Shown: piece after piece, positions 1-64,000 of the stretch
Numbering within the stretch: position 1 is the stretch's first letter
Layout: every line of letters begins with the position of its first letter
From: Rhyzopertha dominica
Lineage: Eukaryota > Arthropoda > Insecta > Coleoptera > Bostrichidae
NCBI GenBank assembly: GCA_025024175.1
Contig: QCXZ01000041.1
Location: 23,803,786 to 23,867,785, forward strand
Length of the DNA: 64,000 nt
Reading direction: 5' to 3'
Notes under the pieces: model-generated
Seen by the model: only the letters and a program-made list of their open reading frames with translations
Told to the model about the DNA's origin: nothing
Database searches by the model: none
Program-made: the position numbers and the translations under genes

Positions 1-2020
1 TTAGTTTACCTAAAACCATATCCCAGGTAACATTTATCTTTCTCTCAATTTTTGTGCCACTGATCGTTCCATAGAAGACGTTGACGGGTGCTGATAAGTC
101 ATGTTCAGGCAAATACCTAGAACAGTTTTACTCGTTTGTCCTGTATATTTATATGTATATTTACATTTACATTTATATTCATATTTATATTTATCAAGTT
201 GAAAATTTTAAAGGGAAAGAATTTTACTTTGAAATCGCACCCATGCATCTTTACGTCCTACTGTGCAGACTACTACACTTTAAAAGCCTACCCAGCCTAA
301 CTGCCAAAGCAATAATATAAAGGTGAAAACCTACTAGTGAGTCTATAGTGGAACACCCTGTAAGGACAAACCAAAAATTTTCAAGCATAATACCTGCAGC
401 AAACAAAAAGGACTAGGTGCGCATATTGCTAAACGTAAACTCCAAAAACATTATATACAAACGCAGAACAATGTCATCAAATCGCCATACATACATATAC
501 TTATCTAGAAGTTTAAAGCAGTGCTAAGATATTGTGATAAATGACTAGCACGTATAGGGCCATACGCATGCGCACTAAAGATTATATTTAGAAGTCATGG
601 CAACGTCACAACAAACAACAGAACCTGCCACACATTTAGCCAATCGCCATTCACCCGGTCACGTTTGCGAGTTACTGCGCAGACTCGCCGCCCCACAAAC
701 GAGAAACATGGCGGCTTACTAGTCTAGGTGATAGTTACGATGTAAATGTAAATCCACTACCATAATTATTTTTATTTTAATATGATGAAATTAAGAAGAG
801 AACATCTAAGTAAACCAATCCTAAATAGAACAACAACAAAAACGGCACCAAACTCTAGTACACACAAAACGCGTTACGTTGAAATTTGGTTTGATTATTT
901 TTTAAGTTTTTTTGTCGGCTATCTTACGTGACTCACTCCGTGATATACTAACCTTAAAATATAGGAAAGTTTTTGTAAATCATAATTAACACCTCCACAT
1001 TCGCGACAACACGGTTCAAGTTCTTTACCATCGAGAACCAGTTTGTTCAGATGAGCACCGTTTCCTAAAACATTATGTGTTTATAGTATGCATTCTTACT
1101 TTAACCGATCTTACTGTCATAAATCGAATGTAGCAGAGACTCGTGCGAAATTCTACCTGTAAAAATTATTGATATTAACAGTAAATACGAATGTAAATAT
1201 CTTATGAAATAAATCTATTAAAATTATCAGCTCAATCATAATTAATACCTACGGTTATTTTTATGCAGGCAGGGTAGATCCAAAACAGTGCAGTGTCTAA
1301 GATTTCCTGATATAAATATTGTAATTAGAACTAGTAGTAACTTATATTGCTTTATTACCTGTGTATGGGAAATAAAATGGTATACATCCGCATAATATTC
1401 CCACAATGCTGGCAAAGAAGGTGTTCAAGCAAGTAAATAAGCTATATTGACCTGCCCAATCAGAATGTCTCTAAAAAAATTAATCATTTGATTTAGTTAC
1501 TACAGCTGCAACAATTAGACAATAATTTTTCGCACATTATTAGAGTATTATTTGCCTCCTTTCTTATGAAAGCAGCCAATGTGTAGAGTAATTAATATTA
1601 TATTAGTGCGGACGTTAAGTGCAGTTTGAGGGCATGACCTCGCAAATTGTGATTAAGGCTTAATATTTGACACGAGTGTTCTATTTACATGATTGATTTA
1701 AAATATTGGAGCCACGCAGGGTTCGCTGGCAGCGGATTGCATACCTCCAAGGAGCAAATTTCCAATAATCGCAATTTTCGACATTTTTGAATAAGGTTTT
1801 CGACATTTGGCATTTTTTTAAATTTAAGTAGTTACATTTACTTTATATTAAAAAACAAACTTCTAAATCCCCAGTTGCCTGCCCTGCACGGGACAAAAAT
1901 TGCACCCTTTTGATAATAATGGCAAAGGGACCATATGCACGCACCAGGGTGGTCATATGCAGATGTAACAGATTAAAAAAGTTGAGTATGGTGTAGAAGA
2001 CGTATAACGAAATTAAGACG
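1..2020. other. No gene recognised; AT-rich flank
   Basis: No open frame here looks like a conserved protein. Positions about 143-195 are a low-complexity TATATT/TACATT-type tract. A YY1-like AACATGGCGGCT sits at about 705-716 within a locally GC-richer patch (660-720) and could belong to a promoter, but no transcript start or gene can be tied to it. Near 1869-1892 there is a sequence whose inverted partner lies at 5728-5753 (listed separately). Confidence 0.4.
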
Positions 2021-3608
2021 TATAACGAAATGAAGGATTAGAACAGGTTTTCTTACACTGAAATGGAATTAATTAGGCAGTTCCACCGGTCAAAACAGTA
2101 TGGCGTCGGCCAGCTGTTCTGGAGATAAACAAACCTGTTGTCACGAGTAATTCTTTGGTGTTCGCGGTATTTTCGCAGATTTAGAGACAGTTTCGTATTT
2201 TGTGTTTACTTTTAAGTGAAGAAGGAGCAAGTTTGTATGTAGTTTGAAATAAATTTGAATTTTTGAAGGTGGAAAAGATATTCTTAAATTAATATTTTTG
2301 TTTTAATACCATTTCTTCAGCTTCTTGATGATGGATTTACTTAAAAATAAATGAATAAAAAAATGAGTACAACAAAAGACGAATGCAAAAATAACAAAAT
2401 AAATAACAATAAATTGTATGTCATTAAATAATAATGTATCTTTTATCTAAACAAACATCTTTTCCTTCAATTATCCTTTTATGAACTTTCTTCTCCTAAC
2501 AGCTCCTTTTGCAGTCTTAATGCTGCACTTGCACTTTATTTTACCCGAGCATAATCTATTTTTAAAATTGGTACATAATCTTATTGGTCTGGTTCACCTA
2601 TCAAAGCAGGTTTTTCCTAAATAACAGTGATGCAATTATATTACATCTTATTTTCTATTCCTATATAGTGTTTTGCCTTTAACAAAAATTATACGAACAT
2701 ATCCTCATACTTTTTTTTTATTCGGTTAAATTATCTCTGTAAAGGGATTGAATCTAGGCCTGTCCGTTTTACACGATGTTCTTCTATTCGTTCCCTTTTA
2801 TTTTCTGAGGCAATAGTGTAAAAATGTTTTTGCCAATCACCCATGCTGTTGTAATCATATTGGACAACTCCACAAAAATTTTTTACCGGAATCTTAAAAT
2901 AGAACTTTAAAAAATATATATGAAAAGGTGTCCATGTTACATGAGACTGTGCATTATGCAATGAATTGTATCCATAAACAGCGGAAGAACTACTATAACT
3001 TTTACTTTACTACGACATCGCGACATCGCGACATCCATAGCAAATAGTTTTGGGGTATTCTTTGAATATTTCACCTGTAAAACTAATAAAACACAGTTTA
3101 TTTTCATTGTCTCATACCGATACTATTTTGCAAGCTAAAATAACGTAGTTAATCTCAAATACGCACCAGATTCCGCAATAAACTGCCACCGGTGTTGGTT
3201 TGTTTACCTCCAGATCTGTTTCAAGGTTACGTTTGACATGGAATAAGCTTATTAAACATTCTATCGTGACAGAATAATTTGTACATGCGTTTGGAAACAG
3301 AATATACTAAAAATTCTTTTCAAAACATAATACAATAACTATAAGTAGAGCATACAAAACGTGTACACTTCAGCTGTAGCATACGACGTACACTACTGTT
3401 TGTAGAGCAGGCCGTCCCATATTTTAATGTTTTCTCTTTTGATAATATTTTCTCTCAATTTCATTTATGTATGTTATATTATGTTTTAAAAACAATGTTT
3501 AGTGTTTTTTTTTCTTTAAAATGTATAAATTATTCTGTTTACAAAAGAATGTTTAATATATTCCATTTCAGCGTAAGAAAACCTCTTCTAATCCTTAATC
3601 TCGCTATA
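2021..3608. mobile_element. Inverted-repeat element of about 1.6 kb
   Basis: Positions 2021-2068 and 3561-3608 are inverted copies of each other, matching at about 43 of 48 positions by eye (ATTAGAA, GGTTTTCTTAC and CTGAAATGGAA are shared). The 12 bases AGACGTATAACG are also directly duplicated just outside the left arm (1998-2009 and 2017-2028). The interior has no recognisable transposase, so this is probably a non-autonomous DNA element or foldback element. The family is unknown and no target-site duplication was settled. Confidence 0.6.
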
Positions 3609-4533
3609 AGCCTTATGATATTGTCAGCGTTATTACAGTGAAATTTTCCTTAGCGGATACTTCCAATAGACAGACACTTGCAGTGAACGTATAGTTTTTG
3701 GTGGTCACGAATTCAGTAGTAACTTTGAATATATAATGAACGCCCACGGGCAGGACATTTCTCTGCACTAAACAGAAGTAAAGTCTCCCTCGAACGGACA
3801 GCGCACAATGACGGCACGAGCGCGTTGTGCCAGTGTGCCACATAAACAGTGAATTCGGTTATTATAGATCTATCTACATATCTATCTACACATAGATCTA
3901 TTCTGTTTGTACTTATTATCCGTGCATGAAAATGGCAATCAAATGTAATATATTAACACTAAAAGAGAAAATCGGTGTAGGCGAGGTGTATTATAAGGAA
4001 AAGCTGGGTTTGAGATTTAAACAAATGTTTTGGTATCGAAGTCATAAGTAGCAGGCATTATTCAGAAAAGAACCCTACTTTTGGAGAAAGTAAAATAGGA
4101 AAGAAGCATATGCATTGTAACGCCTTTTTTCGGTGAGCGGCGGAAGGGGTTTTCGGATTGGAGGGCGGACGGTTGTGCAATGCACAATTCAGTGATGACA
4201 TAAGCTCTTAGCTTGACGTCAAACTGTTTTCTCGGGCGCCAGTTTTTCATTATACTGAGGTATGTTCCTCAGTTCACAGTGTGCTGACCCTCTTAGCACA
4301 CAGACCAGTGAAGAACAACACTCCAGTTAATAAGCCCGAGGGTGGATGCCGCAGGCTGAAAAATATGTTAACGGGGTGCGGAAGGTGCAAAACAGAAAGA
4401 AAACTAGCAAGTAATCTAAAAACACAGTTTATTATAATCCTGTTCAAAAATACAACTCAAGATTATAATAACGGATAAACGTAAATCAGTAGTACTTATT
4501 ACTACGACTACGAAAAAACAGCCCGCACGCGAC

Positions 4534-4790
4534 CTTCTCGGTTATGTAAGAGGGTTAGAAGACGTAATAGACGGAAAAATAGTACAGTGAGAGGCAGTTC
4601 GTCGAGTATATCCTGCACGGAAAACGATCTGTACAGTGTGCACGGAAAACTACCTGTATAGTAAACACTGCACACGCAACCTTCTCGGTTATGTAAGAGG
4701 ATTGGAAGAAGTTATAGGCTGAAAAAGAGTACGGTATGAAAGGCAGTTCGTCGGGTATATCTTGCACGGAAAACGACCTGCTCAGGAAAC
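4534..4790. repeat. Tandem duplication, period about 147 bp
   Basis: The segment starting CTTCTCGGTTATGTAAGAGG at 4534 recurs at 4681. The following text (GGCAGTTCGTCG, TATATC, TGCACGGAAAACGA) is repeated in the same order with scattered substitutions. Two copies are visible. No coding function is apparent. Confidence 0.65.
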
Positions 4791-4794
4791 ACCT

Positions 4795-5035
4795 ATTGTT
4801 TGACGATCGGGAAAAGGGACGCCGTCGTAGCTGCGCAGAATACTGCAATAGGTACCCTTACTCGGGGAATGGTAGGGTAGGTGTTGCCGGTTTCGCGCAC
4901 CAGCTGAGTCGTTTGTTAGCATTGCCACGGACATTAACGGACCGCCCCGCTATTCCCTGCGGCGCATCGAACGATGACGTAATGTACTCTTCTCCCGATC
5001 GCCAGAGAATAGCGCCCGATTTGCTCTATTAAACG
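4795..5035. repeat. Dispersed repeat, copy A (partner 10195-10430)
   Basis: This stretch shares a block layout with 10195-10430: an ATCGGGAAAAGGGACGCCGT-like start, GCGCA, a GGTAGGG segment, CAGCTGA, and then a run identical in both copies from GCATCGAACGATGACG through TAATGTACTC to TTCTCCCGA. The shared block contains TGACGTAA, a CRE-like site. The gap is probably a family of dispersed repeats rather than a gene, since the frames differ and stops occur. Confidence 0.5.
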
Positions 5036-6439
5036 GTTGAGACACAAACAGAAAGAAAGGAAGTTGCAAGTCGGACGGGAGGTCGAGCTGGGATATGGAG
5101 GGAGGCCACCACACTATACTCATTAATACAATAGTTCACTCACCTAGATAGATATCACTGTTGGAGGATTGGAACGGTCAACGGATCGGTCACAACTGAC
5201 TCGTATCGCGACCGCTTTAGGTAATTGTGGAGGATACAGTTGCTACAGTAGGGGTCTTAAACAGCTTCGCAGTAAGTAATGGAGACCCCACTGGGAATTT
5301 TATGCAATTTAGAACTACACTTACAAGACGCAGAATTAAAGACTCGCCAAACAACCCTTTTGGAATATTTTGGAACATCATTTCAGTGAAGTTTCTTTAT
5401 ATTTACAGACACGCAAATGTTTGTATGTACGTACGTGTATACATACTAGGACTTACTTTTAATTTTCTTTTTCTTGGACACGCTCTTTGATATCATATTG
5501 TGTTTGTTTATAACTTTATTGCAAACGTAATAATTAATAAAAACTGGTGGTTTAATGTTGATTCTCCTATCCTATATATTCCCTTTAGTGTCTATATTTT
5601 AGGGGTGTTATAGGTGTCTGCCAAGACAGATTTCATTCTACCTGCCTGCTATTAAGCTTATAATACATTGCTTATATCAGAAAGTAACCTTTTCTTTGTC
5701 ATTAGCATTAAAAAGTTGCGGCTTTTACCCCGTGCAGGGTAGGCAACCGGGGGTTTTCATGTTTTTTTTTCGAGAGATAATACCTTAAAGGTATGGGTAT
5801 GTAGTACATACACTTAATATCTGAAGTGAATGCAGGTTTTCAACATTCGTGCCCAGTTTAATCCCTTAAACACGATTTGCAAGGTTCATGGTCTCAGCCA
5901 ATCTCACTATATTGGAATAACAAACAAGCTAATAAAAAACTGTGCGCGTTTTATTTGCAAATTCATAAGATCATATTATATGCATGTTATCACTTTACAA
6001 ATAAAACTAAANTTTTAGAATTTAAAAAAAAATGTTGCATTCTCACAAATCTTAATATCTCTGGAATTCTGGCTGTTACGAAACCAACTCTCGGCTCTGG
6101 TACTGAAGAGCAGCTGGTCTCCCCTGTGAAAACGAGATCAGGTACTACCAAAGTAATCAGGCGCCACCAGGGGTTGGTTGGCAAACGTTCCAAAGCGGAC
6201 CGAACCTCATGGCAAGAACCTAGGAAAGCGACAGCGACTACGGCAATGTGATCTCAACCACCGCATACTCCAGATATACGTGGCTCCAGGGCGTACTTCA
6301 CCAGACAGGCATTATTCAGAGAGACCGCGAAAGAAAAAAGACCTTGCTCATAAAATAAAATTAACCCAAAGCTAAACAAAAAATATAATAAATAAACTAA
6401 TCACTCCTCTCACAGTGACGTCCACCGCGCCAAGAAAAT

Positions 6440-6935
6440 ATCGCGATCATATTGAAGAAGTCAATCATATCTGAGAAAGAATCGATTACGTTGAAAAAGT
6501 TTGAAAATGCAATTTTGACTAAGGAAAATGGATCTGAAAACCTGAAAACAAAGGAATCAATGTTTTTGCAGGGTCTGGCAGTAATATATATAAATTACAG
6601 TTCTATGCCACTGGTAAGACTAATAACTGAATAGGATGAAGCTATGACTTTTATAGTTACTGTTCTTGGACCACCGCTTAACTTGCTTCGTGCGCCACCT
6701 GCGGCCGACAGAAAGAATTACCACAAGCTATATGCAACGTTTTTGAGAACAACACTTGCAGCAATTATTTCGCACGCAGCTAAGTACTCGCAAGCAGACA
6801 GTCGGTGACATTTTGCAAGATACCGAAGACATGCGCATATAATCTAGCGAACGTCAAACCTACAACCGCTGTAGAAAACGTGGACACATTAAAAAGAGCT
6901 GCAGAGCCAAGCCTTTAGCGACCACCAGAAACTAA
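6440..6935 (+). pseudogene. Decayed gag-like retroelement fragment
   Basis: Several short open frames, interrupted by stops, read like a retroelement gag. The best clue is at about 6860-6915, where the translation contains a zinc-knuckle-like stretch ending CRKRGHIKKSC. The first cysteine of the usual C-x2-C-x4-H-x4-C is replaced by Tyr, so the knuckle is broken. Neither LTRs nor pol are evident nearby. It could be a BEL, gypsy or copia relic; the family is not decided. Confidence 0.35.
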
Positions 6936-8166
6936 AAGCAACAGTATGATTTCAAAACGCAACGTCGCGTCGCCCAATGCGATGTGACCCTAAGTGAGAA
7001 TCTAAAAGTGAAAAACAGCCTACTGAAGAGAGCATGGTAGATTGCCGATAGGAAACATGTTACATGCTGTTGGTAGTACCTATAAGGAGTATATATACCA
7101 ACAGGATTTTGAAAGAAGTTGCATGAAGGAGTATTGGGCGCGCAGGTGAGTGTATAGGCCTTTGGCAAAAGTACACTAACGTTTCTAGTAAGTGTATTGG
7201 CGAGAAGATGTATAGAGAAGTGGTGCTGGAACTGTGCAACCTGCGCCACCACGAAGGTTCCAACAACGCCAATGCGGGAAGGATGAAGCAGTACAACGTG
7301 GGAGATCCATTTTAAAAAATGCTAGTGATTGCGTGATAACTTCCTATGATCAAGTGTTATTCACGAGCAGTTTAATGAAGGCGACCTAGTGTGAATGCAT
7401 AACCCACAAAGGAGGAAAGGACTATCGCCTAAGTTGTCGCCATCATGGGAAAGAATTGACTAACTAGTACACAGCCCAAGGACAAGAATGTATCGGTTTA
7501 GTGAATACCATCTGAAGACTGGAACCGACCAAGACCATCAGTTTCGAAGAAGGAAAACTAGCGCCTACACTGACGAAAGAGCGGTTGCAAGTAGGTTTGT
7601 AGTGCTCGAACTTTCTCAAAAGTTCCAAGACAAGCAGATATGGCTGCAGACTATTCTGGACATTTCCTTGTCAAAACCACCGTGAATGTGCACGGGTTAA
7701 GTCTAATTGGAATAGGTGTCAATTTAATTAATAGTGCCATAATTTAGTGTACTTTAGCGCCTAGTGTGTGAATAAAGAAAATTAAATCAGAAATCCGCAT
7801 TTTTTGCCATACATCTTTGCGATGCAATGAGCTGTGTCCCGTATAAATTTATGTTGTCATGTCTAAACCATCTAAATATAGATGCTATAGTATTAAATAC
7901 CGTATGCAGCCGATGCATACCTTCTCTCATTACTTTTCGAACAACCTGCTTTATTAACTAAGAAATGCTACATTTATGGTAGCAAAGTACATATCTGCTT
8001 ACTTATTTATAGAATATCTATCATGCACGCTGAACAAATATAACAAGTTCATCGATCTGATGTAGGTATCCCTTTATCTTAATACTTTCAGTGACCCTAT
8101 CATATAAAACTTTTCACAATGCAAGATTTTTGTACTATTTTTAACCATAAATTGTTTAATATGTAC

Positions 8167-11100
8167 CTCAGAAGGAAAGCAACAGCCCCTTCTTTCAAAG
8201 GGTAATTTTCTTATGTCTTCATCAGCTACCACTGTAGTTGGCTCCATTGTAATCTTTAACCGGTACCTGGGCTGAACAAATGCATTGAGCAAATCCATAG
8301 ATGGAAACACATGACTTTCATGAACACGCAACACCACATCTAACTCTGAAGAAACTGAAGGCATATAATGACTATTATTAACCAAAACTGTCATACTAAG
8401 ACCTGAAGAAGGTCCCATTCCCCTGCCAATTAACACTTTACTGCTAAAATAATTATTTGGATTCAAATCTATTCGTTAAAAATTTGCAACTACTTATACA
8501 TACCTGTTAACCGATTTTTGTGCAGTGTAATTGAAAGAGCAGCAATAACCCATGGTGGTTAAGATAAGTTGAAAGATCCTTGAACAGTTATACTCCCTAT
8601 TAGCCCAGACACAATTTCGTAGCAGACTATCGCAAGGTTGTGCCAGCTGGAAACGATCATTTTACTTATTATCACAAGTATTATATTTAATTTGTTCAGC
8701 TTAAGTTAGTCCTTTGAATGTTTTTCGTTTGCAAAGGTTGCTTTTATGCTTTTTATTCGGAATTCACTAGCACGGAACACAACATTCAAGATCATTGCAA
8801 TGGGGTTGTAGACCATATTTTTTTTATTGCAGAATATGAATCTACATAAAAAATAATAAACCCCAGTTTATTCATTTTTTCCAAATCGCTTAGATAAACG
8901 TAATAAAAAATGGTAAATTTTAAATATTTGAATGTGTAACGTAGGTTGACCCTGCCGCTTGTGATTGGCAGCAGCTGTGTGTTGTTGCCAGGGCACAATA
9001 ATTTTCAGCGCTCCAGTTCCAGTTACGAACGGACGAAGAGCGTCATTCATTACTTCTCAGTAACCCTAGTGTTTTTTGCTTTTGTTTATCGATCACGATT
9101 ATATCGTTCAAAACGCGGACGAAATAGCTGCTGAAAAGAAATGTTTTGTGCCAACATGCGCAAATACTAGTATTATTGCTCTAGAGAAGAAATTTTTAAT
9201 TGTACCCGAAGAAAAATCGAGACGAAAATTGTGGTGTGATGCAGTAGGTGCATCACTAACGGCAAGTCGCTTGCGTTAAAGAAAATAAAGGCAAAAACAT
9301 AAAATATAAATCTTCTCCGCAAAACCAAGCCAAACGCAAATGTAAACAAACAGATCTGTCTATCTGTACAGTGTTGCCACTGGGGCTGATAGAAATACTG
9401 CTAGATTGTAGATCCGCTAAAATTTTTAAGACGGGGTAATCTGTTGATATACAAGGGGATTTATTATTTATTTTACATAAATAGTTATTAGTTTCCTACA
9501 TATTATGGTATAACGTTGTCGAGCTCATCGTGTTCCTTCCAGAAATATGTTTCGTTGCTTTTTACTTGGTTTAAGATAATAATATCTGCATCATCTGACA
9601 GTCTGCGTGAGACGTGAGACATTGGTAAAATTTTGGATTGGTAGGTAAAAGAAGCAGGAAATATATTTCCCAGGCAAGGAATACAGTAATCATCGAGTCA
9701 CCTAACATAAATAAATCGATTGTAGATACTTTATATCTAAGTTTCCCATATTTATACAATAAAGTGAAATAGTTAATATTACTTAAAAACTTTCTTATTC
9801 CTTTTAAAATATCCCCTAACCCCTAAAACGTATATTTTTCCGTTGGGCGAAATATTATCCGCTTAATTGGCAACACTGAACAGATCTCTTTCATGAGTCA
9901 AACGCGAAATCACGGTAGGTTTACCGTGGTGAAATGCGATCCCACCACACTCCCCACTCTAGCCGGGTCAAGTGACGTTGCTAGCAATATTTGAATTTGG
10001 CGGAAAACTTTAGAGGGCGAAAATAAGACAATATAACATCAGAAATATTTTTTGTTGCTAGTATCTCACTACATTGGGTCTAGGAAAACCTACAAATGTG
10101 TTGCAATAACGATTTGTGACCGAGGGCTACAACCCCATTGAAGTGTAATAATCTCCTAGTACCTACATGATAAAAGTAGTAATGTTTCGCAATCGGAGAA
10201 AGGGACAGCGTCATAAATGCGCAAATTACTGAAATGCGTGCTCTAGCTAGAGGAAGTGTGGTAGGGCAGCTATTGCAGGTTGTGAACGTCAGCTGAATTA
10301 GCTGTTGTCACCGGCATTTTCTTTTGCAAATATTAGGTAACATGCCGCACCACCACTGCATTCACCCCGACGCATCGAACGATGACGTAATGTACTCTTC
10401 TCCCGAACGCAGGTCAATAAAACATAACGTCATACTGCTCACGCACAATTCTTAAATCCAGAAATGTTCATGTCTACATGCATGTTCGCACACAAAGTGA
10501 GTAGGGGTGTGGGGGAGGAGGGTGTGGTTAAAAAGGCGTCGAAAGTCGCATTCACAGTAAAAGTATCCAATATAACGGGTGACAAAAACGTTCTGATATT
10601 TTTGTACTATGCTGTTTTCAGTATTGATATAACGATTTTTTTATTTCTGTTGATTTCATTGAATTCCTTGTGTAATTTTAATCTAAAANGTGTTATAATA
10701 ATGTGGTCAATTTTAAATTCTGTTTTGGTCATGTCTCGTGAAAGTGAACATGTCACTATCGTCGAGTTGCACAAGGCAGGAATAAAGAGAGCAGACAATT
10801 TTCGAACGACTGGGTTCAAATCGGCCAGCATCTATAGAGCTGTGGAACATTTCGAAGAGACCGGCGGGACCGCAGGCCGTCTCTCGAAATGGCCGTCCAA
10901 CCACTGCAACCATGCAACCGCTCCGGAGAACATCCGGAAGGTTCGGTGTCGAATTCAACGAAATTCGGAGGTGTCGGCGCGCAAAATGGCGAAGAACCTT
11001 ATTGGTATTAACCAAAAGAGTGTCAGAAACGTCGTTATAAAGAAGCTGAAGCTGCACGGCTACAAGATTGCTCGCCTCCACTTCCTGAAAGAGACGATGA

Positions 11101-14100
11101 AGGCGAAAAGGCTCGAGAAATCTTGCCTGATGTTACACCTGCTCGCCTGTCGAAGGTGTTCTTCACCGACGAAAAGATTTTCACGCTCCACAACCGTCAA
11201 AATCGCAGGCAACTGCTCAAGAAAGGTCAGCAGAAGACCGCTGCGGCGAGAACCATCCGCCGAAGTCATTTTCGGCCCCAGTTATGGTTTGGGCTGAAAT
11301 CTGCGCCACCGGAAAGAGTCCGCTGGTCTGCATCGAGCGGAACGTCAAGATCAATGTCGCCAATTACCAACAGCAAGTCCTCCACGACGTACTGGATCCG
11401 AGAGCGACGTAGCACTTCGGCCCAGCAGAATTTCCTCTCCAACAAGACTGGGCACTGGCGCATTCCGCCAAATGGACAATCGCCGCCTAGGAAGAGCTGT
11501 TTCCGGGCTTTTGGGGCAAGGACAACTGCCGCGGAACTCGACGGACCTCAACCCCATGGACTACTCAGTGTGGTCCATCCTGGATCAAAAAATCTCGGCT
11601 ACCCGCTGCACTACCGTCGAAGCGCTCGAAACGCCTCTAATGCGCGCCTGGGTCGAAATTACAGTGGACCAGTTGTGCGAAAGGGGGCAATTTCGGACAT
11701 TTATTGGTGTTACAGTTATTGATATAAACGTTATTACTCATGAAGTTGATTGAATTCATTTTTGTATAAGGTATTTCTATACTGTTGAAATATCTGCAAA
11801 AATTATCAGAACTTTTTTTTGTCACCCTGTAAAAGTTGTAGATAATGAAAAAATCAACAACTTCTGTCTGATTGCTTTTTAACATAACCTTATAGCTGGC
11901 CTAGCTGGTCTAGTGGGTAGCGCGGAAGCGCGATTGCCTATGGCCAGGTAGGCTGCGGGTTCGAATCCCGCGTAAGGCATGGATGTTGTGAATGTTAAAT
12001 TATGCAATGTATAATATGTAATACAATTTAATACCAATTAAACATAAACCTAATGAGCTGGCTAATTGCCCTAAGATGGCAGGGCCATTAACAAATAAAA
12101 AAAAATAACCTTAAAGCCGGCCTAGCTGGTCTAGTGGGTAGCGTGGAAGCGCGACTGCCTATGGCCAGGTAGGCTGCGGGTTCGAATCCCGCATAAGGCA
12201 TGGATGTTGTAATGTCAAATTATGCAATGTACTAATACAATTTAATTCCAATAAAATATAAACCTAATGAGCTGGCTAATTGCCCTAAGATGGCAGGGCC
12301 ATTAACAATAAAAAAGAATAATACATAAAGTTTTCGAGAAAAATGTAAAATAGGTATTGACTTTTTCTTTTCCCGTTTTCTATTTTTCATTTCTACAAAA
12401 ATAATCCAATTTTAATGAAACTTGGTGAAAGTATACTTTTGAGTGCTCGAAATAACCACAGTTGTATCTATTCCAGATCAATCTTGGTCTACGTAAAAAA
12501 TAAACGTTATTTTCACAACAGAAAAATTCCCACGTAAATCAACGTCTTGCGGTTGCGTAGTCGTGTGATATGTCTCAATTTCAACAATGATGTTTTCAGA
12601 GTTAAAGTAGAATATTATAATCAGTCCTGGTAGTTTTAAAATGCAATGGACAACCAATACATTATAAAATAAGTACAAAAGACGCGGTATGCATGTGAAA
12701 TAAGGTTAACTGTTATACACGTTTATGCGTCACATCAGCTTTCGTTGCTGATTTAAAATGCTTCATTCTAGACATTTTTCAAATGAGCATTATATAATAA
12801 TTACGTAAGTATAACCCGTGGAGGACGGGACATTTTCAATGGCCATGGCTGTATGACGATCGGACCAACTTTTAACAACTCGTATATCAAGTTTAGCTAA
12901 AAAATATTGATAATGCTAACAGCAACTATTATTAATGAAACACATTAACTTTGCATACCCATTTAGCATGTAATGCCACTTAATAAATTAAATATTGATC
13001 AACAATCAAATTAATTCAATTTTAATGTAAATTAACTCTCCTGTAAAGGGTTGGTCCTAGTGATAGGTATTTGTTTGCCAAAAGTAAGTAAGAAAGGATG
13101 GAAGGAAGCACAAAAAAGCTTTAGCGTTTTAAAATTTGCCTCATCATCGCACGTGGCGATGTGATGTGAAGCATTCAAAGACCTAAAAAATCCCGAACCA
13201 AATTTTATAAATACGTCTCCAAATGATCTATATTTTTAACTGTGATACTCTGTATTGTGATTATTATCAACTTTGATACTAAGGTTAATTAGCCTATTTT
13301 TATGCAAATACCTTCTGGTTCAAAGAAGAATAGGAGGACAAATGCCCTCAAAGCCATCTAACCGGAACTCTGCGAGCTAGGCGATCTATAACTGTGATAG
13401 ACACCGACCTAGTGCAGGTTCCTAGCGATGGTATCGGAGAGGCTACTCCGTAAAGCAATGACGATGTAAATCATCATGTAAATCATTATGAATCCCAACA
13501 GGGCGAAACTAGTCGTAGGGTGAGAGTGAACTGACCAGGGCAGATGATTTACATCACCTTATGGTTCAGTTTTCCATTCATGATGATTCACACTGAATAA
13601 AGGCCTAGTGAAGCTTCCAGAGTGTCATCTAGTGTTGCTCTTGCAAATATGTTGTAAATTGTAGTTTTTACATGTTATAAAATGCAAACTGTAAGGTTAG
13701 ATAAAATTAAAATAATAAAAGCAATTCATATGTTCGGCCATTTATTATTTGCGCTGAATGACAAGTTGGATTAAATGTGGGTTGTGAACAAATATTTTAT
13801 TATTATTCAACATTTAGAAACATCAAAGAAATATTTACTCTTCCAAAATTTATGAGTGTTAAATCGCTGCTTACCTTTTTCATCAAATTATTTGTATCAT
13901 ACCCATTACTATTCAAAATACTGACAATGTCTCTATATTTTTCCATTGCTCCACCAGTCCACCCAATATCACGATTATGTATCAAGCCTGGGAGATCATA
14001 GAAGAAATCTTTTGTAAGGGAGGCATTGATTCCATACTTTTCACTAAAATAACATAATTACACCTGATGTGCATTAAACTATATCGCAAATAATTTACGA

Positions 14101-15268
14101 CACAAATGTGTAAAGACAATTATGAAAGAGTGTTTCGCGGTAAAGACATCCAGAACTCTTAAACTATGTGTATATAAAACAATAGTATTACCAATTGCAC
14201 TGTTTGCAAGTGAAGTGTGGACATGTGGAGATGTTCATGGTATGGGGACGGAAAATATTGAGGAAGATCTTTGGCGATAAACAAACTGATGGCATGTGGA
14301 AAAGAACAAACATAGAACTCCAGGACTTATGCAGGGAACCAGACATTATACACAAAATAAAAATAAGAAGATTGAGTGGGTTGGGACATGTGGTGAGGAT
14401 GCCAGAACGCCAGAAGGAAGATTGCCTAAAATGATGACTACAATTCAAATTCGAGGAAAAAGAAGAAGGGGTAGACCAAGGGAGTGGTGGATGAATCAGG
14501 TAGAGATGGACCTAAAGTAAATAAACGTCACAGGATGGAGGAGGAGAGCGTTGGAGATATATATGTATACACCTGATGTGTATCCAACTTTATTGCAAAT
14601 CATTTAGAATAGAATAGAGCAATTACTTTTTTTGGGTTTCGTTCGTCACAGAAGTATCACAAAATGGTTATTACAGTCACGATTTTAAAAAAATAATTAT
14701 ATTTTCTAATACAATGAAACACCTATAAGGTTTTATAATTTGGGTTGTATGTTCGTCAGAAATACATGTTTGTTTTTCTGTATATGTATTGTTTCCAAAA
14801 ATTGTCCTTTAAGTTTATGTTGTTCTGTAGCTATAATTTTGGTGTTGTCAAAGTCAAAAGTGTGATTAGTCTGTTATTGATGTTCTTTCAAAGATACTGT
14901 ATGATCATCACCATTGTCACATGACCACTTGATATAATGTCTACTTACAGCAAGTTAAAAAAAGGAATAGCATTTTCACGGAATACTGCCTTCAGACCAC
15001 AAACAGTAACAGCAGGGAATGGAAACTTCCATATTGGATATGAAGGATTTGCTATTATTGTTACAATGCGTTTGGCCCGATAATCCTCTAACTGCAGATA
15101 AATAAGGTAAACGCAAAAAATTGTGCTGAATGCACATAAACACATCCACAGGGCAGCCTTGAGCTTCTTATACTCTGTATTAGAATAAATGTGCTGAAAA
15201 CCATGCAGACTCGTGTTTTCACAAAAATGTCTGAAAAAGACTGCTATACTTCTCAAAAGAGAAGACAT
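8167..15268 (-). CDS. Pickpocket-like DEG/ENaC sodium channel, partial (5' exons)
   Basis: Four exons join in phase on the minus strand: 15268-14949 (start ATG at 15268), 14043-13875, 8646-8504 and 8443-8167. Exon 1 has the cytoplasmic TSLHGFQHIY motif (the conserved His-Gly gating motif), transmembrane segment 1 (WMCLCAFSTIFCVYLIYL) and FPAVTVCG just outside the membrane. Exon 3 has the Cys-rich finger segment including NCSRIF and GYCCSFNY. Exon 4 gives GLSMTVLVNN and the IRKLPFERRGCCFPSE palm segment. All junctions are GT/AG; intron 3 is only 60 bp. The later extracellular Cys repeats, the pore/TM2 region and the stop codon were not found down to position 1, so the gene is either cut by the window or disrupted. 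The family forms trimeric amiloride-sensitive cation channels used in sensory or osmoregulatory cells. Which paralogue this is cannot be said. The start lies only 144 bp beyond the PWP1 stop. Confidence 0.9.
9095..9279 (+). pseudogene. THAP-type zinc finger fragment
   Basis: A 60-residue open stretch reads KKCFVPTC then KKFLIVPEEKSRRKLWCDAVG. This matches the start of a THAP domain (C-x4-C in the first strand, then the Pro-containing loop and the basic K..W helix). It ends after the first third of the domain and no continuation is seen. It may be an exon of an unseen gene or, more likely inside this intron, a relic of a THAP-bearing element. Confidence 0.4.
10195..10430. repeat. Dispersed repeat, copy B (partner 4795-5035)
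   Basis: Second copy of the repeat described at 4795-5035. It keeps the 35-bp identical run with TGACGTAA near 10370-10405 and weaker matches before it. It lies 150 bp left of the mariner insertion and inside intron 2 of the channel gene, so it is not an exon of that gene. Confidence 0.5.
10575..11829 (+). mobile_element. Mariner/Tc1-family element, complete ends, broken transposase
   Basis: A 1255-bp element with terminal inverted repeats: the left end shares GGGTGACAAAAA...GTTCTGATA...TTTTTG with the complement of the right end (about 30 bp, small indels). TA dinucleotides flank both ends (10573-10574, 11830-11831). It lies in intron 2 of the DEG/ENaC gene, on the opposite strand. Size, TIR and TA duplication all fit a mariner-like element. 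Confidence 0.85.
10731..11753 (+). pseudogene. Mariner/Tc1 transposase, frameshifted
   Basis: The putative start ATG is at 10731. The first frame carries the paired helix-turn-helix part (IVELHKAG ... SIYRAVEHF ... ARKMAKNL ... VRNVVIKKLKLHGYK). Around 11120 the similarity moves to another frame with FFTDEKIFTLHNRQN, which holds the first catalytic Asp. Near 11470 it moves again, to NSTDLNPMDYSVWSIL with the last acidic residue and the C-terminal part (TVEALETPL.RAWVEIT). At least two frameshifts, plus an N upstream, make it non-functional as read. The second catalytic Asp region is obscured by the frame breaks. Confidence 0.85.
11894..12107 (+). mobile_element. tRNA-derived SINE, copy 1
   Basis: A Pol III type promoter is visible: A-box-like TGGTCTAGTGG and a perfect B box GGTTCGAATCC (11958-11968) at tRNA spacing. 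These are followed by a tRNA-unrelated body (ATGAGCTGGCTAATTGCCC) and an A-rich tail. The head folds only loosely as a tRNA and the sequence continues for 140 bp after it, so it is a SINE rather than a tRNA gene. It lies 62 bp beyond the mariner right end. Confidence 0.85.
12115..12318 (+). mobile_element. tRNA-derived SINE, copy 2 (tandem)
   Basis: A second copy directly follows the first, in the same orientation, with a B box at 12179-12189 and the same body and A-rich tail. The two copies differ at scattered positions (for example GCGCGG/GCGTGG, GATTGCC/GACTGCC), so they are not a recent duplication. They are either two insertions at an A-rich target or a dimeric SINE. Confidence 0.85.
12330..13870. 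other. Intron 2 of channel gene; no exon recognised
   Basis: A minus-strand open frame at 12478-12678 has no convincing family match. It cannot be the palm segment of the channel, because exon 4 already supplies that. At about 13435-13620 there is a repeat-like block containing GGGCGAAACTAGTC, which looks like the 3' half of a hammerhead (GAAA plus palindrome ACTAGT plus C) but lacks a matching 5' core. Confidence 0.4.
14110..14525 (+). pseudogene. Non-LTR retrotransposon (LINE) C-terminal fragment
   Basis: Successive frames read CVYKTIVLPIALFASEVW, then KILRKIFGDKQTDGMWKRTN, then RRLSGLGHVVRMPERQKED and GKRRRGRPREWW. This is the tail found after the reverse transcriptase in many insect LINEs (the YKTxxxPxxxYxSExW and L.W.GHV.RM blocks). 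Frameshifts separate the blocks. It lies in intron 1 of the DEG/ENaC gene on the opposite strand. The clade was not assigned. Confidence 0.75.
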
Positions 15269-15316
15269 CTTCGGAGAAACTGTTAAAAGTAAAACAACTA
15301 CCTGTATTTGAAGTAT

Positions 15317-15322
15317 TTTATT
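15317..15322 (-). terminator. Poly(A) signal of PWP1
   Basis: AATAAA on the minus strand (TTTATT on plus) lies 90 bp downstream of the PWP1 stop and about 50 bp before the next minus-strand gene starts. It is the only canonical hexamer in this 143-bp intergenic space. Confidence 0.6.
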
Positions 15323-15411
15323 GGTGGAAATCCCTTCGGGTCAACAATAAACTTATATGTTAGACATTATGAAGTGTCTAAGTATATAATTAAAAAGAAA
15401 TTATAAGTTAA

Positions 15412-18400
15412 TTAAGTTGTCTCCATTTCTGGAACTAACTCAATTAGACGCCTTGACCCAAATTTGTGTTTGACTGCAAAAAAAAACAAATAAGACATTA
15501 ATTGCTGAAAGTAAGATGGGTTATAACACATCAATGAAACAATTTATACTTTACGACAAAAATATTTAATTTTTAATTTAAAAGTGAAGGTGTGCAAGAA
15601 TGCCTTCGATATGTGGTATATGTCACCGTTCAAACCTCTTAATGGTCAGAAAATTTTACTTTAAAGTGGTTTCTACTTAAAGCATTGTAATATTATTGAA
15701 CTTCTTAGTTAATTTTACCATAATTTGCATTTAAAACAAACAATACAACCACATACAACACACTGGATGGGTGTGAACAGTGATCAGAAGTAATTCAATT
15801 ACAAGTAATGAATTACTGTAATTCGGTTACTTTTCTTAGTAATGAGTAAATGTAAAGCATTACTTTTAAAAAACGTAACAAGTAATTCTTAAAGTAATTG
15901 TTACGAAATTTTATTACAATACTTTTTATCTTGTAACAGATTTTTCGACAGTTCTTTCATTTGTTACATTTATGGAATTTACTCATCTGAAGCAGCCCGT
16001 GATCTTTATTGGTACATGTCCTAAAGTAAGATCTCAAAGCGTAACACAGTGGAAGTTAAATATTTATGGTTTGGAATAACCACAAGTTCTCCATTTAAAA
16101 GTAAACAAGGGCTGTTCCCTTTTTTCAAAATTTGTACAATGCACAATCTCCTGAGCGAATTAGGGTAGGTTGATCACGCCATCAGATAACTGTCGCAGTA
16201 GCATTAACTAGGTTAAAATGAGAAAAATACGATTAACAAAACAGTTAAATTTATATTCAAGTAATAATGAATACCTTTATTCTGTCTATATCGAACCATC
16301 TAATTTAATGAACTCTGTAAATATAACATATTTTTATTTAATAATTTGATTGTATTAGTAGATGTAAGACCTGCAACTTACGCACTAGACTGGACAACAT
16401 GCATGTAAGTTGAATTAGCGTAAGTTGTACCTATATGATAGCACAAAAATTTTGTTTAACTGAGCCCAAGAGCTAATGATATTTAGAATTAGAACCAAAA
16501 TATAATATTAAAATAATTTAACACATACACTAATATTATATTCTAGTAATTTATACATTAGCCGTGTGGAAAAACAGTCTGGGTATAGTTACTTACACTC
16601 GAGATTGATTCAGCTGATCACATGTAATAACGATATATACCATACCTACTTGTAATAATCGATCTTGTGATTAACTGAATAAATGTTTATTTATTTATTT
16701 TATCATTTTCAAGGTGCAAATCAGTCAATTCGTGTAAGTGGTGTTACAGTGATGCCACTTATTTAAAAAAATATGGATGAAAACAAAAAATAAAGTTACA
16801 TCATGTTGTCTTGTGATTTAGGCAAATATTAATATCATTTCCAACTTTTGCATTATGAAATTGTATGAACTGTTTAAACAGTATAGACACCACAAAATAA
16901 GGTAAGTGTAACTCACACAACTATTAACTTAAATAAGTCACACAAATCTGTACTAGAATCAGTTAGTATTTATTTAGTGTTCTTCTGTTAAAATCATCTT
17001 AAAAATATGTTTGATGATTGAATTTCAAATTCAGTTTAAACTATCTGTCTACAAGAAAATGTGCATCAATCTGTAAAATCATTAATACTTATTACTTCTA
17101 CATTACTGAAATGAACCTGTATTTAATACAATTAGTTGCAAATAGACAGTATCATATATCTGCCCATTTTTCGTCTCTTAATACATTTGTAGTATTAGTT
17201 TCTACTAATAACTATGAATGTTTTAACCCTAAACGCCAGATGAAACTTGATAGGTTGGCAAAAGGAACATCTTTCTGCCAAAGTTTACAGTACTAAATCT
17301 AAATTAATTTTAACAATATGTGAGTCACATGAAGTTCAAAGTGCTCTATACATTTTTGTACTATTAATTATTAAATAAGTTCAATTGTCTACACAAATAC
17401 TCACCAACATCAATACTCTGCAAATCCAGTACAGTAAAATTGTTATCTTTCTTATCTCCCCCTGCAGCTATAACAAAAGGGCAGTCAGGACACAATTCTA
17501 AACAGTGCACTGCACCCATATTAAAATTCTTCTCGTGTACAAGTTCAGGTACAGTATCACTTTCTGCATCCCATATCTTAAGCTGTCCATCTGGGGAAGA
17601 TGTCACTAATAATCCAGGACACTGTCCGCTTAAAGCGAGACCAGTCACTTCCTTCTCATGAGCTTGAAAATTCCACATTTGACCTATAAATTTTAAATAT
17701 GTTTTATGTAATGTAAATCATTTATATAACTAATTTCGAATATATGAGATAACAAATAGCAAAAAAGTAAGGAGAATCTTAAACAAGACTTAAATAAAAA
17801 AGCCAATATAGAATTAATGTGGCGCTTTTATTCATTGCTTTCAAATGTGACATACATACTGCAGTATTCTTAAGTCACATCAAAGTTGAGTACTTTAATA
17901 AATGTAACGTCAAAATTAAACTAAACTAATTAATTTTCTATAGCATTCCATTCTATTGTTTTATCATGCTACTAGAACCCAAACTTTTTAGCCAAGATAG
18001 AAAATAGGACATAATCCAGTCAGAGACATAACATAAAAAGATCCACAGCAAAATCTAACATACTGGGACTAGAGTAGTCAATGGTATGTCAGGTTACTAC
18101 ACTTTTTTAAGGGTCCTCAATATAAATAAATAACAAGGTTGTGCGCTGTGTTGTCTACACTAGAAACAATCCAAGGACAGCTGTTTCGATCTATTAGATC
18201 TCTTCAGCTTGGCAACACAGCACAGAAGTTTTACTCCATAAGTAGGAGGTCAACGACATAAGGTCAGTAGGCAAAGCCAAACAATCTCAGGGAGCGACAC
18301 CCACCGGCAAGCCGATGAGCGCCGCCCCAAAGAAACGTCTGGGATCGCTAGTGCGTCTAGAAGGGAACTCCATTGACAAGGTGTTTGAAACGAACACTAC

Positions 18401-21400
18401 CTTGCCGGCAGTTCCCAATGTCGCATTACTGCATAGGTGCAGCACCCATGTAAATAAATAACAAAGGTGTGCGCTGTGTTGTCTACACTAGAAACAATCC
18501 GAGGACAGCTGTTTCGATTTATTAGATCTCTTCAGCTCGGCTATAGTCCCAGTATAGACAACACAGCACAGAAGTTTTACTCCATAAGTAGGAGGTCAAC
18601 GACATAATGTCAGTAGGCAAAGCCAAACAATCTCAGGGAGCGACACCCACCGGCAAGCCGATGAGCGCCGCCCCAACGAAACGTCTGGGATCGCTATTGT
18701 GTCTAGAAGGGAACTCCATTGACAAGGTGTTTCAAACGTATGGAGTAAAACTTCTGTGCTGTGTTGTCTACACTGGGACTATAGCCGAGCTGAAGAGATC
18801 TAATAGATCGAAACAGCTGTCCTCGGATTGTTTCTAGTGTAGACAACACAGCGCACACCTTTGTTATTTATTTACATGGGTGCTGCACCTATGCAGTAAT
18901 GCGTCATTAGGAACTGCCGGCAAGGTAGTGTTCGTTTGAAACACCTTGTCAATAGAGTTCCCTTCTAGACGCACTAGTGATCCCAGACGTTTCGTTGGGG
19001 CGGCGCTCATCGGCTTGCAAGTGGGTGTCGCTCCCTGAGATTGTTTGGCTTTGCCTACTGTAATTATGTCCTCAATCTGTTAAACTTTATGATGCATCTA
19101 GAGGTTTCCTCTGCCATTATAACTTGCAATACTGTTTCTAGCTCATGAATCATACTTGCAGCTCCTTAGTTTTGCCATTATTTAACAAAAAATTATTCTC
19201 TTTTTTAAATGTGTATCAAAAGGGTCAAATTTTTTTACTTGTTTAAGTCTGCTAGTAAAAAATGTAAAGAGTTACCCTTTGATTGAAAGTTTACGAGGGT
19301 GTATTTTTGTTGTAGTTATCGATAAATCAAATCTGCCCGATAAAAATTCAATTTATTTCTTTCTTATTCCTGCTGCATTTAAAAATTTGATCTAGTAACA
19401 CTACATCGGGAGTTATAGTGGCAGTGGAAAACCTCTATATGTTTCATAAAATTTAAAAGACTATGGACCCGTAGACATGCTAACCACATACAACAGATTA
19501 TTCAGTTGTGACATTACAAATTGAAAGACTGGTATTTATTAATATATGAAGAATATAATATAAAAATATAATATTACCCTTTTCTACTATATATTATGTA
19601 TGTAAGAGAATTAGTTGGCGTATTTCTGAAATGCTTCTCTTGAGCTTTGCAAAAATTTTGACAAGAAAAATTTAGAACATAAACTCTTTAATATATGACT
19701 TCAAGTTTGCAGTACTTTTGGAATTATAATCAAGTAAGTAAATGTTTCAATGTAAAGCGCCAAAGCTATGTTACTAATTTTCTCAGACTCATTTGCATCA
19801 GAAGACTATAATAGAATCACCCAACAGATGAAGTGATCACGTGTAGTCGACACATCTATCACGTGATCGGAACCCCTTCCATTCCGAAAAGTGTAACTTA
19901 AACCGCACAACAAATTTTAACATTTATTTTTTCTGAGGCAATATAACCTCAATTTTTATGGACTTAGCGAACGTTCAGGTTTGGAATTTGCAACAGAAAA
20001 GTTTACTCAAAGATGCCCCAAGGCAATTTCTTACAATTAAATTGTCCAGAACATAGTTTTGCAATTTTACTTTAATTTTGGTCGATCGGTAAGGTTGGCT
20101 AGTGTGAAACGGGGTTCAAGCAGATCTCCCTCGGTTGCGGAGAACCAATAGGAAAGCTGCGTTTGAAAATCACGTGAAGATCGCGCGTGTTTATTACTCC
20201 GTCTGTTGGGTGATCCAACTATAGTAAATAACATTGACATAAACAAATAATTACTCTGTCAGTTTAGATTACCCCCACCTTCACTGTGTTTAGTCCATCA
20301 TTGTTACGGAACATTATTGTCTTAAAAAAAGCTACATAAGATGATTGTCACATAATTTTCTATCCAGAACGAACATTTTTAAGGCATTTTAAATTTATGT
20401 GAACTACAGAAATTTTTCAAATGGAATCATAAAATTGATGCCCATTTACTTTTTAAACATTAAATAAGCATCAATAATTTAAAAAAATCATTCAAAATCA
20501 GAAATTTCAGCTGAAAGGTTATTAAAAAGAAATCCCTAAGTAATATGCAACAGCTAATGTAACTAAAGCATTCTAATTATTTTATGTATTAATGGAATAA
20601 CAACCCAACTTGTCAACAACAAAAAACACAATGGGCAGTGTAAAAAGTATAGAATTTCCTTAATATTCACCACAGTGCTGTCAACTTAATAATTTTTACC
20701 CTAACAACGGGGTCGTTCACATCTGTAGAAACAACGTGTATCGACACAAAATTCCAAACCTTCGCATCACCCAACATTTAGTTTTGTATAACTTATTTTT
20801 GTTACGTCAAAATAAATTATTAAAATTTAAAATCCTGAAGACGACACGTCATAGTCCGCAAGCCAATCAAAAGCAAGATTGGTTGACGCTAGGAGAAGTT
20901 TTAAGTCATCGTGTTGTAATTTTAAACCAGCCCTGAAGTTCCTGTTCCTATATTCACACAGGAACAATTATTCTTCTGTGCAGTGAAGCCAGTGAGCGTT
21001 GTATTGAAGTGTTTCAGTAATTTTTGAACAAAATTTGCATCCATTGTACCAAACGAGCATATCGCAATTTGGTATTTTTTAATAAGAAGCATATTAGTTA
21101 AACAGAGCTAGTTATCTCAGATAAATCAGAAATATTATATATTTGAACCATGATACCTTTCACAGTGCACCTTTTGTTCGAAGAGCAGGCAACACTGTTT
21201 TTGTTTATTGCGTGCGAGCTTGCCTAACGCCTAACTAGAAATAACTCAAGATGCCGAACAAACGATTCGGGAGCGTCCCTGCCGGTGAATTCAAGTTTTT
21301 ACGGATTGCCGATAGGTGGCAACCCATGTTAAGTGTTACTGGTTAAAGGTTAAGTTTTATTTTAATTTCAAGTTGTAAAAATACAAATACCAACCATTCA

Positions 21401-24400
21401 ATTTATCGCCATGGGTATAAAATTGCCGTATAATAACAATGCTTATCGTAATTTAACAATTAAGAAGCTATGTACCACCGCACATTTATTCGTTTTTCTG
21501 CTCTAAACGACCTTAAATTTCTCCAAATCAAATGATAAACAACGAATTTAGCAAAACTCAAACTATGATAAGCTCAAAAACGCTTAAAAGATAAATGAAA
21601 CTTGCATGATCATTATAATGTGTTTCATTCTGAATAAGATGATAAACAAATGTAAAAATCATACTTGTAAGTAAGAATTTAGGATGGAATGCCATCTGTC
21701 AGCATTACACTGACATGATGACAAAGCCACCTAGCCGCCTTAACGGGTACTACTTCCTAAAGGAAGTGACCTGTAGCCTGACAAATTGGCATGCAACTGC
21801 ATACCTCAATTTGACAGCAGGCCCCCACGGCACTTTTTGCTAACGGGCAAGAACCAACAAACATTAAAATGCATGTCTATGCTGTGCTGTCTACACCTCA
21901 ACCAACTGCAGATAGTACTATTTTGCTGTCATTACAGCTCATCAGTGCAGTTTAGGTCTAGTATAGACAACACGGCATAGAACTGGTTTTGCTTATTTAC
22001 CAAAGCAATGGTATGATGAAAGTAAGAATTTAGGATTCTTATACTTGTAAGTTGCTGCAATCTACCAGTGCCATTTGAAACTTGTATCACCTTCTTTCTA
22101 GAAGAGGGCCATTTTTGTAGCATAATCGATGGCAAAGTTCATAATCCTTTTAAGAGGAGTTATCCGTACCTTGAACATAGCATAACCGGTAAGCATTTTG
22201 TTGTGTGCCTGTGCTGTGTGCAATTTTTGGTGTAATCTTCTGTATGTTTATATACATAAAGAACGTGTAGCTGACAACACTGCCTTTAACCTCTAAGATG
22301 CAAACAATAAATATGGCGCACACTTCAACGTGAAATTGCAGTGGATTAGTGCAAAGCCGCGATACGTGACTGGTAGGGGCTGCGGCATCTGACGTCACGC
22401 TCATAAATTCCTAATCTTTAATAATTTTTTTCTGTCTTAATATGCATCNCACNGAAAAAACGAAAAAATATGGGTTCCTTTATTTTCGATGTAAATTGAT
22501 ATTCCGAATTAAAAGAATTTGGGTGAACGACACCATTGGATAATTTGATTGCTAATTAAAACCTGTTAATCAAAACATTCCAGAGATACAACAGCTCACC
22601 ACCCTTGTTCTGTCAGCCTGTACATTAAGGATTTATAAACAAGCGTACTATTACTAAACAATTTTTACCTTTCCTGCAGTCAAAAGATTGGACTGAACCA
22701 GTACTCGTTGCAGCTAGAAAACTAAATGGTTGTAATGGATTCCATATAAGTCTTTCAGCTTCTCCGTTCAGTTGCCATGTTTGATGAGAGTCCGGACTCC
22801 GACAGTCAAATACACGAGCAGTGTTATCGCAACCACCTAAATGCATTATAGTATGCAAACACATACTGAGAAATAAACTTTACAGTTACTACCTGCTAAC
22901 AAAGTCTGTCCTTCAAATTTGTGCCACTGCAGGCACTGCACCTTATCTGAAAATGCAGATATCACAGTACTAGGTACTTGTTTATCGATGTCCCATAAGA
23001 TGACGCTTTTATCTACAGATGCACTAGCAATTATGTGATGGAACTGTTTGTTCCAGGCTAGATCCAAAACGGCATCTGAATGTCCAACTCTAGGTGTTCC
23101 TTTTTTACGGCTTGGTAGTTTACCTAATTTAAATGCGGGTTCTAGGCAGTTCACTATATCCAAGTCCCAAACTTCTATTACCTTAAACAGATTTTCTTAT
23201 CAAGTCATAAAACAAGAAACTCTGTTTTCAACTAAGTAAAATTAACTACTAAAAATATTATGGGCTACCACTAGATATAGGTTCTTTTTTTATTTGTGTT
23301 GTAAATATAGTATGACAAGATGTGAATCGTGTTAAAGATGTCACAGTTACATATTATTCTCGTTTAGCACATAAAAAAAGGAGTGCAGAAAAACTTGCAA
23401 ATGTGAAATAAAGTTAAGCCTTCTTTGAAAATCGTTTGGCCTCAACTTTTGCATTATGTGCATTTAAAAAATATATCTATCTCTTCTTAAAATTCTGTAT
23501 AATACTGATTTTACTAACTCTGATTTATGTTACCAGAGTGTGAAGAGAAACGTAAGGGTATATCACTCACCATCAATAAGTGATTTAAGCTACCCGTGCT
23601 CATGGTCCAATGATATAGCCGAAAACAATAACTTGATCCCTGCAATATGGGCAATTTTATGCTCATTTCCAGCGAAAATTGAGTTGGTAATTAACATGTC
23701 GTTTGTTTATATTACGTCCTAATTTGTTTTGGAGAAAATCGTTAATGTAAAAGGGTGGAATATACCTGTATTCTACTTCTGCCTTTGTATTTAGTGGAAC
23801 CAAGTTGTCGAAGTTAGAGAATATTGATTTGGTTGTAGTTTATCAACATAATATGTACATCCTACTACGACATTCAAATATCTGGAATATTGGGTCCGTT
23901 CCCCTACAGCTTGTAGTTATTACAATCGATAAATATCAATAACCATTGATATATCGATAGTTGCTCCCAGCCCTACAGTATATGTAATGTAAGCATACAC
24001 AAGCCCACAAGCCAGGTTTTGGAAAGTATGGTATCTATCTTGCTGGAGATGGGATTGTTATGATTATGTTTGTTACTGCTGTTAGTTGCTATTGATATTA
24101 CCATTTGTTCTTATTCTCATTATTTCCTTAATTACTCTTGTTGCTGTGTATTTTACATGCATTACACAAATGTTGCATACACCATGTGAGTATCAGAAAT
24201 ATATTTTATTTATGGGATGTGCAATGAAAATGCATAACGTGCAGCACAGGTTTACCATAAATACATCAGGCTCGATAGCAATTTTTCGACCACCAGGTTT
24301 TCATCCACATAGGAAAGGGCTTCTTCAGGTAGATCTACATTTTATACCAAGACTTAATACAGGTAAAAGGACTGCCGCCCACCAACAGTTCTATGCATAT

Positions 24401-26060
24401 ACAATTCTACAGGCGAATATTGAGAAAACTTCTTCAGCAAGATTTTATTTTCCTATGTTATTACAAAACGGTTGGGATATTTAATATGCATGATCTTCAC
24501 AGCTGGTTAATAGACCATTATGACCTGGTATAATAAATAGAATGTCGATTGGACCAAATGAATTAAATAAAAATGCCCAACAAATTTGGGTGTATTTTAA
24601 AAACTTATACAAATAATCTTGGGTATTTAAAGAACATTTGATACAATACTAAATGGTAATTTTGCGGAAAATTAAAAAAAATTAAACTGTAAGGAATTGT
24701 ATAGGTAATGGGATGTATGATTATAGTGATTGGAAATTAACTAGATACTCTATAAACTGTTTCTCTTTGGATCATCAGTTTTGGGACACTGAATATTTTT
24801 TTAAGTTAATTTTTTTATATCACAATTTTCAACAGAATGGGCCTGTTACAATTTTTTTTGTTTTGATAAATGGCCATGGTAAACAAATTTTGCTTTCAAA
24901 TAAAGTTTCAAAGCACAGAAAAAACAACCAGAATAAAAGAGAACAAAATAATAATTGAAGGCAAATAAGGTTTTTGGCATACTTACTTTATGAATCATGG
25001 GCACAGAAAAATATTTTAAGTCTTTTTTACTTAATTATAAGTCTGGAAAATAGGAAAAAGTCATTCAAGCACACTTTAGTTCTGATTGATCTAGTCAAGA
25101 ATGGTTTGGTTTTTATTAGTTTATAACATTTGTAAAGCAAAACACATTGTTTTCACCTAATTCATGTTGTTTTTTTACCACTTCAGGCATCACTATATAA
25201 AAAGAAGGTAAATGAAAAATTGTAAGTTTGTAACTAGCCTTAAATAATAAGGATGTATTTTACTGTTTTTCTTACCGGTGACATAGAACCCACTGCACAG
25301 TAACTTCCCTTTGGCTGACCTGGTTCATAATCCAACCATTCAAAGCAAAGTGGAAAAGATGGCAACAAAATATCATGGTGGCAATAGAACGAACCTTCTG
25401 GTTCATTGTAAACTAAAACAAAAAATACTCTTGAGTTTTCTATTTTACGAGATGATTGTTATGGTACACACCATAAACCTCAAATAGGCTTGCATCGCCA
25501 TCAATTCTGCCTACAAGAATTAAATTGTCATCAGGTTTTATTATATCATCTTCCTTTTCAGAATCATCAGAATCTGAAAAATCTCGTTCTACATCATTGG
25601 GTAATTCTGCTAGAGATCCAAGTCCTAATGCATTAGCATTATCTTCTGAAATGAAAGAACAGTAGAAAACAAAATTACAAATGTTAAATCACCCTTAATG
25701 TACCTTCTTCATTATCATAGTTTTCCAAGTTAAATTCATCACCAACATTATTAACCATAGATCCAGCTTGTGAACTACCATCATCCTCTTCGCCGTCTCG
25801 AACACTTAATAAAAAAAATTGAACCTTTAGTTATAGAACATTGATCGTGTCAAACAATACTCACTTTAATTTTCCTCGTGTTTGATTAATTATTTCAATT
25901 AATTCATCTTTAGTTAACTGTACCTAATAACAAAACATAACTATTGTTTATTCTTTAATTAATTCTAAATGTTTACCTTTTCTGGTACACTTTTAGAGAC
26001 TCCTCGTTTAATCCATTTTAAACAAGGAATAAAATTTACTTTACTGCTTTCCAGGTCCAT
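15412..26060 (-). CDS. PWP1: Periodic tryptophan protein 1 (WD40)
   Basis: Nine exons join in phase: 26060-25977, 25923-25865, 25804-25704, 25645-25472, 25412-25276, 23181-22893, 22836-22669, 17683-17405 and 15473-15412, giving 450 residues, close to animal PWP1 (about 500). The start ATG at 26060 begins MDLESSKVNF followed by CLKWIKRG, as in the family. Residues 48-115 are acidic. The WD40 part (about 137-430) includes VEVYNEPEGSFYCHHDILL-like text in exons 4-5 (YNEPEGSFYCHHDILLPSFP), then VIEVWDLDIV, AVLDLAWNK, VILWDI, ARVFDCRSPD and LKIWDAES. The final exon reads KHKFGSRRLIELV, matching the conserved tail. PWP1 is a nuclear/nucleolar chromatin-associated protein needed for RNA polymerase I transcription of rDNA and growth control. 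Intron 7 (4.98 kb) holds the hammerhead repeats; intron 5 (2.1 kb) and intron 8 (1.9 kb) hold nothing recognised. It is divergent from AAGAB. Confidence 0.95.
15474..17404 (-). other. PWP1 intron 8; nothing recognised
   Basis: AT-rich intron. Around 15780-15930 there is a run of imperfect GTAATTACTT-like words, reminiscent of a decayed transposon end, but no element boundary could be fixed. The acceptor used is GCAG just before 15473. An alternative acceptor at 17296 would give an immediate stop and was not used. Confidence 0.5.
18171..18212 (-). ncRNA. Hammerhead ribozyme, copy 1
   Basis: Read on the minus strand from 18212: helix I 5' strand CCAAG, core CTGAAGA, helix II GATCT-AAT-AGATC (five perfect pairs), GAAA (G12 A13 A14 A15.1), stem III as palindrome ACAG/CTGT, then C (H17) and helix I 3' strand CTTGG. 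The predicted cut is after the GUC triplet, between 18176 and 18175. Every invariant position of the hammerhead consensus (CUGANGA, GAAA, UH) is present. The stem III hairpin would have only two pairs, so cleavage may need dimerisation through the palindrome, as known for Penelope-type hammerheads. Cleavage is inferred, not shown. Confidence 0.85.
18499..18540 (-). ncRNA. Hammerhead ribozyme, copy 2
   Basis: Same layout as copy 1: helix I CCGAG/CTCGG, core CTGAAGA, helix II GATCT-AAT-AAATC (one C-A mismatch), GAAA, ACAG/CTGT, C. The predicted cut is between 18504 and 18503. The middle pair of helix I is G-C here and A-U in copy 1, a two-sided compensatory change. The helix II mismatch could weaken activity. 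Confidence 0.82.
18739..19062 (+). repeat. Inverted third copy of the hammerhead repeat
   Basis: From 18739 the sequence is the reverse complement of the tandem array: 18739-18880 mirrors about 18587-18450, and 18880-19062 continues into the mirror of the preceding monomer (to about 18260). The copy is therefore a full-length unit (324 bp) taken across a monomer junction, i.e. circularly permuted. It abuts the truncated second monomer directly, so the RNA of the region can fold into a long hairpin. Confidence 0.82.
18785..18826 (+). ncRNA. Hammerhead ribozyme, copy 3 (inverted)
   Basis: On the plus strand: CCGAG (18785-18789), CTGAAGA (18790-18796), GATCT-AAT-AGATC (18797-18809), GAAA (18810-18813), CAGCTGT (18814-18820), C (18821), CTCGG (18822-18826). 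All conserved positions are intact and both helices pair perfectly, so this is the best-preserved copy. The predicted cut is 18821/18822. It is antisense to PWP1. Confidence 0.85.
19806..20225. mobile_element. MITE, about 420 bp
   Basis: The ends are inverted repeats: CTATA...ATCACCCAACAGA at 19806-19834 and its complement at 20197-20225, with about 24 of 29 positions matching. The interior has no reading frame and contains several CACGTGA words. It lies in PWP1 intron 7. It is a non-autonomous DNA transposon of unknown family. Confidence 0.65.
20226..21860. other. PWP1 intron 7, nothing recognised
   Basis: AT-rich intron sequence. No conserved frame on either strand and no clear repeat ends were seen between the MITE and the 21.9-kb hammerhead element. 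Confidence 0.4.
21872..21985 (-). repeat. Small element around a divergent hammerhead
   Basis: The sequence has imperfect inverted ends: CTATGCTGTGCTGTCTACAC at 21878-21897 and its approximate complement TAGACAACACGGCATAG at 21964-21980. The same ...GTGTTGTCTA... words flank the ribozyme in the 18-kb repeats, so this is likely a diverged relative or a shortened copy of that family. Confidence 0.6.
21905..21951 (-). ncRNA. Divergent hammerhead ribozyme with changed G12
   Basis: On the minus strand: helix I ACTGCA/TGCAGT (six perfect pairs), core CTGATGA, helix II GCTGT-AATG-ACAGC (five perfect pairs), then AAAA where GAAA is expected, stem III as the 10-base palindrome ATAGTACTAT, and C as H17. 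The predicted cut is between 21911 and 21910. G12, the general base of the reaction, reads A, so the copy is probably inactive; a sequencing error is an alternative. All helices differ in sequence from the 18-kb copies, so this is an independent lineage. Confidence 0.75.
23182..25275 (-). other. PWP1 intron 5; nothing firmly recognised
   Basis: AT-rich. Around 23925-23985 is a cluster of TATCGATA/ATTGATAT palindromic words ending TTGCTCCCAGCCCTAC, which looks like one end of a DNA transposon, but the other end was not found. Minus-strand CTGAAGA words at about 24336 and 24440 were checked as hammerhead cores and did not fold. Confidence 0.35.
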
Positions 26061-26427
26061 AGTAAAAATTTTAAACAAATGNAGCTGACTAACCAAACAT
26101 TTATTGACAGACGAGCAGACAAACACGTGCTGCCTGGTACTACTCAACTACTCACATATCAACTGTCAACAAACAGAACTACCAGGTTACCATTGCTGAG
26201 AATAAAATATACTAGAAAATTGACACACTTTCCAGGTGGTTAATCTAGTAACATTTTGGTACCTATATTGGCATTAAACCGGCTTCTTTAAAAGACCTGC
26301 CGACACTTGACTCATTCGCCTTGACATTGACAGCTTGACATTTATTGTTTGTTGTTTGAAAGTCAATTACCTATATGGAGTAAAATTTGTTAACTAAATC
26401 CAAAACGGAGATTTTTTGTGATTAAAT
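26061..26427. promoter_or_regulatory. Divergent promoter region of PWP1 and AAGAB
   Basis: 367 bp separate the start codons of PWP1 (minus) and AAGAB (plus), with no other gene in between. No TATA box is at a convincing position. The two genes very likely share this promoter region; the exact transcription starts are not visible. Confidence 0.55.
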
Positions 26428-27180
26428 ATGAATCAAAAGCCAAGTATTGTAATAGTGAGTAGTAGCAGTACGAAACCAAAATCTATCATAAGGCTTTTAA
26501 CTCATAATGCACATATCCAAGAAGATGAAAATGTATCAGATAAAATTACACACCCATGGAAAATAGATACAAAATATTACGAGGCTGAAGTTAATCTAGT
26601 AGGTATAACAGAGAGCTACTTGCGTACACCAGAATTTAATGAAAATGTGGAAGCGCTGATAATTCATATGGACAGTAATAAGGAGTCTGGTCTAGAAGAC
26701 CTACGAAAATGGGAAGATTTAGAAAATGACTGTGATCCAGAAGTCAAACTGCTTTTATCCAATTACTGCAACAATGAAACAAAGATAACACATGGCAGAG
26801 CAACCGAGTGGTGTCTTAAACATGGCTATGAATTAATAGAATTATATCCAACGATTAGTACAGATGATGATTCAGAAGATGAAATTATACAGGAGAAGAC
26901 AGGGGTTGATAGGGTAATAGAAGCATTAGGAACTCATGTTTGGCCTAATTTGATAATGAAAGATAAAGAAAAAGTAACATCAAAGAAAGCTGAAGAATTG
27001 GAGTCTCTGGCTACAGATGATGGATTAGATGAGTTTGCTGACTTATTCCAACGGTTACACGTAATGAAAGAAAGTATTTCGTCTATGCCCATGCAGCAAA
27101 GGAAACAATGCGCTGAAGAGATGGTTACTGCATTTTGGAAGGCTATTGGAGGTGATGAAGAAGAGTTGGCTGACTTATAG
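26428..27180 (+). CDS. AAGAB: Alpha- and gamma-adaptin-binding protein p34
   Basis: An intronless 250-residue frame from ATG 26428 to TAG. The N-terminal half (SIVIVSSSS near residue 7, then HPWKIDTKYYEAEV and EALIIHMD) is the degenerate small-GTPase-like fold of p34. ATEWCLKHGYELIELYP (about residues 127-143) and TGVDRVIEALGTHVWPN are the family signatures. The C-terminal helix (DEFADLFQRLHVMKE ... AEEMVTAFWKAIGGD) is the dimerisation/adaptin-binding part. The animal proteins are about 315 aa; this one is shorter mainly in linkers. p34 is a cytosolic chaperone that stabilises AP-1 gamma and AP-2 alpha subunits during adaptor assembly. An AATAAA at 27243-27248 is a good poly(A) signal. Confidence 0.95.
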   Translation: MNQKPSIVIVSSSSTKPKSIIRLLTHNAHIQEDENVSDKITHPWKIDTKYYEAEVNLVGITESYLRTPEFNENVEALIIHMDSNKESGLEDLRKWEDLENDCDPEVKLLLSNYCNNETKITHGRATEWCLKHGYELIELYPTISTDDDSEDEIIQEKTGVDRVIEALGTHVWPNLIMKDKEKVTSKKAEELESLATDDGLDEFADLFQRLHVMKESISSMPMQQRKQCAEEMVTAFWKAIGGDEEELADL

Positions 27181-27249
27181 ACTGTGTAATATAAATAACA
27201 AATACCTATATCTAACTGTAGTGTAATTTTAGGTATAGTAATAATAAAA

Positions 27250-28077
27250 AAAGATACCATACACATGTGTTCGTTTTGTATATATCATGTTATTTTTAAG
27301 TATCTAGTAGCATACACATATAAACAGTTGTTTTAAGTAAATCTGACTGTAAATTTATCTAAGTTATAGTACACAATTTTCAATAATATATTATTTGTTT
27401 ATTTTATTTTTAACCTGATTAGTAACTTATCACTGCCATTATGTAAAGTCTTTCTCACTAAATTTTGTTTATTATTTATAAAGTGAATTAATTAGAACAA
27501 TCTATATAATAAAGGTGTTTACAGTCCTCTGGGGCCTTCACCCTTACCTTAGAGTTACATAATATACAGAATTATTTAAATTCATTGTTTTTTGTCACTG
27601 TTAGAAGCTGTAGACTTAATAACAATGGTAATTAAATAAGTTTATGCATGACAACCCTAAAAAATGACAATTATAATCAAATTTCTTTGACGTAATGGTC
27701 TTTTTATAGCCTACAAGCATTATTATGAGTATAATATAATATACTCAAGGTAAGTATTACCATATAAAGCTTTTGACTTTTCTGGCAGCAGGCCAGTATT
27801 TCTGGCCTTTTCAGCAGCTTCAATTTCTATAGCATATCGACTGAAGCATTTATTAAAAATAGATTCAGGCGAACAGTCATTATTTAATTTAAACTAACAT
27901 AATACATATTTTTGATAATACACATTACCATAACAACCATATTATACTGTCTTTGACAATTTTAAGTTGTTGTCAAAGTTTCTTAACTTTGAAACAAGTA
28001 CATTGCTTATTACAAAACACCCTTCCTCAATGAAATTATTTTCTATTATTTTTAGTGTAATTCACAAAACAAAATAT
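27250..28077. other. Intergenic, no gene seen
   Basis: AT-rich sequence between AAGAB and the copia remnant. No conserved frame or repeat ends were recognised. Confidence 0.4.
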
Positions 28078-28616
28078 TCAACCTTTTAATCCTAATTGTG
28101 ATCTAAATTTAGTAGACTTCTGTTTACCTAAGGCTTTTGTAAAAATATCGGCAATTTTTTCTTCTGTTATAGTATAAACTAGATCTACAATACCTTCCTC
28201 TATTTTCTCCTTAATAAAAAAAATATTAATATCAATGTGCTTTACCCTTATGTTATTTTTAGGGGTTTTTGCAATGTGTATAGTAGATTGATTGTCTTCA
28301 TTAATAAGATTCTTCAACCAACAAGCTTCACTGCATAACTCAATGCTACATACTCTGATTCTGTAGATGACAAAGCAACACGTTGTTTCTTACTCCACAG
28401 TACAATTAAGAAATTTAAACACATAGCCTGAAGTTGATTTTCTGTCATTTAGATCGCCTCCCCAATCTAAATCTACAAATGCTTCGATCCCATCTTGAAC
28501 TTCATCCCTCTTATAGACTAATTGCAGATCAACAGTTTCTTTAAACAAGCACATGACACATTTAAGCGCTTTATATAAATCATGGCTTGCACAGTTCTGA
28601 AATCATCATGTCCAAC

Positions 28617-30200
28617 TAGAGATGTGAGGTGGAGAACGTTCTCATTGTGCTTACAGAGCATTTTCGCGAACGTTCGCGAACGTTCCTGCTACCCTGAGAA
28701 CGTTCCGTCGGGAACGTTCTCTGTTGTGCTCGAGCACGATGAGCATAAGACCATAAGAGCATAAACAGAAAAATGGCGTGTTGGCAGCGTGTGGTGACGT
28801 TAGCGCATGTGCACTTTGTAACCATGACTGCTCGTGCGTTCGTTTTTTGGTTATGTTTTCGTTTCGTAAATTTGTGCGAGTGATAGTAGACAGGCAAAGA
28901 GGGTAAATATGAGAGTACGAAAAACTTGCACGTTCCTGCAGTGTCTATAGTAATCCGGCAGCCAGTAGGCAGGTAGTGCTTTACGAAATAAAATGCCGCG
29001 ACAAAAGTGCGACGTATTTAATTTTTTTTTGGATGCGCATCGAAAAACTCACGAAAATTTTTAAACCGATTGTATATTGGATTACGGTACTCGAAGGCGA
29101 TAATTTAAAAATTTCTCAGGTAATGGAGGCATTTTGTAACCTTGAGATGACATTTAAAAGCTGCGTTTCCGAACTTCCTGTTAGCAAAAAGGAAGAAGCC
29201 GACATCCTAAAGTTTTTAACTCAAAGAAAAGCAAAAATAGTTTCTGAAATTCATTACGCTACGAATATACTAGATCCTACAAGATTAGGAAAGCATTTAA
29301 CTGCAGCTGAACATATAGAAGGGATGGAATTTATTAACAACATAGCAAGTCAGCACATAAAATTTAAACAAAACTCACAAAATATTGTATTGGAATTGGC
29401 ACAATATGTTGCGAAAACAGACATGTTTGGAAAACAGTTCGTCTGGAGCAGTGCAGAGAAGATGGATCCGATAACGTGGTGGAAAGGCTTTTATTCTAAA
29501 TCATCGCTGAAAATGTGGCAGTTGCTCTTCTAAGTTTGCCGCCATCTTCAGCAGCCACTGAACGTACGTTCAGTAAATATAGTTTCATACGTACGAAGAA
29601 ACGAAATAAACTCACTACGGAACGTGCAGGAAAATTAACATATATTGCATGTAACTTAACTTTGGCAAATCAAAATGAAACGCGTAAGAACCAAGAAACT
29701 GTGAACAGTGAAAATCCTGATACTAACGAGAACGATGACAGTGACTGGAGCGAAAGTGAAGAAGTACCAATAATAGACCAAGACGAAAGAGAAAACGAGG
29801 AGGGAGCACAAGCAAAAGAAGTCGAAGTTGAGATTGATGAGGAAAACGACAGCGGAGAAAATGGAAATGACTAGGTTTTAACTTTTGAAATCTAAAAGTT
29901 TTTTTTTACATTCAAAAATCTCATTTTGTTTGTGTTAGATTTGTGAAGAATGTTATCTGCGGTAGTTTCGTAAAGAATTTTATTTGTGTTAGTTTTTGTA
30001 ACGAATTTATTTTTTTGTTTTGCGAATGCATATTTCATTTTGTGTAATAGTATTACAGAACATTATATATTATGCCTTTTTCATTCTCCTGTTTCTGTAT
30101 TTATGTTATTGCTCGTTCATGCTTGTTTATTCTCGTTTTTGCTCCATCGTGCTCGGGGAACGTTCTCCAAAAATGCATGCTCGAGCATTTTACATCACTA
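28617..30200 (+). mobile_element. hAT element, internally deleted, with 8-bp TSD
   Basis: 1584 bp bounded by imperfect terminal inverted repeats TAGAGATGTGAG / complement of TACATCACTA. Direct duplications TGTCCAAC flank it at 28609-28616 and 30201-30208, a perfect 8-bp hAT target-site duplication. The left subterminal region (28630-28730) carries five AACGTT palindromes, mostly as GAACGTTC; one more is near 30160. It carries only the C-terminal half of a transposase. Confidence 0.92.
28976..29874 (+). pseudogene. hAT transposase, C-terminal half, frameshifted
   Basis: The first frame (to about 29510) reads LTKIFKPIVYWITVLEGD ... VMEAFCNLEMTFKSC ... ILDPTRLGKHLT ... WWKGFYSKSSLK. The hATC dimerisation domain follows in another frame from 29515: LSLPPSSAATERTFSKYSF with the last catalytic Glu, then TTERAGKLTYIACNL. 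A small indel near 29510 separates them. An acidic tail (residues rich in E, D and N) ends at 29874. The BED zinc finger and the first two catalytic Asp are absent, so it cannot code for an active enzyme. Confidence 0.88.
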
Positions 30201-30334
30201 TGTCCAACTATCAACAAATCATCCACATAATAAAACACACAAATTAAAATATTTCCAGTGAGCCGGCTGTTTAGTGCTGTGTTTTTTAATTCGATAAGTA
30301 ATCATCCGTTATCTGTGAGCCAGGGGGTGTTTTT

Positions 30335-30870
30335 CTATTCTGTTCTAACGCAAATAATTCTGTCAAATTCATCCAACAGTAGAAATTTGTTAAGTATTTT
30401 TTTTATGTTCACGGGTTGAAAATTTTGGTATTCCAAATTGAGATGTGCACTCTTAGTAAACACAGATTTCAATATGCAAAATACTAAACAATGATCAGAT
30501 ATACAATCTGCCTCTTTCATACCATGATCCTGTATATCCACATTGGCAGATACTAAAATAAAATCTGATTTAATCAATCAATGTCATAGAATGACGTCTA
30601 ATGTAGGAAAACTTTTGATTTGGGACATATTGAAAACATCAATAGCATTATGAAAAGCTATAGAACTCGCATGTGTGTTTAATAAGTTTATATTGAAATG
30701 ATTTCCACAGATTATATTATCACAGGCAGGAATAATATTAGAAAGTGTGTCCTCAAACAATTCCAGAAAATCAGTTGAATTCTGCTTAGAAAGCTTAATT
30801 GTTTCCACAATTGTTCAAGAACAGCAGTTGAATAAGTATAGTGAAAAAATTATTCAGATAGCTCTACAAT
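30335..30870 (-). pseudogene. LINE endonuclease remnant
   Basis: Two minus-strand frames give the apurinic-type endonuclease of a non-LTR retrotransposon. 30808-30584 contains CDNIICGNHFNINLL (the GDFNxxL block), and 30577-30335 contains SDFILVSANV and the catalytic SDHCLVFC. A frameshift at about 30580 separates them, and G-D of the first block is changed to G-N. No reverse transcriptase is attached. Confidence 0.75.
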
Positions 30871-31957
30871 AGATTGGATAATAAAATTCTATAACTTAGT
30901 AAAAACAAATACCTAACAAAAATATTTTTACTGTATTAAGGACTTTCAGAATTTTTTATTAAATAATTAGTTATAATTTGTAAGGGACCATAGATGGGTT
31001 TCCTAAATATGACAAATTACATTTTTTATACAAAGGAAAATACAATGGTTAATTTAATAAAAAGAACTTGTCGATAACAAGAAATAATGTTTACATTGAA
31101 AAGGTATCCTTTTTATAGACAATTTTTATACTCAGCAGAAACGTAGGTACATATTCAAAATTTAAAGCAGAAATATTTAATTGTGGATACAGAAAAAATA
31201 ATAAATTAATAATACCAGTCAAAGCTGTAAACAATAACCCCTTTTTGTGTGTTTAATTATTATATTAGTTAATGGATTTTCAAATAGAAGAATGAATAAT
31301 TATTTTAGTTGCATTTTTCTATTCGTCCAAATAAAAATTTACATATCCCTCATTTTCAATGATTTGTCCTCACATTCTGGTTTTCCTAATGTGACTCATA
31401 GTACAAAATTAAGGAACAAGAAAATTTTGAAAAAATTGGTTAGAAGTGGTCATACTTAAGCTTTTTACTAAAATAAATTAATTTGGGACTGATTAAAATC
31501 TACCAACAATCTTATTTATTTTAAGGGGTTGTCATGGTTATTGGGTTAATGTAAACTGTAAAGGCTAATATTAAGCTAAAATCGAGAAGAGAAACACCAA
31601 TTAATTATAAATGAAGTTTTCCCATTTTTTTAAAAATAAATAGATATATTATAGTGTGTGCCAGGAAAGGAGGCGGACGTGGTGGGATCGACAATTATCA
31701 TGAGACATTTAAATTATTGGCGTACCCGTTATTATTCGTGGTTGCAATTTCAGGATAGCGCAACAGCGAATTAATTTATTAACTCGGCTCACCCATGCAG
31801 TTAACTCCATTCAAAATGTGGACAATGTTACATTCTTAAGGTGCGACTTCTTTTCTGGCACGCACAATATACCTATCAGCTATAAATCTGTTTTTCTAAA
31901 ACTGCTCACATTGATCACAATGGAAATAAAATCACTAAAAGGATATGTTTAAAAAGT
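30871..31957. other. Intergenic, no gene seen
   Basis: AT-rich sequence with no conserved frame on either strand and no clear repeat boundaries. Confidence 0.35.
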
Positions 31958-31963
31958 TTTATT
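31958..31963 (-). terminator. Poly(A) signal of the 124-aa gene
   Basis: AATAAA on the minus strand (TTTATT on plus), 127 bp beyond the stop codon at 32090. Confidence 0.45.
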
Positions 31964-32089
31964 TATCAAAATACTCCTCTGTACTTATAAAACCTAATAC
32001 ATAAGGCACTTAATTCAAATAAACGACAGTTCAGACTACACCATGCAAATTTCGTATTTTTAAATTCAACCTTACATATACAAAAAAGC

Positions 32090-32464
32090 TTAACTGTCAC
32101 TCTTACATTTAGGCAGCATCTTCAGCTTTTTTGCGATAACCTGCCCCAAAGCGTATGAAGTTTCTTTACTTGGACTGAGCGCCAACCTCCTCCTCAGAGC
32201 TGAGCTTAACTCTGACCGTCTTGTGTGCTTCTCTGGTTCCGGGGTGACTTCTCTTGGAGGTCCAAGCACTCTGTCTCGGTCGTAGTCCACCGGCGACCAG
32301 GTGACGGGTTTCCTCCTGGGCCCTCTCTGGAGGATCACCATTTCATCAGGACTGGAGTTCTTTGGGGTGTTTGGCTCTTCTGGTACAGTTTCGTTTAATT
32401 CTGTGAGGGCGACGCGCCTCAGCGACCGCCTGGGTGCAGCAGGCGAGGGATCGTGGTCTTCCAT
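32090..32464 (-). CDS. Basic, probably disordered 124-aa protein; unrecognised
   Basis: One frame from ATG 32464 to TAA near 32090, markedly richer in GC than its surroundings, which supports real coding. The protein is rich in Arg, Pro, Ser and Glu, with no membrane segment or fold signature. Visible motifs: several S/T-P sites (possible CDK-type phosphorylation), RRKPVTWSPVD at about residues 50-60, whose KPVTW fits the RVxF docking motif for protein phosphatase 1, and a basic helix RRSELSSALRRRLALSPSKE near residues 82-101 before a Lys-rich end. This composition suggests a small nuclear cell-cycle or phosphatase-regulating protein, but I do not recognise the family. It could also be the last exon of a longer gene. 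Confidence 0.6.
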   Translation of the reverse strand: MEDHDPSPAAPRRSLRRVALTELNETVPEEPNTPKNSSPDEMVILQRGPRRKPVTWSPVDYDRDRVLGPPREVTPEPEKHTRRSELSSALRRRLALSPSKETSYALGQVIAKKLKMLPKCKSDS

Positions 32465-35080
32465 TGAAGATCGTTATTAAACCACCCTTCAGCCGCGTTC
32501 CTTAACGGTTTTTAGGGGTTAGTATTAACGGAAACTAATGTAATGAATGAATATACCTGTAATTATTGGTTTGCAAGCTAGTACATGGCTCCTGCTGCAG
32601 TTATGTTGCCAAAATCTTCATGGACTGGTCTGGTTATTGGCGCGAAAACCAGGATAACGTTGCTTACTTGCTATACATTTCCCGCTTAGCCATTAAGCAA
32701 CAGGCTGTTTGATACCCCCACTACCCAAAATACGTTGTAGCGTAAACCTTTGACAGCTGACTCAACAGGTGATTTTTGTTTACTGGTGACGTCGTACACG
32801 TATACAGGGTAGCCATATCTCACAATTTGTTGATGCTATTCATAATTTCAATTCAAGCCGTATAAATTATTGTATTCAGTGAGCATTTAATATTTAATGC
32901 TTAACATAAGAGATTCATGTTCAGGGAAGGGTATTCTAAAGTTGTGCAAATTTCAAGAAATTCTGCTTGCTGTCGATATTTTAAATTTAATTAGTAGGTA
33001 TTTCACTTTTTGTGGGATCTTATCCAGGCACTTACCTGCAGTCTGTTGCAAAAATAGTCTATCTCATACCTATCATGATCCTAGTAATCATTTGCCCCAG
33101 TTTTTATGTTTTCGGCACTTAAAGGTAAAACTATTTTGATGCTTCAAACAGTATAATGTGTATCATACAAAATGAACGTTACCTATCTAAATAATACAAT
33201 GGCTTCCCTCTATTTTATTCTGTCGTTAAAATACTACATTCACTAGCAACATATTCCAGTTATTTCAATAAACTTTTGGTACAACAGGTAGGTATTCACA
33301 ATTTTGAAACATATTTTGTTTTTAATCAGAATCGTAAAGAATTGCTTAAATAAATAAATGTGTCCATGTTCATTTACTTTTTTTGTTCTTTATTACAGCA
33401 TAGTTTTTTCCAAAATGCAATGGTCAAGTACCTAGGTATTCTACATACCTACTGTTGCATATGATATTAATATCGATATATCATTTTTTATTAGGTACTT
33501 ATGTAATTACTTGAACTTGTCCCGTTCTGATTTACTACAGTTTATTGTTCTTCCATTACAAATTTTCTATTTCTTGACAGGACTGTGCATATGGGTGTCC
33601 ACATTCTGATTTTTTCTGAAAATGGAGCCTAGTGGTTTTTGCACAAAGAAATTATTCGAATTTAATTGGATTTCCTAGATTATTAAAATTTATAACAGTA
33701 ACTGATTATGTGTGCAGTAGAATGGCCCTATCTGTATCCACTTTATTATTATTTAGTAGATTGTTAGTGTATATCTAGAAATACATGCAGTCTAGTCAAC
33801 AGAACACAACTGGTCTATAGTTTGAAATATTGGCTTTATTACCTTTTTCATATATCAATATAGAGGCTCTGATATCACCCTAGCAAATGCCTTAACCACC
33901 TTTACTGAAATACAGCCTACAGCTGAGGTACAATCATCGATCTAATATCAATTATTTCTCTTTGATCTGTGGGATACAAAAAACATCTGTGTCTGCAAGC
34001 TTCCATCTTTTTATTATCATAGATGTTGTTAGGCTGTTTCTTATCTTTACAAATATCAATAAGGTATTCTTTGATATAGGTAGTTCTTGAATCTATACAA
34101 TCATATTTGCTAATTACTTCCAAGTCTAGGTTCCGTTGCTTCTTGTTATCTGTGACCTGTTTTATCACTGTCCATGTTACTTCGACTTTATGTTGAGTTA
34201 ATAAAAAACTCTGAATTATGTTGATATTTTGTATTTTTCATTACATTTTTTTACACAATGTCGGAAATTTTTAATAAGAAACATTATCCATTTTTCTTTT
34301 TACTATATCATGATACGGTTGTCCCTTTATTTTTATTTCTTGTTTGATTCAAGTTTTCTTCACGTCTTAGTTTTCTCTCTATATATTATGTGTCATATGT
34401 GGCATTATGAACTACCAGTGGCATGACCATAGGGGGTTTCCAGGTTAGAAATCCCCCCCAGACCCATAGGAATCATGGTTTGTAAAACGCGAAAACAAAA
34501 ATTATGTTTTAGCCTTGAATAATAAATGTTATTCTGCTTCGAAAAGGTTATATAGAACCTGTGAACTGCTACCAACAGCTTTAAATATAATTTTATGTGA
34601 GTCACTGGTATTTCCAACCACAGACTACTGTTTGACAATGCCCGACTAAAGAAAAATTCAGAATGCTTATGTTAGGTACTGTTTTAACCTGTGTAAGCAT
34701 GACTATGTGACACTGTATATTGCTAAAGCTCAACATTACAAACAGATTCTACTTCAAAATATTATGTGATTACTGTGGCGACTGTTTTCGAAAATCCAGT
34801 TTATATATGAAGTGCGCTCAGTCAATATTAAAAACAGAAATGCTATAGCTATCCTAAAGCACAGTACTGAAAATTTTAATGCTTCTTTCACCTATTTGAC
34901 TTCAATGTACAATAATATACCCTGCAATGTAAAAACTAGCAGTCTACCTTACAGGCTCGTTCTTAGGGTATATAGTTGCCCATATAGTATTTATTAATTA
35001 ATTATAAAATGCAAGTGCATTTGTTAGCTTCAATTCTAATAAAAATATATATTATAAATTTAGTATATACACAATATCAT
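32465..35080. other. Intergenic, no gene seen
   Basis: Short AT-rich frames only. A minus-strand open stretch at 33917-34168 has no family match. No repeat ends were identified. Confidence 0.35.
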
Positions 35081-36085
35081 ATAAGGAATGGGCCATATTG
35101 CAATAAGGGTTGGTTATTTGGGTCAAAATCTGACGATTTAATAAAATGTATATTAGTAAAATTTTGCTTCATTAAAAATCTGTTAAGTAAAGTTGGCATA
35201 ATTTAAATAATATTTATGTCTTGGAACAAAAGGATTTTCGATGTTGCCAATTACGAAAATGTGATCCATTTTGTACTAAATCCAGAAGGCGCCAGTACAT
35301 CATATTTTTTTTGTTTGGTGGGCTGTAGCTTTTTTTGCATATAAAAATTGTACGAAAAGGGATTAATTTTTTTTAAACCGAATTAAGTTAGCTTTCAAAA
35401 AAGGCTTATGTCGAGGGAGGCTAAAATACACCATTTTGGAGATAAATGAGTTTGACATTTTCTCTGCAGATTTAAATTTCAGATATGTCATGTTGAAAAA
35501 TAAACATGCAAGAAAGTACCCAGGATGGTGGATTCAATACTCACACTTTAATTTAAGAGATTAGGTATACTGGTTTCTTGTGAGACCGTTCATGTTCCAC
35601 TTTAATATAATTTAAGAATGTATTTTGTTGAAAAACTGCCTTACAAAATGAACAATGTGACTATAGCATTAAATTCGACCCTGTTTTGCATAAGCAATCA
35701 CACTTACCAAAAGTTACAGTTAAACTGAATTAATTTTAAATTAAAGTGTCAGTATAAATCCAGCAAAAGCCAGATATGAAAACACGCCTTGACAGTGATA
35801 AAGTGCACTAAACCTTCCACATGCATATCTGAAATGTAAACTTTCAGAGGAAATAGTACATTTTAACGATCCTCAACAAGTGAGTCTTTTTGAAAGCTAA
35901 CATAGTGTGCTTTTGAAAAATAAATCGCTTTTCGTAACTTTTTACATGCAAAGACCAAAGTATTTAAATTACACCAACTATTCTTAAAAGTTGATATAGA
36001 AAAAGGATTTTCAAAATGCTACATTTTTTTAACGAAGCAAAATTTGACTAAGATAAATTTAGTTGCAATACGGCCCATTCTTTAC
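35081..36085. mobile_element. Long imperfect palindrome, about 1 kb (foldback element)
   Basis: The outer arms carry GAATGGGCCATATTGCAA at 35086-35103 and its near-complement at 36065-36082. Further inward, TTAGCTTTCAAAAA (about 35389) pairs with its complement at about 35890, and CAGATATGTCATG (about 35480) pairs near 35826. The mirrored order over the whole kilobase shows one large hairpin-forming element. There is no reading frame, so it is a MITE or foldback transposon of unknown family. Confidence 0.65.
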
Positions 36086-36089
36086 ATGA

Positions 36090-37206
36090 CAACCTGTATA
36101 CGAAAATATGTCACTTATAGTTTTAATTTTACAGTTTGAAACAATTTTTTTATGCTTTTGCCGGCCCTACTTTTTGGCGCCTGTGTTAGCTGCACGCTTT
36201 GCACCCCCGAGTCGGAACGCCACTGCAACCTTTTTTCAAAACACACCTCAAGCAGTACCTACTTCAGGAACAATAGCACTGAAAAAATATGAATTAAATT
36301 ATGAATTAGACTGTTATGTTGTATTGTGTCGAGTATCTTGTACCACTAGCATAATGCAGTTGCTAATTATAAACAGCTGTGCTGGTTGTGCAAACTTTTT
36401 TTGTAACTCACCCCGTACAGATGCAAAAATAAATTAAATTATTCTTATTATGGCAAAAACATCAGAAACATGATTTATATAAATTTAAAATAATAAGAGG
36501 ATGAATGCATTCAGTATCTATTATATGAGGTACAGTTTTCAGAAAAACACTGTTNATAATTAGTCATAAAAAATTATAGATCGGACGTTTCGGTTACACC
36601 TGTAATCTTAGTAAAGAAAAGCTCCAAAAAATGTCTGACCCAAGTTCATATACAATAATCTCATTTCAAAATAATTTCCAACATTTTCTCCTAGTTACTT
36701 TCGTTAAACAAAATTTTATTCTCAAAACTCTAGGACTATTGATATTAGATGAAACAAGACTCCACATAGATAAACTTTTCCTCGAATCGCTGTAACCTAG
36801 TAATAAATCACACGATAAAAATGGTTTGATGTTTTATTATAATTACTCGCTTTAAGTCTTACAAATTTCATATCCTTTACAATCACACTTAAATACGCTC
36901 TAGGAGCATAACATACAACTTTCAGTTTTACTTCAGGCAAAAGTAGAGCAGCATGAATACTAATACAGACTAGAAATGAAGTCTGAGAAGAAAGAATGTT
37001 GCAAATTGATATGGCAAAATGCCATATGTATTTTCAAAGGAAAAACAATTTTTGAAAACAATACCTATACGACGAACTGTTGGAAACCTTTGCTGCCATA
37101 TTCACTGAACAAGCTCAAATCATTTAAGTTAAAACAGAAAATCATTCGTTTCTAAAACACAAAAACATTGCACATAAGCAAGCTTGGCCTCAATCCCACA
37201 TACTGA
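36090..37206. other. Intergenic, no gene seen
   Basis: AT-rich. The plus-strand frame at 36108-36437 has no recognisable domain. The 3' UTR of ACBD3 presumably lies in the right part, but no canonical AATAAA is close to the stop. Confidence 0.35.
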
Positions 37207-40200
37207 TTAATGTGAGTAATAAACCCTATAATATAAAGTTTTTGACCTCCAGAGCGAATATGAGTTATCAAATTTCAATAAATAAACACCCTTGCCTGGG
37301 CAAGTGTGACATCCAGCATATACTTCAGTGTGACAATCTCTCCTGAAAACTGGTATGATTTGAATGATTAACGGCTTAGAGATGCCGTTTCGTGCCAGCG
37401 ATCCCGCTTCTAGGTCTCCTGTGTGGATAATTTCATCTTCATCTTCTAAGTCGTCTTCATCCGGATCATCATCTTCACTGTCAGAGACATGTACTGACAC
37501 CTTTTCAGCGGATGGGTCTCCATGTTCAAAGAAAATACCAAAACCTGGCAATTAAATTGAATACACTTAAAGAAGTACTGATTTAGTATTGTATAATGAT
37601 ATAGTGCACATAGATTTTTTTAAACTACCAGTTCAAAATGAAATGAAATTTATTTACAATCCAAGAATGTGTGAATGTTAGAAAAATATATGACCAAGTT
37701 TGTAATCATAAGGTCTAGAATTCAGCTTCAAGTGAAACTATACCCCTTGTGTATACACAAGGCTATAACCAAGATAAAAATTTTCTTTGATGCTATCCGA
37801 AGGCCTTGTTTCAATTGTGCATTATAGATCCATAACTTCTATCATGTTGCATATTGCAACATTAGTACATATTAGAAAGTCGATTGTAGAGGTAGGCAAG
37901 AACTCATAAAGTGACATTGATAGATCTCTTGACCTTACAATATTGGATGGGACCATATAAATAGTGTACAAGGATTATTACATCAATAATATGGGTTAAG
38001 AGCTTAAATTAGAGCTGAAATTCGCAACATTTTGGTACTTACTTTGGATAATTGCATAAATGTTTTAGAAATTGTGAAATGACACCTGCGAACTTTTATG
38101 CTACAACACAACTCTTTGTATAAATGTTTCATTTATTGCAAATTCTTCAACTATGCTACTTTTGCATAATACATAGTGATACTTCCAGAATATTTTTACT
38201 GTGGAGAGCCATTATACAGGATGTGCCGCATTATGTTGGCAACCTCTCGGAATCTAAAAACTGGTGCAAATAACACTATTTTACAGAATAACTTTTATTG
38301 AAATAACGCCCGCCTACTGAGATACTAACTCTGAAACATGGGGAAAGGAAAACAGGTCGATATAATTTCATCAAATTTTGGCTATTATTATTTAAAGTGG
38401 AAGCCTTNAAAATGATGCGCACATGTTTTTAATAAATGTTTTGGAGGGGCCGGGAGGGAGCCAATACCCCACATTTTATTGATGACTTAGTTAAGCAGTG
38501 AAAATGTGAATACTAATATTCAACTGCAATTTTCTCGGAGAGGGTCATGAACATGAACAAAGAGCATCTTTTTTGTTTTCAAGGCACAAAGATTTAAAAA
38601 ACATATTTTTGAAAAAGAATACTGCACCGTTTAAAAGTTTAGGGTTAAAATGTGGAAGGTTGGCCCCCTCCCGCCCACCCAATGTTTATTAAAAAAATGT
38701 GCGCATCATTTTAACAGCTTAAGCCCGGTTCACATGGATGTAGAATGCGGAGTGCGGAACGAGCAGAAGGCAATGCTCTTACGCACGGAAAATTTCAGAG
38801 CGGTTCATATGTTGGGGGCTGGCAGGATGATGTTCCGCACTCCGCATTCCATGTACCTAAAATATGATAAAATTATATCAACCAGTCTAAAAGATATTTT
38901 TTTTAAACTGTTTCTCTTCCCATATGTTTAAGAGTGAATATCACTGTAGGCGGGCGTTAAAAAAAAAGTTACTTAGCAGTGCAAAAATAGATTTGGTGCC
39001 AACAGAGATGGAACTACAAGAAATCTTCGCTGCTAATTGCACATGCCGCTGTCTACAGTACATCACACGGCCTTCAAATGTCACAAGTCTTTTGTGCCTC
39101 CCTGTAACATTTTACTGGATGATGCATCTATTCCTACATTCTTTTACCACAAAAAAGTCTCTATCATGCACTCTTTTAAAGATATCTTAATTTTAGATAT
39201 GCAATGCTTACATAAAAGCAAACTACACTTTTCGTTTCGTTTTTGGCAATCTGTCATTGTATTTTTTTTTCTTTTTGATTTTTTTTATATTAAAATGGAA
39301 AGACAATTTATTTTTTAATTCAGATCTGTAAACATGGTCTATATGTCTACACATATATAAAATTTTATTGAGCGTATACACAGATATATTATCTCTCATT
39401 GCCAAGTTTGAAAATAACAAATTATTTACCTAATGTTAGGTACACCCTATAGTTTTACTTATGGCCTACCTTGTATAATAAACATTATAATACAACATTA
39501 CCAGTTCTAAAATACACAAGGAGAAAAAGGTAAAATGTGTTCAGTTAAAAGAAAGGCGAAAAACTGCATATTTCTTACTATAACATAAAATGAATTAAAA
39601 TTCAATACTACCTATATCATAATAGTCTGTGGCGAATTCCCAAAACAGCTTCATTCCAGGATGATGGGCAGGTACTCTGACAGTTATAGTTTCTCCATGG
39701 CCCACCCTAACCACATTATCTCCTTCAGCCTTTGAAACAATTTGCTTAAAACTATCTATATTTCGATCTGTCCACATATTAGGTTCCTCTATAATTGTTT
39801 CCGTAATCATGCTATTTTGTATATGGGATCTGTCATTCTCATTCTAAAAATTTGACATCGGATTATAAAACAAATAGAAATATTTACCTTTCATACCACA
39901 TCTTTACTATCTGGTATTTTGCTGTTGTCAATTACAGATTTTTGGTTAACCTGCATTTCCTGCATGTATTGAATATAATGTTGTTCTTGAAGTTGGCGTA
40001 TTAAGACACCTTGCTTCTCTGGTTCACCTGCAATAGATACATCCATTTAATATTTTATGTCTTCATATCCAAACAAGCAAAAGCCTACATTACCATAGAT
40101 GTTTATCTAAATAAATGAGTGCAACAGATGTTTTAAAGAGGAGTGATCATTACTATAGTATTGCATTACAAACAAGCTGAAATTTTACACACTTCTAGAA

Positions 40201-42001
40201 AATTGCATCCTAAACACGAAATTGAAATCTGTTTCTTGCCCTCACCTCTAGTTTATGAAAAAAGGACATGTGCATTTGGAACTGTGTATGATGTGCAGTC
40301 ACATGCTTCTATATATGTGTTTATGTAATGTGCTAAATGAGTGTGTTTTCAAGCAGATTTGGTGTCGTGTTTTATGTAAAAAAAGAACATATACTAAACA
40401 TGTCAAAAATCACTCGCTTAGGACCACCATGTATAAAACCACATGCCATATGGAGAGACACTGTGTTTTGTAAAACAGTTTTAAATTCAAACAGCCACTG
40501 AACAAAAACGATGTGATGACATGAAATTTCAGATATATGTTCAGGAGACCGTTTGCTATGGGTGTGTATTTGCAATTCATTTGGTGATGTGGCATTATAG
40601 TAAATAATTACCAAACGGACATATTTGTTTAGCAAATGGTAATACAGGTGATATACATCAATAGACAGAATTACATTATTATTCCAAGGGTGCTAATTGT
40701 AACCAGAGGACAAAGCCTGAAAGCTACAATGCACCAATGGAATAATAGCACTTCTCTCTTAAGATGTATATATTATTTATTCACAGCCAAAGTAAGATTG
40801 CCATAAAAAAACATGTTTAATATTATCATTTAATTACATGTAACATCATAATCAATATACACTACAAATGAATGATTAAAAATATTTTAGTAACTTTGGA
40901 AAGCAGATATATCCACCAGCGTCACGCAGGTTGGCATTCGATAATAATGGAAATCTACATTAAATAATTTGATTGAGAAATAGACAAAATTGCAACTAAA
41001 GTTCAACAGGGATCAAATACTGAGAAATACGTTTTGAAACATACTGTTAATTTAATATCAATGTACAAAAAATTATAACTTACTTTGTGCCAAATTCCAT
41101 TACATTAACTTCTTACAGAAATATGACATATTCAATTTTATGAATAANTGGATTATTAATAATTAAAAATGTTCCATAATAAAAGAAACTCTAGGGAGTT
41201 TTGGAATATTGTGTCCTTATTGAGATATAATTATTCATCATTTCTGTCACTTTTTGCAATTATAATGAAATCAGCTGTGAAAAAAAATAATTTTCAAATA
41301 TTGACTTGGTTACCTGGATACTGCTGCTCAGCATACTGTTTAAACTGTTCATAACTGTGTTGGTTCAGCACTTCTTGAATATGTTTCTTTAAAGCCTCTT
41401 CTTTTTCCTTTTGTTCTAATACTAGCCGTTCTTCCTCTTTCTTCTTAACCAATTCTGCTTCTTCAATCTTCCTCTTTTCCTCTTTTTCCCTACTAAAATT
41501 TTTGTAAATTACATTCCTGAATCACTTCAAAATCAACTTACTTTAACCTCTCTTGTTCCTTCTTTTCCATCCAATGTGCTTCGGTATATGCCTTGAATAA
41601 CGGGCATTTTCTGCTCAGCAACTCTATGAACCCTGCTCGTGCTTGATCAGCAGACAGTTTCCCTAGTTTCTGCCATGCTAATCGCCTATCGCGACCAACT
41701 ACATCTAATGTACCCAAAGGGGGTAATTTTGATATAGCCTCTGACAATGGTCCATGTAAAACTTGTTGCATGAACGCAACTAGTTGTAGTTTGTCCTCAT
41801 AACTAAAGTGTACAGCTTTTCCTTCCTTTTCTACAATAAAAAATATTTTTCAAGCAGTTTCAGCAGTTTACCTTGATACTAACCTTTGTAGAAATTACAC
41901 GCGAGTTTGTATATTTCAGCTAAAGGTAATTCACTCTCAAAATCACCTTTACCGCTAGTGTTTTCTTGTTTACAGTATTCTAAATCAAGAACTGTATCCA
42001 T
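37207..42001 (-). CDS. ACBD3: Acyl-CoA-binding domain protein 3 (Golgi GCP60)
   Basis: Six exons join in phase: 42001-41884, 41830-41542, 41492-41314, 40027-39897, 39843-39612 and 37544-37207, giving 428 residues (human about 528). The start is the first ATG in frame, MDTVLDLEY. Residues about 24-115 are the acyl-CoA-binding domain ([43 protein letters not shown]). Residues 120-185 are a Glu/Lys-rich coiled coil. A Gln-rich segment follows ([23 protein letters not shown]). The C-terminal GOLD domain includes [33 protein letters not shown], an acidic loop, and [12 protein letters not shown] ... [21 protein letters not shown]3 is a peripheral Golgi scaffold that binds giantin through GOLD and recruits PI4-kinase beta through the Q-rich part. 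The acidic loop in GOLD is expanded with [14 protein letters not shown]. It is divergent from CWF19L2. Confidence 0.95.
37555..38284 (-). other. ACBD3 intron 5, left part; nothing recognised
   Basis: The intron between exons 5 and 6 runs from 39611 to 37545. This part is AT-rich with no repeat ends noted. The rest of the intron contains the 38.3-39.0 kb palindrome. Confidence 0.4.
38285..38975. mobile_element. Foldback element in ACBD3 intron 5
   Basis: The outer arms TAACGCCCGCCTAC (38314-38327) and GTAGGCGGGCGTTA (38946-38959) are exact inverse copies. Inner arms of about 73 bp at 38406-38478 and 38645-38718 mirror each other (AAAATGATGCGCACAT, then a GGGCCGGGAGGG-type block, then CACATTTT). 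No coding frame is present. A smaller MITE sits in the right arm (38734-38855), so the element predates that insertion. Confidence 0.68.
38734..38855. mobile_element. Short MITE nested in the foldback element
   Basis: About 120 bp with inverted ends GAATGCGGAGTGCGGAAC (38743-38760) and GTTCCGCACTCCGCATTC (38832-38849), perfect over 18 bp, extended by ATGGA/TCCATG outside. The interior has no reading frame. It interrupts the right arm of the surrounding palindrome between the inner and outer arm segments. Confidence 0.7.
40028..41313 (-). other. ACBD3 intron 3; nothing recognised
   Basis: A 1286-bp intron. Frames at 40255-40635 on both strands have no family match. No repeat ends were found. 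Confidence 0.45.
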
Positions 42002-42421
42002 TGCAAGTTTGTTTTGTAGCACTTTGCTGGTTGTCAATCGGCCATCACATTTGATAAACGTCACCGCCAAATGTCATCACCTCATCGTTGAAACATGCCA
42101 AGTGTTAAACCACGTTGCCAAATTATCTAATAACATTTAAAAGGACTGGCGGGTAATGATTACTGAAATAGTTTTTATCATCTTATTTCGCACTGGACTA
42201 TTACACCTTGACTCAACACTTAGCACAATTATCATTGCGTAATTAATGCTTAATGTGATCTTTAATGTCGGCAATGTTGGTAGTCGGTACTGTCAATCTG
42301 TGTTCTGTGAATGTGAATGTCATTATTATTGTCAAGATGGTATTAACCTCAATTCTTTGTTTTGCTTTCACTGTTGTTCTTGCCGTCACGGTTTGTTTTT
42401 GTTGACTGATTAATTTCAGAA
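42002..42421. promoter_or_regulatory. Divergent promoter region of ACBD3 and CWF19L2
   Basis: 420 bp lie between the two opposite start codons. The ACBD3 frame stays open upstream of its ATG (to a TTG at 42070) without another ATG, so the 5' UTR of ACBD3 lies here. No TATA box is obvious. Confidence 0.5.
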
Positions 42422-44194
42422 ATGGTAAGCTACTTACACTATATAAATATTGTAGACGAGCATATTTATTACCTTGTTTTATTTTAGGGCAAACATAAAC
42501 ATAAATCAAAGCATAAGTCAGACAAGAAGAAGCACAAGAAACATAAACGTAGGCTGAGCTCAAGTTCTGATGCTACAACTGAAGATGAATGGGTGGAAAA
42601 ACCGTCTAGTGTTTCACCTCCTGAACCAAATGCAGCAACAGCTGATGAGTATGGAAGAGAGGATTGGATGTCGCTTCCCACAAGTTTTTTAACGAGTTCA
42701 AATCTGGACAGGCGAAAGGAAAGGGAAGAAGCGAAGAGACAGGAAAAGGAAAGAGATAAGTATGATCCAAGAAAAAATATACGTGAACTGAATCCGTATT
42801 GGAAAGATGGTGGTGATGGTTTACCCAAATTTAAAAAACCTAGGGAAGCAGATGATGAAAATCAAAGAGATACGTACAAGAGTTCAAGTAACAGAAACAG
42901 AGTATCGAACTGGAAAAAGCAGAGTCATACTGTGTCAACCATAACAAAGAAAGATGGACAAAAGGAAGATATAATAGTAAGTAATGTAAATACACAGGAA
43001 ACAAACAAAAATACAGAAATTATGTCAGAAAAAGATTTAAATGCATTAGCAGCAAAACTTGTTAAAGCAGAAATTATGGGAAATGCAAAATTAATTGCTG
43101 AATTAAAAGAAAAACTTGAAAGAGCAAGATCTGCTAAAAACGTCGAGGAGCAGGATCAGCGGGAAGTTTTATTAACACAGACTGATTCCAAAGGTTATTC
43201 ACAGCCTATCAAACTGCAGTCCCAATATGGTGAACATTCCGGTTCAAAACGCAAAAAACAAAAATTAGAAACTCATGCAGGAGGTGAAAGAGTTCGGTAC
43301 TTTGCCGATGATGATAAATATTCATTAAAACAGATGTTTGAAAATGAAAAATTCAATTCTGTAGATGACCAAAATAGGGAATTTGCCAAACTCGCTGGAA
43401 AAATAGCCAAAAACGATGACTTGGATGATATTTTCACGGACAAAATAAGACGCAAGGAATCAAGTGAGAAGATGGACAAACGCATGAAGGATAGAGCTGT
43501 TAGCGAACATCAGAACACAGCACGCACCTTAGACAACTGTGCTTTTTGCTTGCAATCAACAAATATGCCAAAACATTTGATGATATCAATGAATGAGACA
43601 TTCTATTTGAGTCTGCCGCAACAGGAACCTTTAACAGATGGCCATTGCCTACTGATCCCCATTCGACACATTCCTTGCATAACCCAGTTGGACGAAAATG
43701 AATGGAGTGATTTAATGGACTTCAGAAAGGCTTTGACAAAAATGTTCAACTCCCAGGATGAAGACGTAATTTTCTTNGAAACTGCCATGAATCTTAGTCG
43801 TTACCCTCATGCAGTTGTTCATTGTGTTCCTTTACCGAAAGAACAAGGAGATTTGGCGCCGATCTATTTTAAAAAAGCAATTGATGAGTCTGAAACTGAA
43901 TGGTCATCCAATAAAAAATTGGTTTCCTTAAAAGGCAGAGACGTTAGGAAAGCTATTCCTAAAGGTTTGGAGTATTTCAGTGTTTCATTTGGAATGGAGG
44001 AAGGATATGCACATGTTATAGAAGATCAGAGGTTATTTCCAGGCAATTTTGCACAAGAAATAATCGGAGGCATGTTAGACTTGCATCATAGTAAATGGAA
44101 AAATCCAAAAAGACAGCGTTTCGAAGAGCAAAGCAAAAGGGTTGTAGAATTTAACAAAACATGGAGCAAATTTGACTGTACAACATCGCAATAG
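42422..44194 (+). CDS. CWF19L2: CWF19-like protein 2 (spliceosome/lariat turnover)
   Basis: Exon 1 contributes only the ATG (42422-42424). A 63-bp intron (GTAAGC ... TTTTAG) follows, and exon 2 runs 42488-44194, giving 569 residues. The N-terminus is a Lys/His/Arg-rich tract ([20 protein letters not shown]), followed by a charged linker with coiled-coil character. The conserved CwfJ C-terminal domain 1 starts at about residue 352 ([29 protein letters not shown] with the HIT-like fold, [13 protein letters not shown]), and domain 2 ends the protein ([39 protein letters not shown]). The family (yeast Drn1/Cwf19) associates with late spliceosomes and helps Dbr1 debranch intron lariats in the nucleus. 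It is shorter than the human protein (about 890 aa), mostly in the linker. An N at about 43777 leaves one residue unknown. The AATAAA at 44227 is the likely poly(A) signal. Confidence 0.95.
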
Positions 44195-44239
44195 TACTTG
44201 CAAGTGCATGTTCTTATTGTATAATTAATAAATAAATTA

Positions 44240-45350
44240 AAACAAACTCAACCTTTATTTACAATTTGGTAGTGATTCCAGCATTCACAATCATTGCCAA
44301 GATAAACTAGATGCCTTTGATGAAGTATAATACTTTATTCTTATTTTATCACTAATAACAATGATTGTCAAACTGTTTTGTAAACACAAATAGTAGTTTA
44401 AGGAGTACTAATCTTGTAATTCTAGTCATTGTTTCAAGTTTCAAATTTAATACACTCATTGGCATAAAAGGTGATTCACTAACTTTTTGCTTCTAATTTT
44501 GTTCCAACTTCATTATTTTGTATGCGTTTTTTGTTTTAATATTGAGGAAGAGAACACCTGCGCTGTTCTTAAACCCATGTGTGTAAAAGTTTGTTAACGC
44601 TTTTGAATGGGTGTATTTATGCGTAATGAGCGATTGAACTTCCAGTTAAGAATCTCTTAATAACCACATAGCCTTTATTATTGTGTAAAATCCGTTTCTT
44701 TCGTTATTCCAATCTAGGCTACGTAGCGCTGACTTCGTCCATCTTGAAGAAGGGCTATTCGTGGGGGGTTTAATCCACTAATATATATAATACATTTTTT
44801 TTTTCTGGTTATTCTGTTTTGATATCATTTGCACTAACTGTAATTCAGAGAATCCGGACATAGTTGTTCAACATGATGCCATGATGTCAACACCAAGAAA
44901 ACATCCACTCTGCTTAGTATGTATTTTGAAGCAAATCATATTTTAATTTTTAAAGTATCTACATTGCTTTCTTGTTTTGGTGCAAATCCAAAACCGCCAA
45001 GCGGCGGATAACATGTATAAGCACGACGATTATTNTTGCGTTGATTTTTGTGTGCTGCACATGTCCAGAACACATTATACAAATATGTTCTTATGGTGCA
45101 TAGCAAAAATTTTTATTGTGGATCCANGTTAAAAAAAATGTACAATATAAAAAACAGATGGAACAAAATACAAAGCAAACAGGTAGTGATTTGCTTTTTA
45201 TGCCGGTAAGTGTACAGAGTGATTCATTGAAGGTACGAAGTGGCTGTGTCTTGAAAAATTCTCGAGCTATCACTTGAGGAAAAATTCGACTTACCTCGTC
45301 ACCAATTTGTTAAATATGTGGGGGGAAAACAGACTTGAAAGTAATGATGT
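44240..45350. other. Intergenic, no gene seen
   Basis: AT-rich sequence with several N bases. No conserved frame. A CTTGAAGAAGGGCTATTCG word at about 44742 was noted but has no matching hammerhead parts. Confidence 0.35.
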
Positions 45351-45355
45351 TTATT

Positions 45356-45745
45356 ATACTTGTAGATTCTTCATATAATCAGGGCATCGGTCAATAATAA
45401 ATAAATCCTTTTAACTATACGCCAAGCTTTCGGAGGTGTTAGACTCCTTCTTCAGGGCTTCTAGTGATGGATTATTTAGGGCTTAACAGGATCACAGAAA
45501 CCAAATTTTGCATATTATCTTATTACTTTTTAAATGTAATTTCCCTCAATGTTAGAATTATTTGTTGGTTTTCTGTTACTTTGTGGTTGGTTTCAGTGAT
45601 CTTGTTAAGCCCCCTTAAATAATCCATCACTAGAAGCCCTGAAGAAGGAGTCAAACACCTCCGAAAGCTTGGCGTATAGTTAAAAGGATTTGTTATTTAT
45701 TGCAACTGACGCCCTGATTATGTAAAGAATCTACAAGTATAATAA
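45356..45745. repeat. Inverted repeat with hammerhead-like hairpins
   Basis: Arms of about 150 bp (45356-45505 and 45588-45745) are inverse copies around an 80-bp centre. Each arm contains, reading towards the outside, GCC-CTGAAGA-A-GGAG ... CTCC-GAAA-GCTT-GGC. This has the hammerhead core words CTGAAGA and GAAA, a GGAG/CTCC helix II with one bulged A, a tiny AGCT stem III and a GCC/GGC helix I. It is therefore hammerhead-like but off consensus. There is no reading frame. It could be two head-to-head Penelope-type ends or a MITE. Confidence 0.5.
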
Positions 45746-46492
45746 TACAACAGTCAATATTTTAAGTCATAATGATGTTTATATTTTATATCTGTATTAC
45801 AAGAACTGAACTGTATTATTTTTTTAACATGGAAACTCATAGCACTCTGAAAATGGAGCATATATAACAATATCCAAACTGTCTATCATGCTCTTCTCTC
45901 TAATTTCTGGCGGGGTGCAATTAAATTTCTGTTTCACTCATTGTTTTTGTGTTCACATAGCAATCTTAAAAACAAAGTCGCTTTCATTCATATATTATTA
46001 AGAAATGTATTCAGTTTGTCTTATGATACGTTCAGAACTTTGTCTTAAGTCTTTGGTTCCTACACAAGACGAAACCAGTCACAAAGAAGCGATTTGGACA
46101 GAATTACAAGATGATTGAGGTTTTTTGTGTAACATTTGACATTTGCATTACGATAAATTGTTTGACATTTAGGAGTGTTGGCTTAGTCACCAGTCAGGTA
46201 AAGAGCCACTTTCTCACGTTGGATGAGTAGGATAAAGTTGTACTTTCGATTGTAGTAGCTGAAAAATATAATTAATTATTGTTTCTTACTTCAAAAGCAA
46301 AAAGAAACTTTAGGTCGGTTTCACTGATGATGCNCCTGCTTCACAAGAGCCACTTCTTTTGACTGTATTTTAAATTTGAGAAGTTGATTTATATATACTT
46401 TTTTAGTGCATATCAGTGCAGTACAAAATGAAGCTTGGGTACTGTAAATAAGATTTTGAAAAAATATTATCCATTTAAATTTAAACCTTAGG
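45746..46492. other. Intergenic, no gene seen
   Basis: AT-rich. No conserved frame before the PSMD8 poly(A) region. Confidence 0.35.
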
Positions 46493-46498
46493 TTTATT
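46493..46498 (-). terminator. Poly(A) signal of PSMD8
   Basis: AATAAA on the minus strand (TTTATT on plus), 55 bp past the PSMD8 stop codon. Confidence 0.55.
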
Positions 46499-46552
46499 TG
46501 TTAAGTTACACTTATAATTAGTACATTTCAGCACAAATTAGCTCTTAAATGT

Positions 46553-48617
46553 TTAAACTATCATCTCTAATTCACGGGCATATTCTACTGCTTGTTCTGC
46601 TAATTCAACTGAAGGTATCACAGGTTCCTCGCTCTTTTTAATTTCTGATGTGAAGTGGAAGAAGTTATCCTTGCCCAACTTCCATTTCTTTGTCTAAAAC
46701 GCATATGTCACTAAAATAATGGATGAATATAATAGTATGACTTACTTTCGTTCCAAAAATTTTTGCTGTTTCTTCATTTGGCAAATACAGCATTCTTGCA
46801 GCATCCTTTAAAGAGAGTTTTTCATAAGCTTTTTCCATGCACACGGCGATTTCACCCCTTATCGTGTCTAATAAGATATCCATGAAAAAGTTGTAATTTT
46901 TGGCAGGAACATTTCCTTTTGCAAGAAATATCTGAAAACAAAAATGTTGGAAGCTTTCTAATACCACGGTTTCTTTAAAAGATGTCATTCAGAGTGTCTC
47001 ACTATTCAACAGATGCAGATTAAGGCTTTTTTCATTACCCTGGCATCTTAAGGCAAAGGGGTAGGTATATGACAACTATTTAAATTGAACTTTAGGTCTA
47101 ATATCTTAATACAAGCATCAGTTATTTTAAAACATAACACACGAATGGTATATTATAACAATTACAAATCTGAGGTGCGATTATTAGGCCGCCTCACTTT
47201 AAATAACTTGCTGGATTCGCCCTTCTTTTTAAGTAACCAATTCATATTAAGATGTAGCATGTAAATATCTGTCTATACTGGTTTTCTGTACACTTTGAAT
47301 ATCTAACAACCATCTTTGAGTAACTGTATACTCAAGTAAATACACTGCTAACATTCCAATTATGAATTTTAATTCATAATTTTATAAAAAAAAAAGTAGC
47401 GAAAAAGTTAATTATTAATTACATTAATAGAATCTAACAAATTTTTGAAAAATCTGTGGGTTTTCCTAAATAGGCTTCAAAAAATATAATGTGGATCTTA
47501 AGGAAATAATAGTTTTTCAGATTCTGAGCAAACTTTAGAACCTTACAATCGCATATAATTAAAAAGAACTTTTCCACATTTGAAAGAAAAAATTTTAAGA
47601 TAATTAGTTTTTGAAACTTTTGACATAAAACCTCTGGTTCATTTTTGTAACTATTTTTGCTAATTTAATTAACTAATATTAATTACATACAGATTTTATT
47701 GTTAATTTATTTGAGTAATGCCCATCGCTATTATTTTAAGTTGAAATCATTTGATGATGTGAGTCAACTTCCTCAGCAAAGGATACCACCTACTATAAAA
47801 TATCTAGAATACATTTGTACCCATTTCATTTGTTTCAAAGCATAGCCACCTGTAATTTCATAGTTCTATAAAAAGTGAAAAACATTTATTTTTTTACTTT
47901 GTAAATAACTTTGTCCTGAAAACCACATCTCTTTATGTGTAATAATATAAAAAAGCTGAAACTATCAATACCTTGAACATAAATATATGCCAAGTTACAG
48001 TATTCTTATTTTCTCCCATTATTTTATAGATAGAATAACAAATATATTATTTTACGTTTCCTTAACCCATAACTACATACCTTATTGTAACTTCCCTCCA
48101 TTAGGTACTGTTCGATGGATAATGGATGCCTGATGTATACATCATTCTGTATATGATCAGCAGGCAACAGCTCCAGTTCGGTGTGAAACTCGGCCACTCT
48201 GTTCTGTGATAGCAGAAACAGTAAGTTCAACCCCAATAATTGATACTTAAAAGCTGATTCCGGTAAAAAAGATTTATAGTCGAAATAATAACATTTAAGT
48301 TGTGCCATGTAACGTTCAAAGGAGGGAATATCATTGCTTTCAATACTCCACTGCACGCCAATTTCTAAAATATCCCTAGCTAACAGAAGTTCTTGTTTGG
48401 ATGCAGCGGCGTTAGAGGTAGGTAGAAACATCAGATGTGTTAACTCCAGCTAATTGTAAAAAATGGCAAAATCATTATCTGCAACATAACCTATAAACAT
48501 AGAACATACCTTTAGGTCGGAAAGTAGTTGACCACACTTGCTCAAATTTGGTTTTGAAGCTCCCCATTCGGCCTTTAAAAGCTTGTACAAAGATGCCACA
48601 TCATTTACTTTCGACAT
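46553..48617 (-). CDS. PSMD8: 26S proteasome regulatory subunit 8 (Rpn12)
   Basis: Four exons join in phase 0: 48617-48510, 48449-48081, 46931-46746 and 46693-46553, giving 267 residues, close to the usual 257-290. The start ATG at 48617 gives [18 protein letters not shown]. The family text continues [97 protein letters not shown] and, at the C-terminus, [17 protein letters not shown]. The C-terminal half is the PCI domain. Rpn12 is a lid subunit of the 19S particle and joins last in lid assembly, when its C-terminal residues contact the base. All splice sites are GT/AG; intron 2 is 1.15 kb and contains no recognised element. Confidence 0.97.
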
Positions 48618-49772
48618 TGTTTCAAAAGACTTATAAATTAATTTTCTAAAAGGTAAACTGAAGTACAGTACAAAAACAGCAAGATGAAAAGCACTCACAA
48701 GTGTCAAACGTCAAAGTCAAAATCAAATGACGAAAACGATCAACATAAAGCCGTCAACGTCAATGCTGCTGATTGCCAGATACAACAAGAATCCAACAGC
48801 CAGCTTACAGAGTTTCTACGGAGATATTTCTAGTTTCTACAAATGATTCATGCAACGCGGGCAGCGTTGATTTCTAAATTCTGTGTGCCGTCCTTTTGTA
48901 ACTGCTGCCAATCTACAAGAAGCACGGCGATCACTCAACATCAATGAGATCAGATCAAGTTACAGTCACAAAACTGACGACTTTATAAAGATTTCCCAAC
49001 AATTTACCGTTATATTTTTCTTTCAAAGGTAAGAAATATAATGCGGTAATTTTTTAATTTCAAATAACTCTGTTTCTATGATATTATGATATGGTATAAA
49101 TATGTAAATGACCTGTAAAGGGATTTTTTATAACATTAAAGAAATTAAAAATAAGTTTTACCAGAATAAATAATACGAATGTGGTACAATACAATCGTAT
49201 ATAAAATACAATAAAAATGATCAAAATATGCAATTTTGGAACTAAAACTTGATTCTAAAATTAAGTCTGACTGATTAGAATAGGCATAAAATTTTAAATA
49301 CAAGAAGACACCTATTATAACATTAAATTATTATGATAAAGTGATAGTGATAAACACAGTAAACAGTATTTCATGTAAACTTTGGCAACTTTGGATGTAG
49401 CCAATTTTTTAGTCGGTGAACAGATTTCTGTGGAAACTAGAGCCGTTTGCCATCTAGCGAGAAAAAGGATATATTCCACATAGCAGTACCTAAATGGGGG
49501 CGTCGTGTTTGTTTACGATTACGAAGATTCAACCGCAACACAAACGTCTCACACCCCACCCATGTCGCCCAGCCAATCCAGACCTTTGGTTACACCGGCG
49601 CATGAGATATAAGCAAACGGCAAACGTGCTGGCCAACATTAAAGAGTTGACAGTTGTTCGAATCGGTGGTGAATTGTGCAACCACGATTTTGAGTTTGTC
49701 ATTGTTTGTCAGGTGCCTACCTGTAGTGTATTCTTGTTCTCTTATCGTATCATCGAAGAAGTAACTTTGATA
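48618..49772. promoter_or_regulatory. Intergenic region between PSMD8 and the Ser-rich gene
   Basis: The two genes diverge from this 1.15-kb segment. A frame from 49494 stays open up to the Ser-rich gene but has no ATG-supported similarity. TTGTTTGTCAG at about 49699-49709 is a plausible splice acceptor, so the 5' UTR of the plus-strand gene may be spliced here. Confidence 0.4.
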
Positions 49773-50171
49773 ATGGCCTTCATGATGCCCGTTGTGAAGA
49801 ATGATTGGGACATCTACAAGTCCAATCGCTCGAGGCGCGTGTCGGAGTGCTCGAATCCGCGCTCGTGCCGGTCGCGCAAAGTTTCAGAATGCAAATCTGA
49901 AGGGCCGAGCCTGTCGACATCGCCTGGTTCAGACTTCATCGTCGGCTCACCGGGCCACAGGAGCGTGCCTAATAACATGTCATCGCGCCAGTACTCCCGC
50001 GCCAGCTCCAGGACGTCGCAGAGCAGCCTGCAGAGTCCGTGCAAGAGCGCCTCCTCGTCGCCGCCAAAAAACGGCTCGCAGTCCAGCCTCAACAAGTTCC
50101 ACAACAGGCNCCTGGATAAACTNAAGCGTTCGCNCAGGAGTAAGGACGACAACGAAAGGACGAGTTCATGA
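49773..50171 (+). CDS. Ser/Arg-rich 132-aa protein; unrecognised
   Basis: The ATG at 49773 gives MAFMMPVVKNDWDIYKSNRS, then a chain dominated by Ser, Arg, Pro, Asn and Gln, ending KDDNERTSS at 50171. I chose this ATG because the upstream part of the open frame changes composition and follows a splice-acceptor-like site. The coding part is GC-rich in an AT-rich neighbourhood, with paired RxxSEC words (RRVSECS, RKVSECK), which look like basophilic kinase sites. The C-terminal segment (LNKFHNR..DK.KRS.RSKDD) may form a basic helix; three N bases leave residues unknown there. The protein is low in hydrophobics except at the N-terminus. An AATAAA at 50898 closes a long 3' UTR. The family is not recognised; it is probably an arthropod-conserved regulatory protein. 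Confidence 0.65.
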   Translation: MAFMMPVVKNDWDIYKSNRSRRVSECSNPRSCRSRKVSECKSEGPSLSTSPGSDFIVGSPGHRSVPNNMSSRQYSRASSRTSQSSLQSPCKSASSSPPKNGSQSSLNKFHNRXLDKXKRSXRSKDDNERTSS

Positions 50172-50903
50172 GATGAGGCCGAGGAACCTCCTCAAGGGGC
50201 CACATCCTAGTGCAGAGGTCATTGGCTGGGGTACGACCGCGAACCGCAGCGTTCTACTTGTGAAACGCTCTGTGATAATGTTTATGGGATAGCTTTAATG
50301 TTTAGGGTAAGCGGTCGTTTGTCGGTTTTGGTTGAAAGACTGATTTCTTCCCTCCGGCTTGGACGGTGACCAAAATTCGTAGTGGAACGACCAAATGCTG
50401 AGATTTGTATTTGTACGTCCCACTACTCGATAATATTGCTTCAGTTTGAAGATCACTACTTATAGATTATATTATTTAATCGTTGAAGACTGTTAGGTTG
50501 GTTTATTGGAGATTATTTATTCTGAAGGCGTAAGCCGAAATTATATAAATGTTAATGCTTGTAACGTGATGTAAACCCGGGCATAAGCAGTTACTAGAAC
50601 ATCTTGTATGTGCTATTCAGCCCATTAATTTGTGTTCATCAAACGATGTAACATCTTTGGTTGGTTTTTTGAACATAAGCAGTAACATTCCATATGGTGT
50701 TAAACATAATCTAGCTTTTGCATTCTGTAATCGAATATACACAATACATTTGTATAAGAGATGTTTTTAAAACTCGAAACTAGCTGAAAATATTTGTATG
50801 ATGTATCTGTGGTACGTGGTAATGCACTACCTGTAAGTTTTGAATATAAGAGTTTTCAAGATTTGAATATTTATTGTGAACTAATTTGTATTACGAAAAT
50901 AAA

Positions 50904-53900
50904 ACCATTGTGTTAATATACCTTCCTGTTTTATTTTTTCTCTAAAGCGACCCCCATTACCATTACAATATTAAATGATAAAAACGCACTTCAATACTAG
51001 AAATTTATTAAATCGGGTGTCAAAAAAAGCGAGAGTAGGTATAACACTGCCGCATTACAGCTTTTCTCTGCCTTCAATTAATTGTTGATGCACACGTGTA
51101 ACGGCCCCATAGCTCGTGATGTATCGTCGAGGTCGGCTCGGATTTGTTCATGCACAATTTCTATTTATGCAAGCTCAAGTTGTCAGCTGGGCTAACTGAC
51201 CGTCTCCAATGTGGCTGGTAATTTTCCATTCCGTTTTAGACGTTACACGGTGTTGCCGGCTATTCAAATATTTGTCGTTGGCTATTTATTTTCTCTAAGG
51301 TTTTCGATAATTTTTTTATTTTATTCTGTAGTTTGCTTCATTATAATATGATCCTTTATATTAAAGTACTTTTTGTTGTACACACATACATATACATATA
51401 TATAAGTATTCATCCCCAATTTTCTTAAAATACATAGACATTTATTACACAGACTGAACACTATTTTTTTATAATTTGCATGCGCACATATTTTTTCTCG
51501 TAGCAATTCTCAATTTATTAATTAAAAATTATTTGACAACGTTGTGAATTGCATTTGCTCGTTACGTCCTGTACCGAATGACGCGCACATACCGCGAAGC
51601 TGACTGCGTAAAAAAAACAGTTGATGACTAAACAAGTAAACACCTTCTGATGATTAATTTGCTGCTTTCTATGGGCAATTGAAAAGCAACGGTCTAATTT
51701 TTATATGGTAAAGTGGAAAGTCAATTAGTGAATGAATTCATCAGTTTGATTTAATCATATTAGATAGGAAACATTCACTACTAATTCGAATTATTTAGGT
51801 AACGGTTAACAGGTGGACATATTTGGAGAGAAGTTTTCTTGCGACTCAGTCTCGTCCGTAATTGTATAATAGTTCTCTATGAATGCAAATAAGGCAATAA
51901 GGNGTATATATAGTTATCTACGTATACNGCCCGGCTATTGTTAGGAACTAATTTATTTGACGGCTTTACTTTGCGTAGTATAATTACGTTTGTTTTACGC
52001 TGATGTCATTTCCATTCGTTTGCAAGATATTTGACGTCACTGTGCTATCGACTACATCTAACAGGAAAAATATTAGTTTATGGTTTGTTACTGCCATATT
52101 AACACAATTTATGAATATGCCGCGAGATATCAGCTAGTAACGTCACAATTTATTGTAGTGTGTACCTATCTACGTAACTATCCGTGTGCGTGTTTTGCAG
52201 GTGAAATCGCACGTACAACAAATAACTTAAATATAAAGGTTTAATGCACCAACATCGACCATGTGTTTATGCAGAGATGGCTTCTGGAAATCGAGGAGGA
52301 CAAATATACTGCATAGAGGGTTGCAAAAAGTAAGGTGTCCAGATTTTCAGTATTTAATTCGCGGAAGCATAAAAAGGCATTATGGAGGTGTCTTTATACC
52401 CAAAAGAGATAATTTAATTTGTTTTGCCAGCATTTTTAACGTTTCAATATAATATATATTTTCAATACTAACTATATTAAATTTCTTTAAAAAATAAATT
52501 TTATTGCCAACCGTCCTGGATTTAGGGAATAATTTTTGTGTTCTTCTGAAGACCCCGGAAGCACGGTATGCCCTAGATTTCATTACAGACATTATTAATT
52601 ATTACAAGTCCCAGAATATTAAAAATCAGTATTTTTACTCTTCTAACAACGATAGATATAAGGTGTGTGGAGAATCTTCAAATGTATTTCATTTATAAAA
52701 AATATCCAAGTACGATCATCGGAAACAGGGGTCACACTAGAAAACAGTTTTCATATTATTCACCACTGTAAAACTGAAATGAGTCTCATTATGTGCATCT
52801 GTTTCTAAACTATTATTTAGAAACAAAACCTTTTCATTAAGTGTTACGTAAATGTAAAAATCATGAGCCAGTAGAAGCCGGTTTAAAAGAAACAACTGTT
52901 TTCGTAGAAAAATGTAGTAATTAAATAGGTACTTTGAAGGTCGTCACAGTTTTCTGCGAAGGACGGAACTTGTAATGGAAATTTTATACAGTGCCAGTAG
53001 ATAAGTTTGCGATCGGTGCCATAATATCCAGTGGTTTGTGAGACATACTTATTTAAATGTATAAAATTAAGTGTAGTAGGTCGACAAAAATAAAAAAAAA
53101 TGTCGGTAGAATTTTTCTTATTACAACTTGTAGAATCAAATCTAGATTATGCATTATGAATGCAGACGCAGCCAAGCTGCAACACGGATTGCTGAGTATA
53201 AACTTTCCTACCTCTAAAATTAATAGCTTAACCGCACTACAACGGACTACAATATCCTAGATTTATACTTCTTTATTTATATGGCACCTAAATTACAAAA
53301 TGTTTTATACTCATTTGCTCTAAATTATAATAGTTTCTCACTTTCCATATAAATATCTTTCTCTGGCAATTTTTATTACGTTCAGTTCAACCACAGTTCG
53401 GCAGCTTTTATGTTTCTAATACCTTTTTGCTTAGCTTTTATTACATGTAGATTGGGATGTGGAGATGCGCAATAATTTTTCAATATTCGTAGCGATTATA
53501 TAAACTACTGAGATTTTGAGCTCATCATACATAGATTGTGGTTCTAATCGTGGTTGAACACATTAAAGCAGAAACTCCTTAGGGCTTTAGAAAAATTAAA
53601 CCTTAAAAAATTTCCAATTATAGAATACTTTTATTTGTATTCCTGTGCTAGATTTTTTTTCAAAAGACGACATAATTTTTTTTCCAATTTTGTTATTTGC
53701 AAAAGAAGGTACTCCAACTTGCCACGACTGTGTGAAATGAAAACGATATTCTGGAGAAAGATTTTCACTTCTGGTTTACTTGTCAAACGAAATACATCAG
53801 AATGGTATTTTTTAAATCACTCTGCTACGTACGCATCATATGCAAGCACAAATATTGTAAATAACTGCATAAATTACTAGGTACCTATAGCAAATAAACT

Positions 53901-54817
53901 GTAGGTTTATTTGATGGACAAGTAAAAACTACTACCTTCAACAACTTGTCATTGATAAACAGAAAATTTTTGTTTTGCAATATTTTTATTTCAACTTCGT
54001 CAAAAAATTGATGAATTTATCAAGATTTCGTAAGTTTCGCTAATTATACTTTTAATTTCCATATTTTCTTTCATCACGAAGCTAAAACAGAACTTTCCTT
54101 TGAGATAAGTATAATGATGTATTATTATATTTAAATCAGAAGTGATACTCGTATTTCGTATCTATGAAACTAATTTAAATTTGAGGTTTTTCCGGGTTGT
54201 CTGCTAATTATGGTGATGCAGTTCAGGCAGAAAATTAGGGGATTATATGATTTTTGGTGGAGGTCAGATACATACACCGATGAAAGTTAGTCTCGTTTCT
54301 AAACATACGTAGTAAACATGCAGGATAATTATGTTTTATCTACAACTGCTACTAAATGAATGTATTACATGCGAATCTGAATAGCAACATAACACAATCC
54401 ATATTCCACTAGAGAGAATATATTCATATTATAAGGTATTTGTCTATTATACATTCTGTATACAATTGTAGATAAAGTATTGTATTCAATTCGTGTATAA
54501 TGGAATCGACTTTTTACAATAAGAGTCTACATTATACACTTATTAAATAATATACTATTATTTCAAATCTGGGCGACCTTGCATATCAGTATGTTTGGCA
54601 GCTTATTCCTAACAAACCTTGCAAATCTGCAAATTGTTTCGTTCGCTTATGTAGGCCATCGAAACAAAATATCCTGAATATAAAACTTTCAGTTGAGAAT
54701 GAGTTTGGTCAGGTTTCTATCTAAATGGGACAATGGCTAATTAACACAAGATATTTAGAATGTATCTATGATATAGCACCGTAGAGTGGACTTTCAGGTA
54801 TATAAAATAAATTATTC
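50904..54817. other. Gene-poor 3.9 kb, no gene recognised
   Basis: Only short frames without family resemblance (for example 52261-52452, 52504-52698 and 53554-53880 on plus). The sequence at 51900-51970 contains N bases. Nothing with repeat boundaries was identified. An unseen intron or distal regulatory sequence is possible. Confidence 0.35.
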
Positions 54818-54821
54818 ATCT

Positions 54822-55157
54822 TGTAACACCACGACCAAGTTTGGCAACCTGGCACACAGTCCGGCGATACCGCAACGCCAGCAACCAATAGCCGAACGCC
54901 CTGCCGAACCACCAATAGGAAGCGTTGAACGCAGAAGCAGTAGAGACGCATCAGATTCCGCGTGTCGGTTGGCTGGTCGTACCGATCTCCCACGAAATAC
55001 ATAACCCTAAATTAAATATCTTATCGTTTAATGTAAGTGTACGTGGAATAAAGTTGCCAAGTGATTTTCGCTTAGAAGCTGTGTATTTGTTGTCATTTCA
55101 CCGCGTGTGATCCCCCTCAAAATTTCTTTAATAACGCGTACTAACCTACGTGTTACA
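54822..55157 (+). repeat. 5' LTR
   Basis: 336 bp starting TGTAACACC and ending GTGTTACA. It is identical to the 3' LTR at every position I compared. It contains AATAAA (GTGGAATAAAG) for polyadenylation. Confidence 0.96.
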
Positions 55158-55293
55158 AAAGTGGCGCTCCAACTCGTGGCCAGCTGTGAAAGACAAAACA
55201 ACAAACAAACGACGGTGAAAAAAGTGGAATTTCACGACGACTTCCCACAACTACAATCTACGTTCTTCAGCAAGAGCAGAAAAGTCGACAGTG

Positions 55294-58200
55294 ATGGGTG
55301 ATCCAGTTGTGATGACGCAAGCTCAGCTCCAGCAGCTTATTGCCGGACTGAAGGACGTCATGACCATGGAGCAGCAGCAGTCCCCAGCAGGAGGAACAGC
55401 TCAGCAACAGGTCAACGATTCTGGTAACTTTTCGCAGTGTATGTCACGTTTTTCTGGAGAAACTGGTGAGGATATTGAAGCTTTTATTAACGCTATTAGT
55501 ATTTACAAAGACTGTGTTCGTGTTTCGGATGATAATGCGTTGCGTGGACTACCCATGTTGCTTGATAAAATGGCCGCTAAATGGTGGCAAGGAATTAAAT
55601 CCTCGATTGCTAACTGGAATGACGCTTTAGTTGCGATTAGACACGCGTTTGGTGTGCGCAAACCTGCTCATAAAATTTTTAAGGAATTATTTTCTAAAGA
55701 ACAAGCAGAAAATGAGCCAACCGACGTATTTGTAACAAATGCGCGAGCGCTCCTTTCACATTTACCCTCCACTCCTGTGTTGCACGAGCAACATAAGTTA
55801 GATATGATATATGGACTTTTAAATCGCAAAATTCGACATCGCCTTTCGCGGGATGACGTCACATCGTTTGATACGCTCATTCAACGCGCGCGATCAATCG
55901 AAGATTCTTTTGCAGAAATCGCAAAACCGGCAGAGACTAAACCGCGTATTCGTTGTAACTTTTGCAACAACATTGGACATTCGAAGCAAGAATGCCGCAA
56001 GTTTCTTGCTTCGCAACAAAACAGTGGAACGGTTGCGCCTTCAGCGAGTAATAACAGTAAGACTGCGCCTGCGCCAGTTCAAACGGTAAATCGCGTTAAC
56101 AATGCAATGCCTATACACTGTTTCGGTTGCAGTACTCCCGGATTTGTTCGATCAAACTGTCCAAACTGTAATAAAAAAACAAGTGCCGCTACTCTTGATT
56201 TATTACTTACTGAGATAAACAGCCAGGATGAAAGTCGACCACTTATCCAAGTGAGTGTGGCAAATTTAACTGGTTTAGCGTATATAGATACAGGAGCAAA
56301 GTGCTCCATTGCAGGACAGCGTTTGTACAATCATTTGTTGAAAAATAATATTCCCTATGTTCAGAAAAACAAACTACTTACCCTTGCAGACGGTGTTACG
56401 CGAAACGTAAGCACCCACATATTTGATTGTGATGTACTACTACAGGGACGAAGTATTCGGACTACGTTTATAGCAATACCTGATCACGCAGACAACAAAA
56501 CACTTTTAGGTGTTGATTTCATCCGTGCAGCTGTCATGTTAATTGATCTTGCGCATATGATATGGAGCTTTGCTGATCAACCAACGAAATATTTTTGCTT
56601 TCATAAAGAATCAAAAGCGGAACATGAATGTATCAATATTTTAGAATTAGAATTGCGTTCAGATGAAGGTCCACATCTAACAGAAAATCAACGAAATGAA
56701 TTAGAACTGCTTCTGAATAAAAACAAAGAAATATTTTCGGAAAATGTGAAACCGACTCCATATGCGGAGCATTCCATTAAACTTACCGATGATACTCCAA
56801 TTTCGGTACCACCGTATCGTGTATCTCCAAAAAAATCTCAAATAATGAAGGAAGAAATTGAAAAGTTGCTCGAAAGCGGCGTAATAGAAGAATGTGACTC
56901 TCCGTTTTCAGCACCAGCTGTATTAGTGCCAAAAAAGAACGGAAGTTTTCGATTATGCGTCGATTACAGACAATTGAACAGTGTCACTGTTCCGGATAGA
57001 TATCCGCTCCCAAGGTTGGATGACTTGCTCCACGCCACTGGCGCTACAACCTACATGTCTACCTTAGACTTGCGAGCTGGATACCATCAAGTTGCTGTCA
57101 AAGAATCAGATAGGGACAAAACGGCTTTCATAACGCCTTTTGGCATTTACAGATTTATACGCATGCCATTTGGGTTGCGTAACGCCCCCTCCACCTTCCA
57201 AAGGCTGATAGACCGTCTAAGATCTGGTCTTGCCGACATAACTCTACTAGCGTATCTGGACGACATAATCTTGTTGTCAACGGATTTTAATCAGCACCTT
57301 GATGATTTGCAGCGACTGTTTGATAGGATGAAGATGTTTAATCTACATGCCAATCGCGATAAATGCACATTTATTAGTCCACGTGTTAAATATCTCGGTC
57401 ATGTAATTACTCCAGCAGGAATCGAACCAGATTCGGATAAAATACGTGCGATCATTGAAATGACCCCGCCACGTTCAATAAAACATGCAATGTCGTTCTT
57501 ACAAACATGTAGCTGGTTCCGTCGCTTTATACCCAATTTTGCAGATGTGTCGCGACCAATTAGTAACTTGTTGCGCAAAAATGCAGTTTTTAAGTGGGGT
57601 ACAGCAGAGAATCAAAGTTTTGAAACGCTCAAACGATTGTTAACTACAGCTCCTATTCTAAGACAAGCCGATTTAAATCTCCCGTTTGTTCTAAAGACTG
57701 ATGCCAGCTCTTATGCCATTGGAGCATGTCTGCTCCAGGGGGAGAAAGAAGACGAACGACCTGTCGAGTTTGCCAGTAGACTGCTCACAACAGCCGAGTG
57801 TAACTATAGCACAACGGAACGTGAAGCATTAGCGGTTGTATATGCTATAAACAAATTCCGTGGCTATCTAGAAGGATCACCAGTTATAGTTAAGTCTGAC
57901 CATCAGCCATTAAAGTGGTTAATGTCGCTCAAATCTCCTAGTGGTCGCTTAGCAAGATGGTCATTGATGCTGCAAGGTTTTGATATTCAAATGGAGTACA
58001 TTCCCGGAAAAAGTAATGTCATAGCCGATACCCTGTCTCGACCGCAGTGTTTTCAGGACACTCAACGTACTTGTGATATTTGCACGGTGGCTGTGACGAT
58101 GGAAAGCCAATCTGCTAGAGAAATGCGAGCCCAGCAGCTGGCTGATGCAGAAATTCAAAAGATCATCGAATGTTTTGAAATGTCAAATCCAGATCAAGTT

Positions 58201-59877
58201 AATTTTGCTCGATATACGAATCGTGGATTCATTATGAATCAAGGGATTCTCTACCGATACTCACCTGAATCCGAAAGCGAAGAAGCTCAATTATACTTGC
58301 CGAAAACTATGATACCTAAAATACTCTACGAACATCATGATTCACCTGCCGCAGGACATTATGGTGTAGAGAAAACCGTTCGTAAAATTGCTAACCTATA
58401 TTATTGGCCTACGCTCAGAAGAGATGTAATCGCTCATATAAAAAAATGTGTTGACTGTCAACGATACAAGCCAAACAACCTTAAACCCGCTGGTTTATTA
58501 CAAACACCTGTGATGGCCCAACGTTTTGAAACTTTGGCTATGGACCTATTTGGACCTCTACCGGAGGCACCGACTGGTGAAAGATGGGTCTTCGCCGTGG
58601 AAGATACTGCCACCAAATGGATTGAGTTATTTCCATTACAAAAAGCAACAGCTGAAGCTTGTGCGCGTTGTCTGATTGACGAAATCATTTTACGTTATGG
58701 CAGTCCCCGAAGAATTATAAGCGACAACGGTTCACAGTTTGTTGGCGAAATAATGCAAATCGTCACTTATAATTTTGGAATCAAACAGTGCCTTAACCCT
58801 AATTATTCTCCACAATCAAATCCGGAAGAAAGACGTAATCGCGATATTAAAACTCAGTTAGCAATACTGGTACGAGATAATCATACCCGATGGAAAGAAA
58901 TGTTACCGTCCATTCGATTTGCCATGAATAATGCTCCACATCAAACGACCGGATTCACTCCAGCTTATCTGTGTTTCGCCCGTGAAATGCGTGTACCGAG
59001 TGACATTACTAACGATTTCCGCCCCATCGCGCAAAATGAAAATATAGTTGATGAGCTCCTACCGTACTTGAAACAAGTGACAATAACTATGCAACGCGTA
59101 CGCGAAAATAGTGAACGTCGTCAAGATACTTATAAAGAAAACGCCGATAAACGCCGTCGAGCCGTGCCACCATACAAAGTAGGCGATAAGGTGTTGGTAG
59201 AAGTACACGCTTTAAGCAATAGTGCCCAACAGTACACTTCAAAATTTGCCCCGCGCCGTGATGGACCATATGAAATAGTGGAACAGTGTTCGCCAACGAC
59301 ATTTCGTATCGCGCATTCCGACGATCCATCACGTATCTTGGGAACGTACCACACGTCTGCCTTACGACATTTTAACTCAAGCGAGGCTGCCGATCCAGAG
59401 CCCGTGCGCCCCCTGCGAAAGAAAGGACGCCCCAGAAAATCGCAAGCTCAGTGTCCTGAGGTTGACCCGACTACCGATGAAGAATCATCCCTTGAGACAG
59501 AAGACAACAATGACCCCGAGGAGGTTCCTGTAGAACTAATGCAGGGACGACCCCGTCGAACACACCGTCCGAGGATACCATGCTCATCTTCTTGTTGTGT
59601 CAAAAATCCAATCACGTTTCTGTGTGTTACAGATCAACAATCCATCAATCGTTGGATTCCAACCGAGGCGGTACTGGAATCCAAAGGGGGAGACTGTAAC
59701 ACCACGACCAAGTTTGGCAACCTGGCACACAGTCCGGCGATACCGCAACGCCAGCAACCAATAGCCGAACGCCCTGCCGAACCACCAATAGGAAGCGTTG
59801 AACGCAGAAGCAGTAGAGACGCATCAGATTCCGCGTGTCGGTTGGCTGGTCGTACCGATCTCCCACGAAATACATAA
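55294..59877 (+). CDS. Gag-Pol polyprotein of the gypsy element
   Basis: A single 1527-residue frame from ATG 55294. Gag comes first (SRFSGETGEDIEAFINA, KWWQGI) with a zinc knuckle CNFCNNIGHSKQEC near residues 221-234 and a second CFGCSTPGFVRSNC near 276-289, in which Phe replaces His. The protease has AYIDTGAKCS at about 328-338. The reverse transcriptase has YLDDIILLS at about 654. RNase H has LKTDASSYAIGACL, the TEREALAVVYAI helix and VKSDHQPL. The integrase has the HHCC zinc module (HHDSPAAGHYG ... CVDCQRYK), catalytic Asp in AMDLFGPLP and SDNGSQFV, and Glu in NPEERRNR about 35 residues later. The frame is uninterrupted, so the element may be active. Gag and Pol are fused without a frameshift. 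The last ~61 codons are read inside the 3' LTR and end at 59877. Confidence 0.96.
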   Translation: MGDPVVMTQAQLQQLIAGLKDVMTMEQQQSPAGGTAQQQVNDSGNFSQCMSRFSGETGEDIEAFINAISIYKDCVRVSDDNALRGLPMLLDKMAAKWWQGIKSSIANWNDALVAIRHAFGVRKPAHKIFKELFSKEQAENEPTDVFVTNARALLSHLPSTPVLHEQHKLDMIYGLLNRKIRHRLSRDDVTSFDTLIQRARSIEDSFAEIAKPAETKPRIRCNFCNNIGHSKQECRKFLASQQNSGTVAPSASNNSKTAPAPVQTVNRVNNAMPIHCFGCSTPGFVRSNCPNCNKKTSAATLDLLLTEINSQDESRPLIQVSVANLTGLAYIDTGAKCSIAGQRLYNHLLKNNIPYVQKNKLLTLADGVTRNVSTHIFDCDVLLQGRSIRTTFIAIPDHADNKTLLGVDFIRAAVMLIDLAHMIWSFADQPTKYFCFHKESKAEHECINILELELRSDEGPHLTENQRNELELLLNKNKEIFSENVKPTPYAEHSIKLTDDTPISVPPYRVSPKKSQIMKEEIEKLLESGVIEECDSPFSAPAVLVPKKNGSFRLCVDYRQLNSVTVPDRYPLPRLDDLLHATGATTYMSTLDLRAGYHQVAVKESDRDKTAFITPFGIYRFIRMPFGLRNAPSTFQRLIDRLRSGLADITLLAYLDDIILLSTDFNQHLDDLQRLFDRMKMFNLHANRDKCTFISPRVKYLGHVITPAGIEPDSDKIRAIIEMTPPRSIKHAMSFLQTCSWFRRFIPNFADVSRPISNLLRKNAVFKWGTAENQSFETLKRLLTTAPILRQADLNLPFVLKTDASSYAIGACLLQGEKEDERPVEFASRLLTTAECNYSTTEREALAVVYAINKFRGYLEGSPVIVKSDHQPLKWLMSLKSPSGRLARWSLMLQGFDIQMEYIPGKSNVIADTLSRPQCFQDTQRTCDICTVAVTMESQSAREMRAQQLADAEIQKIIECFEMSNPDQVNFARYTNRGFIMNQGILYRYSPESESEEAQLYLPKTMIPKILYEHHDSPAAGHYGVEKTVRKIANLYYWPTLRRDVIAHIKKCVDCQRYKPNNLKPAGLLQTPVMAQRFETLAMDLFGPLPEAPTGERWVFAVEDTATKWIELFPLQKATAEACARCLIDEIILRYGSPRRIISDNGSQFVGEIMQIVTYNFGIKQCLNPNYSPQSNPEERRNRDIKTQLAILVRDNHTRWKEMLPSIRFAMNNAPHQTTGFTPAYLCFAREMRVPSDITNDFRPIAQNENIVDELLPYLKQVTITMQRVRENSERRQDTYKENADKRRRAVPPYKVGDKVLVEVHALSNSAQQYTSKFAPRRDGPYEIVEQCSPTTFRIAHSDDPSRILGTYHTSALRHFNSSEAADPEPVRPLRKKGRPRKSQAQCPEVDPTTDEESSLETEDNNDPEEVPVELMQGRPRRTHRPRIPCSSSCCVKNPITFLCVTDQQSINRWIPTEAVLESKGGDCNTTTKFGNLAHSPAIPQRQQPIAERPAEPPIGSVERRSSRDASDSACRLAGRTDLPRNT

Positions 59878-60030
59878 CCCTAAATTAAATATCTTATCGT
59901 TTAATGTAAGTGTACGTGGAATAAAGTTGCCAAGTGATTTTCGCTTAGAAGCTGTGTATTTGTTGTCATTTCACCGCGTGTGATCCCCCTCAAAATTTCT
60001 TTAATAACGCGTACTAACCTACGTGTTACA
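59695..60030 (+). repeat. 3' LTR
   Basis: 336 bp, same sequence as the 5' LTR. The Gag-Pol stop codon lies 183 bp inside it. The AATAAA at about 59919 would be the poly(A) signal of the genomic RNA. Confidence 0.96.
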
Positions 60031-60034
60031 ATCT

Positions 60035-61050
60035 CTGATTTATTTGTATGAGGGCTAAGTCAATTTATTTATTGGTTAACGTGTTATAGAATAAATAACT
60101 AATTTATGTTTATACATCTACTTGTGCGGAAAGATGAATTATTCATTACAAAGTTGGGAAGGTTAACACTTGCAGAACTGATGAATGGGAGGTCATTAAC
60201 TTCGTCTGGCATTTCTTGCGAGTGCGAACTTGTGTTAAATGTCAATTTTTGTATCTGCGTTATTATTAAAATAAAAGGTGTTTTTGTGCGTTTATTAATT
60301 TCTTGCTATGTTTAGAATCGCTGTTAATAGGATAAAAACTAAAATGGAAGCGAATGCGTATGCGTGCGATTAATTGTTTTGGCGAGAAATATCAGAGTCG
60401 CGAGGAGATGCAAAAGTAGGCAATGAGTATGGAGGTGTCATTTTTGACAGAGAGAAATATTCTTGATTTTGGCTCAGTGAGAGCGAGGTCTTTGGCCATG
60501 ATGTGCCTCAGGCAGTTTGAAACCCCTAGCGCAGAGTGCCCGGTTAACAGCCGTGGTTCCTTCGAGTGGAGGACTTGCATTCCGGGGGGTAATGCAGGAT
60601 ATCTCGAATGACATAGTTCTGGTGGAGAGGGTAGCCTTATTAGGTGCCCCCGATCCGGGCTATTGGAATGCGACCCTATAGGCCTTAGGGTGAGCGTTCG
60701 GGGAAGCCTCTACTATTTCAGGTTGACACTAGCTAGTTGTTGAAGAGAGAAAACTAACAAGGTATTCATAACCACCATTGACTAATGATGTAATCTCAGG
60801 GATGAAGCCATGGACAGTATAAGGATGATGCCCTGGGATGAAAACCCCTCTGTGAGTCTTAAATGTATCTGTTTGAATTTAACGGATGAGTAACTTATGT
60901 TTTGTTTTTGCATCTCCCGCGCGTATGTGAAACCGCCTTGTCTGTCCACCGGAGTGACCGCATTGTTATGACCCACGGATGAAGGCGGTGATAATGTAAG
61001 TTTTTCTTGATTATTCCCGCATTAGTTTTTCTATGTTTTTCATTCAGGTG
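60035..61050. other. Unidentified repeat-like region
   Basis: The part at 60420-60860 is GC-richer than the flank (CCCGATCCGGGC, CATTCCGGGGGG) and resembles the untranslated end of a retroelement, but no coding part is attached and I could not place it in a family. Confidence 0.35.
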
Positions 61051-61052
61051 TG

Positions 61053-61285
61053 GGGTCAAACAATCGGTTCACAGATTCGGTGAGATGAATTCAAAAAGTT
61101 TACTCACGTTTTATCGCAGCGCAGTGGTTTGACAAATTATAGTTTGTCGTAATTATCATTGGTGGTCAAACAATCGCTTCACTGATTCGATGAGATTAAT
61201 AATAACGTATCTATTCAACATTCTTAGTACGTTTTGTCGCAGCGCAGTAGTATGACAAGTTATCGTTTGTCGTAATTATAATTAG
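61053..61285 (+). repeat. Two tandem repeats of 108-120 bp
   Basis: Unit 1 starts GGTCAAACAATCGGTTCAC at about 61053 and unit 2 GGTCAAACAATCGCTTCAC at about 61163. Both continue with GATTCG.TGAGAT, a GTTTTATCGCAGCGCAGT-type block and TTTGTCGTAATTAT. Their position upstream of a LINE in the same orientation makes them candidates for 5' UTR monomers of that element. Confidence 0.6.
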
Positions 61286-61443
61286 TGGTTAAGCGGCGGC
61301 TGACAGTTTTTGTGCAAAAGACGTTTATTCAGCAAAGTTCTTGGCCTTAACAAGATCTCTTTTGTTTCGGCGTGATTATTGGTAGATCTAATACCTCTAT
61401 CATACATGTTTTGCATATTCTTCATGTTCATGCACATATGGGT

Positions 61444-61483
61444 ACCCATCATCAACATCATCATCATCATCATCACCATCATT
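61444..61483. repeat. (CAT)n microsatellite
   Basis: A run of CATCAT units with one CAC and one AAC interruption. Confidence 0.85.
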
Positions 61484-62279
61484 TTCTTTCATTTCTTGAT
61501 GTTTAATAACATCCTATGATAACATTATACAGGCAGTTGCCCAATCGTGTAATTATCAAGCCCCGAAGCGCTGTTGACCTTTCTGAAATCTTGCGATGAG
61601 AATCAACGAAGTACATTTCCTATTTCTTATTTAAAGATAAGGTAATGCACAGCGAGTAGACGTGATCCAGCGATTCTCCGGTTATTTGTGTTTTAAGTGC
61701 CCAGTTTATGTGATTTAAATTTTTATTTGGAAGCCATAGATGACTTTCATCGGATGGTAAGTGTGAATACTGGAAGAGATCGATCTAGAATCGTCAGATT
61801 CTGCTCAAGGAAGGATAGGCAGCTCATATTTCGCTACAAGAAGTTGTTGAGAGGAACCAATATTTCCATAAGATCATAAGATCTCACGAGGAAGCGCCTA
61901 GAATTACTAAAACTCTGTAGCTCTGAATTTGGTGCTTGTAACTTATGGACTTACCAGGGTTACGTCAAAGTAATAGTTAATGGTCGTAAATACTCTGTAA
62001 ATTCTGTTGACGATGTAGTCAATATACAGAACAGTATTAGTAGCAGTTAATTGGCAACGTTATCCTTTTATTGTGTGGCGCAGATTTGTTGCTAGCGTAA
62101 AATGAAATGCTTTTCCGGGAGCTACTGCCGATTGTTAAGTATTAATTTTGCTTTTCTTTAATTTAACAATTAAACAGATTTCAATACAATTTAGTTTAAT
62201 TAAGTCAGGTTGTATTTGTTCTCATTTAGAGGTAATAGATATCCTGTATAAGTTTAGCTTATAATTTTTATAAAGGTTG

Positions 62280-64000
62280 CACATCTTAATGTAAGATCGC
62301 TCTTAGCACATTTTCAAGATTTTATCAATTTAGTTCAAAGTGCAAACTATGTTGTTTTTATGGTTAGCGAGACATGGTTGTCTAATAATGTAGATCTATC
62401 TATTTTAGCAATACCTGGTTACAATCTTCGTTATACGCATCGTGCCGAGGGTCGAAGTGGCGGCATATATCAAATCGACTTTTTGTAACTCCTTAATAGA
62501 GTTCGATTTTGAGATTAATTCCTTTGTTGACTGTTTGTTTTTTTCAGCGTAGGAACTGTAAATTATGCATTCGGCGTATGCTATCGTTCGCCTAACTCCA
62601 GCTTGGGCAATTTTGTTGAAACCCTTGATAATATATTTGGTTTTGTTTGCGGTATGTATGGATATGTTGTCTATCTGGGTGATTTCAACATTAATTTCCT
62701 AAATATTTCTAACCCTGTGTGTGCATGTTTGGAGGCATACAACTTGGTGTAAGTCTTGGATGAACCGAATAGAGTGACTGGTAACTCAAGCTTACTGATT
62801 GATCCTTTATTCGTATCGCATTCTCTGAATGTTACAAGATACGGTACGAAGAACTGTGACGATATTTCTGACCACAGATTGGTTTCTTGTGAATTTAGTG
62901 CACCTAAGATTAAATGTGAGCCCAAATATGTTACTTATGTGTAGATCTTTCAGACGCTTTGATGTCAGTGAGTTTCGAGAAAGTTTGGAATCTATTGAAT
63001 GGACTGATGTGATACGTGAAACCAATATTGATAAGAAACTTGATAATTTCAACACCCCAATTATTTCTCTTTCTTACTGGCATGCCTCGGTGGCAACGTT
63101 TAGAGTAACAAAGCCCAATGCAATGTGGTGTTGCACTGAACTCAAATGTCTCCTGAGTAAACGTGATGCATCCTTACGTAAATACAAACGAAGTAAACTT
63201 CCTGAAAATTTTGCTGTATACAAGAGGTTGAAGAACTTGACTGTGAACTCTGTTAGGATGGAAAAAAGTCATTACATAGGTTCAGTTGCTTCTAGTTGAG
63301 ATATACACACTACTTGGTTGGCTCTGCGCAAATTAAACATTGGTACTATCAAAGTGAGATCTGAACTGCCTTCTAATCTGTCTAATAGCAATTCTATTAA
63401 TGCACATATTTTCCAGTTAAAAAAAATGATCTCGTCTCTAATCATAGAATGCAATATTGTGAGAATGCTAGATTCCCATCCCTACAAGAATTTTCTTTAA
63501 GAATGGTTACTTTAGAAGAGGTACACTCCGCACTTTTTAACGTAAAAAAGATAATTGTGGCACAAACAACATCTCATTGAAAAGGTTGCACTTATGTAGT
63601 TCCATTATTGATTTATACCTATTACACGTCTTCAATTATTGTTGTATGGAAAAAGCTTATTTCCCTACAATGTGGAACAAAGTCATCGCAATACCTCTAC
63701 TTAAAAAGTCTAACCCTGAAAACTTGTCGGATTTACGTTTGATTAGCATCTTACCTGCAACTTCAAATCTGTTTGAATCTCTAGTCTACGAACAGATATT
63801 TGACTTTGTCTTTTCTAGGAAAATCATTCTCGATGCTCAGTGCGGATTCAGACGCGGTCGAAGCACTCCTACTGCACTAGCTTCAGTCATTGATGATCTC
63901 ATTTCAGCTTATGATAAGGGTTTAGTCAGTGCTTTGGTTTTGCTCGATTTTTCAAAAGCGTTCGATACTATTAATCATGGTCTGTTATGCACCAAACTAA
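62280..64000 (+). pseudogene. LINE with endonuclease and reverse transcriptase, truncated by window
   Basis: Endonuclease blocks occur in changing frames: LNVRSLLAHFQDF and VSETWLSNN (about 62285-62390), GYNLRYTHRAEGRSGG (about 62420), GVCYRSPNSSLGNF and YLGDFNINFL (about 62570-62705), and DDISDHRLVSCEF (about 62860-62900). The reverse transcriptase starts at about 63500; one frame from about 63680 to the window end contains IPLLKKSNPENLSDLRLISI, QCGFRRGRSTPTAL and LDFSKAFDTINHGLL, with the first catalytic Asp. Several frameshifts and stops in the endonuclease part make it a dead copy, though the RT frame is open to the edge. It belongs to the jockey/CR1/L2-like group of LINEs; the clade is not settled. 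Confidence 0.88.

Follow-up and report, generated by a model that had tools for sequence, protein, structure and literature searches.

The window analysed here (64,000 nucleotides of Rhyzopertha dominica DNA) contains at 18122-19067 an insertion with three hammerhead units of type I: two lie on the minus strand and the third is inverted. Our best explanation, to which we give a probability of about 0.78, is that this is a non-coding, non-autonomous non-LTR retrozyme that was reverse-transcribed from two sites by the machinery (RT plus GIY-YIG) of a Penelope-like element (PLE).

The retrozyme insertion in the window

The whole window copy is a single insertion with a 9-bp target duplication. 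Its direct copies, 18120-18213 and 18448-18541, are 328 bp apart and 94% identical, and its inverted arm (18255-18589 versus 18736-19070) is 335 nt long and 96% complementary. The features of this element, and of a second one discussed below, are as follows:

18111..19470, no strand: MITE-like inverted-repeat element, host of the retrozyme insertion; ends GGGTCC...GGACCC
18113..18121, no strand: left target-site duplication GTCCTCAAT; joined flanks match the other arm of the MITE-like repeat
18122..18447, minus: unit A, first part of the minus-sense cDNA arm; its outer end is at ~53 on the circle (site 1)
18170..18213, minus: hammerhead A; predicted cut 18176/18175; helix I CCAAG/CTTGG; RF00163 30.9 bits (gathering 34)
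18448..18738, minus: unit B, the same arm carried on round the circle; stops at the inner junction
18498..18541, minus: hammerhead B; predicted cut 18504/18503; one helix II pair lost; RF00163 26.5 bits (gathering 34)
18738..18739, no strand: head-to-head inner junction, where circle positions 112 and 261 meet
18739..19067, plus: inverted arm C, almost a complete circle; its outer end is at ~246 on the circle (site 2)
18784..18827, plus: hammerhead C; predicted cut 18821/18822; helix I CCGAG/CTCGG; RF00163 31.1 bits (gathering 34)
19068..19076, no strand: right target-site duplication GTCCTCAAT
21661-21672 and 22041-22052: 12-bp duplication ATACTTGTAAGT of the second retrozyme
21673..22040, minus: second retrozyme, from a different family with a 352-nt unit; a single arm of one turn and a further 16 nt
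21891..21961, minus: hammerhead of the second retrozyme; RF02275 25.1 bits (gathering 52), E 0.0011 in 1 kb

The host repeat, which we read as MITE-like, has inverted arms at 19068-19107/19429-19468, and when the retrozyme flanks are joined (empty-site alignment) they match its other arm across the join with an E-value of 4e-14. A first-pass annotation of the same DNA had placed the element at 18122..19062; the start holds, and the end is corrected to 19067, where it is bounded by GTCCTCAAT. The tandem copies with sites 328 bp apart and an inverted third copy that it described are indeed present, except that the sites at 18175 and 18503 lie on the minus strand. The 328-nt monomer that it gave is true of this copy, whose unit A has an 18-nt deletion beside helix I, and not of the family, whose unit is ~346 nt. 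Units A and B, which form one continuous arm, differ by this deletion and by a paired change in helix I; a single circle explains such a difference within one arm only with later mutation. Monomer GC is 0.488. No ORF of at least 150 aa overlaps the retrozyme, in agreement with the earlier statement that it has no open frame.

Hammerhead ribozymes

An Infernal/Rfam search over the region bears out the three hammerhead units of the first-pass annotation: the covariance model Hammerhead_1 (RF00163) matches all three cores full-length, though all three matches fall under the Rfam gathering score of 34. The E-values in a 1.2-kb stretch are 1.9e-5, 2.1e-5 and 6.2e-4 for C, A and B, respectively, and over the 64 kb with all families they are 0.001, 0.0011 and 0.033; C and A have the top E-values of the latter scan, and B scores no higher than some plainly weak matches in it. 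At the gathering threshold Rfam finds no family in the window and none in six other loci. Each unit has the full core and three helices (by the same RF00163 matches, below gathering), with the open-ended helix I of a type I hammerhead.

A genome-wide search with the pattern CTGANGA..GAAACAGCTGTC gave 444 exact matches and its reversed control gave 0, which excludes chance and demonstrates other copies in which the ribozyme is preserved; a scan of viral contigs for the exact core gave no match. Helices I and II covary across 26 distinct cores, and only these two helices count as a test, since in the pattern by which the cores were found the core, helix III and the length of helix II are set in advance. 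Paired cells in the helices amount to 93.7% versus 86.5% when shuffled, and double-changed cells number 34 versus 11.0 ± 2.3, values that 0 of 500 shuffles reach in either case; most of the double changes reflect a single difference that separates two families. For two of the five measures of covariation the values are not above the shuffles; pairs changed on both sides number 6 versus 5.1 shuffled (142/500), and further pair types 12 versus 13.3 (489/500). The covariance-model matches, the genomic copies that keep the ribozyme and the covariation of helices I and II support the retrozyme-like reading that had been made from the letters of the window.

Insertion anatomy in the 346-nt family

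We mapped 41 insertions at 40 loci (L035 has two) and analysed 40 of them, L045 having been dropped because its flanks are identical to those of L034. The mapped loci were the best-scoring of the search, so long, young copies are favoured. The arms run minus-then-plus (head-to-head) in all 32 insertions with two mapped arms, and none is tail-to-tail. With site windows of 38-57 and 221-261, picked after the data were seen, the outer ends lie one at each site in 35/40 insertions and both at one site in 0/40; for 4 of the 70 ends in those 35 (in L018, L031, L034 and L044) the supporting alignment is short and weak. Site 1 is a median of 48 nt after the ribozyme cut (10-90%: 45-52) and site 2 a median of 241.5 nt after it (10-90%: 229-248). 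One end each in L017, L036, L038 and L040 was set by hand as unresolved, the earlier positions being weak or palindrome-borne, and the right end of L015 (343) fits neither site. In the predicted fold site 1 lies in a 9-nt loop with a mean unpaired value of 0.81 (0.32 for the whole circle), and site 2 is less clear (0.49).

Target duplications score at least 8 in 32/40 insertions versus 5% of 312 mismatched flank pairs, and at least 10 in 24/40 versus 1.3%. The 24 exact duplications, compiled by hand, have a median length of 12 bp; the duplications of L026, L043 and L046 are doubtful. Every one of the 34 site-1 arms of at least 25 nt extends across the position of the ribozyme cut, and 13 arms are longer than one turn (up to 780 nt), so the template of those arms was not a cut linear monomer; a linear uncleaved multimer would account for the passage through the cut site equally well as a circle. 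The inner junctions overlap by 1-5 nt in 18/32 insertions. Units diverge by a mean of 3.5% within an insertion and 7.1% between insertions; units inside L014 and L026 differ as much as units of other insertions.

A second retrozyme and other families

The second retrozyme in the window belongs to a 352-nt family and carries a G12 to A change in its hammerhead, where the L089-L091 copies retain GAAA. A 17-bp repeat AAGTAAGAATTTAGGAT round this element (21686-22016) was considered as its target duplication and rejected, as it is the unit overlap; that its ends are a random circular permutation was likewise rejected, given the 352-bp tandem period in the genome search. At table level, 11 of the 18 two-armed loci of this family have one of each end, 3 seemingly have site 2 twice and 4 have other ends; 22 of 40 loci look single-armed, as does the window copy. 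The two-site rule is less complete in two other retrozyme families.

The resident Penelope-like element

The resident PLE has an open frame of 826 aa, which lies at L058:3507-5987 on the minus strand, on C53 of the assembly. Its protein, cut in three, matches RVT_1 (35.0 bits) and GIY-YIG (32.8 bits), both above cut-off; searched whole, it gave no Pfam match and no solved-structure match. Neighbouring GIY-YIG matches at most 5 kb apart are arranged minus-plus in 19 cases, minus-minus in 1 and otherwise in 0. One "short" and one "tail" end are present in 21 of 22 PLE pairs (18 by pattern, 3 by reading), the exception being L081 with tail ends at both sides, and 20 of the 22 have exact duplications of 12-16 bp; the PLE-type locus L062 was left out of this examination. 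The PLE start sites are 74 and 112 nt after GAAACGTC, thus ~38 nt apart, and those of the retrozyme are ~195 nt apart. No clear common sequence was found at the start sites of the two, so the retrozyme may be served by a PLE family other than the one described here. The hint at Penelope-like elements in the first-pass annotation is borne out more strongly than its reader could see, because the inverted copy, left unexplained there, is the rule among the mapped family copies.

How the insertions may arise

The scheme that we infer involves self-cleavage, circular RNA and a PLE enzyme acting in trans. A transcript of 346-nt units would be cut by its type I hammerheads and ligated into circles. 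PLE-type machinery would nick both target strands ~12 bp apart, and each nicked 3' end would prime on the sense retrozyme RNA, uncleaved or circular, one primer at start site 1 (~48 nt after the cut) and the other at start site 2 (~242 nt). The two cDNAs would run round the circle for unequal lengths and be joined mid-way, often by short microhomology, and the resulting insertion would be head-to-head and flanked by a duplicated target, with its two outer ends fixed at different positions and its inner junction variable. We give even odds to the further proposal that PLE integration itself follows a two-site rule, in which a dimer of the RT/endonuclease grips a single RNA at two separate start sites, each of which serves to prime one strand of the target, and insertions accordingly almost always have both kinds of end; retrozymes would then be parasites that carry both sites on a ribozyme-made circle.

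Could the template instead be a linear uncleaved multimeric transcript, with the hammerhead playing no role in insertion? Mutation of the hammerhead leaves insertion by the Anolis PLE normal, and that PLE accepts unprocessed RNA in vitro (PMC11167929); units A and B of one arm differ in the window copy, but we think such a template rather unlikely: the hammerhead is retained with compensatory changes in two families, the units of L009 differ by only 0-1.7%, and animal retrozymes make abundant circles (PMC7229834, in part). That a LINE-type retrotransposon moves the retrozyme, with inversions produced by twin priming as in L1, seems to us improbable. Twin priming is known to fix one outer end only, but both outer ends are fixed and different in 35 of the 40 insertions, the same two-ended anatomy is found in the resident PLE, and at the retrozyme ends inspected neither a poly(A) nor a LINE-like 3' tail was noticed. 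LINEs, too, could yield duplications of 9-14 bp, and the 15-bp duplications of Nematostella repeats have been likened to LINEs (PMC4918200, in part).

Inverted copies could also be produced by snap-back self-priming of one cDNA or antisense template, which has been proposed for rotifer Penelope from palindromes at inverted junctions (PMC3846280, in part). We consider this very improbable here, because the inner arm ends, which are 11-168 nt apart on the circle, are within 5 nt in 0/32 insertions (within 15 nt in 2/32); the second arm, moreover, ends on the outside at a fixed position of its own, next to the target duplication. Inverted arms and target duplications would suit a fold-back or MITE-like DNA transposon with a chance hammerhead inside it, but the two outer ends correspond to distinct places on a circular unit and are not terminal inverted repeats, the 13 long arms exceed one unit and the middle is variable, and we find this explanation scarcely credible.

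Relation to known elements

Metazoan non-LTR retrozymes are non-coding tandem units of ~170-400 nt with a type I hammerhead, a GC content <50%, no LTRs and duplications >4 bp, and insects are among their hosts (Cervera and de la Pena 2020, PMC7229834, in part). The window element resembles them in hammerhead type, unit size, lack of coding, GC <50% and duplications >4 bp, and the unit lengths found here (328/346, 352 and 313 nt) are inside the ~150-450 bp range of tandem metazoan retrozymes. The portions of its results and discussion consulted describe neither head-to-head arms nor two fixed ends nor a one-of-each rule, and the word "inverted" is absent from its main text.

Plant LTR retrozymes have type III hammerheads in LTRs and 4-bp duplications, and a Gypsy-family enzyme has been proposed for them; like the window element they have a hammerhead and are non-autonomous, with circular RNA proposed as template (PMC4918200, in part). 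The window element differs in its type I hammerhead and 9-bp duplications (family median 12 bp), and falls outside the plant definition. The newt satellite 2 and schistosome Sm-alpha repeats are short tandem units with a type I hammerhead as here. Newts and schistosomes are named in the part of PMC4918200 used.

Among PLEs, Adineta Pen2a has head-to-head inverted terminal copies, an optional tail at one end and 8-10 bp duplications (PMC3846280, in part), and for Anolis PAc both target strands are cut and extended, with reverse transcription from internal start sites that have a hammerhead upstream (PMC11167929). Like GIY-YIG PLEs, the retrozyme has head-to-head insertions whose two outer start sites are different and whose target is duplicated; unlike them it is small and codes for nothing (no ORF of at least 150 aa, no RT or GIY-YIG), and it is not itself a PLE.

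Significance

The 2020 paper left open the enzyme that moves animal retrozymes and proposed PLEs as strong candidates (PMC7229834, in part); in the literature consulted PLEs are only proposed as mobilisers, and here insertion anatomy, as read from genomic copies, points to them. The mapped copies give a base-level fingerprint of the mobilising enzyme, and because that fingerprint is common to the resident PLE with its 826-aa frame, the question of the mobiliser can now be put to a bench assay for which the start sites are stated. PLE integration is also illuminated by the one-of-each rule; in vitro work on Anolis PAc saw no apparent difference in start site between strands (PMC11167929). If the two-site reading is true, one circular RNA would be copied onto both target strands at once.

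The window insertion and its hammerhead cores

The retrozyme in the window carries three hammerhead cores, each of which is spanned from its first to its last position by the Rfam type I model, as follows:

18122-19067, no strand assigned, retrozyme insertion, flanked by two GTCCTCAAT copies
18213-18170, minus strand, hammerhead A (30.9 bits)
18541-18498, minus strand, hammerhead B (26.5 bits)
18784-18827, plus strand, hammerhead C (31.1 bits)

The first-pass annotation had claimed cleavage sites 328 bp apart in two tandem units, and this spacing was found, with both units on the minus strand; a search with the type I model, a check that it proposed, gave full-length matches on all three units, with scores below the curators' 34. 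Hammerheads C and A have the best E-values in the Rfam scan of the whole window, and B is not outstanding there by score alone. The core pattern with its ACAGCTGTC arm occurs 444 times across the whole assembly (479 Mb, 138 contigs) and the reversed control 0 times.

Covariation was measured in helices I and II of 26 distinct cores taken from fetched loci; helix III is preset by the search pattern and so is uninformative in this test. Pairing is present in 93.7% of cells versus 86.5% after shuffling, and double changes in 34 cells versus 11.0 ± 2.3 (0 of 500 shuffles reach either value); pairing falls to about 34% when the partner is shifted by one column. The majority of the double changes reflect a single difference between two families, and two of the five measures (both-sided changed pairs and further pair types) are not above the shuffles. 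Full pairing of the helix III arms (ACAG/CUGU, four pairs) would leave no room for a loop, so this helix likely consists of two pairs and a four-base loop, or the hammerhead is dimeric. In predicted folds of local stretches AGCUG 5' of the core pairs with CAGCU 3' of it, a pairing that may make the active hammerhead fold less stable than the alternative.

Joined with one GTCCTCAAT copy, the flanks of the insertion form a stretch that matches, without interruption, the other arm of a MITE-like inverted repeat (E 4e-14), which shows what the empty site looked like; the host MITE-like element occupies window 18111-19470 and has GGGTCC ends. In ribozyme sense, arm 1 begins at the left end, covers 616 nt (1.8 turns of the unit) and takes in units A and B; arm 2 begins at the right end and extends the other way for 329 nt. 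The two join at 18738/18739, circle positions 112 and 261 counted from the predicted ribozyme cut.

Outer ends of 40 mapped insertions

A genome search for further copies with query 18100-18800, a check proposed in that annotation, gave at least 107 matches, a lower bound with the best 40 of 482 candidates scored. On the 346-nt circle we placed 41 insertions from 40 loci, namely the window's own and the 39 further best-scoring stretches fetched; locus L045 shares its flanks with L034 and was therefore left out, leaving 40. Two arms were mapped in 32 of these, all head-to-head and none tail-to-tail, and one arm only in eight, four of which (L018, L025, L031 and L034) have a short second arm at the other end. 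Every outer end is a 3' end of sense RNA and therefore marks a start point of cDNA synthesis. These ends cluster at two places, about 48 (site 1, 39 ends) and about 242 (site 2, 36 ends), with one end of each kind in 35 of 40 insertions and the same site twice in none; in five (L015, L017, L036, L038 and L040) an end could be assigned to neither site or lies elsewhere. If the strands chose sites freely and equally, simple arithmetic gives 35 one-of-each insertions out of 35 a probability of about 3e-11. Of these 35, 16 have site 1 at the left end and 19 at the right. Target duplications scoring at least 8 are present in 32/40 insertions versus 5% of 312 mismatched flank pairs, and the 24 exact duplications listed have an AT content of 0.76 versus 0.64 for the window.

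Site-1 arms of at least 25 nt cross the ribozyme cut site in 34 of 34 cases (shorter ones, for example in L018, L031 and L034, stop short of the cut and are uncounted), as do 13 of 37 site-2 arms; 2 of 73 arms start at neither site and 13 are longer than one turn. Because arms run through the cut site, the longer ones cannot have been copied from a cut linear monomer, which leaves a circle or an uncut multimer as their template. Units differ by a mean of 3.5% within an insertion (30 pairs) versus 7.1% between insertions (1805 pairs), as expected if both arms copied one RNA; the exceptions are L014 and L026, whose units differ as much as those of different insertions. A single circular template fits well with L009, one arm of 2.25 turns with 0-1.7% differences, and suits the window copy less well; there, unit A has an 18-nt deletion and helix I CCAAG/CTTGG, and units B and C have CCGAG/CTCGG.

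Other retrozyme families

21673-22040, second retrozyme of the window, 352-nt family, single arm

This family has at least 143 matches at 40 loci (best 40 of 1944 candidates scored). It is 64% identical to the 346-nt family over 187 aligning nt, yet the distances of the two sites from the cut nearly agree between the families. At table level the 40 loci comprise 18 head-to-head, no tail-to-tail and 22 single; among the head-to-head loci, 11 carry both kinds of end, three apparently have site 2 twice and four have other ends. All five loci that were read (L089, L090 and L092-L094) have an end 46-48 nt past the cut; the other end is at 239-240 in the two-armed loci, among them L094, "single" in the table, and at 61, 95 and 79 in the three single-armed ones. 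Loci L090 and L091 (C41:43107477-43109223) hold an array of at least five units of this family, all oriented alike and carrying canonical hammerhead cores. A third family with a 313-nt unit has ends at 46-57 and 209-212 in 4/6 loci (the other two are L084, which is single, and L085, with one end at another position); L085-L087 were chosen for minus-plus cores and L084 for its tandem.

The resident Penelope-like element

The assembly has at least 144 GIY-YIG matches (best 150 of 2080 candidates scored), and at one locus an 826-codon frame contains RVT_1 (35.0 bits) and GIY-YIG (32.8 bits), both above cut-off; judged by these domains it is a Penelope-like element (PLE). Most GIY-YIG matches have no neighbour within 5 kb; neighbours at most 5 kb apart are minus-plus in 19 cases, minus-minus in one and otherwise arranged in none. 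Of 24 PLE loci fetched, 22 were read (L062 and the single-ended L063 were left out). Twenty of the 22 were chosen for minus-plus pairs, so their orientation is selected, but their ends and duplications are independent of that selection; L058 and L061, not chosen for orientation, are likewise head-to-head. In 21/22 one end stops after CTATAAGAAAAA and the other is longer by about 40 nt, reaching CACCAACAACTAT; 18 of these were recognised by pattern and three with a variant tail (L064, L069 and L075) by reading. L081, which has a tail at either end, breaks the one-of-each rule. Exact target duplications of 12-16 bp flank 20/22, and none was found in L064 or L081. Measured from the PLE's own GAAACGTC, by our own reading a decayed minimal hammerhead, the two start sites are 74 and about 112 nt downstream. 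At L059:5553-5945 a PLE copy is adjoined by two further, diverged repeats that carry hammerheads and are spaced about 300 bp.

Other features of the window

45412-45455, minus strand, and 45639-45682, plus strand, hammerhead-like motifs in the arms of a palindrome
42488-44191, frame of a CWF19-like protein 2
54822-59994, gypsy-type LTR retrotransposon
11881-12330, pair of interleaved direct repeats, each about 100 bp, spacing 214-221 bp

The palindrome (45358-45735, about 380 bp) has CTGAAGA, a short hairpin and GAAAGCTT in each arm; these motifs resemble minimal hammerheads described for PLEs, and no Rfam hammerhead match was found in it. Relatives of the CWF19-like protein with a listed organism, which follow 14 closer hits without one, are beetles first (Pyrocoelia, Zophobas, Photinus, 60-62%) and later the katydid Anabrus; the host is therefore probably a beetle. 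The gypsy-type element has two 100% identical 300-bp stretches and, between these repeats, a 1552-aa frame whose domains are RT, RNase H and integrase.

Mobilisation of the retrozyme

The insertions of retrozyme and resident PLE agree in several respects: orientation follows the same rule, an insertion has one of each of two unequal fixed ends, target duplications are of like size and lie in AT-rich DNA, and the start sites lie downstream of a ribozyme motif. By this analogy a PLE protein is likely the machinery that mobilises the retrozyme. An Anolis PLE protein cuts and extends both target strands and starts inside the RNA, the tail being the stretch between two start sites (PMC11167929). 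Given such a protein, these features would be explained if one RNA were primed from both target strands at two of its internal sites. No start-site difference between strands is apparent in Anolis, and the protein there is predicted to be a dimer (PMC11167929); our guess is that a dimer with two RNA sites would tie each strand to one site.

Could other machinery give the same anatomy? Mobilisation by a LINE would ascribe the inversions to twin priming, which is known to fix one outer end only; the retrozyme has two, and we consider this unlikely. An inverted arm made by snap-back is less probable still, since it needs coinciding inner ends, and these lie within 5 nt of each other in 0/32 insertions. 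A DNA transposon needs equal ends, but the outer ends of the retrozyme differ, which makes that origin extremely improbable.

The retrozyme itself belongs to a known kind, and its insertion anatomy is the new part: in the literature covered (titles and abstract openings, with few subscription papers) we found no report of retrozymes with such anatomy, and the word "inverted" has 0 occurrences in the main text of PMC7229834. That paper proposes PLEs as mobilisation candidates for metazoan retrozymes. The anatomy, present in 35/40 mapped retrozyme copies and common to 21/22 resident PLE pairs, makes that proposal a testable claim.
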